Source: Porphyra umbilicalis (taxonomy: Eukaryota; Rhodophyta; Bangiophyceae; Bangiales; Bangiaceae). Taken from it: 64,000 nt of DNA. The notes under the pieces are model-generated. The model had not been told where the DNA came from and did not search any database. It was given only the letters and a program-made list of their open reading frames with translations. Position 1 is the stretch's first letter; each line of letters begins with the position of its first letter. Where the stretch lies: contig KV919058.1 in NCBI GenBank assembly GCA_002049455.2, positions 1 to 64,000 on the forward strand, in the 5' to 3' direction. The translations under genes were made by a program, and so were the position numbers. Positions 1-64,000 of this stretch are shown here, piece after piece.

Positions 1-417
1 AATGATCCAGAAATGGCGAGCTATCTCGATTTATCATGAACGTTTTAGAAACGAAACCTTTAATCATGATCGCATGAACAACTGATATCCCTGCTGAAAT
101 ACCTGAGAAGTAAACAAATCGATGCTTTTTGTTTGATCTGTCCATGAGTCAAATGCAAATATTTTCTTACAAAGAAAAAATCGTTCCATGTCCCAGATTT
201 GGCCAATCACAGTGCATGACCTTCTACCGATCTCCTGCGGCCTGCGAGCATCCGTCAGACGCCAGGTGCCGCCCACAGTACCCATATTGCCACGAACAAC
301 CAGCAGCACCCGAGGCGAGCACGACAATCACCGCCCTCCCCTCTGCCGCCCTACCGGTCCACCCCGTCGGCTCGCTTGTCCTCACCCAAAGGCCACCCCA
401 ATGGCTCACCCACCAGC
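1..417. other. Window start, no gene recognised
   Basis: The first ~250 bases are clearly less GC-rich than what follows. I see no domain-bearing frame. From about 300 on, the sequence is the GC-rich 3' flank of the minus-strand demethylase gene, whose TGA stop lies at 418-420. Confidence 0.5.
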
Positions 418-3400
418 TCATCCACTGCCAGGCCTCTCGGGGTCGCCGCCACCAACGCCTGCAACACCCGGGAGCCCACCGGGCGGCGGTGGCTGCGAAC
501 ACGTCGCCCCAGAAGACGCCCCGCCGCCACCCAGGCGCGGGCGCTTGGCCTCGGGCTCGCCAGTCGCTCCCGCCTCCCCGGTCGTTGCAGACGCCAGTCC
601 GTTCGAAGGCCGACCGGTAGCGGCGCCGGGGACAACGAGCGGCATCGGCGCGCCGTGGGACACCACCGCCGCCGCCAGCGTCGAAGGCACGCGGTCGATC
701 GATGCTGCCGTCGGTGGGGCCACCACCCCTTGCGCTCCGCCCAGGACGTTCGTAGCGTCGAGCACGCCTGCTGGCGGCGGCGGCGGCGGCGGCACCGGCG
801 CCGCCGCCAACGGGGCCGCACCGGGCGGCGTCACCACAGGCGCTGCCATCGCAGACGTCGGGGCCACGAGCCCAAAACCCACCACGCCGCCACCAGGCAC
901 ACCATCCCCACCGCCACCACCGGCTGCCGCCAACACTGACGGGGGCGGCGGCGGCGGCGGCCCGGGCGCCGCCAGCAGTGGCGGCAGCGGCACAGCAGCG
1001 GCTGGCGAGGTCCTCGCGCGGGCCTCGGCTGGGCCCACTCCCCCCCTGGCGGGCGCGGCCGCCCACCCCCCCTCGGGCGCACTCGTCGGCACGCCCGCCG
1101 CGGCGCCTCCCGTCCCCGCCGGCTCGCCCTTTCCCCAATGGGCCGCCACCTGCGCCGCGTGTGCGTCCGTCACCATCTCCTTCATGCCGAGCGCGTCGAC
1201 GACGCGGGCGGCCTCCCGCAATCCCGACATGTAGGCCGACGCGCACGTGGTCGGGTTGGTGCGGCACGTGTGTTCGCCCGCAAAAAAGAGGCGGCGGCCG
1301 ACCGGCTCGGCGAGCACATCATAATCCGCGCCGCTGCTGCCGACTGGGATGTGGGTGTAGGCGCCGCGCGCCCACGGGTCGGCCGTCCACCGGGTGACCG
1401 TCGCGGCGGTCGGGTCGGGGCACGCGGGGAAGCGGCGGCGGAGGACGGCGACGGCTGACGCGAGAATGTGCGCGTCTGGGTGTGCTTCCATCGCCCCGAC
1501 CGACGGTTCCGCGACAATAGCAAGGAGCACGGGCGCGTCGAGGACCGCCGCCATGTTCCACCAAATGTAAAACTCGCCCCGCCGATCGTCGTCGTCGGGG
1601 AGCATCCCAAACAGGTCGTCCTGATCCCAAAACACCGTCGGGAAAGAGAGGGCGACCTTCATTAACCCTCCGCAGCCGAGGCGGCGGATGGCTGCCTGTT
1701 TTTTCGGTGGCAGCGGCGGGCTAAACGCAATGTCCCCGGCCTTGAGGACGCCCAGCGGGGCGGTGATGACGACCGCGTCGAATTCCGTGGCCAAGGTCGG
1801 CGGCATGGCCGCCGCCGCCGCCGCCGCCGCCGCCGACACTGCCGCCGTTGCCTCCCGCGGGGTGCCGCGAGCGGCCACCGCCGCCGCCGCCGCCGCCGCT
1901 GCCGCCGCCTTGGACGCCCGCGCCGCCACCCGGTCGACGGTCGTGATGACGACGGCGGGCCCGTCGCGGGCCGACGACCGCCATGCAATTTTGGTCACCG
2001 CCCGGGAGGTGTGGATGACGCCCTCCAGGCCAGCCGTCATGCCGTCGAGGATTGGGCGGAAGCCCTTGCGCAACAGCACGTGGTCGCCCTCAAAGCCGTA
2101 CGGGTCGTCTTGATCCCAGTGCACCGCCGACACGTCGTACACCGACGCCGCGCAGCCGTACTCGAGGTTGGCTTGGTGCCACCGCAGGAGGCGTACCATG
2201 AGCGGGTTGGTGTTGAGGCCGTTGGCGAGCGCCGCCGCGACCGCCGTGGCGCCGCCGTCGCCGTCGGCACGGGGGGTGCCGTTGGGGGCGGCGGGGGGAG
2301 CGGGCGCGACCGTGCTGGCGCCATGGCCATTGGCGGTCGCCCCCGTGTGGCCGGGCGCCCCACCGTCACCGTTGGCCGCCCCCGCTGCCGTCGCTGCCGC
2401 CGCCGCCGCCGCCGCTGCCGTCACCGCCGTCGCGGCCCCAGCCACAGCGGCTGCCGTCACGCCACCGCTGCCTGGGGCGCCGGTCGCCTCCTTTGCCGCC
2501 AGTCCGACACCCGGCCGCACCTGGCGCTCCCGCGCCGACCGCACGAGGCGCTGCTTTTCTCGCGCCTCCCACGTCTTGCGGACGACGTCGCCCAAGGAGG
2601 CGTTGCTGAGGGATCCCCCCTCAGCGCGGCGCCCCGCGTCGACCTCCTCCAGGATCGCGTTGAATTCGGCTTCCGCCGCCCCATCCGCGTCCTTCTCCAC
2701 CGCCTTACCGTCAATGTCGTACAGCGGACATGCCGGCTGCACGACGACCGACGTGGCGCCGACTTGCGACGCGACCACCGCCAGCGGGTTTTGCGCAATC
2801 CCCGTGATGAGCATCGCGCCGAGGTCGACGGGCACGCCGCCAAAGGTTTCCTCGTCCGTGTGGATGCGCCCGCCGAGGCGGCCGCGCGCCTCAAACACCG
2901 TCACCCCCGCGCCAAACGAGACAAGCTGCCGCGCGGTCGCGAGCCCCGCCATCCCCGCGCCAACGACGGCCACCCGCCGCCGCCGTGGGCGTCGCCGCGC
3001 GGGCGGGCGCGACTCGGGCGCGTCGAGGTGCGCGCGCACGCGCTCCGCCACGGGGCAGTGGATGAGGGACAAGGCGCCCGCGTTGATGACTCCGTGGCGC
3101 TCGAGGTAGGAGAAGAGGAGTACCCCCACCGGGTGGTACTTGGCGGGCACGTCGGACAAGGCGTGCACGACGCCCAGCCGGGTGGCCACGTTGCGGTACC
3201 ACATGCGGATGAGATGGTTGCGCACGTCGACATAGACGGCCCGGTTGGCAATGGCGTCTTCCAGCTCGGGCTGCTGGCGCTCCGCCTCCTCAATGTCATT
3301 GACGAGGATGCGCGCGGCAATCACCGCCGCCGTCGTCTCCGAGTGCTCCTCCCAGTCCCGCACATTCGAGTCGGCCTCCTCGTCGCCGGCGCGGCCGGGG

Positions 3401-4890
3401 CGCGCCGTCGCCGCCACCTCACACCCGCGGACGCCCGCGCGGAGGGGAGGGGAGAAGGTGCGGATGGCGGCCCGCCACTCGGGCGGCTCCTCAGCCGCGG
3501 CCGCGGCCGCGACCTTGGACGCCACCGCAGCGGCGACGGAGGGAGAGCTCACGCCGCCGCCGCCGCCGCCGCTGCCGCGGCCGCCGCCGCCCCCGGCCGC
3601 CGCGTCGTCGGCGGTGGAGCTCCCCCCCGTGGGGTGGCGCTCCCCCGACGCCCGATACAGGCCGACGCGGCGGTACGAGGTGTCGAGGAGGGCGTGCACC
3701 TCTGCCTCCCGCGGCAACACAAACGTCTTGTAGTTGCTGTGCATCTGCGTGCCGCCGGCGGTGCACGTTTTGGGCAGCGCCAGCGAGTCGGCAATGTCAT
3801 TGAAGCGCCGGTGGTCGACCGCCTGTGGGGAGAGCACGGAGGGGGTGGGCAAATGGGGGAACACGACGCGCGCGACGCACGGGGGGGGCAGGGGCCGCCC
3901 ATAGCCGCACCGCGGCGCGACCAGACCCGCGGGGCGCGCCCGACCGGGTGCCCCCGATGGGAGCAGAGACGGAGCTCGCGCGTTAGCACCGAGGCGCGAG
4001 GCGGCCAACCGGGCAGCAGAGAGGCGTATGCGACCGCCGACGGCGGTGGCGGCGCGGCGGCGCAGCGGCGGAGAGCCGCGCGCCACGGACCGCGCGGCGC
4101 GGCGTAGCCGGGCAGCGGGGGCGATGCGAAAAACGCCAGCGTACACCCGACACGCGGCCACGTGGACGGTACACCGGGATCCCGTTGCACAGGCGGGTGG
4201 TGGGTGGGGCAGCTCGGCCGCGCGGCGACAGCGATTGGCCGGCCACGCTGGGCCAATCGGCAGCCGCGCGCCGCCGCGCACGTCCTCCCCCGGCTCTGCG
4301 TGCAAGGGCCTCGACGCGCGGTCCCTCCCCGCGCTCCCGTCCCCCACAACAGACCGTCTCTCCACGTACCTTTTGATAACCGCCATACGACCGTACGCCT
4401 TCCACGGCCGCATAAAAGTCTGTCCGGTGGCGGTACACGCATCATCAAGCGTTCGTACCAGTGGCGCAAAATCGTCAGACATGAAAGCATCCGTGTTAGC
4501 ATTCGCCCGTATAATTGCGATTTGGCGTCGAGGCAGCGGCGGCTCGACCCGCGCCGCCACACCACCGCACGTCGAGTACCGTCCTTCCCCCGTCGCGGCG
4601 CCCACCCTCTGCGGCCGCTTGGTGCCACACAGCCGCCCCGCCGCGACGCTGGCTGGCGGTCTGCCCCGCACGCTCCCGCGCCGCGCCGCGCCGCCCTACC
4701 CGCCCCCTCAACCTCGGCGGCCTATCCCCCGGCGCTCGGCCGGTAGCACCGCGACCAACGTACCCATATCCCGCCCACCGACGCGGGGAAAGCCCTGCCC
4801 CGGGCGGGCGTGCGCGACGACTTGCTCGAAAAAGGCGTCGCACGCGGCGCGGCCGTGCAGGCGCGCCACCGGGTCGTCTGCCGCCGGCAT
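418..4890 (-). CDS. LSD1-like: ARID-SWIRM-amine oxidase protein, LSD1-like lysine-specific histone demethylase (3 exons)
   Basis: FAD-dependent amine oxidase of the LSD1/KDM1 family, which demethylates histone H3 lysines in the nucleus. My model has exons 4890-4764, 4419-4370 and 3822-418 (1,193 aa). The introns have donors GTACGTTG and GTACGTGG and acceptors ACAG and CCACAG, and their phases (1 and 0) fit exactly. Residues ~15-100 form an ARID DNA-binding domain built across all three exons, ending with LPKTCTAGGTQ and the conserved Y and LPRE. SWIRM is ~225-325. The FAD Rossmann motif VVGAGMAGL is ~346. The LSD1-type catalytic-core motifs WHQANLE (~605), GLMKVAL with the flavin-site lysine K781, and FFAGEHT (~906-911) are all present. 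An Ala/Gly-rich linker (~481-600) sits where LSD1 has its Tower helices. The C-terminal ~260 residues are low complexity. ATG 4890 was chosen because an in-frame TGA lies just upstream; an earlier exon is possible. The family call is firm; the ARID splicing is inference supported by frame and motif continuity. Confidence 0.9.
3823..4369 (-). other. Intron 2 of the LSD1-like gene
   Basis: 547-nt intron. Its donor AAAAG/GTACGTGG follows the ARID residues GGYQK. Its acceptor is pyrimidine-rich and ends CTCTCCCCACAG, before AVDHRRFND. A single uninterrupted frame also reads through this intron, but it translates into Arg/Pro-rich sequence without homology and would break the ARID domain. Confidence 0.85.
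4420..4763 (-). other. Intron 1 of the LSD1-like gene
   Basis: 344-nt phase-1 intron. The donor ATGG/GTACGTTG follows GGRDM, and the acceptor CCGGACAG precedes the 50-nt exon 2. Joining restores D-F-Y-A-A-V, the usual ARID motif after the first loop (compare LDLYALY in other ARIDs). Confidence 0.75.
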
Positions 4891-6504
4891 GGTCGGCGCA
4901 GGCGTTGGGGCTGGTCAGCCCGCGTAATCCGCACCCGCCCTGCTCGGCGCGGCGGTCGGCGCCTACGAGCGCGACGGCTGGGAGGGAAGAACGCGGGCGC
5001 CAGAAGACCCAAGCCCCGACCGCCCCAGCACGCGCAGACGCGCGTCGGCGAGCGCGCCTGGCGACCGCTGCCTGACGTGTCGCCGCGCGCCGCACCGACC
5101 GCGGCGGCACGCCGCGAGAAGGGGCGGCCGCGCCGCCCACGGTGCAACGAGGGGACGGGGTGGGGGGGGGGTGGCGAAGCCCAGACCGCCTCCACGAGGC
5201 GCGGCACACCCCGCCCTTTTGGCACCACGGGCGCGTCGGCCCCCGCGCGTGGTACACAGGGACCGGCGGCGTCGCGTCGACGGGGGTCGACGTTTGCGCG
5301 TACGCCGCGGGGGTGCGACGGGAGCAGCGCGGGCGGCGGCGGCCGCGCTCGCGCACGCGCACCACCGCACCGCGTCGGCGGGTGAGCGGCGGACCGAGGA
5401 GGACAGGGGCAAGACTGCCCCCGACACGGGACCACACGTGCGGTTCACCGCGGCGGACCACTCGTGCGACGCGGGCGGGTTTGGGGGGGAGCCCGCGCGC
5501 GAGTGCCAGCGGCCCGCCACAGTGGCACGGACGACGGAGGCCGAATTCTCTCCGCACGCGGAGCAGGGACGCGGCCGTTCTGCAACGACAATTGTGATAG
5601 CCAGAAATGCACTGTAAGCCACAAAGTGTCTGTACTCTGGTGCATCCATGGCCGCGGGGCACGCCGAGTTCAGGTGGCTCTTTTGAATTTGAAAAGCACG
5701 ATGCCATTACAAAAGTTGCCTGAAAGCGCCGCTATTCTGGTGTGGCCTCCAGTGGCTCTGGTCCACACTTTTGTGCCGGAGCGGCGATTTGGCAGCCCGT
5801 CTTGCTCGAGCAAGCGCTCGCCGCCACGTCCGCCCGTCGCCGGATCATCCCGCACCGTGCTCTTAATCGCTGTCCCGCCATCATGCCGCCTCTCCTTTCG
5901 CCCCTTATGTTTCCAAGCACCTTGAGGGCCGGCCCTGGACGTCAACAACTATATGGTAAAGGAGGGTCTGCATACAACCATGATGTGCGGTCAGCAGGAC
6001 CGGACAACACGAGATTTGCCGTCAACGAAGGCAGTCCAATTACTCTGGGTTCTTTTGTTGATAGTCTTGGGTGGACCGTATGTTTTTGGCATCATCGTGA
6101 TCAGTGCTCTGAGTTGATCCCAATGATATGAAAAGAACCCATCCGACCTCTATCGGCTCGGGCAGCAAACTGTATCTTCTTCGAACTGGGCTCGTCGGGT
6201 GTCATCTCTTTCGCATGAGAGCCGAAGAGAAGGATCAGAGACCGGCCTTCACACTGGGAGTGGACTCAATGGCATCTCGCCTGTTGAGTAGGTGTCATGC
6301 ACTGGTTGGCCCATATCCACTTCCACAGGAAAAACAGAGGACCTGGAGGCAGTAAGTGCTATATTTTCCAACCCCCTTGCCGGCCACCGCAACCGCCAAT
6401 GGAAAGCCAAATTTGTTGGACCAATCCAATCCGGTGGCTTCCTGAGCCGTGAAATCCAAAAGAGCTGCTGGAGGCGGTCTTAACTAAAGTCTGTCTCACT
6501 CTAT
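4891..6504. other. Intergenic, no gene recognised
   Basis: From 4891 to ~5640 the DNA is very GC-rich with open frames on both strands and no motif. It may hold the promoter and 5' UTR of the demethylase. After ~5640 base composition drops abruptly and I see nothing identifiable, which suggests old transposon-derived sequence. Confidence 0.4.
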
Positions 6505-6640
6505 TACAGCCGTTCTCCCAAGAATCCCGCACTCCAACAGTTGCAAAAGAGGTCCAAATCGGCCTCCGCGACCCCGCAGAGGCCGATTTGGAACTCTTTC
6601 GCAACAGTTGTAGAGCGGGATTTTTGGGATTACGGCTGTA
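6505..6640. repeat. Foldback MITE, family L copy 1
   Basis: 136 bp, from TACAGCCGTTCTC to GGATTACGGCTGTA. It folds into a long hairpin: the arms pair through the CCAAATCGGCCTC / GAGGCCGATTTGG segment around a CG-rich loop. The ends carry TA, the usual Tc1/mariner target. A second copy lies at 61058-61194. Confidence 0.8.
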
Positions 6641-6927
6641 GTCCTCTGAGAACCGTACTTTTTTTGGAGAGACCAGAACTCCGCCGCTACGACCGTAAAT
6701 GACAAGCAGTCGTCACACGAAGGATAGAGACCCCCCAAACCTTTTTGCTGCAAGAAATGGTACGCATTCTTCTGTAGGAAGCCCTTCAACGGCACACCTA
6801 TGTCGGAAAGATACGGCTCAGACGCTTCGTTTTCAGGCCTTCTGGCACACATGGCGAGCCGCACGAGGTCACAGCACCGTTTCTCGCATTTGTCCCATGT
6901 TCACGAGCCTCGTTCATTCGATTGCAC
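6641..6927. other. No gene recognised
   Basis: Unique-looking intermediate-GC sequence between the family-L hairpin and the next transposon. No motif or repeat was noted. Confidence 0.4.
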
Positions 6928-9505
6928 TATCCGTATGATACCATTCAACAACCAAGGGTCACCATTCAACAACCACTGTAGAGCGGTCTTTTCCACAGTG
7001 TCTACGCATAATTCATTTCCTGGGGTTTTCCAAAACTGCCGTACTGCAACTTGGGTCATTTTTCGATGGTCGGGAAAAAAAGAAAGCCAAACAGAACCCA
7101 CATTACTGGACGCAGCAGGTCGTCAGCTGTCGAACGGTGGTAGTCTCGACCGAGTCGGACACCTGGGTGAGACAACACGGACGAAAACGCCTCGTACGGG
7201 TGTTTGCCTGGGAGCGCGCTAAGCGTCCAATTTTGTGGTCAAATCGCCGCCAGAGGCACTCTCAGGCGTCCCACCCTGGTCAGCCCGCCAAAAACCACCA
7301 TCGACGCGCCCGATGCCAAGCGTCAAACGACGCTGCCCGCCTTGGCGCCCCCAACGAGAGGTCTCCTCGACTCTGAGGGGCACGCACGACAGCGGGCGAG
7401 ATGGGTGGGCGTTCGAGCGGTCGTCCGGTGTCTGGTGGGGCACGCAAACCGCGGCCAACGCCAGAGCAGCAGCGGCAGATGGCTGATCTGCTAACGCAGG
7501 GCCTGGCCGGCACCGCTGTCGCTCGAGAGGTTGGTGTTTCTCGTGGTGCGGTGCGCCACTTCGTCGCTACTGGGGGCAAGGCAGCCCCTGCCGGTCGGCG
7601 CCCCTTTTTTCTGCGAGAGGAGGAGGAGTTGCTTGTTCGCTTTGTTAAGGTGCAGGCGCTGCTCGGTCGAGGGTTGAACAGGACTGGTTTTCTTCGTTGG
7701 GTGGGTGAATACATTTCTTGTCTCTCCACTGAGCGTCAAGCGTCCGCCCGGTCTTACTTTGGTGGGAGCCTTACCCCTGGGATTTCGTTTTTTCGCTTGT
7801 TTTTGGGTCGGTGGCCTGCGCTGCAGATGTACCGCGTGGGCACTTTGGAGCAGAGCCGTGCCGAGAATGCGCGACCGGATGTGCTTGCCAAGTGGTTTGC
7901 TGGCCTCCGATTGATCTACCGGGACCTGAATATCGTGCAACCACGACTACTGTGGAACATGGACGAGACTCAAGTCAAGGCCAGGGAGCTGCTACTTGAG
8001 GCGCGGTCCACAATTATCGGGCCCCGAGGCTTAAGGAAGCCGGAGGTTGTGATGGCCATGATTGGCTCTGGGGCTGCGGCCTGCACGGCGGCGTTTGCCA
8101 TCTCGCCTGCCGGCATGGTCGCGCCTCATTTTCTGGTGGTGGCCGGCAGCGCAAGCGGCCACGCCTACGTGCAGGTGACGGAGGACGGCAAGGAGAGAAA
8201 GGTGGCTTTGGCGTCGCGTCTCAACGACTCGACGGTGGTGGTGCGGCGGGACCCGCCGGGGTTCGACCGTGGCGTCTTTGACGTGTGGGCGCAGCAGTTT
8301 GCCGCCTTCGCCAAGAGCTACTACCCAGAGGAGAATAAGCTGCTGGCTTTAGACGGAGCAAAAGTCCACCTATCGGCTTTCGGCTTCCTGGCGCTCGTGC
8401 GGGCTAAGGTGCATGTTATTGCAGAACCCTCTACACTTTCGCACCTCATTCAAGCTTTAGACAACAATTCGGCGTACGGCAGCTTCTAGCCAGCCATTCG
8501 ACGTCATGTTCGCAGCCGGTCGGGAGAGCGTGTCGGTCTCGGGTGCAGCTTCACAGTGCTGGACTTGATGGACTGCATCAAGAAAGCCGCCGACCACGCT
8601 TTCTCCCCCTTTCACCTAGCCGCAGCGTTTGCTAACGTCGGAATGTGGCCATTGGACCCCAAAAAGGTCTGTTTGGAGGAGGTCGACAAGGGAGCCGACC
8701 GCACGGCAAAAAACGTCGACTTACAGCTGTTGGCTGACCGTGCGGTCCCTGCCATGCGCAAAGACCTCAAGCAGACCACCATCATCCAGGGCACCCTGTC
8801 GACTGCTGGGCGGCCCGTCAACCTGACGGCGCCGGATGTGATTTCCGCCCTCGAGAAATTGGAGGAGGACAAGAGAGTCAAGGCCGCTGCGCAGGAGCAG
8901 CGGCGGCGGGAGAAAGCTGCACGGGTGGCGGCAACAAGGCCACCAAGGCCAAGCGGGACGCTGCTCTAGAGGCGGCCAGGTTTGAGAAGGCGTGGCGCGT
9001 TGTTTGCGCCGACGCCGTGGAGGAGGCGCGCCACAGATTGAGCCGGGCAAACCCGTCTCCACGCAAGCGTAAGCTCCAGATGGCTGCCGCAAGGCAGCGC
9101 GCACGCCTCGGCGTTGCATCCAATTGAGCTGGAGAGGTGGTGTCCGTATACTGCTTTTGTGTGTGTGTGTTTGTTTGTGTGCGAGTGTCAAAGCGAAGAA
9201 TGAAGTGTCGTTTGATTGGTTCGCGGCGTTCGGTAAGGGATGGTCAAACATCAAATGAGTCTTCCAATTATCGTTCGACATTGCGAGGTGACTGCTTTAG
9301 ACGGGATAGAGGAATGGTTGTTGAATGGTGACCCTGTCGTTTACTCCGTAAATCAAAAACAATATGAGAGTGCTTGTCGAGAAAAAAAAAAAAATGGGCA
9401 CGCTCAGGAGGCTCTCACGAGCACATCGGTATGCTCGAAAGCAAGAACGGACAGCAGCAGCGCCCATGGCGAGTTTTGTGGTTGTTGAATGGTATCATAC
9501 GGATA
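6928..9505 (+). mobile_element. TA-flanked DNA transposon with a decayed DDD transposase
   Basis: Bounded by TA at 6928-6929 and 9504-9505. The terminal inverted repeats start TCCGTATGATACCATTCAAC and match for about 26 bases. The inner motif ACCATTCAACAACCA is repeated again inside each end (6961-6975 on the left; reverse-complemented near 9315-9330 on the right), so each end has a doubled repeat. TA ends plus a DDE_1-type transposase point to the pogo branch of the Tc1/mariner superfamily. The transposase is broken, so this copy is not autonomous. Confidence 0.85.
7401..9127 (+). pseudogene. pogo-like DD35D transposase, interrupted by an in-frame TAG and a frameshift
   Basis: Transposase of the element at 6928-9505. 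The N-terminal helix-turn-helix (~residues 18-60; AVAREVGVSRGAVRH) would bind the inverted repeats. The DDE_1 catalytic core shows D188 in WNMDETQ, D318 in LLALDGAKVH and a third D354 in QALDNN, so 35 residues lie between the last two aspartates. A TAG at 8487-8489 interrupts the frame. The same frame continues with conserved C-terminal sequence (AFSPFHLAAAFANVGMWPLD; WPLDP is typical of the family). A second lesion, a frameshift at about 8920-8935, moves the Lys/Arg-rich tail to another frame ending at TGA 9125-9127. ATG 7401 is the first in frame. Confident as a transposase; inactive as sequenced. Confidence 0.88.
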
Positions 9506-9682
9506 TTCTGTGCAGCGCTCCAATCCATCTGGCCGAAGTTAGACGTTCGTAAAGAGTATGTCGAGAAGAAGGGTACGAGTTTCTCGCAGCGGTCCCGTGA
9601 CAGCTGGAGGCTACTTTAAAAGTCGCTCATCCAGAAGTGCAATCTCTTGTGCACCTCCTGAGATTCGATCTCACGAGACCCG

Positions 9683-9808
9683 GCAATTAATCGACTCGCG
9701 CGCTTTGTCAGCAGCCAATGAGCGCCGGTGCACGAGCACTCCAAAATTGAAGTCAAGGCTGTCCTCGAAAGCCTCCGTGTGGCTCAAGCGCCGTCGCACA
9801 CCTATGCC
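9683..9808 (+). repeat. Dispersed repeat, family O copy 1
   Basis: About 125 bp closely matching 17222-17345, sharing TCGACTCGCGCGCTTTGTCA and the segment GTGGCTCAAGCGCCGTCGCA. It diverges at the C-rich stretch after 9810. No coding potential was recognised. Confidence 0.75.
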
Positions 9809-10170
9809 ACCGATACCCCCCACCCTTCCCCCGGGTCCCTACAGTCAATACAGTTAGAATGCACTTACATGTCATTCAGTTGGCGAACAGGGTGTTCTAC
9901 AAGTGAATGAGATCGACTGCTGAGGAGTCCAAGATACTAGATTTCTCGCTCGATCGTGATTTAGCGATTGTCGACAGACAAGCGAAAAACACAGCCGCCG
10001 ACGGCGGACGACGACGGTGATTTTGCCCCGCACCCACCGTCGTCACGACCATCGTCGTCACAGCTGTCTCCCCCCCGACACCCCCTGTCCCCCGCCATCC
10101 TCTGGCACCCACCACTTGTCCTGACCAGACACTCGGTGTGCGGTGGCAACTGCACACCTCCTTGCCTCTG
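9809..10170. other. 5' flank of the pogo-type transposase, no separate gene
   Basis: Contains CAGTCAATACAG at ~9842 and a C-rich stretch (10020-10140). It probably holds the end and promoter of the pogo-type element, but I could not find a convincing inverted-repeat pair to place its boundaries. Confidence 0.35.
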
Positions 10171-12722
10171 ATGGCTCCTCGAGTGCCGCGCGAGGCGCGG
10201 GCTCTCGCTGCCGCGGCGGCAGAGGCGGCGGTGCATGAGGTACTCGATGGCCCATCTAGCGAGACGCTGCATGAGGTCAGTATCGCATCAGCGGCAGCTG
10301 CTGCCGCCACGGCGGTGCATTTTAACTCGACGGCGCCTCCCCGGACAAACCCACGACGAACTCGACGACCGGTGCGTCAACCGGCTGCGACCACGCAGTA
10401 GCCACCGACACCTGGTTTCAGTGGTGCATCCTCACCCCCCTCGGCGTCTCGAAAACCGAAGGTCACCCCGACCCTGGGCGACAAGATTGACCTCGTCCGC
10501 ATGTACGACACCGGCGCCTACACGTGGCGGTCGCTGCGGGCAGCCTTCCCCAAGGACATCTCCCTTTCGGCCGCAAGACGCACGTGTAATCCATCAGAGC
10601 GTGCCCGGCTTTTGAAACGTGCACGCGACGGCGAGCCGGTGAACTCCACGCGTACCCGTCGGTCGAAGTTTGAGGAGATTGATGCCGCCCTCAAGACCTG
10701 GTTTGATGGTATCGAGACCATGGGCGGGGCGGACCTACCAATGACGATGGCGGTGCTCGAAACAAGGGCGAGGGAGATCGCCACAGAACTCGGCGTGGAG
10801 GGGTTTTTCGGATCCCCTGGGTTCATCCAACGATGGACCTCCCGCCACCGAATCAAGAGCGTCAAGTTGTGGGGCCAGGCGGGCTCGGCGGCCGAGGCTG
10901 TACGCCTAGGGGAGCGGCGGATGGCCGAAATACGGGCAGATCTGGCGACCTATGACCCAGAACACATCTACAACATGGATGAAACTGGTTTGCAATACCG
11001 GTGTCTTCCCAACCGGTCCTACATTGCGGCGGGTAGGCGAAGGCGGGCGCGTGGCTCTAAGGCAATGAAGGCCAAAGATCGCGTGACCCTCGTCCTGGCA
11101 TGTAATGCCACTGGCTCCCACAAGATCCCCGTCGCGATCATTGGCTCCGCCGCCGTGCCTCTGTTCTTCAAGCTCCCGCGTGCCAACTGCCCCTTACCGT
11201 ACTTTTCACAACAATCGGCTTGGATGGACGCTGTCGTGTACGAGAAGTGGTTCAACACCGTGTTTGTTCCAGAAGTACGTTCAAGAACGCGCTCGCCGGT
11301 CATCCTGATCGTCGACAACTGTGGGGCACACACAGAACTCGAGTGCGACGGCGTCAAGATCTGCCCTCTACCACCCAACGTGACATCTGTCCACCAACCA
11401 TTGGACGCAGGCATCATTGCGTGTTTGAAACGGCGCTACAAGAAGCGTCTTATTTCACTGGTTCTGCGCGCATTCCCTGAAAAGCGGCGACGACAAGAAG
11501 CTGCAGCCGCCTCTGCCGCCTCAACGGCGGCGACCGCGACGGCGGCGGAGGCAGCTCTTGCTGCAAGACCCCCCTCCGGACCAGAGGCCAGCACTCCTGC
11601 ACCCTCATTACCGGCTCGTGGGTGCGGAGAGGCGGGGCAGGGCGCGCCTGCTGGGGGTGTGGTGGCTGCCAGCGCGGTTGGTTCCGGGGTTGTGGGTGGC
11701 GCGGGGCCGATCGGCGCGACGGGCCCGCCGGGGCCGCACGCGGTGCTCGTTTCCCCGCAGCTGGGCACCGGCGCGACCGCCGTGGCTGTGCGCGAGGGGC
11801 GTCTGGTGAGACTGGCGGTGCCAGATATTATCGCTAGCGCGGCCAGTTCATTTGTCCGTTCTCTTATGCCGCCGGGCACTGTGTTCGGGAACGGTGCAAC
11901 CATGGATTGGACGCCGTCGAGCGCTGCCCGCGCTTCATTGGCGGCCGGTGTCGGCTTTAGCGGTACGAGCTTTGGCGCCTCCTTGGCGACGAGAATTTCC
12001 CAATCTGGGGTGCCACCCGGGACACTGCCATTGGTGGACCGACCAAGCGTACCCCGCAACCCCGCTACGACCACGACGCCGGTGCCCCCCCCCCCACCCC
12101 GGTTCCCGCCGCGCAAGGCGCGCCCCTGGCTTCCACGCTTCCTAGCACGGCGCCCGTCTACCGGCCACCTGCCGTTGTCGGCTTTCCGGGCCCAACAGCG
12201 GCTGACTTGGCTCTGGCAGCGAGACCCAACGTTTGGGTCGAGCAACAGCGCTCCCCCCCCCCAACCCCTTCCGGGCCGGCTCGCCGGTGCTCTCGGCGCC
12301 CCCGGCGCCAAGCTGCGCACACTCGGCCCGTCCTGGGCGTCCGGGACGGCGCCGCCGCCCATCTGCAGGACGTGGCAGAGATTGTCCGGGAGGAGTGGGA
12401 CGCAGTGACGCCCGCTACGATAGCGCATTGCTGGGCGAAGGCATGCATACTGCCATTGTCGATGGAGGCGCGCGTCATCGCAGAGCATGGAGAGTACCGC
12501 ACCTCGTCTCGCCCAGTGTACGACGACGTGCGTGAGATCCTGGGTAAGATGGGTACGTGCACAGTTGCGCAAGAGTGCTTTGGGGAGGGGGATGTTGCCG
12601 AGAAAGAGTTGGTCGTGGAGGGGTGGCTGGGACTAGAAGAGGATATGCATGCCATAGAAGACACTGTGGACGCGGAGTGCGCCAAGGAGCGTACATCCGA
12701 ATGCAACGATGAAGACGAATAA
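10171..12722 (+). pseudogene. pogo/Tigger-type transposase (DD29D) with an in-frame TAG and a C-run frameshift
   Basis: Cut-and-paste transposase. An Ala-rich leader starts at ATG 10171 and runs to a TAG at 10399-10401; the same frame continues without another stop into the conserved part. There follow a CENP-B/psq-type HTH (KIDLVRMYDTGAYTWRSL), a Tc5-type HTH (FFGSPGFIQRWTSRH) and the DDE_1 core: D in YNMDETGLQ (codon 10978), D in ILIVDNCGAH (11314) and D in VHQPLDAGII (11404), giving 29 residues between the last two. A Pro/Ala/Gly-rich region follows. The frame then shifts at a C run near 12250, after which the C-terminal tail continues (HLQDVAEIVREEWDAV, HCWAKACILP) to TAA 12720-12722. The same tail is recognisable at 63103-63480. 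Lesions may be real or partly sequencing errors at the homopolymer. Confidence 0.87.
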
Positions 12723-13997
12723 ACGGCACGTGTGCAATGGAATGAGCGTACTGGGTCGAAGCACACTTGGAATTTTGCGTAAGGTAGACAATACCAGCAA
12801 AGACGCCGTGCGAGCAGTCTATGCAACGTGGCCAGCACAAGAGACAAGGCTCGCGATCGGTCCCTCGCAACAACGAAAACGGCCTGTGAATGGGGCGTGC
12901 GTGGAAAGGTGAAAAGAAGAGTTGGACAGAGGCGCCCAGACAGAAAAACGATGAAGACAGCCACATAGACAAAAGACAACAAGCGGAGGCATCCATGCCA
13001 GCCCCAAGCGGCAGCGCCATCCATATGCACACGCGCCCTCATCCCACCACAAGGGCACCCCCACTTTCCAGTGGCTGCACACCGCCGAGACTACCGGGAA
13101 CCCAAGTGGATGGAAACTCGCCTCCTCCCCGACCCCCCCCGCCTCCCGCACCGACCACAGAGTCGTCGCTGGCGACAGAAAAGCTGTATTGCTTCCCCAT
13201 TATTAAATGTCGTTGTCCTCAACAACGGCGCACTCCTTGACACTCGAGCATCAAGCCCGTGCATCTGCGGGATGGAAATGGGATGCAGAGGGGGCAGCGG
13301 AGATCATGAACAACGAGACATAGATTGAAAACAAGGGAAGAAAACGAGCAAGCGGAATCGCAAACTCATCGTGAGTACATAATAATCTTCGTTCCGTTGC
13401 AAACCCCCGGTCGTGGCAACTGGATTGCCCGTCGACGTAAAGAAAAGAAGAGCAGCACCCTTCCCCGCCGGAAGCGAGTGCGACCGCATCTGCCACGCCC
13501 CCCGCCTCTGTATCATCTCCCTGAGCATTGCGACAAGAGCGTACATCGTTCGGTTGTGTGGCCGACGCGGCACGAAGCCAGAGAAACATCAACAGGTGAG
13601 AAGGGGTGTACAGTACAACACGACAAAGCTGATTCTGGAAACAGGGCAGAAGCAAGCGGCGGACGAGAAGTGACAGCGCGGTCGTTGACGAGGTCAGGCA
13701 ATGCATGCGTCCATGGTTGATGCGTAAAATAAGTCAACGCATAGCTCTGCTACGTCTCCGTCCGCACACGTCACGGCGCAACGTGTAATACACGCAAAGA
13801 GCACTCTCGACAACGACCGAAACCCTTGTCGTAAGAGCGACGAGGAAGAGCGTACCGCGGGGAAACCGTATGTAGAACTCAGAGAACACGTGCACGGAGC
13901 AGCCATAGGGACTTGGTGCCAGAAGGGTGGTGGCGGCAAGCTGGTGGCGGCGGTGTGCTGCCAAATCTGACCATGTGATGGTTGTGTGCAGGGGAGG
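12723..13997. other. No gene recognised
   Basis: Intermediate-GC sequence downstream of the transposase. The long minus-strand frame at 12158-13042 is an antisense shadow plus flank, with no recognisable domain. Probably the 3' part of the pogo-type element and older repeats. Confidence 0.4.
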
Positions 13998-14153
13998 GTG
14001 CGCGATCGACACCCGCGTGTGTCGCGCCGGGTGCGCGATCGACACCTCCGTGTCGCGGGGGGTGCGCGATCGACACCCGCGTGTGTCGCGCCGGGTGCGC
14101 GATCGACACCTCCGTGTCACGGGGTGTGCGCGATCGGCACCCGCGTCTCGCAC
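13998..14153. repeat. Tandem repeat of alternating 33/31-bp units
   Basis: Five units begin with GTGCGCGATCGACACC at 13998, 14031, 14062, 14095 and 14126 (the last has GG for GA). They alternate between 33-bp (CGCGTGTGTCGCGCCGG) and 31-bp (TCCGTGTCGCGGGG) versions, so the true period is a 64-bp dimer. Each unit contains the palindrome CGATCG. Confidence 0.9.
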
Positions 14154-14313
14154 TTTCTCGCCATCGCTTTCTCGTTCTGGGACGATAAATGTCTGCACGA
14201 TCGACGATTGGGATGACACCGGCGAAAATTCAGTGGCAGTCGGGACCATGAGGCACTCCGTTTTAGAGGGCTACTTCGTGGCGCACCCATGCCATTCAAG
14301 TGCATAACGACTG

Positions 14314-14943
14314 TACCCGGTTATTGCTGATCCCCGAATTTTGTCCTGGTGGACAGAGACTGACTTGCGGACCGACTCTCTCCACCAATCAAATGCGCCC
14401 CTGGGACTGACTTGGTGCTCCTGATTGCTTACATGGGCCCATACAGCCTGGGAATCAACATCAGCTCCTCTTTTTTTCTGCACTTCTGGCAAGGAGACAG
14501 TAGAAAATCTCAAGATCTCGCGTGGGCAGCTTGCTCCGTGCCAAGAAATGCGGATCAAGCGGCAACAAACAGTGAGTTCTGCTGGGTGCAAGGTCCCGGC
14601 TCCGAACGCGGGCTTTCTATTGGCTTCGATGTCTTCTTACTGTCGTTTTAAACCAATAGAGTGCTCTTATTCAGAGTCAGTCTCTGTCTCTGTCCCCCAG
14701 GACAAAATTCGGGGATCAGCAATATATGACACCCTTGCGCACTTGGTCAACTGTCCATGTTGCTGGATTGTTGCTGACTGCGCTGCCACATCTGCAGGAT
14801 CTGACCAATGAGATGCCCTCTGGCAACTTGGTCGTCTGCAAACAGTCGAATGCTGCGTTCTCGTGCGCCCTCGGGCAAGGAAAATCCCCCAGTTATATGA
14901 CATGTCATATAACTGGAGCGCATATAACCGGATATTGACTGTA
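14314..14943 (+). mobile_element. MITE family B copy 1, split by a nested family-A MITE
   Basis: The right end is CGGATATTGACTGTA; the left end (TACCCGGTTAT) is degraded. It shares ACCCTTGCGCAC, GACCAATGAG and the pre-terminal TAACTGGAGCG with the copy at 43258-44813. The family-A MITE 14322-14724 has inserted near the left end. The terminal TA of this copy is shared with the next element at 14942. Confidence 0.6.
14322..14724 (+). mobile_element. MITE family A copy 1
   Basis: 403 bp with ~24-bp terminal inverted repeats: TATTGCTGATCCCCGAATTT on the left and the reverse complement ending GGGGATCAGCAATA. TA termini indicate a Tc1/mariner-type, Stowaway-like element. Other copies are at 31974-32375 (opposite orientation) and 43330-43856. 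No coding capacity. Confidence 0.9.
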
Positions 14944-17210
14944 CGGAAGGTGGGGTTAGGATTCCGGGTTGACTGAAGCTCATTGGAAGACGCACCAGCT
15001 TGACAGTAGTAAATAGTCTGGATGCTCTGGGTGCGTTCCGCGCCTGTTAGTATGAGAGCAAGGGTGGGGTTAGGATCACACTCACATCAATTGTGACGAC
15101 AGTGGGCTTTGTGACGGTCTTTCGTTTTGGGGCGCAACGAATACCGCGCGGGGTCCAAGAAAAGGCGAGCTGTCGGTGGCATGCCCCGCAAGCAAAAAGC
15201 GCGAAGCAGTCACTGGGTCGCCAACGGCGTCGACGGCGGCGGCCGCGTCGACGCCGCGGGCGCCGACTCCGCCGTGGCTGCGGCGCGCGCGGGCAGACCG
15301 GGCACCGGCATGTACCGAAGGGGGTTGGTGGGGGGGTTGACGAGGTGGCGCCGCTGGCGGCCACGATAGGCGCTGGCGTGGCGGCGGTGGCGGTGGTGGG
15401 GGGGGGGGGGGGGGGGGCGGGAAACGACATGCCGGACGCACCCGACGCACAAGCCGACGCGGCGGCGAGGCGGGTCGGTGCCCTGCAAGGGGTCTGCCGC
15501 GGCCGCCTCGAGGGGCTGTGGCGCGTGCTTATGTCTCGCCTTGGGAGGCAGGGGCGGCACGAGGACGACGGCGGTGGGTCGAGGGTTCGGGGGGCGGGGG
15601 ACACCCCACGAAGTACCGAAAGCGGTGGGGGGGGGGGGCACCCCGCCGGCGCCATCGTTGCCGACGCGGCGGTCGGGCGCGGCAGCGCGTGCCGCCCGCC
15701 CGAGCACCCATGACGACCTCTACACCTTGGCGGCGGGGGGGGCGGCCGCTGCCGCCGCCGTCGACGCTGACGGGGCGGCCGGCCGGTTGGCCGGCAGCGG
15801 CGGCAGCCGCCGCACTGCGGCGGCGGCGGCGGTAGCCTCGCCGCCTGTGTCGGCTGTGGCGGCAAAGGCCACGGAAAGGGCACCTCCACCCGCCCCGCCC
15901 CCCGCCGTCAGGACCGCTGACAACCACGCCGACGGGCGGCTGCCCTTGCTCACCGCCGGCTGGGGTTTGGCGGCGCGGCGCGGCGCGGCGCTCGCCACCC
16001 ACGGCCAGCCGCCCCTGCATGTTGCCGCCGTCGCCGGCGCGCTCGACGCGGTGGCGGAGACGCGGCGCTCGCGGCTCTGCTGCCAGCGGCAGCGTCGGCA
16101 GCGCCGGCGACAATCGCCGCCGAGGCCAAACGGGGCGCCTTTAGGCGACAAAGCCACGCCAATCCCCACCGAGTCCGCCACAGGCGCCCACAAACGTCCC
16201 CCCCCGGAAGCCCCTCCACCGCCGCCGCCGCCGCCGCCGGGTACGACCGGGCAGCCTCCAGACGATAACCCTCCCCTGCCCATCCCCCCGCCGCCGCCGC
16301 CGCCACCGCCGCCGAGTCCGCCCGCGTCGCCCGTGCGTGTCGCCGTCACTCCCCCCCCCCCCGCTGCCGCCGCCGTGACCGCCCGTGGCGACTGCCGTTG
16401 ACGACTCCCCCCGACCCCGCGACCGCCGCCGACGCCGCCGCCAAGTCCCCCGGCACCGCCCGCACACGGGACCACCTTTCCCTGCTGCGGCTTCAGAGTC
16501 GGACGGCGGCGCGCCGCCGCCGCCCCTCCCCGCCCGCCGCGGCCGCCGCCGCCGCCACGGCCGCCGCCGCCGCCGCGGCCGCCGCCGCCGCCACGGCCGC
16601 CGCCGCCGCCACGGCCGCCGCCGCCGCCACGGCCGCCGCCGCCGCCACGGCCGCCGCCGCCGCCACGGCCGCCGCCGCCGCCACGGCCGCCGCCGCCGCC
16701 ACGGCCGCCGCCGCCGCCACGGCCGCCGCCGCCGCCACGGCCGCCGCCGCCGCCACGGCCGCCGCCGCCGCCACGGCCGCCGCCGCCGCCACGGCCGCCG
16801 CCGCCGCCACGGCCGCCCGGGGAGCCCCTCCACACGAAACAACCCTTCCTCGCCGCCGCAGCCGCCGCCGAGTGAGGCCGCAATGCCGGCCAGCGCCGCC
16901 CACTGGCTAACGGGGTTTGAGGCCACCCTGGGGGCGGCGCGCGCGCGCTGCCATGGTGGGGCTCTGTGCGCCCGTTCTTTGGCGGGATCCACAGTCAGTC
17001 CACTGCTGTTTGCCTCCCGCGAGAATTGTGAACAAGCTTTGTGACGGGATATATGATTGGCTGACGCATCCTAACCCCACCCTGCTCCCCATACTATTGA
17101 GTGCGGCTTTCATGCCAACGTGGCGCATCCAGACACCCCCTCCTTTACAACGTCTCATCATGCCTCCACCAATCGGATTCATGCCTCCATCCTAACCCCA
17201 CCTTCCGTAC
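14942..17210. mobile_element. 2.3-kb TA-flanked element with doubled GGTGGGGTTAGGAT ends (element P)
   Basis: The outer inverted repeats are TACGGAAGGTGGGGTTAGGA (14942-14962) and its complement at 17189-17210. A second inverted pair of GGTGGGGTTAGGAT lies inside, at 15063-15076 and 17068-17081, about 115-120 bp from the outer pair on each side. The interior is extremely GC-rich, has no recognisable transposase and holds the 18-bp minisatellite. It is probably a non-autonomous element that has taken up GC-rich host DNA; a weak ankyrin-like stretch (QPPLHVAAVAGALD, ~16003-16050 +) could be a captured gene fragment. Confidence 0.65.
16542..16817. repeat. 18-bp GC-only minisatellite, about 15 copies
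   Basis: Head-to-tail units of GCCGCCGCCGCCGCCACG with almost no variation (one unit has GCG for ACG). Every frame is open: Ala-rich or Arg-rich on the plus strand, Gly-rich (RGGGGG) on the minus. The long Gly-rich minus-strand frame 15720-16883 owes its length to this array and I do not call it a gene. Confidence 0.95.
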
Positions 17211-17221
17211 AGGACCCACCC

Positions 17222-17465
17222 GCAGTCAATCGACTCGCGCGCTTTGTCAGCAGCCAATGAGCGCCGGTGCACGAGCACTCTCAAACTGAAGTCAAGGCTG
17301 TCCTCGAAAGCCTCTGTGTGGCTCAAGCGCCGTCGCACACCTACCCCCCACCCACCCTTCCCCCGCGGGGGAACGCCCCCCAACGCCCCCCCGTCCCCCC
17401 GCGGGGGAAGGGTGGGTGGGGGGTAGGTGTGCGACGGCGCTTGAGCCACACAGAGGCTTTTTTTG
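17222..17465. repeat. Family O copy 2 ending in a long inverted repeat
   Basis: 17222-17345 matches family O copy 1. The segment GCCTCTGTGTGGCTCAAGCG and following (17311-17365) is repeated in inverted orientation at 17402-17457, around a C-rich core (CCCCCGCGGGGG on both sides). This makes a near-perfect foldback of roughly 70-bp arms. Confidence 0.8.
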
Positions 17466-18160
17466 CCGCGCGGGGCGGCCGCCGTCGCCGTCGTGCCTCC
17501 CGCGGTCGCCGTCGTGGGACAGCGTGTGTGTGCCACTGCACCGGTGGCCGGAGCGGACTATTCGCTCCAGACAAGCAACGGCGCCGCCGGGGAGAGGACA
17601 CAATTGGGATTAGAGCAGTATTTTTACCATGTGAGCATCACCATGTCCTAAAAGCCTCGGCAGCTGAATACTGAAAGAAATCTATCTTTGTTGAACTCAG
17701 TTGCACATCTCGTGCCAAAGTCAGGGCGGTTGTGCTGCGCGTCGCCAGTTCCAAGCGCCTGACTGATCCACCTGAACGTGGGGCTGCCCAGTGCTTGTGA
17801 CACGTGCCCATCCGATGTCATCCACCGGGGCCTCAGTGAAGCAGACGCACAACAATGACTTCGCGACGGTAGTCAGAAAGTCACCCCGTGCAACACTCCC
17901 GATGCGTTCTGTGGACCGCCTCCCCCCCCGACAGGCCACGAATGGCACCCAACAGTGCGCCCTGCTGGCATCAACGGACTGCATTGGGATATGTGCGGGG
18001 CCCCATCCGAACGAACTCAACGCCGCGCTCGCCCGCTGCTCGGCCGTCACGCCCACCACCCGGTCGTCACGCCCGCCGCCCTCCTCCACCCCCCCGCCAT
18101 TGTGCGTGACCCCCGTCCGGCAAGGCACCTACCAACCCCCGCCGCTACTCGCCGCACGCC
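17466..18160. other. 5' flank of the Deg protease gene
   Basis: No gene recognised. The overlapping open frame 17791-18885 is a shadow of the protease in another frame. The stretch should include the promoter and 5' leader, but I see no clear TATA box. Confidence 0.4.
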
Positions 18161-19027
18161 ATGGCCCCCCCGCCGCGTACGCCCCTGGTGGTGCCGACCG
18201 ACACGGACGCGACGGCGGCGACGGCGGCCAAGGCCAAGGCCAAGGCCGCGCCATCCGTCGACGGCATCGCCGAGACGGGCGTCGCCACCAACCTCGATGG
18301 GGATATGTGGGAGTCTGTCCGCGCGTCGGTCGTCAAGGTCTACGTCAGCAACAAGCCGTGGTCGCAGCGCCAGCCGTGGCAGCGGCTGGCTGCCATTTCT
18401 GGGACGGGCTCGGCGTTTGTCGTGGCCGGCCGGCGGCTGTTGACCAACGCGCACGTGGTCGACGACGAAGTCGCCATCTTTGTGCGCCGCCGCGACAGCG
18501 ACGTGCAGCACCCGGCCAAGGTCCTCGACGTGTCGGCCGAGGCGGATTTGGCGCTCCTCGCCGTCGACGGGGACGCCTTTTGGTCGGGCCTCACGCCGAC
18601 GACGCCCGGGCCGCTGCCGGCGCTGCAGGACCGGGTCATTGCCATGGGCTACCCGACCGGCGGCGACAGCATGTCCATCACGTCGGGGGTGGTGTCCCGC
18701 GTGGAAATGACCCGCAGCGTCTTTTCGGGCATTGCGCTCCTAGGCTTGCAGGTCGACGCGGCCATCAACTCGGGCAACAGCGGCGGGCCCGCCTTCAACG
18801 CGGCCGCCGAGGTGGTGGGCGTCGCGCATCAAACCCGCTCCGATGCGCAAAACATTGGCTACATCATCCCGTGGGGCGTCATTGAACACTTCCTCGCCGA
18901 CGTGGCCGACGGGCCGTCGACGGGCATTTGTGGCGCGGGCTTTACCGTGCAGCCGCTCGACAACCCGCACCTGCGCGCGTACAAGCGGCTGCCGTCCCCC
19001 AGCGCCGCAGCGTCGGCGGCAACCACG

Positions 19028-19060
<33 letters not shown>

Positions 19061-20276
19061 GCCGACGGAGGCGACGTCGGCGTTCTCATCCGCTCCGTCC
19101 CGCCCGTCTCCCCCGCCGCCGACGTGGTGCGCCCCGGCGACGTCCTCACCGCTCTCGACGGAGTGCCCGTCACGTCGGCGGCGACGGTTGCCTTCCCCGG
19201 CCGCGGGTCCGCGCGCATCGGCTTCAACTACCTCGTGTCGCGCAAGCAGGTGGGGGACCCGCTGCGCGTGTCGCTCCTCCGCGACGGGGTGCCGGTGGAG
19301 GTGACCTACCCGCTCCCGTCGGTGCGGCGGACGCCCATGGTGCCGGCAACGGGCAACCGCACGCGGCCCGAGTACTTGATCGTCGGCGGGTTTGTGTTTT
19401 TGCCCCTGACCGCCGCCTACCTCCGCGCGCGCTACGGGCACCGGTGGCACAGCGCGGCGCCGTCGTCGCTCGTCGGTTTGGCGCACTCGGCGGAGAAGGC
19501 GGCGGCCGACGACCAGATTGTCATATTGTAGCACGTGCTCGCCGCACCCATCAACCGCGGTAGGTGAGCGCCAGTGGTTTTTCTTTTTTTTGGGGGGGGG
19601 GGAATCCGCCACGCTCGCGTCGACGGCCACCAATTTGTGACCGCGGGAGGGGGGCGTGGGGTTGCGGGCGGTCAGTGTGTAGAGCGTCCGACTGCCGGCC
19701 CCGCCCGCTGGGCCGCGATGGCTGGCCACCGCTGCGGTCAGGAATTGGGCCGCGTCGCGCGCCGAGATTCTAACCTCATGTCTGAGGCGGGCGTCGGCCC
19801 GGTCCCCCCGCCTTGCCCGTCTCTCTGCCGTGCCGGCTGGTTGATTCCCCTTTTTTTGTTTTTTTCCCCGCCCTCTAGGCTACAAGTGGGACGACCGCCA
19901 CCTCGTGTCTCTGAATGGCACGCCCGTGCGGTCGCTCGCGCACCTCGGCCGCCTCCTCGACGGCGCCGACGGGGCGGCGGGGCCGTCGCCCGACTTTTGG
20001 GTGTTTGAGCTCGGCGCCCACCCGCCGGTCATTGCGGCGCTCCGCCGCGACGAGGCGGCGGCGGCGTTGCCGGCCATCCTCCGCACGCACGGCATCCCGG
20101 CCGCCCGCTCCGTGGGGCCCCTACCGCCGCCGCCGCCGCCGCCACCGCCGCCGCCGCCGCCAGCCGCGGCACCGTCGGCGCCGCCTGCCACCGACGGGGC
20201 GGCAGAGGCCAACGGCACGGCGGACGATGCGCTGACGACGTCGGGTGCGGTGGCGGGGGCGGCGGCAAAGATCTAA
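18161..20276 (+). CDS. DEG: Deg/HtrA-type serine protease (Deg9/Deg2-like), two exons, with an in-frame TAG
   Basis: ATP-independent trypsin-like protease of the plant Deg9/Deg2 group, involved in protein quality control. Exons are 18161-19559 and 19879-20276; the phase-1 intron has donor CGCG/GTAGGTGAG and acceptor CCCTCTAG. The catalytic triad is visible: H98 (LLTNAHVV), D129 (EADLALL) and S207 (NSGNSGGPA). A PDZ1 region (~residues 235-375) carries an Ala-run insertion. The conserved block PEYLIVGGFVFLPLTAAYLR follows, and a PDZ2-like C-terminus (HLVSLNGTPVRS, FWVFELG) is split by the intron. A TAG at 19529-19531 interrupts exon 1 exactly inside the conserved block (QIVIL-stop-HVLAAPINRG). 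Without it the product would be 598 aa, a normal length; with it 456 aa, lacking PDZ2. Cause unknown: allele, base error, read-through or early decay. ATG 18161 has good context (GCCATGG). The family assignment is firm. Confidence 0.9.
19560..19878 (+). other. Intron of the Deg protease gene
   Basis: 319-nt intron with G and T runs and the acceptor tract TTTTTTTCCCCGCCCTCTAG. Joining gives INRG-YKWDD, which matches the Deg9/Deg2 pattern (INIGYE). Confidence 0.85.
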
Positions 20277-20536
20277 ATTTCGGCACGGCCGTCCCACGGC
20301 GTTCGCAAGCGCGGGCGGCGGGGAGCGGGGCGGGGGGGTACCCGCGCAGACGCTCCGGTCGTCTGCGCGTTGGCCACACCCCCGCCGCGCGCGTCCGTGA
20401 TGGCGTGTCGGTACCGGCAGGACTGCGGTCCTGTACGAGCCGGCGCGCGGCGGTGGTGTTGCGCGGAAAACAAAAATAAATTGCGTGCGTTGGTTGTGCC
20501 CCAGTGGCGTGATTGGATACCGGTCAAGGGGCAGCG
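20277..20536. other. 3' flank of the Deg gene
   Basis: Short GC-rich stretch. Contains AATAAATT at ~20475, a plausible polyadenylation region. No gene. Confidence 0.4.
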
Positions 20537-22624
20537 GCGGTTTTCCCTGGCCTTTAGGACAGGGTGCTCTCAAAGTGTAGTGATGCACACATATACTTAG
20601 ACCAAGGGACTTGATCTTCGTTTCAGAGGTGGCAGGTTGCATTCGTGTCCTCAGGGATCTGAGGGCGTGTCAGTGTTTGAAGGGTCGCGATGACGCTAAA
20701 AGCGAATGGAGTTACGTGGCTGAGAAGGACTGTCCTGCCACAGGGGTCACATGGCCCGGACGGCGCCTGCCCCCCAGCCCCCCCCACCGCCCCGAGTTGC
20801 GTGCGGCGACCGCGCGCAGCGACTTCCGAGGTTCAACGCGCCCACGATGACCCACGGGTGATCGCGCCTGCGCGCGGCTTTTGTTGCGGCGGCTCGCCCT
20901 ACGGGAAAAATTTCCTGGATATCCAGCTACTTTCAAAAGCGCCGATCTGACACTCACAGGAGAAATATTTCCGTCTGTAGGCTCCAAGTTGACCCGCCGT
21001 ATTCCGGTCGCGGGGGCCCTCCCGTCGTCAAGGATCCAGGAAAAAAGCTCGATCTGATGGCACTTTGGTTGGCTCACAACGCTCCTCACTTCACTGTAAG
21101 CATACACCTGATTGGTTCTCTGTGTCCTCTGACACTGTTGCTTATAGTAGTTGATTTGAATGGTATTTATTAGTGCTGCCACGTGAACCTACAGTCAAGT
21201 GCAATCAAGCAAGTGGAAATAAACATGAGCCGGTGAAGCGAGCGGCACGAACGCCCCGAGCCCCCGCCCGCTTCCCCCCCCTGCAAAGAAAAGGCAAGGC
21301 ACAAGAAGAGCAGACAGATGTAGACAGAAAAAGTACAGGAACATACGGTAAACACCATAGCACAGAATAAGGTGCAGAAACAGAGCCAAGAGCAGAGCGG
21401 CGTGTACAGGTCAGTGGCCAGTTCAGACAAAACAACCCAGCATTCGGACACTCCCCACTTACTCACCCTCCAACGGAGAGGGATCTGGGTGGTCGTGAAG
21501 CGGGTGGTCGTGATGGCGGCGTCCAAATGGGCCAATCCGACGGGAGAGGTTGCGGGGGCGGCGTCCGGCTGTACGCCGATAGTGCGGACGCGGCGCAGCG
21601 AGAGATGCCCCCGTCCCCTGTCTCCATCCCCTCTCCTCTTCCACCTCCCTCGTACTCCTCCCGCGCCTCTCTCCCGTCCCCCCCTCCCGTCCCCCCGAAC
21701 ATATCCAGCTCAAAGGTTGGCATAAAAAAAATCACAGCAAGACGTCTCACATGCGTCCACATACCTTCACATAGGGCACGCTCCAAGGAAGCAAGGGGGG
21801 GGGATACGTGCCTGGGACAACGGCAAGGACGGGAACAACAGGTGTGCGCGAGGGGGGGAGGGGACGACCAAGATCCGTTGCAACGCCGCCGAAGCAGCCG
21901 ATCTGGTTAAACGACGGGGGGGCGGGCGGCACACATCAGGAATGGGCGTCTGGGGGGGGGAAAGCTGCCCAAGCGCCGGCGATCTGGGCCACACACTGCG
22001 GCGCGGAAGATCGCCTCACGTGCAGCGCGCGTCGGGCGACAGACCGCCCGAGATCCTGGATTTTCTGACCAGCTGCAATTGTGGGGGCTCGCTCAGGTGG
22101 CTTGGAATGATGCTTGCTGTTTGGCCCGCTCCTGCGAGCCGCTGGATCAGTCGAACGGCCTCTGTTTCCGACCGAAATGGACTTCAAGGCCACCGGATCC
22201 GGCTTTTTCCGGGATCCCGGGGCTAAAAAAGATGGATATCCAGCAAACTTTTCCCGTAGGGTCGTCGGCGAGATCTGAAGCCATCTAGCTAGCGGCGCGG
22301 TTAGAGGCGCCCCGTCGCGCGGCGGTCGGTCCCACCCGCCCGCCCGTGCGCCGTGTCGGCCGCCCCGCCCGCCCTGCGCAGGTGCGCTGCGCGGCGAAGT
22401 GACGGTCCCTCCCGTTGGCGTCGCGCGACGCCGGCGCCGCCGCGCTGCGGTGGCGGCGGCGGCCCCCTTTTCCCGGCCCACGCCCCCCCCGCCACGGAAA
22501 CGTGGCTGTACGCGCCCCCATGCGCGCTCGCGGCTATGGAGCCGGCCTGCGTGCCCGGTGTCAGTTCGTCGCCGAGCGCGCCACTGCCCTGAAGGCCAGG
22601 GTATTGCACGCACGTGCCTGGAAT
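20537..22624 (-). mobile_element. Family C element copy 1, split by nested element D1
   Basis: A family-C element is ~720 bp and runs ATTCCAGGCACGTGCGTGCA ... GGCCAGGGAAT, with CCCTGGCCTT motifs at both ends. This copy is inverted and would be ~720 bp without the D1 insertion at 20897-22261. Related copies: 22863-23000, 33782-34464, 35045-35093, 44816-45531, 47829-48125, 49590-49933 and 56869-57404. No transposase was seen in any copy. Confidence 0.85.
20897..22261 (-). mobile_element. Element D copy 1 (1,365 bp, 3-bp target duplication)
   Basis: The ends are CCCTACGGGAAAAATTTCCT and the complement TTTTCCCGTAGGG, followed on each side by GGATATCCA. It is flanked by TCG/TCG (20894-20896, 22262-22264). 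It is almost identical, in reverse orientation, to 50955-52321, which has ACG/ACG flanks. No intact transposase frame: the best open frame in copy 2 is broken here, so the element looks non-autonomous. A 3-bp duplication with these ends does not match a superfamily I can name. Confidence 0.9.
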
Positions 22625-22673
22625 TCAATCCTGGTGTACCTTGCCCATCCCAACGTTTAGCCTGGATTCCGCG

Positions 22674-22856
22674 CCATAAATCTGACCGCTGGGCACCCTT
22701 CACCGCCATAATGTGGCGTTAACGAAGATTCTCCACCATAATCCGAACCGCTGGGCTTGCTCTGAGAGCAAAAGCCCAGCGGTTCGGAAAATGGCGGAGA
22801 ATCTCCGCTACCGCCAAATTATAGCGGAGAGGGGTGCCCAGCGGTCAGATTTATGG
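22674..22856. repeat. Foldback MITE (family N)
   Basis: 183-bp near-complete hairpin: CCATAAATCTGACCGCTGGG at the left pairs with its complement ending TTTATGG, and CCGAACCGCTGGGCTT pairs with AAGCCCAGCGGTTCGG around a 12-base loop. TA lies in the outer arms. Non-coding. Confidence 0.85.
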
Positions 22857-22862
22857 AGCAGT

Positions 22863-23000
22863 ATTCCCTGGCCTTTAGAACAGGGTGCTCTCAAAGTGTA
22901 GTGATGCACACATATACTTAGATTATGGGACTTGCTCTCCGTTTCAGAGGTGGCAGTCTGCATTCGTGTCCTCAGGGATCTGAGGGCGTGTCAGGGTCAT
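22863..23000 (-). repeat. Truncated family C element (copy 2)
   Basis: Only the ATTCCCTGGCCTTTAGAACA end and the next ~130 bases of family C are present; the match stops at about 23000, just before a short array of ACGTTCGG-like repeats (23023-23055). Confidence 0.8.
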
Positions 23001-23310
23001 TCTACCTCACGCCGAACGGCCGAACGTTCAAACGTTCGGACGTTCGGACGTTCAGGCAAACGCACACTCCATGTTTGGCACCCGGATTGCCCAAACGAGG
23101 CCTTGAAATGTGTCAATAATTGCCCGATGGCTTTCAGAGGCTGAGGCGTTCTGACCACATAAGCTCAGTTTTCTCCAAGACTCAGATGAGAATTGCGCTC
23201 TTGCAATTTCCTCTCAATTGCGACTCTTATCCACACCGCGCCTGCCCACAGAGCCAACCACCGCCCGCGCCAACACGGAGCCGAAGCGGTACTGTCACAA
23301 GCAAGAGCAC

Positions 23311-24552
23311 TATGGGCTCGTCGCGGCCTTCTACGCGGGTTGCTAGGCAGCGGAAGCACGATACGACCGTTGTTCAGCGCCAGCGTGCGGTCGCTTGTAT
23401 TGGCCTATACCACTCTGGTATGCTAATGCGATGTGCACGTGTCGACCGGGAGCGAGCGTACTACCGCCTCCTGTGGGATGACGAGGTAGCAGATTTGGGC
23501 GGCCTCTTCTCGCGGAAATACCGCATGTCCTTGAGTACTTTTTCTGCGCTGGCAGACGAGCTGCGCGGCGATCTACACCGTGTGGAGGTGCAAGCGGTGC
23601 GGCGTTACGGACGACAAGAGCGTGGGGTGTGGTCGCTGGCGGCGGAGACGCAGTTAGCCGTGGCGTTGCGCTTCTTCGCGGGGGGGTCCTACCTTGACGT
23701 GTGCAGCTCACATAAATTGCAGTATTCTACATTTTACGTCACATTTCATCGGGTCATTAAGGCCATTCACAAGAACTTAAGTCTGTCGGGCAACCTGCAC
23801 TCAGTCGACGGGCGCATGGCGCTGAGAGATACCTTCCGGGCGGCCGTGCCTGGCGACCCGTTGGCGTCCCATACCGTTGGGGCATTGGACGGGATTGCCA
23901 TCCGCATCTGCGGGCCCTCAGTCACCGAGACATTCAAACCAGCCGAGTTTTTCGTTAGAAAAGGCTTCTTCAGCCTTAACATGCCAGCCGTATGCGACGG
24001 GCACTGTTGATTTATCTATGCCAACACGGCGGCGCCTGGCTCGATGCGCGACAGTGCCGCCTGGTGCCAGTCACGGTTGGCAAAGCAGCTCGAGTCCGGC
24101 GCGCTGAACATGCTGCTTCACTTCCTCATTGGTGACGACGCGTTTGCCGTCTCGGACAGATTTCTGGCTCCTTGGCCGGGACAGTGCTTCCAGTGGAGAA
24201 AGATGCGTTCAACTTCTATCTTAGCCAACGACGGCAGACGATTGAGCGCGCCTTCGGACTCCTACTCGCTCGCTGGGGGGTGCTATGGCGCCCCATCCAA
24301 CTCTCTTCATGTACAGGAGGGCCCCTAGTGGGCGCCCTCATGAAGCTCCACAACTAAATCATCGACAGCCCCCACGAGGACGCCACGCTTGCACAGGCTG
24401 CTGACAATGTGTCAGATTGGGTACCCAGCACCGAGCAATGCCAAGGCGGGCCGGGTGTCTTCACCACGCGGGACCACGCCACCTCCAAACGTCGCGTGGA
24501 GTTGACTTGCATGATTGACAACGCGGGCCCGCGGCGACCGTCGTCAAAATAA
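23311..24552 (+). pseudogene. PIF/Harbinger-type transposase (DDE_Tnp_4) pseudogene
   Basis: The frame starts plausibly at ATG 23311, though it is open from 23120. N-terminal helical region, then the nuclease core with D at 23888 (VGALDGIAIRI), D at 23996 (AVCDGHC) and E at 24244 (RRQTIERAFGLL). Lesions: TGA at 24008-24010 directly after CDGHC (family members continue here), a frameshift near 24170, and TAA at 24355-24357 after LMKLHN. The tail (DNVSDWVPST) continues in frame to TAA 24550-24552. From 23515 on, all of it is duplicated in inverted orientation in the right palindrome arm with the same lesions, so it decayed before the duplication. The family call is secure. Confidence 0.88.
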
Positions 24553-25104
24553 ATGCATTACAGAACTCGTCCTGAAAAAAACGGCATGACAGACAGCCCA
24601 AACATAAAAGCCACCAGTGACACACCAACGGTATAGAATACGGCACGACCGGTCGACCGAAGTTAGAATACCAGTCAAGCCGGACACAACGAGTAGCAGC
24701 GTGCATGAAGCGGTTAGGTTTCTAAACGTGGGGCAACGCGCGTGCCCCCCACCACGCCAGCCGTGGCAGCCTGTAACCGACGTCACAGTGATGATATCAA
24801 TCTGACCGCGGCGGTACGGTCCAGTCATGGATGCGCACGGGGTGCAAGCAGCGGTATATGCAGCGCAGAGAAAAGAAGAAGACAGCACCACAACGGGCAC
24901 TGTGCCCACACCCTCTTCCACGCCAGCGCAAACAAATAGAAAGAACATACCGAGGACTCGTGCAGCGTCGTGCACCCTGTCTCCTCCCCTGCGGTCGCGA
25001 CGCGCTTGTGGTCCGAATACTGTCTCAATCCCCATGTAGCGTGACTTCTGTGTCCTGTTTGCACGACATAGACAAAGAAAAGTCAAAGAAAACGCTGCAA
25101 GCGA
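23515..25104 (+). repeat. Left arm of a 1,590-bp inverted repeat (palindrome)
   Basis: Base n here pairs with base 50906-n on the right (25802-27391) at both ends, so the arms contain no net indel. I noticed only isolated substitutions, at 23582/27324 and 25013/25893. The arm holds most of the Harbinger pseudogene plus ~550 bp of 3' flank. Confidence 0.97.
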
Positions 25105-25801
25105 GTAGTCGACGCAGGAAGACAATGGAGTCCGCGGCATCCAAGGTGCATCATGAATGCAACGTAGAAATGCGGGTGTCCATGGAAACAAGTCAACAGA
25201 GCTGCCTGTATGCAAGAGAAAATATGCAGAGGTGGTCCACCCTTGACGAACTCCATATCGGACGAGTCCACACACGGTCACACAGCGCACAGCAAGGAGG
25301 GAAGATGCGTAACACAACACCACACGCAGCGCACGCATCCAGTCCAAGGGATACAAAATACGTACGGGGTCTAGCCCGGTCAAGGCACATCGAAGGCGAC
25401 AGAGACAAGGAACACTCGACAGCGAAAAAGCACCTGGCCGAGAGGGTGCGTCAAACGACCGACGGGCAGGCAAATGCAATCATCTGCAGATGGTTGGCGG
25501 CCGCAGCAGGGCGACACGGTAGCGAGAGCGGTGGTGGGGCGGTCGGCGGTGGCAAAGACGGAGGGTTGTGGTCGCGTGGGGCCGAGGCGCACAGAGGTGG
25601 CTGCCAGCAAGACCCGCGCGCACACGGCCGGACTGCATCCGGCAGATATCTGGCGCTGAAAGAAAGTACTCACACGAATGTAAAACAAGTATATGTAGCA
25701 AGTATACTTACCATATTGACCATATAATCAAGACCCAGCGAAGCGAGCCGGAGGCCCGCTGCGATGGCTCGAAGCCGCCGCGCAGGTAATCACAACTAAA
25801 T
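25105..25801. other. Spacer of the inverted repeat
   Basis: 697 bp of unique sequence between the arms. No recognisable gene. Contains a short AT-rich stretch (25680-25735, GTATATGTAGCAAGTATACT). Confidence 0.6.
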
Positions 25802-27391
25802 TCGCTTGCAGCGTTTTCTTTGACTTTTCTTTGTCTATGTCGTGCAAACAGGACACAGAAGTCACGCTACATGGGGATTGAGACAGTATTCGAACCACAA
25901 GCGCGTCGCGACCGCAGGGGAGGAGACAGGGTGCACGACGCTGCACGAGTCCTCGGTATGTTCTTTCTATTTGTTTGCGCTGGCGTGGAAGAGGGTGTGG
26001 GCACAGTGCCCGTTGTGGTGCTGTCTTCTTCTTTTCTCTGCGCTGCATATACCGCTGCTTGCACCCCGTGCGCATCCATGACTGGACCGTACCGCCGCGG
26101 TCAGATTGATATCATCACTGTGACGTCGGTTACAGGCTGCCACGGCTGGCGTGGTGGGGGGCACGCGCGTTGCCCCACGTTTAGAAACCTAACCGCTTCA
26201 TGCACGCTGCTACTCGTTGTGTCCGGCTTGACTGGTATTCTAACTTCGGTCGACCGGTCGTGCCGTATTCTATACCGTTGGTGTGTCACTGGTGGCTTTT
26301 ATGTTTGGGCTGTCTGTCATGCCGTTTTTTTCAGGACGAGTTCTGTAATGCATTTATTTTGACGACGGTCGCCGCGGGCCCGCGTTGTCAATCATGCAAG
26401 TCAACTCCACGCGACGTTTGGAGGTGGCGTGGTCCCGCGTGGTGAAGACACCCGGCCCGCCTTGGCATTGCTCGGTGCTGGGTACCCAATCTGACACATT
26501 GTCAGCAGCCTGTGCAAGCGTGGCGTCCTCGTGGGGGCTGTCGATGATTTAGTTGTGGAGCTTCATGAGGGCGCCCACTAGGGGCCCTCCTGTACATGAA
26601 GAGAGTTGGATGGGGCGCCATAGCACCCCCCAGCGAGCGAGTAGGAGTCCGAAGGCGCGCTCAATCGTCTGCCGTCGTTGGCTAAGATAGAAGTTGAACG
26701 CATCTTTCTCCACTGGAAGCACTGTCCCGGCCAAGGAGCCAGAAATCTGTCCGAGACGGCAAACGCGTCGTCACCAATGAGGAAGTGAAGCAGCATGTTC
26801 AGCGCGCCGGACTCGAGCTGCTTTGCCAACCGTGACTGGCACCAGGCGGCACTGTCGCGCATCGAGCCAGGCGCCGCCGTGTTGGCATAGATAAATCAAC
26901 AGTGCCCGTCGCATACGGCTGGCATGTTAAGGCTGAAGAAGCCTTTTCTAACGAAAAACTCGGCTGGTTTGAATGTCTCGGTGACTGAGGGCCCGCAGAT
27001 GCGGATGGCAATCCCGTCCAATGCCCCAACGGTATGGGACGCCAACGGGTCGCCAGGCACGGCCGCCCGGAAGGTATCTCTCAGCGCCATGCGCCCGTCG
27101 ACTGAGTGCAGGTTGCCCGACAGACTTAAGTTCTTGTGAATGGCCTTGATGACCCGATGAAATGTGACGTAAAATGTAGAATACTGCAATTTATGTGAGC
27201 TGCACACGTCAAGGTAGGACCCCCCCGCGAAGAACCGCAACGCCACGGCTAACTGCGTCTCCGCTGCCAGCGACCACACCCCACGCTCTTGTCGTCCGTA
27301 ACGCCGCACCGCTTGCACCTCCAAACGGTGTAGATCGCCGCGCAGCTCGTCTGCCAGCGCAGAAAAAGTACTCAAGGACATGCGGTATTTC
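25802..27391 (-). repeat. Right arm of the 1,590-bp inverted repeat
   Basis: Reverse complement of 23515-25104. Its outer end at 27391 meets the truncated protease region of the LTR retrotransposon directly; the upstream part of the Harbinger gene (before 23515) is absent on this side. Confidence 0.97.
26354..27391 (-). pseudogene. 5'-truncated Harbinger transposase pseudogene (palindrome copy)
   Basis: Inverted duplicate of 23515-24552, lacking the N-terminal ~70 residues. It carries the same in-frame TGA, frameshift and TAA as the left copy, with one visible amino-acid difference near the start (HRLEV for HRVEV, from the 27324 substitution). Confidence 0.9.
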
Positions 27392-28487
27392 TGCTACACA
27401 ATGGGTCCGTGGGACCTGCCGCCGTTGGGGCCGGCGTGGCCCGGCCGCCCACGCTGGTCGAGGGGGCAGCGCAGAACGAGGAATTGTCCGCTGGGACGTC
27501 GATCCGCGTGGGTCCCGCCCGCCCGCGCGCCGCGGGCGAGGGAAAGGCGATGACGCCGGTGGCTTGCACCTCGACCCTTCCGACGGCCGTCTTCCGTCGA
27601 AGGGTCACCTCGCTGTCCCCGAAGTTCGAAATGACGACCGGGAAGGCGATGTCGGGAAGGATCTCGTGCACCCCGATGGCGACCGTCGCCCTGTGCATCG
27701 TCACCAACCGGCAGGCGCCAAAGACATGACCCAGGCCTCCCCACGGGGTGCGCACCCAGGCGAGCGTCGCCGACCGTGGCGCCAATTGCGTCTTGTAGGC
27801 CAGCCGCAGCACGCGGGACGCCGAGGCGCGGCGGTCGAGCTGGTCATTGGGCCCCCGAACGATCGCCGACGCCGTGCCGTCCCGCCAGCGCACGGCTTGG
27901 TCCGACTGTAGGATGGCGTGGGCGTGCGCGTCCAGGAAGTCGCACCCTAACAGGGCGGGGACGGAGAGGTTGGCGACCACCTGTAAAGTGCAGGGCACGC
28001 ACAGCCCCCCCACCCAGAACAACAGGAAAACCGTTCCCGATGTCACCAGCTGGTTGCCGTTCGCGTTGCGGAGCCGGAGCCCGCCGCCCGGTTCATGGGG
28101 CGTGATCGCCGCGTGCCACTCGTCGGGGAGGGCCTCAGGCGGGATGACGCTGGCGCCGGCGCCGGTGTTGATGACGACAGAGGATGCGACCATGTTTGAG
28201 GCGTGGCGCCCTAGTGAGGCCGTGATCTTATAGTTATGCAGCGTCCCGAGGAGGATCTCGGGGTCCTCGGACGAGGGCGCCGACTCCGCCGGAGGCGGGG
28301 TGCTGACCGGCCTTGCCGCTGCCACGGCCGAGGGAACAGGGTCCACCCGCTCGGGCTTATCGGCCGGGCGGGGCAGTATGCGGGGGAAGAAGGCGGGCAA
28401 GGGTCGGACGCCCCGTCCACAGGGCCAGATGGCCCGTTTTCGGGCTGCCGTGATGTAGGCGGGTCGTCGGACGGGTTTGAGGCGCAC
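27392..28487 (-). pseudogene. Retropepsin-like aspartic protease region of the LTR retrotransposon
   Basis: This region would cleave the Gag-Pol polyprotein. It shows the beta-strand signature VVINTGAGASVIP, in which the catalytic aspartate is replaced by asparagine (codon AAC at 28169-28167), and downstream VPALLGCDFLDAHA, matching the ILG-x-DFL motif of retropepsins. It lies in a different frame from the zinc-knuckle region, with which it overlaps (28211-28487), as expected for a gag-pol frameshift or as a result of decay. The frame ends a few residues after the palindrome junction at 27391. Confidence 0.78.
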
Positions 28488-30941
28488 GGCCTCGGTGGGC
28501 AGCCCACGTAGGAGGCTGCCACTTCCTTGTTTCCCTGGGCCTCGTCGTCGGCGTCGCCTGCTGCCTCATCCGCGTCCTCGCTCGACCCACCGCGGGTCAG
28601 CCGGCGCCACTCCTCCTCGGTCGTCGTGCCCTCGTCGGTTTCGTAGGCTTCGGGGTTGCGTTCCACCTCATGGAGGACGTGCACCCCCGAGGCGGCCGCC
28701 TGCGCGTCGACCGCCGCCGGGCCGCCGCCCGTCGTGGTCCGTCCGCGCCGGACCGCTTCCCGGGCATGACGAGCGCGCTCGTGCTGCTCCGGAGTCATGA
28801 TGGGGCACTGCTCCGCCCAGTGGCCAGGGTCGTAGCACACGACGCAGGCCCCCCGTCGACGCGTGGGGCCACCAGCGGGATACCCGCGCGGGTGTGCGGG
28901 GTCACGCCCCGCGTGACTAAACGCGTGATGTGGGCGCCCGGGAAAGGGGGACCCCCGTCCCCAACCGGCTCCCCGCAGCGCCGGACGCGGTTGGCCCTGG
29001 CCCGCGTGTCAGCGGGGACGCAAACTCCGTTGCACGCCGGTAGCCCGTCCGGGGAACAGGGGTTGCTCCCCACGCAGCTGGGGCTGGCTCGGCCTGACCG
29101 GCCAGGAGGGCTTGCGAGTCCCCCACCTCGGCCGCTGCGAAGGCGGCTTGCGCCGCGTGCCAGTCCCAGGACGAGGCAGCGGCAGCTACCGTGGCGACGT
29201 CTCCGTCCACCGGGGCGGCGCCCCCGAGTGCCTTCGATGCGGGGGCCTTGCTCCGTGGCGTCAGCGACAACCGGTTCCGGGCTGGCGGTTTGGGCGCCAG
29301 CTTGGTCTTTTGCAGAGCGCGCGACGACTTGCTCTCCCTGTCGAGGTGGGCTTTGAGCTTGGTGAACGACCGACCGGCCGTATTGTACTGCCGCGCGGCG
29401 GCCCGGAGGGACTCCGCCACGCCCTGCACCAGGACCGCCTTCAGCTCCTTGCCTTCCAGGAGTGCCCCGAGGGCGGCGTTCAACACCACAATGGGGTCGC
29501 CCAACTGCCCTTCGGTTTCCCAGGCGTGTTGCTTCGCGTACTGCAGCTCCCGGAGGCGGTCGGAGAGGACGTCCTCGTCCAAGTACTCCTCCAGCGGCTC
29601 CCGGATGATGTGCTTGAACTTGGGCTGGGCGGCAACCGCCGCCGTGTCGCTGCCCATGGGCACCACGCGGCGGATGACCACCATGATGATCTCGGAGACC
29701 AGCCACTGCAGCAGGTACACCGCGGGCCCCTCGGCCACGCCGAGGGCGTCGCACGAGTTCTTGAGCTTCCGCAGGAAGTTGATCACGCTCACGCGATCCT
29801 TGGCGTCTCAACAACGGTTCTCCGTCAACATCATCTCCTTGAGGTCCCGCCGGTTGTACCGCTGCTGTGCCCGCTGGGTACGCGAGAACCCAGGCGTGCG
29901 GTCAAGCAGGCGGTACGCGTCCGTCTTGAACGAGGGGACGAGCCGGGGGTCCGTGACCAGCTCCAGCCGCTGGTCGCGCCGCAGGCGCCGAACCGCCTCG
30001 CCCACGATCGACTCGCGGAACTCCGCCATGGATGTCGCGGGCTCCCCCGTGGCGTCCGACTCCGCCTCACTATCGGACGAGGGAGCGCCCGCGTGGACGC
30101 CGCCGGCCGGCGAGGTGGACCACCCGGGCGCCGGCGCCGCCGATCGGGCGGAGGCGCTTGGCGCCGCTCGCGGGGCTGCTCGCGCCGGCGGGGGCAGCGT
30201 GTCGGGGATAGCCGCCGAGGAGGCCGTCTCCACAATTTGGTCGCGTAGGCGGCGGAGCTCTCCGAGCTCCTGCCGCATTTCCGCCATGAGCAGCCGCGAC
30301 TCGGTCGTGTCGACTGCCGTCTCGTGGCGACGCCCGGTCGACCGCCGAGATCCGCGCGCGATGCGCCCGTGGCGCCCCGTGCGGGTCCCCATCTGAGCCG
30401 CGCTACCGTCCGTTGGGCGCGAGGCCCCGCGGCGACGCCCGGCCCGCGCCGCCGCTCAAGCGGAGAACGTCTCCTCCGCCTCCGTAGGGTCAAATTCTGT
30501 TGTCTCGGCGTCTGCCCGTCGGCGCGCCGCGGACGACGGAGCCGGGCCGTTCCCTGCTCCGTCCTGGCGCCACGGCGGCTCGAAAGCGCCGCCCCGGCGC
30601 CTCGGGTCCCGGGGGGTATTCGCGGGCTCCCCCGGACCCCGTTGGGACGCTGTCCCCGTCAGCCCCAGATCTGAGGCGACGGCGCGGTCGGTCGCCGCGA
30701 GATGCGCGTGTTCGGGATCAAAGGGCGACGTGCCGTGCACCGTCGCCACCGAACCACCGCCCGCCGTCGACGCCGCCGGGCCCCCTCGCCCCAGGGCGAT
30801 GAGGTCTGGCAAGGACGGCAACCCGCCCCGTCCGTCTGCCCGGGCCCCGGCGACCGCGGTAACGTCACCGTCGCTAACGACCGCGCGGGGGGCGCCCCCG
30901 GCGACAGACGAGGAAGAAGAAGAGGAAGCGACGCGGTCCAT
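28211..30941 (-). pseudogene. gag-like polyprotein with CCHC zinc knuckle, several in-frame stops
   Basis: A frame starting at ATG 30941 (MDRVASSSSSSS) is interrupted by TGA at 30458-30456 and TGA at 29810-29808 but otherwise stays open in the same phase to 28917. The central part is predicted helical (VINFLRKLKNSCDALG; AVYLLQWLVSEIIMVVIRR) and is capsid-like in character. A frameshift near 28920-28960 leads to the nucleocapsid knuckle C-VV-C-YDPG-H-WAEQ-C (28846-28805), then an acidic Thr/Glu-rich linker to 28211. Assignment as gag rests on position after the LTR/PBS and on the knuckle, not on sequence match of the capsid part. Confidence 0.7.
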
Positions 30942-31042
30942 GGCCCCGTGGGACGCGACGCGTGCCTTGAGGCGATCCTCCAACGAGCCGGTACAACCTC
31001 GAGATCGGGGCCGGGGGTCGTGCGACCGAGCGTGGACCAATG

Positions 31043-31060
31043 GTCTCACCCGGAGCGCCA
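31043..31060 (-). promoter_or_regulatory. Candidate primer-binding site
   Basis: Two bases after the LTR end the element strand reads TGGCGCTCCGGGTGAGAC, beginning with TGG as required for pairing to a tRNA 3' CCA end. I cannot name the tRNA. Confidence 0.6.
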
Positions 31061-31062
31061 AA

Positions 31063-31627
31063 TGTAGCACAACCCCGTAGCCCCGAGCCTGAAGAGGGAA
31101 TTATCCCAACGCTGTCGTCCAAAGAACGTGCCCCCTATAGGATCACCCGATCCGGGAAGAAGGGCCGCCAAAGGTACAAGACAAAATGCACGGTTTCCTT
31201 GCCGGCGACGACGGTGCCTCCCACCGTCGTCGCCCTTCGTCCTAATAAGGGCGTAACCCGACGTGCGGGCCCAATTCCCCTAATGGAAACTAGCCCGCAC
31301 CGCCAACCAACCAATACTGCTAAGTACAATGCAAGACAAGTCCCCCGAGGCGGTAAATAGAGACGAGGGGAAATCTGGGGCACGCACCCCGCCCTGACGT
31401 GGCGGCCCGTGGTGCGGCCACGCGGGGGCGCCGGCCGCCCCCCGTGCCCGCCGCCCACGGGCGGGCCCGCCGTGGCTGGGCGCGCGGCGCGCGCCCCGTC
31501 GGTGTGTCGTCCGTCCCGCGCCCGGTGCCAGCGTGTGAGCCGTGTTGCCCGCTGCTGCCGGGCCCGCTTGCGCCTCCCACGCCGCGCCCGCTCAACGCCA
31601 GCGCTACCCCCGCCGGGCGGTGCTACA
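31063..31627 (-). repeat. 5' LTR (565 bp)
   Basis: Bounded by the 8-bp inverted repeat TGTAGCAC ... GTGCTACA (TG...CA ends). The position directly next to the primer-binding site supports it. The outer flank is CTCGA; its partner target duplication would lie beyond the missing 3' LTR. Confidence 0.8.
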
Positions 31628-31973
31628 CTCGAGACGACGCCGTTGCTTTGACCAAGCGTCCTCCTGCGCTCCAGTCGCTTCACGGTCCATGAAAAACGCA
31701 TAGGAGGCCAACGCGAATCGACCACACCTCGTAACGTCGGTCAGATGTACTATGTAGGATGCTATGTGGCCATTGTGTACTGATGCCATGGCAACCTCGG
31801 CTTTTTTTGCAGAAGCCTGTCTTCATGTCTATGTGGTTCTCTTCGATGCTCTGTCGCTTCGCTCAGAGTGTGTCTTCACACTTACCTGCGCGCAGAAGCA
31901 TCAGACTGCCATGCTCATTGCCAGTTCTGCCATCCATGGAAGCGTATCGTGTAAGTGAAGCAGGGCATGTCCT
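31628..31973. other. No gene recognised
   Basis: Sequence of intermediate GC between the LTR and a family-A MITE. No motif noted. Confidence 0.4.
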
Positions 31974-32375
31974 TATTGCTGATCCCCGAATTTTGTTCGG
32001 GGGGAAGGAAACAGAGACTGACTGTGAATAACAGCACTCTATTTGTCTAAAACGACAGTAAGAAGGCATCGAAGCCAATAGAAAGCCCGCATTCGGTGCC
32101 AGGACCATACATCCTGCATAACTCACTTTTGTTGCCGCTTGATCTGAATTTCTTGGCACGGAGCAAGCTGCCCACGCAAGATCTTCAGACTTTCTACAGT
32201 CTCCTTGCCAGAAGTGCAGAAATAAAGAATAGCTGATGTTGATCTCCAGGCTGTATGGGCACATGTAAGCAATCAGGAGCACCAAGTCAGTCCCAGGGAC
32301 GCATCTGATTGGTGGAGAGAGTCGGTCCGCAAGTCTGTCTCTGTCCACAAGGACAAAATTCGGAGATCAACAATA
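31974..32375 (-). mobile_element. MITE family A copy 2
   Basis: 402 bp, inverted relative to copy 1. The left end TATTGCTGATCCCCGAATTT is intact; the right end is slightly mutated (GGAGATCAACAATA). TA-bounded. Confidence 0.9.
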
Positions 32376-32439
32376 GCATTGTTGACACTATTGACAGTCG
32401 TAGACTTGCCAAACAGCCAGTGAAATGCTTGAATCTTTC

Positions 32440-32690
32440 AGTTGGCAGGCCAAACAGCTGTCTCTATTCCTTAGTATGGCGCGTCGCCAAAGAATGATCG
32501 GATCTGAGAAACGCTCACAGCAAGTCACAGCAGTTCACAGCTGCTCACAGCACAGAATTTATGGTGCTTTGCTGAGAAATGGAGCATGCACGTTTGCGCA
32601 AACGAACATGCACACCCGACCACTGCGAGCATTGAACCGTGCTGTGGGGAGACCCATGTTATTTCCGGGTGATGTGTGACATGTCAAGCA
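32440..32690 (+). repeat. Dispersed repeat family G copy 1
   Basis: Shares GGCGCGTCGCCAAAGAATGA, the CACAGCAAGTCACAG cluster and GCTTTGCTGAGAAATGGAGC with the inverted copy at 34700-34925. Ends not resolved. A TCACAGC motif recurs several times. Confidence 0.6.
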
Positions 32691-33350
32691 TCCCGACCAG
32701 GTTCGCCGGGCCCTTGGGCCGACAACGGCTGACAAGAGCTGGAAAACTGCACTCTGAGTGACCCGGTGGCAAGTACCTGCTGACACCCGCGGTGGTCTTT
32801 GTGAAACGATGCCAGAACATGCACGCTGACAGCCTAATCAGGACAAGAATTCTTAAGCCACCGGCCACAGCGGTGCCGTCAGGAGCGTCCCCCCTAACCG
32901 GCCCCTCATGTTTGCTCGCAGAGGCTGAATCGGCCTCCGAACATGCATGACGTTTGAGGAGTTCTTGCAATTCTTTTCTCTCCGTTCGGGCCGTTCATTG
33001 GCCCTCCGAACACGTGAGCTCCGTGACCAGTAGATCGCCTTTGTTCATTGACATCGAGACGTGTCACTGACATTCTTTTGACCAATCATCATCGATGAAG
33101 GGTACAGCAGTGACTGGATCCAGCCCACCTGCGTTTCTTCTGGGGCACCAGATGGCACAGGTGCGCAGTCTCTGTCTTGTGGACCGTGGAGAGCCGGCTC
33201 AAATACTGTGAAACTAGGCCGCCTGACGCAGCCAATGGGCGCGTGGTCACATTCATTGAACCGGTATTCTGACAGGGTTTGGGCAGTGTTCTTGACATTG
33301 AATAATGAGAAGTCATTGGCTGCATGATGAGCCCTCAGTCCCACGTCTTA
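32691..33350. other. No gene recognised
   Basis: Low-to-intermediate GC with no long convincing frame. Ends in CTTA, which provides the TTA target of the next element. Confidence 0.4.
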
Positions 33351-34594
33351 GAGCGTCTCCACCAATGCAGCCAAAAGCCAAAGCCAAACGTCACGAGTGC
33401 CCAACGTGTGGCCCTGTCACTGGCTCTCCAAACGTCGATCCAAAACAAAACAGGTCACGTCTCAATCTTGGGCTCCCCTGGATGCTCACTATGGGTGGGC
33501 CTCTTTTGTGGCCGACAGACCATCCATGAATGCCCGGCAAAGAATCTCGGTGGATGGCCGATCGCAATATCACTGTTTGCATGCCACGGGTCACGCTTTC
33601 CATTGGCGTAGGTTGGCTCAAAATGGAACCAGGGGTTTGCCAAACGGTTGGAGTCGCTTCCAAACAGGTCTGTTTGGAGTGGCGCGCCTCCAAACGGGCC
33701 CGTTTGGAGTGGCCCTGCCGTTGAAGATCCAAAACTAGAGCAATCGCGTGCCATGGACACGAGGTCGATTAGGCGACTAGAATTCCAGGCACGTGCGTGC
33801 AACACCCTGGCCTTCAGGGCGGTGGCGCGCTCGACGACGCGTCGACACCGGGCACGCCGGCTGGCTCCATGGCCGCGAGCACGCCCGGGGGCACGTACAG
33901 CCACGTTGCCGTGGCGGGGGGGGCGTGGGCCGCGGAAAGGGGTGCCGCCACCGCCACCGCAGAGGGGGCAGCCCGCCGGCGTCGCGCAACGCCCACTGGC
34001 AGGACCGTCACCCCGCCGCGCAGCGCATCTGCGCGCGGCGGGCGGGGCGGCCGACACAGCGCACGGGTGGGCGGGTGGAATCGACCGCCGCGCGACGGGG
34101 CGCCTCTAACCGCGCCGTTAGATGGCGTCAGCAACCGCCGACGCGCCGCCGCAACAGAAGCCGGCGCGCAGGCACGATCACCCGCGGGTTATCGTGAGCG
34201 CTTCGAACCCGGAAGTCGCTGAGCGCGGTCACCGCGCGCAACTCGGGGCGGTAGAGTGACCCCTGTGGCAGGACAGTCCTTCTCAGGCACGTAACTCCAT
34301 TCGCTTTTAGCGTCATCGCGACCATTCCAACGCTGACACGCCCTCAGATCCCTGAGGACACGAATGCAGACTGCCACCTCTGAAACGGAGAGCAAGTCCT
34401 GTTATACAAGTATATGTGTGCATCACTACACTTTGAGAGCACCCTGTCCCAAAGGCCAGGGAATATGTGAGGATGGTCTATTTTTGGACCGTCACACCCT
34501 AGTTTTGGATCGCATCCCAGCCACCAATGCCCGTTTGGCAAAACAGTGCCACGTTTAGGCGTTTAGGTGTTTGGATCCATTGGTGGAGACGCTC
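33351..34594 (+). mobile_element. MITE family H copy 1 (TTA target), with nested family C copy 3
   Basis: Inverted ends GAGCGTCTCCACCAATG and CCATTGGTGGAGACGCTC are flanked by TTA/TTA (33348-33350, 34595-34597), which is the PIF/Harbinger (Tourist) signature. The family-C element 33782-34464 sits inside. A related copy without that insertion is at 60226-60773. A Harbinger transposase like the pseudogene at 23311 could have moved it (inference). Confidence 0.85.
33782..34464 (+). mobile_element. Family C element copy 3
   Basis: Complete at both ends (ATTCCAGGCACGTGCGTGCA ... GGCCAGGGAAT), 683 bp, inserted in the family-H MITE. GC-rich left half and AT-richer right half as in the other copies. 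Confidence 0.88.
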
Positions 34595-34699
34595 TTACGA
34601 TGTGCCAGTTGGTGGCTGTGGCTTTCGCCGGTGATGCCAGGTGCAATTGCACTTGGGACGCTATCGGTCCCCTGAAGCCAGGTGAGAGACGATCTGATG

Positions 34700-34925
34700 G
34701 ACGTCCTGACATCGGTCCACCTCGGCAAACGTTTGCACTCGCAAACATGCATGCTCCATTTCTCAGCAAAGCACCATAAATTGCTGTGATCGTTCTTGCC
34801 TCCCACAGAGCCATCCAGCATGCAAATTGAATTCAAAGCACAGTCACAGCACGGTCACAGCATGCTGTAACTTGCTGTGGAACTTGTTCGGATCCGATCA
34901 TTCTTTGGCGACGCGCCATAGCTCG
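34700..34925 (-). repeat. Dispersed repeat family G copy 2
   Basis: Inverted relative to 32440-32690. Ends near ATTCTTTGGCGACGCGCCAT. It contains ATGCTCCATTTCTCAGCAAA and the repeated CACAG motifs. Confidence 0.6.
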
Positions 34926-34959
34926 CTTCATGTAAGCCCAACTGTAAATCCTCGTGCAT

Positions 34960-35093
34960 GCCCATGTGATTATAATCATCAGCCCCGTGATGTAAATTGA
35001 TTATAAGCATTAAAGTCACCATGATTATAATCAAATAAAAATTACATGGCATCACTACACTTTGGCAGCACCCTGTCCTAAAGGCCAGGGAAA
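34960..35093. repeat. AT-rich stretch followed by a family C end fragment
   Basis: 34965-35040 is markedly AT-rich, with GATTATAATCA repeated in both orientations. 35045-35093 is the right-hand ~48 bases of family C (CATCACTACACTTT ... AAGGCCAGGGAA). Confidence 0.65.
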
Positions 35094-35437
35094 TCGATGT
35101 TTATTCCTTCAATCGGCCGACGAATCGACTTCAGTACTAAAAAGTGGACATGTATTTCCGTCTATGTCTAAAACACCACGATTGGCGCTTTTCATGCCGA
35201 GCCTTTTGTTTCGTACAACAGCTTCGCAAGTGAACTCCATGTCGTTCGGGTATGTCTTGTTCGTTACTGTACGACGCACAGCACCAGCGGGGCTCGCGAT
35301 GCGGCCGCAGTCGGCTGAGTCACTACTCGTGACGCTCAGTCCACCACATCGCCGCCGTGTGTTCAGGCGCCTTGGTGCCCCCTCCACCAAGCTCCTCTGT
35401 TGGCAACTGTCCGCCGGCCTGCCCGACAGAGCTATTC

Positions 35438-35629
35438 GTGGCCGCTCGCCGTACAGCGAGTGGACGCGTCCGACGCGGACCACGTCAGCCCCCCTTCCGC
35501 TTCCCCTCCCTCATTCGATACAGGTGTCCGCTAGTGGCCGTTCGCCGTACGGCGAGCGAACGCGTCCGACGCGGACCGCGTCCACCCCCCTTCCGCTTCC
35601 CCTGCCTCATTCGATACAGGGGTCCGCTA
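35438..35629. repeat. Tandem duplication of a 96-bp unit
   Basis: Two exact-length units start with GTGGCCGCTCGCCGTACAGC (35438) and GTGGCCGTTCGCCGTACGGC (35534). Both end with TCATTCGATACAGG and then GTCCGCTA. No gene was recognised from 35094 to 36260 apart from this. Confidence 0.9.
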
Positions 35630-36264
35630 CACAATTGATCTGACGCATATGTGTCTCGGGAAAACACGCGAGGGTGCGGAGCCTTCCCTGCGCCGCGCCC
35701 ACATGGTACGTGCGCCGACTCCACGCCACCCCCATTCCCGCCTGTGCGGGAAACCATTGTGGGAGGGAGTGCAATGAAAACCAAAAAAGACGCATCAGCA
35801 CCGTCGGTAATCCCCTTTGCGTACCGCGGCCGACTGGCGCCGAGCAGGGGGCTACCCCGCTCCTGACAGACGGCGGCCACTGAAAGAGCGGACAGCACCG
35901 GCCGTGACTTTGCCAGCATCAATGCCTACGCCGTGACGGCGAAGTGGGCTGGCTGAGGGGGCGCAATCGGGGTACGTGGGCGCCTCGGCGGACGCCGCGC
36001 CGCACCGCTGGCATCCACAGCTGTAGCACTTGCCAGGCCCGACAAGGGCGGCCGGCCGTGGCGAGGGGGTCGGCCACCGCGGACGGTCGTCGGTCGGTCA
36101 GCGCTGTTGCCAAACACCAGAGGTCTGGCGATGCAAGGCTCCCCACGGGCGTCCCTACGCCCCCCCTGTTTGCGTGATGCCGGCGCTGCTGGGGGCGTGC
36201 GCGGCGGCACCACCCACGCGGTGAGGCGACAGCCGAGGTCCACCCACGGGCGCCGCCCCATGAG

Positions 36265-36272
36265 TATAAAAA
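36265..36272 (+). promoter_or_regulatory. TATA box of the small PAN protein gene
   Basis: TATAAAAA, 172 bases upstream of ATG 36444, in otherwise GC-rich DNA. The interval is rich in CCACC and pyrimidines, like a 5' leader. Confidence 0.6.
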
Positions 36273-36443
36273 GGCAGCGCGGGTGGCCATGTGGGGCGCC
36301 CACATACTGGCCATCCACCACCACCACCCACCCCACTGGCACTGCTACTGCCCACCCACCCCCCGTCGCCCACCGCCAAGTACGAGCGCGTCGTCTCCCT
36401 CTGTCGCTGCGCGTCTCTCCCTCCGCCCGCTCTCTCCGCCGCC

Positions 36444-36776
36444 ATGGCACCGTCCGCCCGCTCCTTTGTCGGCGTCCTCCGCCTGATGGTGGCCGTTGCC
36501 GTCGCAGTAGTTGCTGTCATGGCGTGCCCCACCTCGGCGTTCCGCTGGGAAATCGGCTCAGGTGGCCGCGTCTACTACGCCCTCGACTGCGACTTTAACG
36601 GCAACGACTTGGTGCGCTCCTTGACGAGGGGCGAAGACTGTGGCGGCTTGTGCGCCAGCACGAGTGGCTGCACCCACTTTACGTGGAACCTCGGCAACTG
36701 CTTCCTGAAGAAGGGGGGGATCCGCTTCAGTGATGCCACCTACTACAAGGGCGCGGTGTGCGGCAAGCGCCGCTGA
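36444..36776 (+). CDS. Small secreted PAN/Apple-domain protein
   Basis: 110 aa. A signal peptide of ~30 residues (hydrophobic core LRLMVAVAVAVVAVMA, probable cleavage after TSAF) is followed by a single PAN/Apple-like domain: DCDFNGNDLVRSLTR, then EDCGGLCASTSGCTHFTWN, then NCFLKK. The spaced cysteines and the C-T-H-F-T-W core are the usual PAN_4 pattern, which binds proteins or carbohydrates outside the cell. ATG 36444 has strong context (GCCGCCATGG) and a TATA box upstream. No intron is needed; stop TGA. Ligand unknown. A larger PAN protein is encoded ~5 kb away on the other strand (41309-42592). Confidence 0.85.
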   Translation: MAPSARSFVGVLRLMVAVAVAVVAVMACPTSAFRWEIGSGGRVYYALDCDFNGNDLVRSLTRGEDCGGLCASTSGCTHFTWNLGNCFLKKGGIRFSDATYYKGAVCGKRR

Positions 36777-37742
36777 TGGACTCCCAACGCCACGGGGGGG
36801 GGGGGGGAGGGCTCGTTGGCGGCTGCCTGGGAGGAAGTGCCCGAGTTTGGAGGCCGTGCCGGTGCGGGTCACCTGCGTGCGGCGGGCGGGGCGCCGCTGG
36901 GTGGGGTGGGCGGGGTGTGCTTGGCTTTGTGGAAGGGCTATGTGTAGCGTGACGGTGACGTATGTAGGGGGCGGGGTCGACCCCCAGACCGCAGTGGCGG
37001 CTGGGGCAACACACCGCCCCGCGGTAGCGGTAAACGGTCGTACCACTCGCTGCGCCCACCAAACCGGTGGGCGGGGGCGGCACGGCGGTTTCCAATCCAA
37101 GACGGCGCCGCCGCGCACGCACCCGCGGCGGCTGCGGCGGCTGCGCACCGCATCGGCCGCTGGGCGCACCGGCCAGAAAAAAGGAGACGGTGGGCGCCCG
37201 CGCACCGCGCGCGCTGCGCGTCGCGCCGCAAGCGCCCGCAGCGCGGGCGGCCGCACCCCCGCGCGCCCGCGCGGCGCGCCGCGACGGCGGCGGAAAAAAA
37301 AAAAGAACAGTGTCCTTTCCGCAATAGAAATCGCCGACCAAACGGCGCCCTACAAAAAAAAAAAAAAACATGGACGTCCGTCGCCCTCGGTGCCGTTGCG
37401 CGCGCTGCCGCCGCCCGCGCCGCGCCGCCACCCCCGCCGGGCGCGCGCAGAGCCCCCCGCCGCGGCACGCCGCCGCGCCCGCCGCCCGCGCCAGCGTCGG
37501 CGTCCGCGGCGGGTGCCCCCCCCCTCCCCCCTCCCCGCGCGGCGACCCTGAGGGCCGCCCCCCCCCCCCCCGCCGCGCACGGTCGCCGCCGCCGCCGCCG
37601 CCCCGCGTCGGCCGCCTCGGCGCACGGCGGCGGTCGCGCCGTCGCCGCCGCCGCAGCCGCCGCCGCCGCCGCGGCGCCCTCCCCCGCCGCGCGGGGGCGG
37701 CCGGCGAACAGACCGACGGCGCCGCGCGCGGCACCCCCGCCG

Positions 37743-37773
<31 letters not shown>

Positions 37774-37815
37774 ACCGCGCGCGGCGGCGGTGGGCGCGCC
37801 CCCAGCGCCACGACC

Positions 37816-37847
<32 letters not shown>

Positions 37848-38305
37848 CGCCACACGCCACCCCCCCCCCCCGCGTCGTGCGCCGCTGCTGCCGAGCGGGG
37901 GCGGCCGCTGCCGCCCGCTGCCTATCGCGTCGGCGGCGGCGGCGGGCGCGCGCGCCCGCCGTCTGTCTGGCCGGGACCGTTGCGGGCGCGGCGGGGGCGC
38001 ACCACCGCCGTCGGCCGCCCCGCCGCCCGTGCGCGCGACGGGCGCGGCAGGCGGCGGCCGCCGCCGCGCGGCCGCCGAGCGCCGGAGGCCGCTGAAGGGG
38101 ACACACCTGCAGCGGGCGCTCCGCCAGCAGAAAACGTGTGGGATTCATGGAGTAAAAGAACGTACCCATTCCGGAGAACGGAACGGCGATTTGACCAAAG
38201 GCGTGCCGTCCCCAGAGTACCGTCAGATCAAGTGGTTTTCGGCCTCGCCGAGGACTTGCAGTCAGGAAGAGTTTCCCTCCGACACCTGTGTGACATTCCA
38301 GATAC
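36777..38305. other. Very GC-rich region, no gene called
   Basis: 36777-38110 is dominated by CG trinucleotide and C-run sequence with open frames on both strands (the longest is 36727-38169, minus) and Arg/Ala/Pro-only translations. Two A-runs (37291-37303, 37355-37370) frame a 65-bp island of lower GC. No domain recognised. Confidence 0.5.
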
Positions 38306-38936
38306 TATGGTGCGTGTCCCAAAAATGAGACATGCGCGTTTTCTGAAGGACTGACACATCACTGCACGGGGGCAGGCGGCGTGGGGTACGAGAAAATTCT
38401 CGACTGACCTCCATGGAAAGAGCCTCTCCCGACGCGTGCTTGGCTGACAACTCCCTAATACCCGCCTGTGGGCCCTGTTCTGTGGACCTCTCAGATAGCC
38501 CCGATCTTGGAGCCAGTTTTTTTCAGGTTCTTGGGGTTAAAGGTTTGCACCGCCAAAGCTCATGTGCTAACTGGAGCTTCGATGAGGGGTGTCCTAAATC
38601 GTGTTTTCCTCACAGGGGGCTACATGGAGGTCTTTTTCACGTTTTTATTGGTAAGGTGGTGCCCTTTTCTTCGTGCACAAATTGTCAGCACATGCCTGCT
38701 CTAGTATCTGTGCATTTGATTGGGCCGCGTGATCGTCACCTGTCGAAGTTGCAATGAATGACACTTTCCCCCATGACACGTCAGGATGTGCCGCCTCTGC
38801 TCACACTGTCAGGGGCTGTTCTGGAAGCACAGTGGGACCGAGTGGGTCACATTACATTATCGGACCGTTGCAGAAGGCCAGTGGGCCGAGAAAAAAAGAA
38901 AAAACCGCCATGTCTGATTTTTGGGACACGCACCAT
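38306..38936 (+). mobile_element. MITE family I copy 1
   Basis: 631 bp, inverted ends TATGGTGCGTGTCCCAAAAA and TTTTTGGGACACGCACCATA, TA-bounded. Copies 2 and 3 are at 43855-44660 and 45548-46179. The open frame inside (38413-38757) is partly conserved among copies but has no recognisable domain. Confidence 0.92.
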
Positions 38937-39758
38937 AGCCAATGCGTTTTGAGCTTAATAGAGCAACTCGCTTGTCCGTGGTTTAGCCTCTCGCTCGTCT
39001 CCTTCCCCAGCTTCCTTCGCCCCCCCTCCTTCCCCCTTCCTCCCCGCTTTTTGTTTTTGGGCCATCGTGCCTGATCTGCATACTGTCTTGTGCTTTATCG
39101 AAGTATCCCTCGGCCCCCCTCACTCCCGCTCAGCGGCGACCGTGCCAGACAGCACTAATGTTGCCCCCCGCCGCAGCTCTCCGTCCCCACCCCTCCCCCA
39201 CCTCTGCCCCCACAACCCCCACCACTACAACCAGCACAGCCGTAGTCATACGTGATCAGAGTCACAAAGGGAGCCGGGCAGCAAGAATTGCGGACGATCG
39301 GCAACGGGGGGGACGAGGAGGGTGTTGCAGGAGGGGAGAGACGGAGAACACTGGTGTTCAGCGTGGGTGTGGGATTCTCCCGGCATGACGAACACACATG
39401 GCGAGGTGACTGGGGGGCGGGCTGTTGCCACTCGTGAGGTCCCGAAGAATTCGGGTTTTTCGCTATGCTCTGGCGCGCGAACCGCTGGAACACACCGACC
39501 ATTGGCCGCTCCATGAATTGGAGGGGCCACTCACAAGGCGCCACGAATCCTGTCGACAACGCCATACTACTGGGGATGGCTCGAATCCTACATGCTCTTG
39601 AGGAGCTATCTGGCAGTAGAGAAGCGCCAACAAGCGCCATGCAAGAAAAAAACACATTGGGAGAATGCCCCTGAGTTTCTTGTTCACCTGTGAAAGAGGT
39701 TGCAAAAAAATACGAGGCACAGTCGTGTCGCGGCCGTCGATGTCCGTCTCGCGTCTTG
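38937..39758. other. No gene recognised
   Basis: A T/C-rich tract (38995-39060) and then mixed sequence. The minus-strand frame 39155-39790 shows no domain. Confidence 0.4.
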
Positions 39759-40085
39759 CTATCTGAGGAAGCACAATCGGTTGTATTCATGACGACTGTC
39801 AGCCGGCGATTCTAGGCTTCTTATTGGCCCTTTCGGACGGCGCTGAGAGTGGCTCCGCCGACAGACCGGCGGACCCCGCCTCGACGGATCCGTCCCGAGC
39901 GCGCGCGCGACGAGGCCCTCAGAGAAGCCCAGCTGCCGCGCCGCCTGTCTCACCGCCATCTCACGCGCGCGCAGCAGAGATAGCCAGCTGTCCAGCAGTA
40001 CCTCCTGGTCTTTGGTGAGACCGCGGGTAGGCTGGGCCATGACGGGCTGCCCACGGCGGGCAGTGTGCTGGCCGCCTGGAGCCAT
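39759..40085 (-). pseudogene. Possible N-terminal fragment of a transposase (HTH only)
   Basis: A frame from ATG 40085 reads LTKDQEVLLDSWLSLL and then AVRQAARQLGFSEGLVARAL, the helix-turn-helix pattern seen at the N-terminus of the pogo-like transposase at 7401. It ends at a stop without any catalytic domain. It could equally be an unrelated small frame. Confidence 0.3.
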
Positions 40086-40559
40086 GGTGTCCAAAAGCAC
40101 AGGGCAACGAGTGTGCGCCACACGCAGGTGGGTGGGGAAGTGAGAGGAGCCAAGGGAGGGGGGGGAAAGGAAGGAAAACTGCGGCATGCCGCACTCGCTG
40201 GAGCAGAGACGACGGTCGTGGCCACAACGGCGGATGATATGGGGCTCCACCTGCGCCTTGTCGAGCCAACTGGACCCCAGCGGTCGGACCTCAGAGGGAC
40301 GGGAGGCACGTCTGTCTCTCCTCTGAACTGGGGCCAGCCGACCGCCTGGGGAGGCTGGCTTCTGTCGTGTTGAGAACGAGACAGAAGGACGTCGGCGTGC
40401 TCATGCAGTCACATGAACAGCACGTCTGTGTCCGTGGAGGACGCAATACGGATGAGTGCGACGCAAAACCAAGTGCAACCGCAGCGGGAGACGTCAGGCA
40501 GTCTCATGAGCCCTTGATATGGCCGAATCAGCGACGCTCATGGTGACTTTTGTCTCTGT

Positions 40560-40905
40560 CATGAGCGACATCGGGGTTTGGGCGGGCGTCGTCGTGGACG
40601 TCGTCGTGGGAGGGGGAGCCGTCATCGTGGGCGGGTAGGGCGTCGTCGTAGGCGGGTGGGTCATCGTCGTGGGCGTTGTCGTGGGCGAGCGGGGTGTCGT
40701 CGTGAGCGTCGTCGTGGGCGAGAGGGTGTCCTCTTGAGCGGGGGGGGCGTTGTCCTGGGCGGCGAGGGCGCCGTCGTGGGCGGGGGGAGCGTCGTCGTGC
40801 GCGAGGGGGGCATCGTCGGGGGCGGGGGGGGTCATCGTCGTGGGGCGGGGGGGGCGTCGCCGTGGGGCGGGGGGGGCGTCGTCGTGAGGCCGTCGTCGTC
40901 GCCGA
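40560..40905. repeat. Degenerate CGTCGTGGGCG minisatellite
   Basis: Irregular repeats of GTCGTCGTGGGCGNG with G runs. The minus-strand translation is a Pro/Asp/Ala/Thr-rich repeat (PPAHDDA-like). I call it a repeat, not a protein gene. Confidence 0.75.
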
Positions 40906-41308
40906 TGATGGTGCACCGCTCTGCGTCAAAAACTCACCTGCGTTTGGCCGGACAACTAAAACTTGAAGAGAAAAGGACGACTTACGTGACGGTATGAAAA
41001 TTATATTTGAATATGAAAGTACCCCTTGTGTTCGTGTTCCTGTTCGGATCGGCCAAAATTGGGCATCCTGCAATATTTCTTGTGAAGAGCCTGTTGAAGC
41101 GCTCCGTTCAGTCTCCAGTCCACGAAATCTCGCTCGAACACATCGGAATCGCCGCTGTAAGGGGGCCCCGTGATTTGTCACACTCTCCAGGATTGCGTAC
41201 ACTCCCAGTATGGCGTTGGCGGGCCCCGCGGCTGGGCTCGCTCTAAACAAGAACAGTTGCTCCCCTGCGTGGCCTACCCCCCCCCCCCCCCCCCCCCCGC
41301 GTGCCACC

Positions 41309-42592
41309 TCAAAGGCGGTCGCGGAGCACCCCCCCCAGCCACGGCGAGTCGCGCATAAAGCTGCCCGCCTTGGTCGGCGGGTCCCCGCCCCCCTCCCACC
41401 GCTTCAACCAACACTGCAGATGGCGGGGCGACAGCGCCCCAAAGCCCCACACCCACACGTTGCAGTCGGCGGCCGCGCGGCACGCCGCCGCGCAGGCGGT
41501 GCAGTCGCCCTTTTTGTGCCCGTCGCCGGCCACCAGCACCCGCCCGTCAAAGTCGGCCGCCCACACGCCCGGGCACGCCGTTGCCTCGGCGGCGGGGAGC
41601 ACGCCCGACACCCACGGCGACGGACCGCCGGGCGGCGGCGGCGCGGCCGCCGGCGGGGCGCCGCCGCCACGCGCCTTTAGCCAACACTGGCGGTGGCGCG
41701 CGGGCACTGCCGCGTCGGCGCCCCACACCCACGTCGTGCAGCCGGGCATGCGCACGCAACCGACGCGGCACGCCGCGCAGGTGGGGGTGGAAAAGGTGTC
41801 CCCGTTGGTGAGCACCCACCCGCCCGCGTCGCCGGGAGTGGCCTTGACCCGCGCGGGGCAAGCCGCCGTCAGGGGCGGCGCCCCCCCCGCCGCCGCAACG
41901 GGCGCGGACTGGATGGCGTCTGAGGAGATGCCGTGGTTGCCCCCACAAATGAGCGACGCCGTCGCGACGACGCGCGCGCCGGGCGGGAAGGCCGACGCTG
42001 GCACCGTCACGCCCGCCTGGCGCTTGGGCAGCCCTGCGACGGTGCCGACGCCGCGGAGCGACGCGCCCGGCGGCCTTCCGTCGACGCGTGCAGTGACGAG
42101 GAGCCACCCGTCGGTCGGCGCCGCCGCCACCCACCGCCCCGTCGTGCCCGCCGGCAGCACCGGCGGGGGCGTCGCCACCCACACGGGCGGGGGCATGGTC
42201 ACAGTGTCCCACACGGACGGCGCCGACGTGACGCACCCGTCGGCGTTGCACGCGCGGAGGCGGTAGCGGACGGTAAAGCCATAGACGGGGCACCCGATGG
42301 GGGCCGTCAAGGAGGGTCCGACGCTCCCGACCACGTCCTCCCACCCTTCGGGGTGGTACGACCACGCGCGTTGCCACTGGAGGGTGGTGCCGCCGCTCGC
42401 GGCGGCGGTGATGGTCACGTCGGACCCGACCGCGCCGGCAATTTTCGCGGGGGGTTGCCGCGTAATGACGGGGGGGGCCCCCGCCGCGGCGGTCGCGCAC
42501 GCCGACGCGACGGCGACGGCGGCGGCGACGGCGGCGAGGAGGGTGGGGGAGACACGCGCCGGGCGGCGGGGCGGGGCGCAACGGCCACCCAT
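41309..42592 (-). CDS. Secreted protein with an Ig-like region and two PAN/Apple domains
   Basis: 427 aa from ATG 42592. A signal peptide (Ala/Val-rich core LLAAVAAAVAVASACATAAA) is followed by an Ig-like stretch (PPVITRQPPAKIAGAVGSDV ... LQWQRAW), a beta-rich middle with CPVYGFTVRYRLRACNADGC, and two cysteine-rich PAN repeats. Repeat 1 has CAACRVGCVRMPGCTTWVWG ... QCWLK; repeat 2 has CTACAAACRAAADCNVWVWG ... QCWLK; both are followed by SPW-x-GGVL/SGVL. These are extracellular binding modules; the ligand is unknown. The frame is open upstream of 42592 to 42820, but ATG 42592 gives an immediate signal peptide. Stop TGA 41311-41309. Related to the small PAN gene at 36444 by domain, not by overall sequence. 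Confidence 0.82.
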   Translation of the reverse strand: MGGRCAPPRRPARVSPTLLAAVAAAVAVASACATAAAGAPPVITRQPPAKIAGAVGSDVTITAAASGGTTLQWQRAWSYHPEGWEDVVGSVGPSLTAPIGCPVYGFTVRYRLRACNADGCVTSAPSVWDTVTMPPPVWVATPPPVLPAGTTGRWVAAAPTDGWLLVTARVDGRPPGASLRGVGTVAGLPKRQAGVTVPASAFPPGARVVATASLICGGNHGISSDAIQSAPVAAAGGAPPLTAACPARVKATPGDAGGWVLTNGDTFSTPTCAACRVGCVRMPGCTTWVWGADAAVPARHRQCWLKARGGGAPPAAAPPPPGGPSPWVSGVLPAAEATACPGVWAADFDGRVLVAGDGHKKGDCTACAAACRAAADCNVWVWGFGALSPRHLQCWLKRWEGGGDPPTKAGSFMRDSPWLGGVLRDRL

Positions 42593-43257
42593 GGTCACGG
42601 GGGTGGGGGTGGGGAGCCCCACAGCCGCTGCAAGGGGAGGAACACAGAAGCTTAAGCAGAGAGGGGAGGGGGGGGGGGAAGCGAGCGGCCGACGGGGAGC
42701 AAAGCGCGAGCAAAGAGGACACGACCGGCGCGGGTCAGGAGACGTGAACTGGGGCGGATGCCCACCTCCACGGCGCCGTGCGGCTCTGCGACCCGCCGTG
42801 AGGGACACCACCACCGCCACCGAGCAGCGGTTAAAACGTCACCACGGCGGCGCCCTCCTCCCCCCCCCCACGCGCCGTGCCGCGGCGCCGCCGCCGCCCC
42901 CGCCTCTGCCGGCGCCGCCCCCGTGCGGCGCCGCACCGGCGGCGTCCCCGCGTGCCGCGCCGTGCCCGTCGGGGGCCAACCCCCCGCGCCGCCGCCCCCG
43001 CCCGGCGCGTCGGGGCGGGCGGCGGCAACGGGGCGCCGCGCCGCCGGCGCCACGGCCGACGGAGCGCCAGGCCTTCCAGCACCAACGCCGCGCGCGCGGG
43101 CGGGGGCGCCAAAGAAGCGTTGCCACGTGGTGCACTGTCAGCTGTCGCGAGAGAGGGACACAACGGGCCGCATGCGGCCGGGCGTTGGTGGGGCCGCGCC
43201 GGCCCTGCGGCGCGGGGGCGGTCCGCATTTGCCAAGCCGCCGCGGTCCGAACTTTGG
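42593..43257. other. GC-rich 5' flank of the large PAN gene
   Basis: Very GC-rich with open frames in all phases. It should contain the promoter of the minus-strand PAN gene, but no TATA box is evident. Confidence 0.4.
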
Positions 43258-43329
43258 TACAGTCAATATCCGCTTAGTTATCACCCTTGCGCACTTTTGT
43301 GTCAGCGTTTTCACATTCTCTGTGACAGA

Positions 43330-43856
43330 TATTGCTGATTTCCGAATTTTGACCTGGTGGACAGAGACTGACTTGCGGACCAACTCTCTCCACCAATCAG
43401 ATACACTCTAGGGACGGACTCTGTGCTCCTGCTTGCTTATTGTCGTTGCGCCAAAAAGTGGAGAGTCCAGGCCTAACCAAGAGGTGCTTTTCTGCGTTTG
43501 ATTGGCCCAGACATCGATCGGCTTGACTGGGGCCTCTCCAGCTTTTGGCGTAACGACCATATATGTGCCCATACAGCCTGGAAATCAACATCAGCTCCTC
43601 ATTTTTTCTGCACTTCTGGCCAGGAGACAGAAGAAAATCTCAAGATCTCGCGTGGGCAGCTTGCTCCGTGCCAAAAAAAATGCGGATCAAGGGGCAAAAA
43701 ACAGTGGGTTCCGCTGGATGCAAAGTCCTGGCACCGACTACGGGCTTTCTATTGGCTTCGATGCCATCCTATTGTCGTTTTAGACCAATAGATTGCTTTT
43801 ATTCACAGTCAGTCTCTGTCTCTGTCCCCCTTGACAAAATTCGGGGATCAGCAATA
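43330..43856 (+). mobile_element. MITE family A copy 3 with nested family Q hairpin
   Basis: 527 bp with inverted ends TATTGCTGATTTCCGAATTT and CGGGGATCAGCAATA. Longer than the ~400-bp copies because a 124-bp foldback (43438-43561) sits inside. Its terminal TA is also the first TA of family I copy 2. Confidence 0.9.
43438..43561. repeat. Nested foldback MITE (family Q)
   Basis: 124 bp from TATTGTCGTTGCGCCAAAA to TTTTGGCGTAACGACCATA. It interrupts family A at the GCTTACATG site seen intact in copy 1. TA-bounded. Confidence 0.8.
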
Positions 43857-44660
43857 TGGTGCGTGTCCCAAAAATGAGACATGCGCGTTTTCTGAAGGAC
43901 TGACACATCACTGCACGGGGGCAGGCGGCGTGGGGTACGAGAAAATTCTCGACTGGCCTCCACGGAAAGAGCCTCTCCCGACGCGTGCTTGGCTGACAAA
44001 TCCTTAATACCCGCCAGTGGGCCCTGTTCTGTGGACCTCTCAGATAGCCCCGATCTTGGAGCCAGTCTTTTTCAGGTTCTTGGGGTTAAAGGTTTGCAAC
44101 GCCAAAGCTCATGTGCTAACTGGAGCTTCGATGAGGGGTGTCCCAAATCGTGTTTTCCTCACAGGGGGCTACATGGGGGCCTTTTTCACGTTTTTATTGG
44201 TAAGGTGGTGCCCTTTTCTTCGTGCACAAATTGTCAGCACATGCCTGCTCTAGTATTGCTGTCTTCCCAATTTTGGCCGATGTGGTCAAAGTCAAGAAGG
44301 GGTCTGGGTCAACTGCCCATTGGTCAATCAACTTTATCCGGCTGAGTGGATGGCTGAGACGCTGTTTCACACTGTTGATCTCCCCTCTTGACATCGACGG
44401 GATCGGCCAAAATTGGGAAGACAGCAATATCTGTGCATTTGATTGGGCCGCGTGACTGTCACCTGTCGAAGTTACAATGAATGACACTTTCCCCTATGAC
44501 ACGTCAGGATGTGCCACCTCTGCTAACACTGTCAGGGGCTGATCTGGAAGCACAGTGGGACCGAGTGGGTCACATTACATTATCGGACCGTTGCATAAGG
44601 CCAGTGGGCCGAGAAAAAAAGAAAAAACCGCGATGTCTCATTTTTGGGACACGCACCATA
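43855..44660 (+). mobile_element. MITE family I copy 2 with nested family J
   Basis: 806 bp, same ends as copy 1. The excess length over ~630 bp is the nested element at 44254-44429. Confidence 0.92.
44254..44429. mobile_element. Nested MITE family J
   Basis: 176 bp with 25-26-bp inverted ends: TATTGCTGTCTTCCCAATTT and AAATTGGGAAGACAGCAATA. The empty site (CTAGTATCTGTGC) is visible in copies 1 and 3 of family I, confirming insertion at TA. A degraded end of the same kind (GGCCAAAATTGGGCATCCTG) lies at ~41051. Confidence 0.93.
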
Positions 44661-44815
44661 CGGTTTCTATTCCACATATATTTAACCAATGAGCTACTTT
44701 CAGGGATTGTCACGGCCGCTTGGTGCCTTCTCGTGCACCCTTGTTCGAGGGTAACTCCCAGTTTTATCTCGACCTCATATATAACTGGAGCGTATGTAGA
44801 CGGATATTGACTGAA

Positions 44816-45531
44816 ATTCCAGGCACGTGCGTGCAATACCCTGACCTTCAGGGCGGTGGCGCGCTCGGCGACGCATTGACACCGGGCACGCCGGCCGGCT
44901 CTATGGCCGCGAGCGCGCACGGGGGCACGTACAGCCACGTTGCCGTGGTGGGGGGGGCGTCGGGCGGGGAAAGAGGTGCCGCCTCCGCCACCGCAGCGGC
45001 GGCGGCCCGCCGGCGTCGCGCGGCGCCCACGGGCGAGGCCGTCACTCCGCCGCGCAGCACACCTGCGCACGGCGGGCAGGGCGGCCGACACGGCGCACGG
45101 GCGGGCGGGTGGGACTGATCGCCGCGCGACGAGGCGCCTGTAACCGCGCCGCTTGATGGCGTCAGCAACCGCCGACGCGCCGCCGCAACAGAAGACGGCG
45201 CGCAGGCACGATCACCCGCGGGCCATCGTGGGCGCGTCAAGCCCCGGAAGTCGCTGCGCGCGGTCACCGCGCGCAACTCGGGGCGGTAGAGGGGGCACGG
45301 GGGCAGGCGCCGTCCGGGCCCAGTGACCCTTGTGGCAGGACAGTCCTTCTCAGCCACGTAACTCTATTCGCTTTTAGCGTCATCGCGATCCTTCCAACAC
45401 TGACACGCCCTCAGATCACTGAGGACACGAATGCAGACTGCCACCTCTGAAACGGAGAGCAAGTCCCTTGATCTAAGTATATGTGTGCATCACTACACTT
45501 TGAGAGCACCCTGTCCTAAAGGCCAGGGAAT
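44816..45531 (+). mobile_element. Family C element copy 4 (full length)
   Basis: 716 bp, both ends intact, no nested insertion; the best reference copy for the family. The left ~400 bp is GC-rich and the right ~250 bp is AT-richer. Confidence 0.9.
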
Positions 45532-45547
45532 GTATTACTAGCATTGA

Positions 45548-46179
45548 TATGGTGCGTGTCCCAAAAATGAGACATGCGCGTTTTCTGAAGAACTGACACA
45601 TCACTGCACGGGGGCAGGTGGGGTGGGGTACGAGAAAATTCTCGACTGGCCTCCATGGAAAGAGCCTCTCCCGACGCGTTCTTGGCTGACAACTCCTTAG
45701 TACCCGCCTGTGGGCCCTGTTCTGTGGACCTCTCAGATAGCCCCGATCTTGGAGCCAGTCTTTTTCAGGTTCTTGGGGTTACAGGTTTGCAACGCCAAAG
45801 CTCATGTGCTAACTGGAGCTTCTATGAGGGGTGTCCCAAATCGTGTTTTCTTCACAGGGGGCTACATGGGGGTCTTTTTCACGTTTTTATTGGTAAGGTC
45901 GTGCCCTTTTCTTCGTGCATGAACTGTCAACACATGCCTGCTCTAGTATCCGTGCATCTGATTGGGGCGCGTGATCGTCACCTGTCGAAGCTGCAATGAA
46001 TGACACTTTCCCCCATGACACGTCAGGAGGTGCCGCCTCTGCTATCACTGTCAGGGGCCGTTCTGGAAGCACAGTGGGACCGAGTGGGTCACATTACATT
46101 ATCGGACCGTTGCAGAAGGCCAGTGGGCCGAGAAAAAAAGAAAAAACCGCGATGTCTCATTTTTGGGACACGCACCATA
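45548..46179 (+). mobile_element. MITE family I copy 3
   Basis: 632 bp with ends as in copy 1 and TA flanks. No insertion at the J site. Confidence 0.92.
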
Positions 46180-47828
46180 GGGATCCATCAAAGCCGGATC
46201 AAAGCGAACTGGAATATCTAAGTGGACCGGAAGATTAAACGCAGTCGCAGCTTCCTTGACCAATGAGAGCCTCTGATTTCACCGGCAGGCACACTCGTTT
46301 TCAGCCCCACTGCGGGGGAGACCTGACCATCCAGGCGCACGTCAGGGTACGAAGAAAGGCACTCCCCCCTGCCCCCCCCTGTTGCCGCCCCCCGGGCCAC
46401 CCGCCCCCCTCCGCCACCCGCACCTCCCCGCCGCCCGCCCCCCCCGCCGCCTGCCCCCCCCGTTGCCGCCTGCAACCCGCGGCGCTGCTTCCCCCCCCCG
46501 CCACCCGGTGCGCCACAGACGTGCATTGCCGCTGGTCATCGCCGGCGGCGGCGCCACCCCCCCCACCGCAACCGCAGACGCGGCTGCGGCGGCGGGGGCA
46601 CCCCCCCCGCCGCCCTCCCCGGCGCTGCCGCCACACCCCCCGCCGCGGCCGGCGGCCCACCACGGGCGGGCGTGGCGGCTGGCAGGCGCACCCCCCGCCG
46701 CCCCCGCCGCCCCCGCCGCAGGCTATGACTGTGCGGCACCGCCCGGCTCGTCGGCGGACCGGTTGCACACGACACGCCGGGACTGCTAACGCCCGGCCGT
46801 CCGCCGCCCGACGCGTTTAATGCCGTGCCCCGCGCCGCCTCCGCCGCCGTGTGGCCGTGCCGGTGGCAGTCACGGTGGAAGTAACGCCGCCGGCAACAGC
46901 GGCGGCACCGCCGCTGATGCCACGCCACTCGAGCTGTAGGGAAGTGGGGGGGGGATGGAGGGGCAGAGGCGTAGGGGGTGCGCATGGCACCGCCGCCACA
47001 GACGGCGACGCGGCGCCCGACGGCGAGCGGCCGCCGCGCGCCGCGCCACTAGACGACGCGCACGGCGCCACCGCCGCGCACGTTTCCGCAGATGCGGCGC
47101 GCGTGTCCGACCCTTCCCCCCCCCGTGGCGCGGCCGTGGCCGCCCAGCGACACACGGGGGGGACACGCTGCGCGCTGCGTCGGCGACGGCGTCAGCGGCA
47201 CACCCCGCCACGCCGTCACCGGCCAGTGGCCACCTACCGGTGGCCGTGGCGGCGGTGGCGCCCGCCCCCGGCGGCCGGTCGCCCGCGCCTTCGCCCGCGC
47301 GCCTGAGCCAGCCGACGCGCCGCCACCACGGCCAGACGCGCCGCCGCCGACAGCGAGCGAGCGCCACGCGTCCGACGCTGCCACCAGCGACGGCGGCGCG
47401 TGTGGCCGACGGTGGCCGCATCGCCGCCACCCACCCCGACCGGCGGCGGTCGCAGCGGCGGCCACGGCCGGCCGTGGTACGCGTGTGCGAGCCGACCGCG
47501 CGGGCGACGCCGGTGGTCACACCCCCGCGCGGCACGGAGGCACGGGCAGGGCACAACCACACGGCGGGGGCCGCCTGCACAGCTTCTCTCACTACTCCGA
47601 GGCGGTGCCTGCCCATGCACCGCCGCCGCAGCATGCCAGGCGCGCCACGCCTATCGCCGAGTGGTCGTGTCCGGACAGCGCGCGACGCACACCGCCGGCC
47701 ATTCGCTTGGGAGCAAACGAACAAGTGTGACTGACCTCATGAGATTTCTACAGGGAAATTGTAAGAGGTTTCTTGAACACGTGTCAAATATACAAATACA
47801 CTGAAACAACGCGGAAATCAAACTTTAG
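46180..47828. other. Very GC-rich region, no gene called
   Basis: 46350-47730 has CCCCC runs and open frames on both strands (for example 46870-47724 minus and 46955-47734 plus) translating to Arg/Ala/Pro mixtures with no motif. Possibly an old host gene or its flank, but nothing supports a product. Confidence 0.45.
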
Positions 47829-48125
47829 GGCTGCACGTACAGCCACGTTGCCGTGGTGGGGCGGGCGTCGGGCGGGGAAAGGGGTGCCGCCTCCGCCACC
47901 GCAGCGGCGGCGGCCCGCCGGCGTCGCGCGGCGCCCACGGGCGAGGCCGTCACTCCGCCGCGCAGCGCACCTACGCACGGCGGGCAGGGCGGCCGACACG
48001 GCGCACGGGCGGGCGGGTGGGACTGATCGCCGCGCGACGAGGCGCCTGTAACCGCGCCGCTAGATGGCGTCAGCAACCGCCGGAAATCGTTGCGCGCAGT
48101 CACCGCGCGCAACTCGGGGCGGTAT
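47829..48125 (+). repeat. Family C element copy 5, truncated at both ends
   Basis: Only the internal GC-rich part (from CACGTACAGCCACGTTGCCG to CGCAACTCGGGGCGGTA) is present. Confidence 0.85.
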
Positions 48126-49079
48126 TGTCCCTGACGCGATTCCGGATCAACGACGCCTAAAGTGGATCACCAGAATCGTCGATTCCAGCTTGTTTGCCCA
48201 TTGCTTTTTCTCCCCACGAACGCCGTTGCCTCGATATATAGCCGAACAGGGAATAAACATACCTGCAGGAAGCTCTAGGGAAGACGCTTCTTTTGGTGCC
48301 AGTTGCGCTCGTAGGCTCGAAAAAAAAGGGCAGTGATCGATGGGTTGAGCGCACATAGCGCTTCTCAGCGTCGAAGTGCCCGAAACATTACGGATCAAGT
48401 CGATCGATCGGGATCAAGCTCGCACCAGGTGGTGGCAGTCTGCGAGCGCGCGCGCTTTCTCGCGGCAGCGTCGGCCATAGTCTCTCAGCCGACAGGCAAA
48501 ACGACAGTCCCGCCAGCCGCACCCTCCCGCTCCAACCTTCGCTCCCGCTCGGTCCTCCCCACTTGCCCAACCTCCTCACTTGCCAAGCAGCGGCTCAACA
48601 TGAAACGTGTATACGAAAAACCGCGGCCTATCCTGCCGGGAATGAGTCTCCCCCCCCGCCAGCACTGTCTCCCTCGCCGCCGCCGCTGCCTCCCTCGCCC
48701 TCACCGCCCCCCACACTGCCTGCACTCTCTTAGTCCGCACAAGATGGCTCGACGGCGGTAAAAACCAGCATGCCGCCTCGTCGCCCGATGCCCCCCGCCC
48801 AAAACTCCGCCCCAGGTCCCACCTCATACGTCCCACCTCGTATCTACCCGCAACGCAGCACGGGGCAGCCGACACTGCAATTGTGGCTCCACCAACACCT
48901 GCAACACAGCACCGTCATCCCGCAACTGACGCCCCCCCATCGCCGCGGCCTCGCCCGCCCGTCGCCACCGCCTCGCCCCCCCGTCGCCACCGCCTCGCCT
49001 GCCCTTGCCAGACGCGTTTCCCCGCCGTCGCCGCCGCCTCGCCCCCCGTCGAAAGACGTCAAGGGGGGGCAGGGGGGAA
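48126..49079. other. No gene recognised
   Basis: Mixed sequence. A plus-strand frame 48333-48761 and Pro/Arg-rich frames from 48770 show no domain. Confidence 0.4.
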
Positions 49080-49210
49080 GAAAGCGGAGGGGAGCCGCGC
49101 GAAAGGAAGGGGCGGAAGGAAGGGGAGGGGGTGTGGGCGGGGGGGCAAGAAAGCGGAGGGGAGCCACGCGGGAGGAAGGGACGGAAGGAAGGGGAGGGGG
49201 TGTGGGCGGG
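49080..49210. repeat. Tandem duplication of a 69-bp G-rich unit
   Basis: Units start GAAAGCGGAGGGGAGCC at 49080 and 49149; each contains GGAAGGAAGGGGAGGGGG. Purine-rich on the plus strand. Confidence 0.85.
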
Positions 49211-49589
49211 CGATGGCGCTTGGCGAGGAACAGCAGCAAAAACAGTCGGTGAGAAGGGCGCGGCGTCCGCGTGGTGGACCATCGATGCAGAGGACTCGAT
49301 CGGACTGCTCAGAATCATGATCGCCATCAGTTATCAAGTAGCCCTTGTAATCAATCCAATTTTGAGTGATCCATCTTCGCGTCGCTGGAGTAACAAAACG
49401 ACGTCAGTGAAACACAACTTCGGCCTACAGAAAGGGCAAGAAGAACAAAGAAAAAGGCAGCACATGCCGTAGGCAAAAGAACGCTCTCCTCACGGCCTTC
49501 TCAGATCTGCCTTCAGATCTCTTTTCTGACAACATCCCACGACGCTATGCTCCATAGCGAGAAAAGTGATCCAAACACGCGTCAGGGAC

Positions 49590-49933
49590 AATAGAGGGGG
49601 CACGGGGGCAGGCGCCGTCCGGGTCCAGTGACCCCTGTGGCAGGACAGTCCTTCTCAGCCACGTAACTCCATTTGTTTTTAGCGTCATCGCTGTGAGATG
49701 GGCCTCCCGCGATTGTGAGATGGGGTCTGTAAGCCTCGGATTGATCAGGTGCTGGATCAATCCGAGGCTTACCGGCCCCATCTCACAATCGCGACCCTTC
49801 CAACACTGACACGCCCTCAGATCCCTGAGGACACGAAAGCAGACTGCCACCTCTGAAACGGAGAGCAAGTCCCTTGATCGAAGTATATGTGTGCATCACT
49901 ACACTTTGAAAGCACCCTGTCCTAAAGGCCAGG
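49590..49933 (+). repeat. Family C element copy 6 (right part), with nested family R hairpin
   Basis: The right part of family C, from GGGGGCACGGGGGCAGGCGC to AAAGGCCAGG. It is interrupted at 49692-49787 by a short palindromic insertion. Confidence 0.85.
49692..49787. mobile_element. 96-bp palindromic insertion with 5-bp target duplication (family R)
   Basis: Ends TGTGAGATGGG ... CCCATCTCACA, flanked by ATCGC on both sides (49687-49691, 49788-49792). Inner arms AAGCCTCGGATTGATC / GATCAATCCGAGGCTT form a hairpin. TG...CA ends with a 5-bp duplication differ from the TA-type MITEs around it. Confidence 0.8.
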
Positions 49934-50951
49934 CAAAACCCCATAGCCAGAGGGTTTGTGGCCCTGCTGTGCGGGTAGGGGGTTGGTGGCGGTGGTGCGC
50001 ACGGCCCGCAAGGTCGGTGCGTCCACTCCGCCGACCAGTGCGCCGCGTTCCCCGCGCACCGGCGCGATTCATTTTCGCAGCATCTGCAGCTACGCGTCAT
50101 TGACGGTGCGGTAGCTGCTACTCGCAGTTCCCAGACAGCCGCACACCACTGCTGGTGCTCCCGGCGGTTTTCATGGGGGGGCGGGTCCCCCTCCACATGC
50201 GCGCACTGCCGCCACTGTGGGGGGAGGTGGCCGTGCCCGTCATTGCGCCCCGTCGCTGCTTGTGTGGTCGACGCACGATGCACGCTTCTCTCCAGACCGG
50301 TGGGGGTGGTTTCGTCGTGCACCCGACGAACGGCATCGGACGCGGCAGGCACAGCCATGTACGAGCCACCCGTCTGGCGCGTCCCTGTGTCACCAACCCA
50401 CTGTCTGCGGTGCGGCCTCCTCCACCCCGCCACGCTGTGGTCCGTGGGGTTGTCGGCACGAAACGAGGGCACGGCAGACGCCTCGTCCGGCGACGACCCG
50501 CGGCCGCACGACCTTGCGTGCGTGCCAGGCCAGGCCCTCGATGGCAAACGACGAGAGCGTGACCGTGGCGACGGGGGGGCACCCGACGCCCATGTGCGTT
50601 TCACTGCAGTGAGGCGCCAGCTTGCGCCTGCAAGGTGGTGGATGGTCGAGCCCGACGGTTCCCCGACGCCCGTCCAGACGGACGCTCTGACACACGACCG
50701 CGCCCGAGTGGCCGTCCACCAGCGCACGCCCGACGGGCCGGGCGATGGGGGCGACGACGGGCCGGCACGCGCCCGCCCCGCGCGACGGCGCCGCGCAGCT
50801 GCCCACCGTCGTGGCGGTGACGGCGGCGCGGCGCCCCGCCGAGCGCGTCGACGGCGGGCGCCACGGCGGCGACGAGGGCACGGCGGCGCGCGCGCCGCCG
50901 CTCCTCTGCCGCCGCTGCGCGCGTCGCAGCGGACGCTGCCGCGGCAGCCGC
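49934..50951. other. GC-rich region, no gene called
   Basis: Open frames on both strands without motifs. Continues on the far side of element D2 (after 52324), so D2 split a pre-existing GC-rich stretch. Confidence 0.4.
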
Positions 50952-50954
50952 ACG

Positions 50955-52321
50955 CCCTACGGGAAAAATTTGCTGGATATCCATCTTTTTTGGCCCCGGG
51001 ATCCCGGAAAAAGCCGGATCCGGTGGCCTTGAAGTCCATTTCGGTCGGAAACAGAGGCCGTTCGACTGATCCAGCGGCTCGCAGGAGCGGGCCAAACAGC
51101 AAGCATCATTCCAAGCCACCTGAGCGAGCCCCCACAATTGCAGCTGGTCAGAAAATCCAGGATCTCGGGCGGTCTGTCGCCCGACGCGCGCTGCACGTGA
51201 GGCGATCTTCCGCGCCGCAGTGTGTGGCCCAGATCGCCGGCGCTTGGGCAGCTTTCCCCCCCCCAGACGCCAATTCCTGATGTGTGCCGCCCGCCCCCCC
51301 GTCGTTTAACCAGATCGGCTGCTTCGGCGGCGTTGCAACGGATCTTGGTCGTCCCCTCCCCCCCTCGCGCACACCTGTTGTTCCCGTCCTTGCCGTTGTC
51401 CCAGGCACGTATCCCTCCCCCCTTACTTCCTTGGAGCGTGCCCTATGTGAAGGTATGTGGACGCATGTGAGACGTCTTGCTGTGATTTTTTTTATGCCAA
51501 CCTTGGAGCTGGATATGCTCGGGGGGACGGGAGGGGGGGACGGGAGAGAGGCGCGGGAGGAGTACGAGGGAGGTGGAAGAGGAGAGGGGATGGAGACAGG
51601 GGACGGGGGCATCTCTCGCTGCGCCGCGTCCGCACTATCGGCGTACAGCCGGACGCCGCCCCCGCAACCTCTCCCGTCGGATTGGCCCATTTGGACGCCG
51701 CCGTCACGACCACCCGCTTCACGACCACCCAGATCCCTCTCCGTTGGAGGGGTGAGTAAGTGGGGAGTGTCCGAATGCCGGGTTGTTTTGTTTGAACTGG
51801 CCACTGACCTGTACACGCCGCTCTGCTCTTGGCTCTGTTTCTGCACCTTATTCTGTGCTATGGTGTTTACCGTATGTTCCTGTACTTTTTCTGTCTACAT
51901 CTGTCTGCTCTTCTTGTGCCTTGCCTTTTCTTTGCAGGGGGGGGAAGCGGGCGGGGGCTCGGTGCGTTCGTGCCGCTCGCTTCACCGGCTCATGTTGATT
52001 TCCACTTGATTGATTGCACTTGACTGTAGATTCACATGGCAGCACTAATAAATACTATTCAAATCAACTACTATAAGCAACAGTGTAAGAGGACACAGAG
52101 AACCAATCAGGTGTATGCTTACAGTGCAGTGAGGAGCGTTGTGAGCCAACCAAAGTCCCATCTGATCCAGCTTTTTTCCTGGATCCTTGACGACGGGAGG
52201 GCCCCCGCGACCGGAATACGGCGGGTCAACTTGGAGCCTACAGACGGAAATATTTCTCCTGTGAGTGTCAGATCGGCGCTTTTCAAAGTGGCTGGATATC
52301 CAGGAAAATGTTCCCGTAGGG
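50955..52321 (+). mobile_element. Element D copy 2 (1,367 bp, 3-bp target duplication)
   Basis: Ends CCCTACGGGAAAAATTTGCT and TTCCCGTAGGG, flanked by ACG/ACG (50952-50954, 52322-52324). Inverted and nearly identical relative to D1. The longest frame (51284-52009, 241 aa, with a hydrophobic C-terminal segment) is not kept in D1 and has no recognisable domain. Confidence 0.92.
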
Positions 52322-52944
52322 ACGGCGCGGTCGCCCCCGTCGGCGGCCGCCACCGCGCCCGTGGCGTCGGCGCTGTCGGGGCGGGGGGCGACCGCCCCGC
52401 ACGCCGCGGGCGGGCGGGGTGCCGCCGACCGCGTCGACGCGCCGGCAATGGGCGTGGCGAGTGGCGGCGTCGGGCGCCGCCGCGCGTCGTCGGCTGTGCT
52501 GGGCGTTTGGGCGGCCGGCCGCTGCGCGCGGCGCGTGGCAGGGGGGGGGGCGTCGAGCGCGGTCGCGCGCCGCCGCGGCGCGCCGTGCGGGCAACGTGGG
52601 CGGGGTGCGCGCGTGCGGGATGGGGGCCCGCAGTGTACCCGCATGAGGCGGTGGGGAGGGCGGCGGGGCGGGCTGGCGCGGGCGGCGTGCCGCCCCGCAC
52701 GGGTGGCTGTGGCTGCGGCGATGGCGGTGCCTGCTCTGACGGGCCCCGCCCGCTCGGGCGGGGCCGGGCGGGGGCGCGCCCAATCCAACGCGTGCCGTCC
52801 GTCGGGTCCGCCGCGCCTCTGGTTGATGGTTTCCCTCGCGTGCGCCCCGTTTGGGCCCGTCACCCCACGCGCAGCCCCCCCCCCCCCCCTTTACCCCCCC
52901 CCCCCCCCCCCCCCGCCGCACCACCTCCGCCGCCGGCACGCGCC

Positions 52945-53227
52945 CGCCGCGGCGGGCGGCGGCGGCGACGGCGGCGGCGTCCCCCCCCCCCAAAAAGTCC
53001 ATAAACACCACATTGACGGTCGCGGCGAGCGCGCGCCCGTGGCGGGCGGCCCACGGCGGAAAGGCCGCGTTCATCCCCGCCGCCGCCGCCGCCAGGGGCG
53101 GCGGCGCCCGGTTCCCACTCGCGAGCCGCCCCAGCACGTCGGCGCGGGAGGGCGTGAGCGTCCACCCAAGCACGTACAGGCTGTTGCGGTCGGACCGGGG
53201 GGCGTGGGCGCCGCCACGCCCCCCCGT

Positions 53228-53261
<34 letters not shown>

Positions 53262-54361
53262 GTGCGCCCCGCCCCCGCGGGCCCCACGGGCGCCGCCGCC
53301 CGCGCGCTGCCGCCGCGGGGGGGGGGGGGTGCCGCAGCCCGCACCGGCGGCGGCGGCGGCGACGCGCCGACTTGGGCGGCGAGCGCGGCGAGTTTGGTGT
53401 CCCGGTCGTTGGTGTCGACCCAGGTGTCGACGCCCCAGCGGGCGGGGAGGGCGGCAATGGGGGGGACCCCAGAGATGACGTTGGGGGGGCGGTCTGCGCG
53501 GCGCCACGGCCGGGGGGTGTGACGGGGCGGCGGCAGGGGCGGCGGGGCGTCAGCCCGTGAAAGACGCAGTCAGAGGGGAAACCCGCACGCACCCGCAGCA
53601 GCAGTCCGCAGACGCGTCAGCCACTGAAGCAGGGCCAAGAGAAATCACGCGCGGACCGCACCAGCCGCCACGCAGCTGCTGCTGCCACGGCAGCGCCGCC
53701 ACCACGCTCCGCCGTCCCCATTCCCCCCACCGCCCCCCCCCCCCCCCCCCCCCCCCCGGCACGTACCTTCATAGGCGACCCGCCGGAGCGCCGCGGCCCC
53801 CCCCGCCACACCCCCCCTCCAGCCCCCCCAGCAGCACCGCCGCCAGCTCCCCCACCTCCCCCGCACCCAGCGCCTCGAGCGTGACGCTCAACACGAGCGT
53901 CGTCGGCGCGCCGCGCGCCGCCGCCTCGGCGTGAAACGCATTCACATCCGCGAGCGCGTGCGCGAGCGGCACGCACGCGACCATGCCGTGGAGGAGCCAA
54001 AAGGGGGCGGGGGTGCCACCCCCCGCCCCCTCCCCCCCGCCCCCCCCCCCCCCGCGCCCGCCGACGGCCAACCCCCCCACCCCCCCACCGTGCGGCCGAC
54101 GCGGAGGTCGAGGAAGCGCGCGCCGTGGCGGAGTTGCGTCAGCACGCGCCCCCCCTGCGTGCGCGTCATGGCGCCGAGCGCCGGGCCGGCGGCGGCGCGG
54201 AGGAGGGGGGGGGGACCCACCGGGTGGCCACCCGCAGCGCGGGGTGTGCCCCGCGCGCGGCCGCCGTCATGTCAATGGCGTAGGCGCCCGAGTCGTGCGT
54301 GCCGGCAAAGAGCACGTCGTAGATGGTCGGGCGGCCGCCGAGGGGGGGGGGGCAGACGCCC

Positions 54362-54394
<33 letters not shown>

Positions 54395-54541
54395 GCCGCT
54401 GCTGTGGACGCCACCCCGACGCTGCCGCCCCGGTTGCGGGGGGCGGGGGGGCGCCGACGGCCCCACCGCCGGTCATGGTGTCCACGGTAGGACCCGCCGA
54501 CGCGTGGCCCGCCGGCGCGGGGAGACGCACCCGCGGCAGCC

Positions 54542-54584
<43 letters not shown>

Positions 54585-54806
54585 ACCGCCGCCGTCGCCG
54601 CCGCCGCTGCCGCCGGCGGGCGCCCACGCCGCGGGCGCGACGGCGGCCGGCGCGCCACCCAGACGCACGAGCAGCGCGGCGAGGCCGAGCGCCGCCCCGA
54701 CGGCGGCGGCGGCGCGGCGGGCGGCGCCGGGGGGGAGCCGCCCGCCGACGCGGCAGCCGCCGCGGCCGCGCCGTGCCCCCCGCCCCCCGTCGGGCGTCGC
54801 GCCCAT
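52945..54806 (-). CDS. PI-PLC X-domain protein (PLCXD-like), frame broken at G/C homopolymers
   Basis: The PLC X domain belongs to the phosphoinositide-phospholipase/PLCXD group. The motifs occur in family order but in several frames. ATG 54806 leads into an Ala-rich hydrophobic segment (VGAALGLAALLVRL, possible signal anchor). Then come IYDVLFAGTHDSGAYAID with the first catalytic His (~54310), GGRVLTQLRHGARFLDLRVG (~54120), PFWLLHGMVACVP with the second His (~54000) and PTTLVLSVTLEAL (~53890). A donor AAG/GTACGTG follows AYE (~53768). Next are PPIAALPARWGVDTW with WVDTNDRDT (~53430), LYVLGWTLTPSRADVL (~53170) and NVVFMDFLGGGDA (~53000). Frame changes fall at runs of 7-10 C/G, pointing to homopolymer length errors as well as at least one intron. 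The exact 3' end and exon limits are not resolved. The substrate is unproven, and this could also be a decayed gene. Confidence 0.68.
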
Positions 54807-55253
54807 CGCCGCGGGGCGGGCGGGGCAGAGGGGGGGGGGAAGGGCAGGGGGGGGGGCGGGGGGGGGAAACGTCCCCGCCAACAGCGCCGGCGGACCGTTG
54901 CGTCTGCAGCGACGCGGGGGCCCGTGGGGGGCGCCGCGGCGGCGGGCGGCGGCCCCGACTTTTTTAGGAGCTCCCGCCGCGGGCGCCGGGCGTCCCCGCT
55001 GGGCGCCCCCGCCGCCGGGTGCGGTGCCGTGACGGCCGCCGCCCGCCGGGCGGCCGCGGCCGCACGCGCCCGCGTGCCGCGGCGGTCGCGGCGGCGCGCT
55101 CGGCGGCAGCCGCCGCGCCCGCGCGCCCGCGCGCCCGGCCCCCCCCGCGCGCCGCATGCCGCGGCAGCGGCGGTGGCACCCGCCCCGCCGCGGGCGGGCG
55201 GGCGGGCGGCCGCACCGCCGTGGGAGTCGGCGGTCGACGGCGGGAGTGCCGCC

Positions 55254-55285
<32 letters not shown>

Positions 55286-56868
55286 ACCCCCCGCCAGCCG
55301 ACGGTGGCTTTCACCCCCGACCGGCGCGGCGGCGCGGCGGGCGACGCCGCCCCACCCACCGCCCCGCCGCTGCCGCGCGTGCACGGCGCCGAGCGGCACC
55401 GTCGCGCCATCCCCACTCGCCACGCCGCCGCCCTGGCCGCCGCCCATTGGGGGGACCGACCCGCGCGCCGCCGCCGCCGTCGCCGGCACGGGGGGGGTGG
55501 GGCGGGATGCGCGCCGCACCGGCGGCAGCGCGTCGCATCATGCCATGATGGGTTGAGGTGCCGGGGAGTGAGGCCTTCCCCCGTGGGGGAGGGGGTGGGG
55601 GGTGTGGCGGCGGCGGCGGCGGCAGCGCGGCCGCGTTGCCACCGCGGACGCACCGGGGGCGTGCCGCACACGCGCCGGCGCGAGGCAGAGGGCAGCCGCC
55701 CGGCAGCGCCGCGCGACAACGGGCGCCGCGCGCGGTTGCGCGCCGCGCGGGGCTCCTTTGTGGGCATTTGGCCTCTTGGGTCGGGATCACCCGCGCAGCG
55801 GTTGCGCAAGACCGTGTTTGGAAAATTCGTTCAGCCACATGCGGCGAATGGACAATGGTTGCTGAGGGCCAATGCAGAGGGAGTGGCTGAATCCACCCAT
55901 GCGGGCGGTACTCATGGTTGGTACGGTACTGCGACTGCTGCGTCGCACAGTCGGCTTCCGCATCCTTGATGGGCGAATATGCTATTTACAGGAGCACCTT
56001 GCAGTGTCTGAAAGGATGCGGCCTTGTTGCCATAGCTTGCGTGTCTTCACGGCGCTCCGGGTGTACTGTACTGAAGCGTGCACTTTTCGAAAGACGGGGG
56101 TCCAACTACAGCATCCAAGAACAAAAAATCGGCGCGTACCGTACTGTGGGAGAGTACGGTCGGCAGACGAATGTGGCGTCATTCTGCGAAAAAACGCCAA
56201 ACGCGATCACCGCCCCTCACGTGAGGGGCGGTGATCACGAGCACAGCGCCGTGGCGAGAGATGCGGTCGCGCGAGCGGCACGCGCAACGCAACGAGCTGC
56301 CGCCGCACGAACGAATCTAGTCGCGATTCTGCATCTGCTGCGCAGTGCTCCTCAAGGCGTGGGCGCACGCCAGCCCATTTTCGCAAGAATTTCTTGTCAG
56401 ACGACATGTTGCAGCACAAGATCTTCTGGTCGCGTGAACATGTGCAGCAAGTTCTTGTCTTTTCACGGTTGGTGGGTAGAGCCTGGATATGTGTTGCTGA
56501 TCCCCTGATTTTGTCCTCATCGGCCAAGACCGGGACTGCTTTGTAAAATAGGCCATCCATTGGTCTAGAAAAGCTAAAACAGCTGCTGAGTGCGTATTTA
56601 CGATAAGCTGCCAATCAGTGCTCCAGAATCTTGACCCGAAGAGCATGGCGCGCCCTCATCGCAAGTTTTTTGCTGGGTTCGATACGTGCGGTTCTTGACG
56701 CACTTTGAAGCGCAGTTCTGCAGCCAGAAAACGTGTTCTCTTGCACTCACAGTCTGCACCGCCGCGAGACCCTTCATGTGATATGAACTTTACAGTCGTT
56801 CCACACATTTTCCGACATTCGGGCGGCATCAACATTGACCAGCACATGTGACAAGTCGAAGATATTCC
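54807..56868. other. 5' flank of the PLC-X gene and intergenic sequence
   Basis: 54807-55790 is GC-rich with long G and C runs and shadow frames only. After ~55790 GC falls. A perfect palindrome lies at 56205-56236. At ~56490 a TGCTGATCCCCTGATTTTGT stretch resembles a degraded family-A end. No gene was recognised. Confidence 0.45.
56205..56236. repeat. Perfect 32-bp palindrome
   Basis: GATCACCGCCCCTCAC is followed directly by its reverse complement, with no spacer. Confidence 0.95.
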
Positions 56869-57404
56869 ATTCCAGGCACGTGCGTGCAATACCCTGGCCT
56901 TCAGGGCGCTGGCGCGCTCGGCAACGCATTGACACCAGGCACGCCGGCCGGCTCTATGGCCGCGAGCGCGCACGGGGGCACGTGCAGCCACGTTGCCGTG
57001 ATGGGGGGGGCGTCGGGCGGGGAAAGGGGTGCCGCCTCCGCCACCGCAGCGGCGGCGGCCCGCCGGCGTCGCGCGGCGCCCACGGGCGAGGCCGTCCGTC
57101 CGCCACGCAGCGCACCTGCGCACGGTGGGCAGGGCGGCCGACACGGCGCACGGGCGGGCGGGTGGGACTGATCGCCGCGCGGCGAGGCGCCTGCAATCGC
57201 GCCGCTAGATAGCGTCAGCAACCGCCTACTCGCCACCGCAACAGAAGACAGCGCGCAGGCACGATCACCCGCGGGTCATCGTGGGCGCGTCAAGCCCCGG
57301 AAGTCGCTGCGCGCGGTCACCGCGCAAAACTTGGGGCGGTAGAGGGGTCACGGGGGCAGGCGCCGTCCGGGTCCAGTGACCCCTGTGGCAGAACAGTCCT
57401 TCTC
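56869..57404 (+). mobile_element. Family C element copy 7, right end missing
   Basis: The left end is intact (ATTCCAGGCACGTGCGTGCA). The homology stops after GACAGTCCTTCTCAGCC-type sequence at ~57404, about 75 bases before the Tc1/mariner element. Confidence 0.85.
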
Positions 57405-57479
57405 AGCCCTTTTGCGCCCCAAAAACGCCTGGCCGAGGCCAGAAAAGGCACGAAATGGAAGGGCCTGTCTCCATTGTTG

Positions 57480-58967
57480 TACTGTCCCCTGCCAATATCG
57501 TTTGTCCACCCTAGATTTGGACCCTCTGGCTCATTGGACTTCGCGAAAATCTCCCAAGAATGTGATCGAGGAGCACCTGCAAGGCCACTTCTCCTGGCGA
57601 AGCGTTGCCACACGCTGCTATGGCTTTTTCACATAAAAGCAGTGCCCAAGGCGGCACACGACCTGGAAAAAAAAAGAGGAGCACCACGACACCATGGCAG
57701 GCCACAACCGCGTCTCCCTCACCCCCCAGCAAGTCTCATCGATTAAAGAGATGGCTGACAAAAACAACAGCAACGGCGTCATCGCGGCGGCGCTCGACAT
57801 CAAGAAGAGCACGGTGGCCTACGTCGCCAAGCAGTTGCGGAGCCCCCCTGCGCCCCCCAAGATTCACGGCCGCGGGCGTCCCCGCCTCCTGACGGCTCGA
57901 GACTCCCGCTCGCTGGCCCGCATCGTCAAGGCCAACCGTTTCGGCTCCCTCAACGCGATTACGGAGCTGGTCAACACGAGCCGCACTAAGCGCGTCTCTG
58001 CACGGACCATCGAGCGGGAGATGGTACGCATGGGCTACAAGTCGATGGAGCCGGCTGTCAAGCCATGGGTATCTCACAAGAACAAGGGCAAACGTGTCCA
58101 ATGGGCGCTAGAGTGGCGGTCATGGGTGGAGGAGTGGTCATTTGTCTTCTTTACGGACGAGAGCTCTTTCGAGGTCCGCCGCCCCACCCGTGCCCGCATT
58201 TGGCTCGTGGAGGGCGAGCGCTACTCCCCTATCTGCCTAAGGCCTTCGTTCAAGAGCGGGCGCCAGTCGGTGATGGTGTGGGGCGGCTTCTCGGCGCGCG
58301 GTCGCACCCCGCTCTACCGCGTAAAGGGCTCGATGCAGTCCGACCAGTACGAGGAGGTGCTCGGAGACCTGGTCTACCACCACATTGTGGCCGACTTTGG
58401 GTCTCCTGGCGGTGCCTGGCTGCAGGAGGACCTGGCTCCGTGCCACGCCTCGAAGCGGTCGAAGGCAGCCAAGGCGGACCTGGGCTTTTACGTCCTCCCG
58501 TGCATAGGTCAGAGCCCGGACCTGAATCCCATAGAGAACACGTGGGGGGAGCTGGACAGGCGACTGCGGGAGCGCGCGGTGGCACCCACGAACAAGGATG
58601 ACCTGAACCAGGCGCTGTGTGAGGAGTGGGAGGCCATGCCGGCCGACTTCTTCACCGCCCTCGTGGAGTCCATGCCGCGTCGGGTGGAGGCGGTCATCGA
58701 TGCCAAGGGTGGGGGCATCAAGTACTAGGCCGTCAAAGAGAGGGGAGGGAGAAGGAGAAGGGAGGGGGGGCGGGGGGGGGAGCCGCATCTTGTGGATGCT
58801 GGGTAGCTTGGATGCATAAGGGAGGGAGAGAGAAACAAACGTGTCGACGCGCCCAAGTCGTGGCCGCTGCCTGCAGTATCGCTGGATAGAGGCCTGTTGG
58901 ATTCTTGACAAAATGATTTTGGGACTTGACTTGTGAAATGGGCAAACGATACTGGCAGGGGACTGTA
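57480..58967 (+). mobile_element. Tc1/mariner element, apparently complete
   Basis: 1,488 bp between TA dinucleotides. The inverted ends (TACTGTCCCCTGCCAATATC on the left; TACAGTCCCCTGCCAGTATC reading inward from the right) agree over ~29 bases with a few mismatches. It contains one uninterrupted transposase frame. The only element in the window that has both ends and an intact transposase. Confidence 0.93.
57694..58728 (+). CDS. Tc1/mariner transposase (DD34E)
   Basis: 344 aa, a typical Tc1 length. It cuts and reinserts the element at TA sites in the nucleus. Two helix-turn-helix regions (~8-50 and ~65-115) are joined by an AT-hook-like GRGRPR (59-64). The nuclease core has D155 (FFTDESSF), D246 (QEDLAPCH) and E281 (SPDLNPIENTW); 34 residues between the last two define DD34E. 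It ends GGGIKY, like other Tc1 transposases, at TAG 58726-58728. The second catalytic motif, QEDLAPCH, differs from the usual QQDNAPCH at the residue after the aspartate, which might affect activity. ATG 57694 is the first in frame, ~215 bases inside the left end. The frame uses normal codons and shows no lesion, so insertion was probably recent. Confidence 0.95.
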   Translation: MAGHNRVSLTPQQVSSIKEMADKNNSNGVIAAALDIKKSTVAYVAKQLRSPPAPPKIHGRGRPRLLTARDSRSLARIVKANRFGSLNAITELVNTSRTKRVSARTIEREMVRMGYKSMEPAVKPWVSHKNKGKRVQWALEWRSWVEEWSFVFFTDESSFEVRRPTRARIWLVEGERYSPICLRPSFKSGRQSVMVWGGFSARGRTPLYRVKGSMQSDQYEEVLGDLVYHHIVADFGSPGGAWLQEDLAPCHASKRSKAAKADLGFYVLPCIGQSPDLNPIENTWGELDRRLRERAVAPTNKDDLNQALCEEWEAMPADFFTALVESMPRRVEAVIDAKGGGIKY

Positions 58968-59152
58968 CCCATGGCGGAGAAACTGACGGCTCTCTCACAC
59001 GTGCTGGGGACAATAGCTCCCTGCCGAGAACTCTTGCATCGATTGTTGCTCCCGTCCCGACTTGTCATTGGCCAGTCGAGTTAACTGAGAACTCCTTTTG
59101 AGATCCATCATGCGTCTTTCAATGGCAGTGCTTGATCGGGTCACTCTTCATA
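58968..59152. other. Short unique spacer
   Basis: Nothing recognised between the Tc1/mariner element and the next MITE. Confidence 0.5.
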
Positions 59153-59646
59153 AGGCCCACTCTACACGGCGGCAGCACATGCACGTGTTGGTGCCCAAAT
59201 CACAGCGGAAGTCCTGCACAAACACGTGATTTGACATCGGCCGTCTCGGCGGTACACGAGCAATATTGAGCACGACCAGCTGGAAACTTGAATTCTGGAA
59301 CTGGCAGATCAGATCACACTTTGTCGCGAGGCACGTTGCCGGAGCTGGCGGCACACGCTTGTCCAATCATTCGTGCGGAACCGTCAGCGGCCCAAACGAA
59401 ATTCTCCTTTCCAAGCACGTTCACGTGTGCGAGATATAAAAAAAAATCTCGCACACGTGAACGTGCTCGGCCCAAAAGGGCCAAATCAGCCGGTTTTGGC
59501 TGATAATTCGTTCGTGCGCGAGATCCCGTAATCTCACTAGTACAGCCTAAAGTGGTCAAAGCGATTGGAGCGTGATTGGAACGACGCACTCCCATTGGCT
59601 AGCACGTGTCTGAGCACGCCGTGCACGCGCCGTGTAGAGTGGGCCT
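59153..59646. mobile_element. MITE family K
   Basis: ~494 bp with inverted ends AGGCCCACTCTACACGGCG and CGCCGTGTAGAGTGGGCCT and TA close to both. It contains a perfect hairpin of 21-bp arms (GCACGTTCACGTGTGCGAGA...) at 59415-59435 / 59446-59466 with an A-rich 10-base loop. Confidence 0.85.
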
Positions 59647-59664
59647 AATAGACGGTCAACAAGA

Positions 59665-59857
59665 TACAGTCTTTCTCCATTTTTGTCGCTTCCGTTCTTG
59701 TCCAGGGGGGGATAGCAACGAACGCGGTCGACCGGCCTCTACGGTACAATCAATGGCGATCGTGTCTCCCGATCATCGTCTTCTGCACGAGAAATGTGGG
59801 CTACTTTCTGGTCGTACGATCGCCATAGAGGGTGGACAGCATTGGAGAAAGACTGTA
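59665..59857. mobile_element. MITE family F
   Basis: 193 bp, ends TACAGTCTTTCTCCA and TGGAGAAAGACTGTA. An inner pair CAATGGCGATCGT / ACGATCGCCAT is also inverted. TA-bounded. Confidence 0.85.
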
Positions 59858-60225
59858 CCCTGCCAATTTGGTTAGGCAGCGGCTCATTTTGTGCGAGAGA
59901 CCAGCAGAGGTTGATCTCGTCTAGTGTCTATTCTACCACAGAATCGCATCAAATGATGCGGTGCTGCGCATCAAATGATAAGAGGCCTTTCTGACGCACC
60001 ATGAGATAGCCAAAATGTCCTCACAACGCCCCAAGTAGCACCCTCGATACGCGCAATATAAGTCATGTGGCACCCATACTATGCTCTCATATGGCATGTT
60101 TGTATTAAGACTGGGTGCCTGTCCCCAACCAAGGTGCACAGCCGCCACCTGCTGAATCACGTACACCCCCCTGAACACTTTCTCTTTGCGACGCCTTGCT
60201 GACGCCCTTTTGAGTTGGGGCGTTA
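59858..60225. other. No gene recognised
   Basis: Intermediate-GC sequence; TTA at 60223-60225 is the target of the next element. Confidence 0.4.
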
Positions 60226-60773
60226 GAGCGTCTCCACCAATGGCTCCAACCGTCCAAAGAGCCAAACGTGGCACCTTTCGGCCGTTTGGACGGTTGGAGC
60301 ACTGGTGGCTGGGATCCGCTCCAAAACTAGGGTGTGACGGGGCTGTGACGGCCCAAAAATAGACCGGTTCACATTTTCTAATCCCTTAGTGCATCTCGTG
60401 GTGGCCTCGCGGGATCGCCCTTCTTTTGGAGCTTGAACGGCAGCGCCACTCCAAACAGGCCTGTTTGGAGACGCCCCGAGTCGTTTGGCCAACCCCTGGT
60501 TCCCTGTTCGAACCACGAAAGCCAATGGAAAGCGTGACCCGTGGCTTGCAGACAGTTGCGAGACGATCTGGCAGTCATGGAGATTCTCTGTAGTGCATCT
60601 GTGTGAATACTGGCGTGCCACAAAAGAGGCCCACCGCCAGAGACGTCGAGACGAGCCCAAGTTTGAGACGTGATCTGCTTAGTCTTGGCTCTGCGTTTGG
60701 AGAGCCAGTGACAGCACCACACGTTGTGCACACGTGGCCGTTGGGTTGGACGGTTGGCTCCATTGGTGGAGTC
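60226..60773 (-). mobile_element. MITE family H copy 2 (TTA target)
   Basis: 548 bp, ends GAGCGTCTCCACCAATGG and CCATTGGTGGAGTC, flanked by TTA. The interior corresponds to H copy 1 in inverted orientation (CCAAACAGGCCTGTTTGGAG; GCCAATGGAAAGCGTGACCC) without the nested C element. Confidence 0.87.
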
Positions 60774-60905
60774 TTAGGGGCGGACGACGCCCAAATGACG
60801 CCCTAGTGACGCCCTTAACGACGCCCTTAACGATGCCCCTGGCGTTCTGGGCAACCCTAATTTTGTCGGCTCGGAGAGAGATTCGAGGTTGAGGGGCTGT
60901 GCTGG

Positions 60906-61040
60906 TACAGTGCGTTCTCGGTATTAGAGAATCGTACAAAAAAGAATATGAGTCGCGAGTCTTCCATTCCAGTCCGTGTGGGCCACTTTTTCTTCATATT
61001 GAGCCGAATCAGCTGTCTCTTATAACGAGAACGCACTGTA
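60906..61040. mobile_element. MITE family M
   Basis: 135 bp between TACAGTGCGTTCTCG and CGAGAACGCACTGTA; TA-bounded. Confidence 0.85.
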
Positions 61041-61057
61041 CAGTCATTGTACGCTTT

Positions 61058-61194
61058 TACAGCCGATCTCTCAAAAACCTCGCACGCCAACTGTCACACA
61101 ACTCTTACAAATCGGCCTGCAGGGGGTCGCAGAGGCCGATTTGTAAGAGTGGTGCAACAGTTGGCGTGCGAGGTTTTTTGCGAGAACGGCTGTA
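61058..61194. repeat. Foldback MITE, family L copy 2
   Basis: 137 bp, TACAGCCGATCTC ... GAACGGCTGTA, folding through ACAAATCGGCCT / AGGCCGATTTGT. Homologous to 6505-6640. Confidence 0.88.
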
Positions 61195-62506
61195 AAGCAG
61201 GGTGACGCACTTTGTAGCCCACTCCTGTGAAAACAGTAGCCCCTAGGAATCTGGAGACATTGTGGGACGATCGAGCCCGAATCCGACCAAGGAAGGACAG
61301 CGAGGCTCCTTCAATCGCCAGATCAGCCTGCTTACTAGGCAACGATCGCAGTCGATTAGACGCAATTGGAGTGGAGGACGGGCCAGCGAGGTCCGAATTG
61401 GGGTGCAGGGCACCCACCCGACGCCCAAGTCGCGCGCACGCTCTGCATGACTGGCCCGCACACAAGCATGCACGCCAGGGTGCGTGCCCACCACCACCAT
61501 GTGCACCAGCTGTCGCCGAGTGTCGGCGTCTTCTGTGGTGTTGACCTACCGCGGCGCGCTCGCGTCGCGAACGCACCCATGGGTGCACGCCATGCTACAC
61601 GCAGCACGTACTGTACGCGTACAGCCCCTGCCTGCGAGTGTTAACACTTTTCACCGTAAGGAATGGAGCACCACCGCACGCCCCACCGATCCCTCGTGTC
61701 CACTGCGTCGTACCGTTCCCCCTCGTGCGCATGGCACATGAGCGAGGCGAGGAGCACGCAAGATGCCAGTACAATGAGCTTGTTCATCAAACCGTGCACA
61801 TGTTAGACGCTGACCTGTCTTGCTCGTCTTTTTCTTGCTGCTTATGCCGTGCGTGTGCTATGGTGTGTATGTTGTGCTGTTCATTCTGCTATATGTTCTC
61901 TCGATGCCAATGCGTCTGGAAGACGCACCTTGCGCAATCTCCATGACTCCCGGCCCCGTCGAGGTGGCGACTTGCCCCGTCCGAGCTCTACCCTCCACTT
62001 TCCCACCTCTGTCACTTGACAGGGTCCTTCCCCAACGTTTGAGTTTTGACGTTTTTCTTTCCGTTTTCCGAGGGTAACCGCTGCCGAACTTTTCTGTCAG
62101 GTGGATCAAGAGGGGGTGGGAAGGGTGGCATGGGGTCGATGCTTGCACCGGTCTGTCCACTGGACTGCCGATCGTTTGTCTGGTCGGGCAGGAGGGGGAG
62201 AGGGGACGGGTCGGGTCGGCGGTCGTCACGATCCGCCCGATGTGATGCGCAGCGTTTGTGTTCTCTTCTTTTCCACATATGGTGCGAAATCCAACAACTT
62301 GCCTGTCAGTGCTGCTTGGATGTGCGTTTACCGCCTCACCGACCGTGTCCTTCGCGTACGCGAGTTTTCTGTTCGCCGCCATTGCACGTGGACGAGACCC
62401 ACTTCTCCAAGACTTTGCCACTGACTTGCAGCGACTGTCGCCACACCAGATACATACCTCTTGCTTCCTAATCGATGCATGAGATGGTCCCACTGCATAT
62501 TTTTCT
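61195..62506. other. No gene recognised
   Basis: Several moderate frames on both strands without motif. No repeat structure noted. Confidence 0.4.
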
Positions 62507-62960
62507 TGTGTCTCAGTTCTTGAGGAACGACTTCTCGTGGCTGGGTTTGTGGGGGACGACTGCCGGTGCCTCAGTTCGCGGAGGACGACTTCCGGTTGAT
62601 CAAATGGTGCACTGCAGATTTTGCTTGTGCTTTAGTTCGTCGGTGACGACTCCTTGTGCCTGAGGTTTTAGGGGGCGACAGCTCGTGCCTTGGGTTTGTG
62701 AGCAATGACTGCTTGCTTGTGCTTTGGTTTTGCGAGCGATGACTGCTTGTGCCTTCGTTTTGTGAGCAATGACTGTTTGTGTCTGAGTTTGTGGGGGACG
62801 ACTGCTTGTGCCTTAGGTAGTAGGCAATGACTGCGGGTGCCTGGGTTTACAGGGGACGCCCGCTTGTGCTTTAGATCCTCAACTACGGCTGCTTGCGTCT
62901 GACTTTGTCAGGGACGAATGGTTGTGCGATGTTTCGCGGGCGACGACTGCTGTTGACTTG
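62507..62960. repeat. Degenerate minisatellite, ~33-40-bp unit
   Basis: About a dozen diverged units of the type GTGNGNNANGACTGCTTGTG followed by CNTNGGTTT, with variable spacing. Strand-asymmetric (G/T-rich on plus). Non-coding as far as can be seen. Confidence 0.75.
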
Positions 62961-63102
62961 GTGCATGGACTAAGACTGGGGGCCGGCTCGTGAACTATTC
63001 TATGCTCCTGCTTTATGTTGTCCGGGCCTGCGCTTATATGTCAGCCGCAGGAACCCTTTGCACGAAAATGTCTGTGTCTTTTACTCATTCGTCCTCTTCA
63101 TC
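62961..63102. other. 3' flank of the second pogo-type transposase
   Basis: Short stretch leading to the stop codon at 63103-63105 (minus strand). Nothing else noted. Confidence 0.4.
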
Positions 63103-64000
63103 TTACTCTGGCTCATCCTCAGCTTCAGCGTCCGTCTCTCCCGCCGAAGACACTGCCCACAGCTCGGCGTCGGCAGTGTATAGGATGGCCTCTGCATCAA
63201 TCTCTAAACCGAGCCACGTCTCCACCACACGCGCACGCTCCACCCCCCCAGCGTCACCAAAACACCGTGCACCTAGAGAGCAGCCCTGGATGCTCGTCAA
63301 CACTCGTTCTACGTCCTCTCCGACAGACCGTAAGGAGTGTCGATATGACCCGTGCATTGCCGTCACCGGCGCCTCCATGAACGTCGGCAAATTTTGCGCT
63401 TTTACCCAGCAGTGCAAAATGGTTGCAGGGTCCATCGCCTCCCATTCCGCTTGGACAATCTAGGACATGTCCTGGAGGTTGGCTTGCGAACCGTCGCGCA
63501 CGCCGCGCACAGGTCGCGGCGAGGCGGCCCGCCTCCGCGCAGGACGCGACCTCCGCTTACTTGCGGGGTGAAGGGTGGTGGGCGTCTCGGCGGCGGCGGT
63601 CCACACGTTGGGCACCGGGGGAGCCGGGTCAGCCGGCAGCTCGGTCACAGTGGGAGGCGTGACGATTGGGGTGTCGGCCAAGACGTGGCCGACACTGGAT
63701 CCACCGAGCCCGTCCGCCACGCGAGTTGCGCCCGAGATGCGTGTCTCGTTCGAGGTGGTCGATGGGGCAGCCGCTCGCGCGCTCGCCAAATCGCTCACCG
63801 GCTCGCCCGCCGGGGCACCCTCGGGGGGTACAGTGGAGACACCCGACTGAACTCCTTGCTCCACAACGCCTTGAGCACCCCCGGACGACAAAGATCCGGG
63901 ACCGACCGGTCCCGCCCCAGATGACATACTGGGGCTAGATTCAGCCATATCACCCAATGGGAGTACTGGCGCTTCCCCCAGCCGAAAGGTGTACCTCCAG
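63103..64000 (-). pseudogene. pogo/Tigger-type transposase, C-terminal part, running out of the window
   Basis: Minus-strand frame. A low-complexity Ser/Pro/Ala/Thr-rich region (63957-63520) leads into VRGVRDGSQANLQDMS, a TAG at 63462-63460, and in the same frame IVQAEWEAMDPATILHCWVK, then an acidic tail (VVETWLGLEIDAEAILYTAD ... EAEDEPE) ending at 63103. This parallels the tail of the 10171-12722 transposase (VLGVRDGAAAHLQDVAEIV; TIAHCWAKA; VVEGWLGLEEDMHAIEDTVD). The catalytic core should lie beyond base 64000. As there, an in-frame TAG breaks it. Confidence 0.78.

Follow-up and report, generated by a model that had tools for sequence, protein, structure and literature searches.

The window, by which we mean the whole 64,000-nucleotide stretch of Porphyra umbilicalis DNA that was analyzed, lies at the start of contig C298 and carries a predicted three-exon gene on its minus strand. 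Splicing 4890–4764, 4419–4370 and 3822–418 (127 + 50 + 3405 nt) yields a product of 1193 aa whose single stop falls at the end of the spliced frame. The ATG at 4890 is the earliest ATG downstream of an in-frame stop, with eight codons separating the two. The gene and its features are as follows:

4764..4890, minus strand: exon 1, carrying the start codon and the N-terminal ARID portion; donor GTACGT, intron-aware profile search
4420..4763, minus strand: intron 1, phase 1; 344 nt, GTACGT...CAG, found unaided by the profile search
4370..4419, minus strand: exon 2, encoding the central ARID segment FYAAVEGVRSYGGYQK; found unaided, ungapped in the ARID alignment
3823..4369, minus strand: intron 2, phase 0; 547 nt, GTACGT...CAG, found unaided by the profile search
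418..3822, minus strand: exon 3, from the C-terminal ARID half through linker, SWIRM and amine oxidase to a Pro/Gly-rich tail and the stop; Pfam
3706..3822, minus strand: ARID half within exon 3; on its own, 19.1 bits against an ARID profile built from seven sequences
3082..3297, minus strand: SWIRM domain; 34.6 bits in a six-frame search, 28.8 bits on the spliced protein
1201..2952, minus strand: FAD-dependent amine oxidase with low-complexity insertions; Pfam matches 2952–2578, 2193–1909 and 1785–1201

An earlier note on this DNA had proposed a three-exon splice with junction phases 1 and 0, and the coordinates, splice dinucleotides and phases are indeed as it described: both introns are GT-AG, opening with GTACGT and closing with CAG. 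Coding scores are positive in exons 1 and 3 and negative in both introns in all three minus-strand frames. Exon 2 scores slightly below zero (-0.18 per codon) in what is still the best of its three frames. Exon 1 has a second positive score (0.17), in a frame of the opposite strand. A scan for bacterial-type promoters and terminators added nothing. Among other oxidase-family genes viewed by eye, one on C50 has a convincing GTATGT...CAG intron in a conserved-looking stretch, and one on C100 has the donor GTACGG and an ambiguous acceptor. A candidate intron on C47 was rejected in favor of an apparent frameshift at a G run. Three genes are too few for a splice consensus.

The predicted domain order, ARID–SWIRM–amine oxidase, is well supported. 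On the whole spliced protein, the ARID and SWIRM matches exceed their Pfam cut-offs narrowly (24.3 versus 24.1 bits and 28.8 versus 28.6 bits), and Amino_oxidase reaches 238.9 bits. All three families named in the earlier note are thus above threshold, and the ARID, for which a background score had been named as the outcome that would count against it, rises to 29.4 bits when the first 120 aa are scored alone. At E ≤ 1, Pfam finds no ARID in the unspliced 1425-aa frame or in exon 3 by itself, bearing out the suggestion that the long frame hides the domain; SWIRM in that frame scores 28.5 bits, just under its cut-off.

The ARID was recovered by a search that was not told where the introns lie. 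Given the ARID profile alone, an intron-aware search chose the same two introns with a score of 40.6, which none of 1800 controls reached (top control, 38.4). The controls comprised shuffled upstream sequence (0/600; top 38.4), other upstream sequence (0/600; top 35.3) and other stretches of window DNA (0/600; top 19.7). Taken alone, the exon 3 half of the domain scores 31.6 when the profile is searched against DNA, where other stretches of the window average 13.9. At the protein level, residues 1–110 reach 39.5 bits against ARID; when these residues were shuffled 2000 times, the top score was 5.2. The alignment runs ungapped across 70 residues and keeps the GG motif and the LPKTCT segment. 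In a single-sequence search of solved structures, ARID proteins account for 17 of the 19 matches with E values up to 10, among them JARID2 (E 0.00019) and ARID2 (E 0.00041). About 138 residues (97–234), partly Gly/Ala-rich, link the ARID to the SWIRM.

Human LSD1 is the best solved relative of the oxidase (E 1.9e-89), which scores 304.2 bits against LSD1, 253.5 against LSD2 and 117.3 against polyamine oxidase. Identity to human LSD1 is 90/231 aligned residues (39%) in one part and 125/277 (45%) in the other. As in KDM1A/LSD1, a SWIRM precedes the FAD amine oxidase, and the GxGxxG FAD motif, the catalytic lysine (K661 in the human enzyme) and the majority of the H3-tail residues looked up are present. 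Identical residues number 13 of the 18 looked up in the first half of the oxidase and 20 of 27 in the second, including K661, W695, W751, W756, Y761, E801 and T810, as well as D375, E379, N535, D553, D555, D556 and H564. Eleven of these (D375, E379, N535, D553, D555, D556, H564, W695, W751, W756 and Y761) occupy what we take to be H3-tail binding positions, and all eleven match. Differences from human LSD1 include A539G, N540C, D530R, S687R, A809T and H812A.

The oxidase appears to depart from human LSD1 at the tower. In LSD1 proper, an insertion of ~100 residues forms the tower that binds CoREST, whereas here the corresponding position holds Ala/Gly-rich low-complexity sequence: 136 residues outside the LSD1 alignment, 61% of them Ala, Gly, Pro or Thr. 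The predicted protein has no recognizable tower sequence. A search of the genome for CoREST by its ELM2 domain returned no match, as did the same search of control genomes.

To our knowledge, human LSD1 has no ARID. KDM5/JARID1 does join an ARID to an H3K4 demethylase in one chain, but KDM5 is a JmjC enzyme, and neither JmjN nor JmjC is among the 11 Pfam matches of the algal protein up to E 1. PHF2–ARID5B again has an enzyme of the JmjC type, there paired with an ARID carried by a different protein. The likeness is that an ARID protein brings a demethylase to chromatin (PMC4687429, in excerpt). Human KDM1B/LSD2 shares the SWIRM and amine oxidase, the apparent lack of a tower and an additional N-terminal module, but the algal oxidase scores lower against it than against LSD1. 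The LSD2 module consists of CW and C4H2C2 zinc fingers, as the earlier note had it and as part of the text of PMC6558185 states, whereas no zinc-finger family is among the 11 Pfam matches. LSD1 homologues of S. pombe (Swm2), Neurospora and Aspergillus nidulans likewise carry a fused DNA-binding domain, an HMG box, but in a C-terminal extension rather than at the N-terminus (PMC2442719, in excerpt). The HMG box that had been ascribed to the fission-yeast Lsd proteins in general belongs, in the same excerpt, to Swm2 and not to Swm1 (PMC2442719). Among the matches listed in the literature searched, we found no ARID–LSD1 fusion, in keeping with the earlier note, whose author knew of no ARID–SWIRM–oxidase architecture. 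An NCBIfam scan added nothing.

From these features, the protein is most likely a flavin-dependent demethylase of H3K4me1/2 whose own ARID grips DNA in cis. The fuller proposal, that an LSD1-type (KDM1) histone lysine demethylase uses an N-terminal ARID to contact nucleosome-adjacent DNA in cis, we regard as probable, with real room for doubt. The ARID would touch DNA beside the nucleosome, acting as a cis counterpart of the CoREST SANT domain that serves human LSD1 in trans, and the partly Gly/Ala-rich linker may give it reach to linker DNA. Human LSD1 requires CoREST on nucleosomes, and the activity of the LSD1–CoREST complex rises with extranucleosomal DNA (both from an excerpt of PMC4446439). 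Excerpted text of PMC6558185 further indicates that plants lack CoREST and that LDL1 and LSD2, neither of which has a tower, show activity. More tentatively, and with doubt outweighing confidence, a red-algal lineage may have an LSD1 that acts on nucleosomes without CoREST, its tower lost or never gained and its ARID supplying linker-DNA contact in cis, convergent with the fungal HMG-box LSD1 and the ARID-bearing KDM5.

The principal alternative is an ARID that descends from a genuine one but has lost its DNA binding, persisting as a relic or a protein-docking surface while partners target the enzyme. The closest relatives of the domain among solved structures, JARID2 and ARID2, are members of multi-subunit complexes. 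The Pfam score is barely above the cut-off, and residues 10–100 carry a net charge of only +2. The segment aligned to the recognition helix reads TAGGTQMHSNY, with two glycines, where the other profile ARIDs mostly have TSAAF.LR.QY; because of this deviation, the domain may bind DNA poorly or no longer at all. A relic, however, would not be expected to retain the GG motif, the LPKTCT segment and a gapless alignment of 70 residues. We consider a non-binding ARID unlikely, though a serious contender.

Far less probable is a start within the long unspliced frame, or in another exon, that would leave the mature protein without a complete ARID. The 1425-aa frame does run without a stop through the whole of intron 2 and the greater part of intron 1, and exon 2 is just 50 nt and not coding-like. 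Yet this GC-rich DNA has overlapping long open frames on its two strands, so openness says little, and the coding scores stay below zero over each intron and above it in exons 1 and 3. None of 1200 alternative upstream sequences completes the ARID equally well, and half of the domain lies in exon 3 regardless. That the fusion is an assembly or annotation artefact seems barely credible. The window begins a contig, and the C47 gene of the same assembly seems by eye to shift frame at its G run, but the ARID half, SWIRM and oxidase share one uninterrupted frame of 1134 codons plus stop, free of any junction.

If a DNA-holding ARID is correct, red algae would join fungi (HMG box) and animals (zinc fingers) in tying a DNA-binding module to an LSD1-type enzyme. 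An enzyme with a built-in ARID would also offer a simple one-chain system, in which deleting one domain would remove the DNA contact. It would bear on the way LSD1-type enzymes locate and engage nucleosomes in organisms other than animals; plants use these enzymes yet lack CoREST (PMC6558185, in excerpt).

We also considered whether the ARID had moved to LSD1 from a missing KDM5. This idea was set aside because a KDM5-like candidate on C263 carries JmjN (40.8 bits) and JmjC (114.1 bits), both above cut-offs, in separate frames that we interpret as exons of a single gene. Two other C263 matches, a PHD-like stretch (18.5 bits) and KDM5_C-hel (14.5), fall below cut-offs, PLU-1, another KDM5 part, has no match, and a weak ARID-like stretch between JmjN and JmjC scores 20.1, against 19.7 for the top of 600 other window stretches. 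Two further ARID-like matches were dismissed as chance: C12:44043 (E 0.017), near a JmjC copy, which scored 19.2 in four short pieces in the profile search, and C55:269900 (E 0.27), which scored 16.3. Relatives of the exon 3 protein numbered zero in viral contigs and in bacterial and archaeal genomes, as did relatives by oxidase alignment; these searches covered viral, bacterial and archaeal DNA and are uninformative on recurrence in algae. Searched across its 83.8 Mb, the genome, which also encodes phycobilisome linkers, shows a single SWIRM-oxidase gene, the ARID-bearing one.

We resolved the ARID-SWIRM-amine oxidase gene, which encodes an LSD1-type protein, into three predicted exons:

4890-4764, minus strand, exon 1, starting at the ATG at 4890
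4419-4370, minus strand, exon 2 of the spliced model
3822-418, minus strand, exon 3 of the spliced model, ending at the stop

The three-exon model proposed in the earlier note, with junction phases 1 and 0, held up: both joins keep the frame in those phases, each intron begins with GTACGT and ends with CAG, and the spliced product of 1193 aa carries a single, terminal stop. The ATG at 4890 is the first downstream of an in-frame stop, eight codons lying between them.

In Pfam searches, the spliced protein exceeded the cut-offs for all three expected domains, scoring 24.3 bits for ARID (cut-off 24.1), 28.8 for SWIRM (28.6) and 238.9 for Amino_oxidase (19.8); the first 120 residues by themselves reached 29.4 bits for ARID. 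Neither exon 3 alone nor the unspliced 1425-aa frame, open through intron 2 and most of intron 1, matched Pfam ARID at E <= 1, bearing out the earlier note's suggestion that the unspliced frame hides the domain. Against solved structures, 17 of the 19 matches of the N-terminus up to E 10 were ARID proteins, the closest being JARID2 (E 0.00019) and ARID2 (E 0.00041); the two non-ARID matches stood at E 1.2 and 1.4. At the level of the predicted protein, the parts and the domain order ARID-SWIRM-amine oxidase are established.

To set the ARID against chance, we used a profile of seven sequences, namely five solved ARIDs and two unbroken ARIDs of the same genome (contigs C6 and C110). This profile, which is not fully independent of the ARID-LSD1 protein because its JARID2 stretch (one of the seven) was cut from an alignment to that protein, scored residues 1-110 at 39.5 bits versus 5.2 for the best of 2000 shuffles; the Pfam ARID score, unlike it, is independent. 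The spliced ARID aligned to the profile ungapped over 70 residues spanning both junctions. Scored separately, the exon-3 half (3822-3706) gave 19.1 bits and exons 1 and 2 together 9.7 bits. When the profile was run over the raw DNA from 5400 to 3690 with introns permitted at any GT...AG, it picked exactly introns 4763-4420 and 4369-3823, at a score of 40.6, of which the exon-3 half contributed 31.6. With that half retained and the DNA upstream of it swapped, none of 600 dinucleotide-shuffled sequences (top 38.4) and none of 600 taken from elsewhere in the window (top 35.3) reached 40.6, nor did any of 600 wholly other window stretches (top 19.7); the control stretches were random, overlapping draws and so not 600 independent samples. 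Codon statistics trained on exon 3 gave positive scores per codon for exon 1 (0.23) and the exon-3 ARID half (0.31), and negative scores for both introns in all three same-strand frames. Exon 2 was slightly negative (-0.18), yet its predicted frame was the best of three; one opposite-strand frame of exon 1 was also positive (0.17).

Among solved structures, the oxidase matched human LSD1 best (304.2 bits), followed by LSD2 (253.5) and a plant polyamine oxidase (117.3). Identity to human LSD1 was 90 of 231 and 125 of 277 aligned columns. Identity extends to 13 of the 18 human residues checked in the first half and to 20 of the 27 checked in the second, including the GxGxxG glycines, D375, E379, N535, D553, D555, D556, H564, K661, W695, W751, W756, Y761, E801 and T810. 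Changes include A539G and N540C in the first half, and D530R, S687R, F692Y, A809T and H812A in the second. The functional roles that we assign to these residues are presumed ones. Where LSD1 has its tower, the insertion that binds CoREST, the LSD1 alignment skips a stretch of 136 residues, 61% of which are Ala, Gly, Pro or Thr; a second insertion, Ala-rich and 46 residues long, breaks up the oxidase domain.

LSD1-type enzymes with added DNA-binding parts are already known, with HMG in fungi and zinc fingers in animals, as the earlier note had it, and among plant members LDL3 bears a TFIIS-like domain (excerpts of PMC2442719 and PMC6558185). What would be new here is an ARID on such an enzyme: among the literature matches listed, drawn largely from outside subscription journals, no ARID-LSD1 fusion appeared, though one may be on record elsewhere, and the word ARID is absent from the main text of a history of the histone demethylase families (PMC2579438).

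Most likely, the protein would be an H3K4me1/2 demethylase whose ARID would hold DNA beside the nucleosome. Human LSD1 acts on nucleosomes only with CoREST, extranucleosomal DNA raises the activity of the LSD1-CoREST complex, and the SANT domain of CoREST appears to bind DNA (PMC4446439); CoREST is absent from plants, and LDL1 and LSD2 are tower-less, yet active (PMC6558185). The demethylase PHF2 is brought to chromatin by ARID5B, an ARID protein (PMC4687429, in part). Against this reading, two glycines fall in the part of the protein that aligns with the ARID recognition helix, and the ability of this ARID to bind DNA may therefore be lost.

The assembly comprises 83.8 Mb in 665 contigs; of its 12 phycobilisome-linker matches, which would indicate a red alga, four lie on contig C665, the probable plastid, and the remaining eight elsewhere in the assembly. 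GC content across the window is 57 to 79% in 4-kb steps, a range compatible with Bangiales. A six-frame search of the assembly, which may miss intron-split domains (the window's own ARID is absent from its ARID listing), returned two SWIRM matches, the ARID-LSD1 gene and a SWIRM-ZZ-Myb protein on contig C25 that, judged by its domains, is of SWI3 type. An oxidase on contig C128 (L020:1874-4495, plus strand) looks LSD1-like by eye (HWDMD, LLNKV) and is without a SWIRM match. Near C47:313800 (stretch L009), an amine-oxidase-family gene appears, by eye, to shift frame in a homopolymer G run, possibly owing to misassembly. A KDM5-like candidate on contig C263 (stretch L042, C263:80000-88000) has JmjN and JmjC above cut-offs in separate frames, a weak ARID-like stretch between them, and PHD and KDM5_C-hel below cut-offs.

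Upstream of the ARID-LSD1 gene and on the opposite strand, two adjoining open frames (7377-8966, plus strand) resemble, by eye, a broken DDE-type transposase; their Pfam matches all fall below cut-offs, two being helix-turn-helix. The genome holds 105 JmjC matches, 18 with internal stops. Longer stretches were taken around four of these copies (L037 to L040), and neighbouring frames were scanned in L037, L038 and L039. In all three of the JmjC neighbourhoods scanned among these 105 copies, the strand opposite JmjC carries, no more than about 2 kb away, a Transposase_21 (tnp2) frame scoring 26.0 to 28.5 bits, just below the Pfam cut-off of 28.6 (local coordinates of each stretch):

L037: 5921-8881, minus strand, tnp2 frame; 2-5722, plus strand, JmjC frame
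L038: 6629-8839, minus strand, tnp2 frame; 3921-5228, plus strand, JmjC frame
L039: 524-2779, plus strand, tnp2 frame; 3850-6849, minus strand, JmjC frame

These may represent a transposon family carrying JmjC, a histone-demethylase domain. In Amoebidium, endogenised giant viruses carry KDM4-like JmjC genes (PMC11244446, in excerpt).
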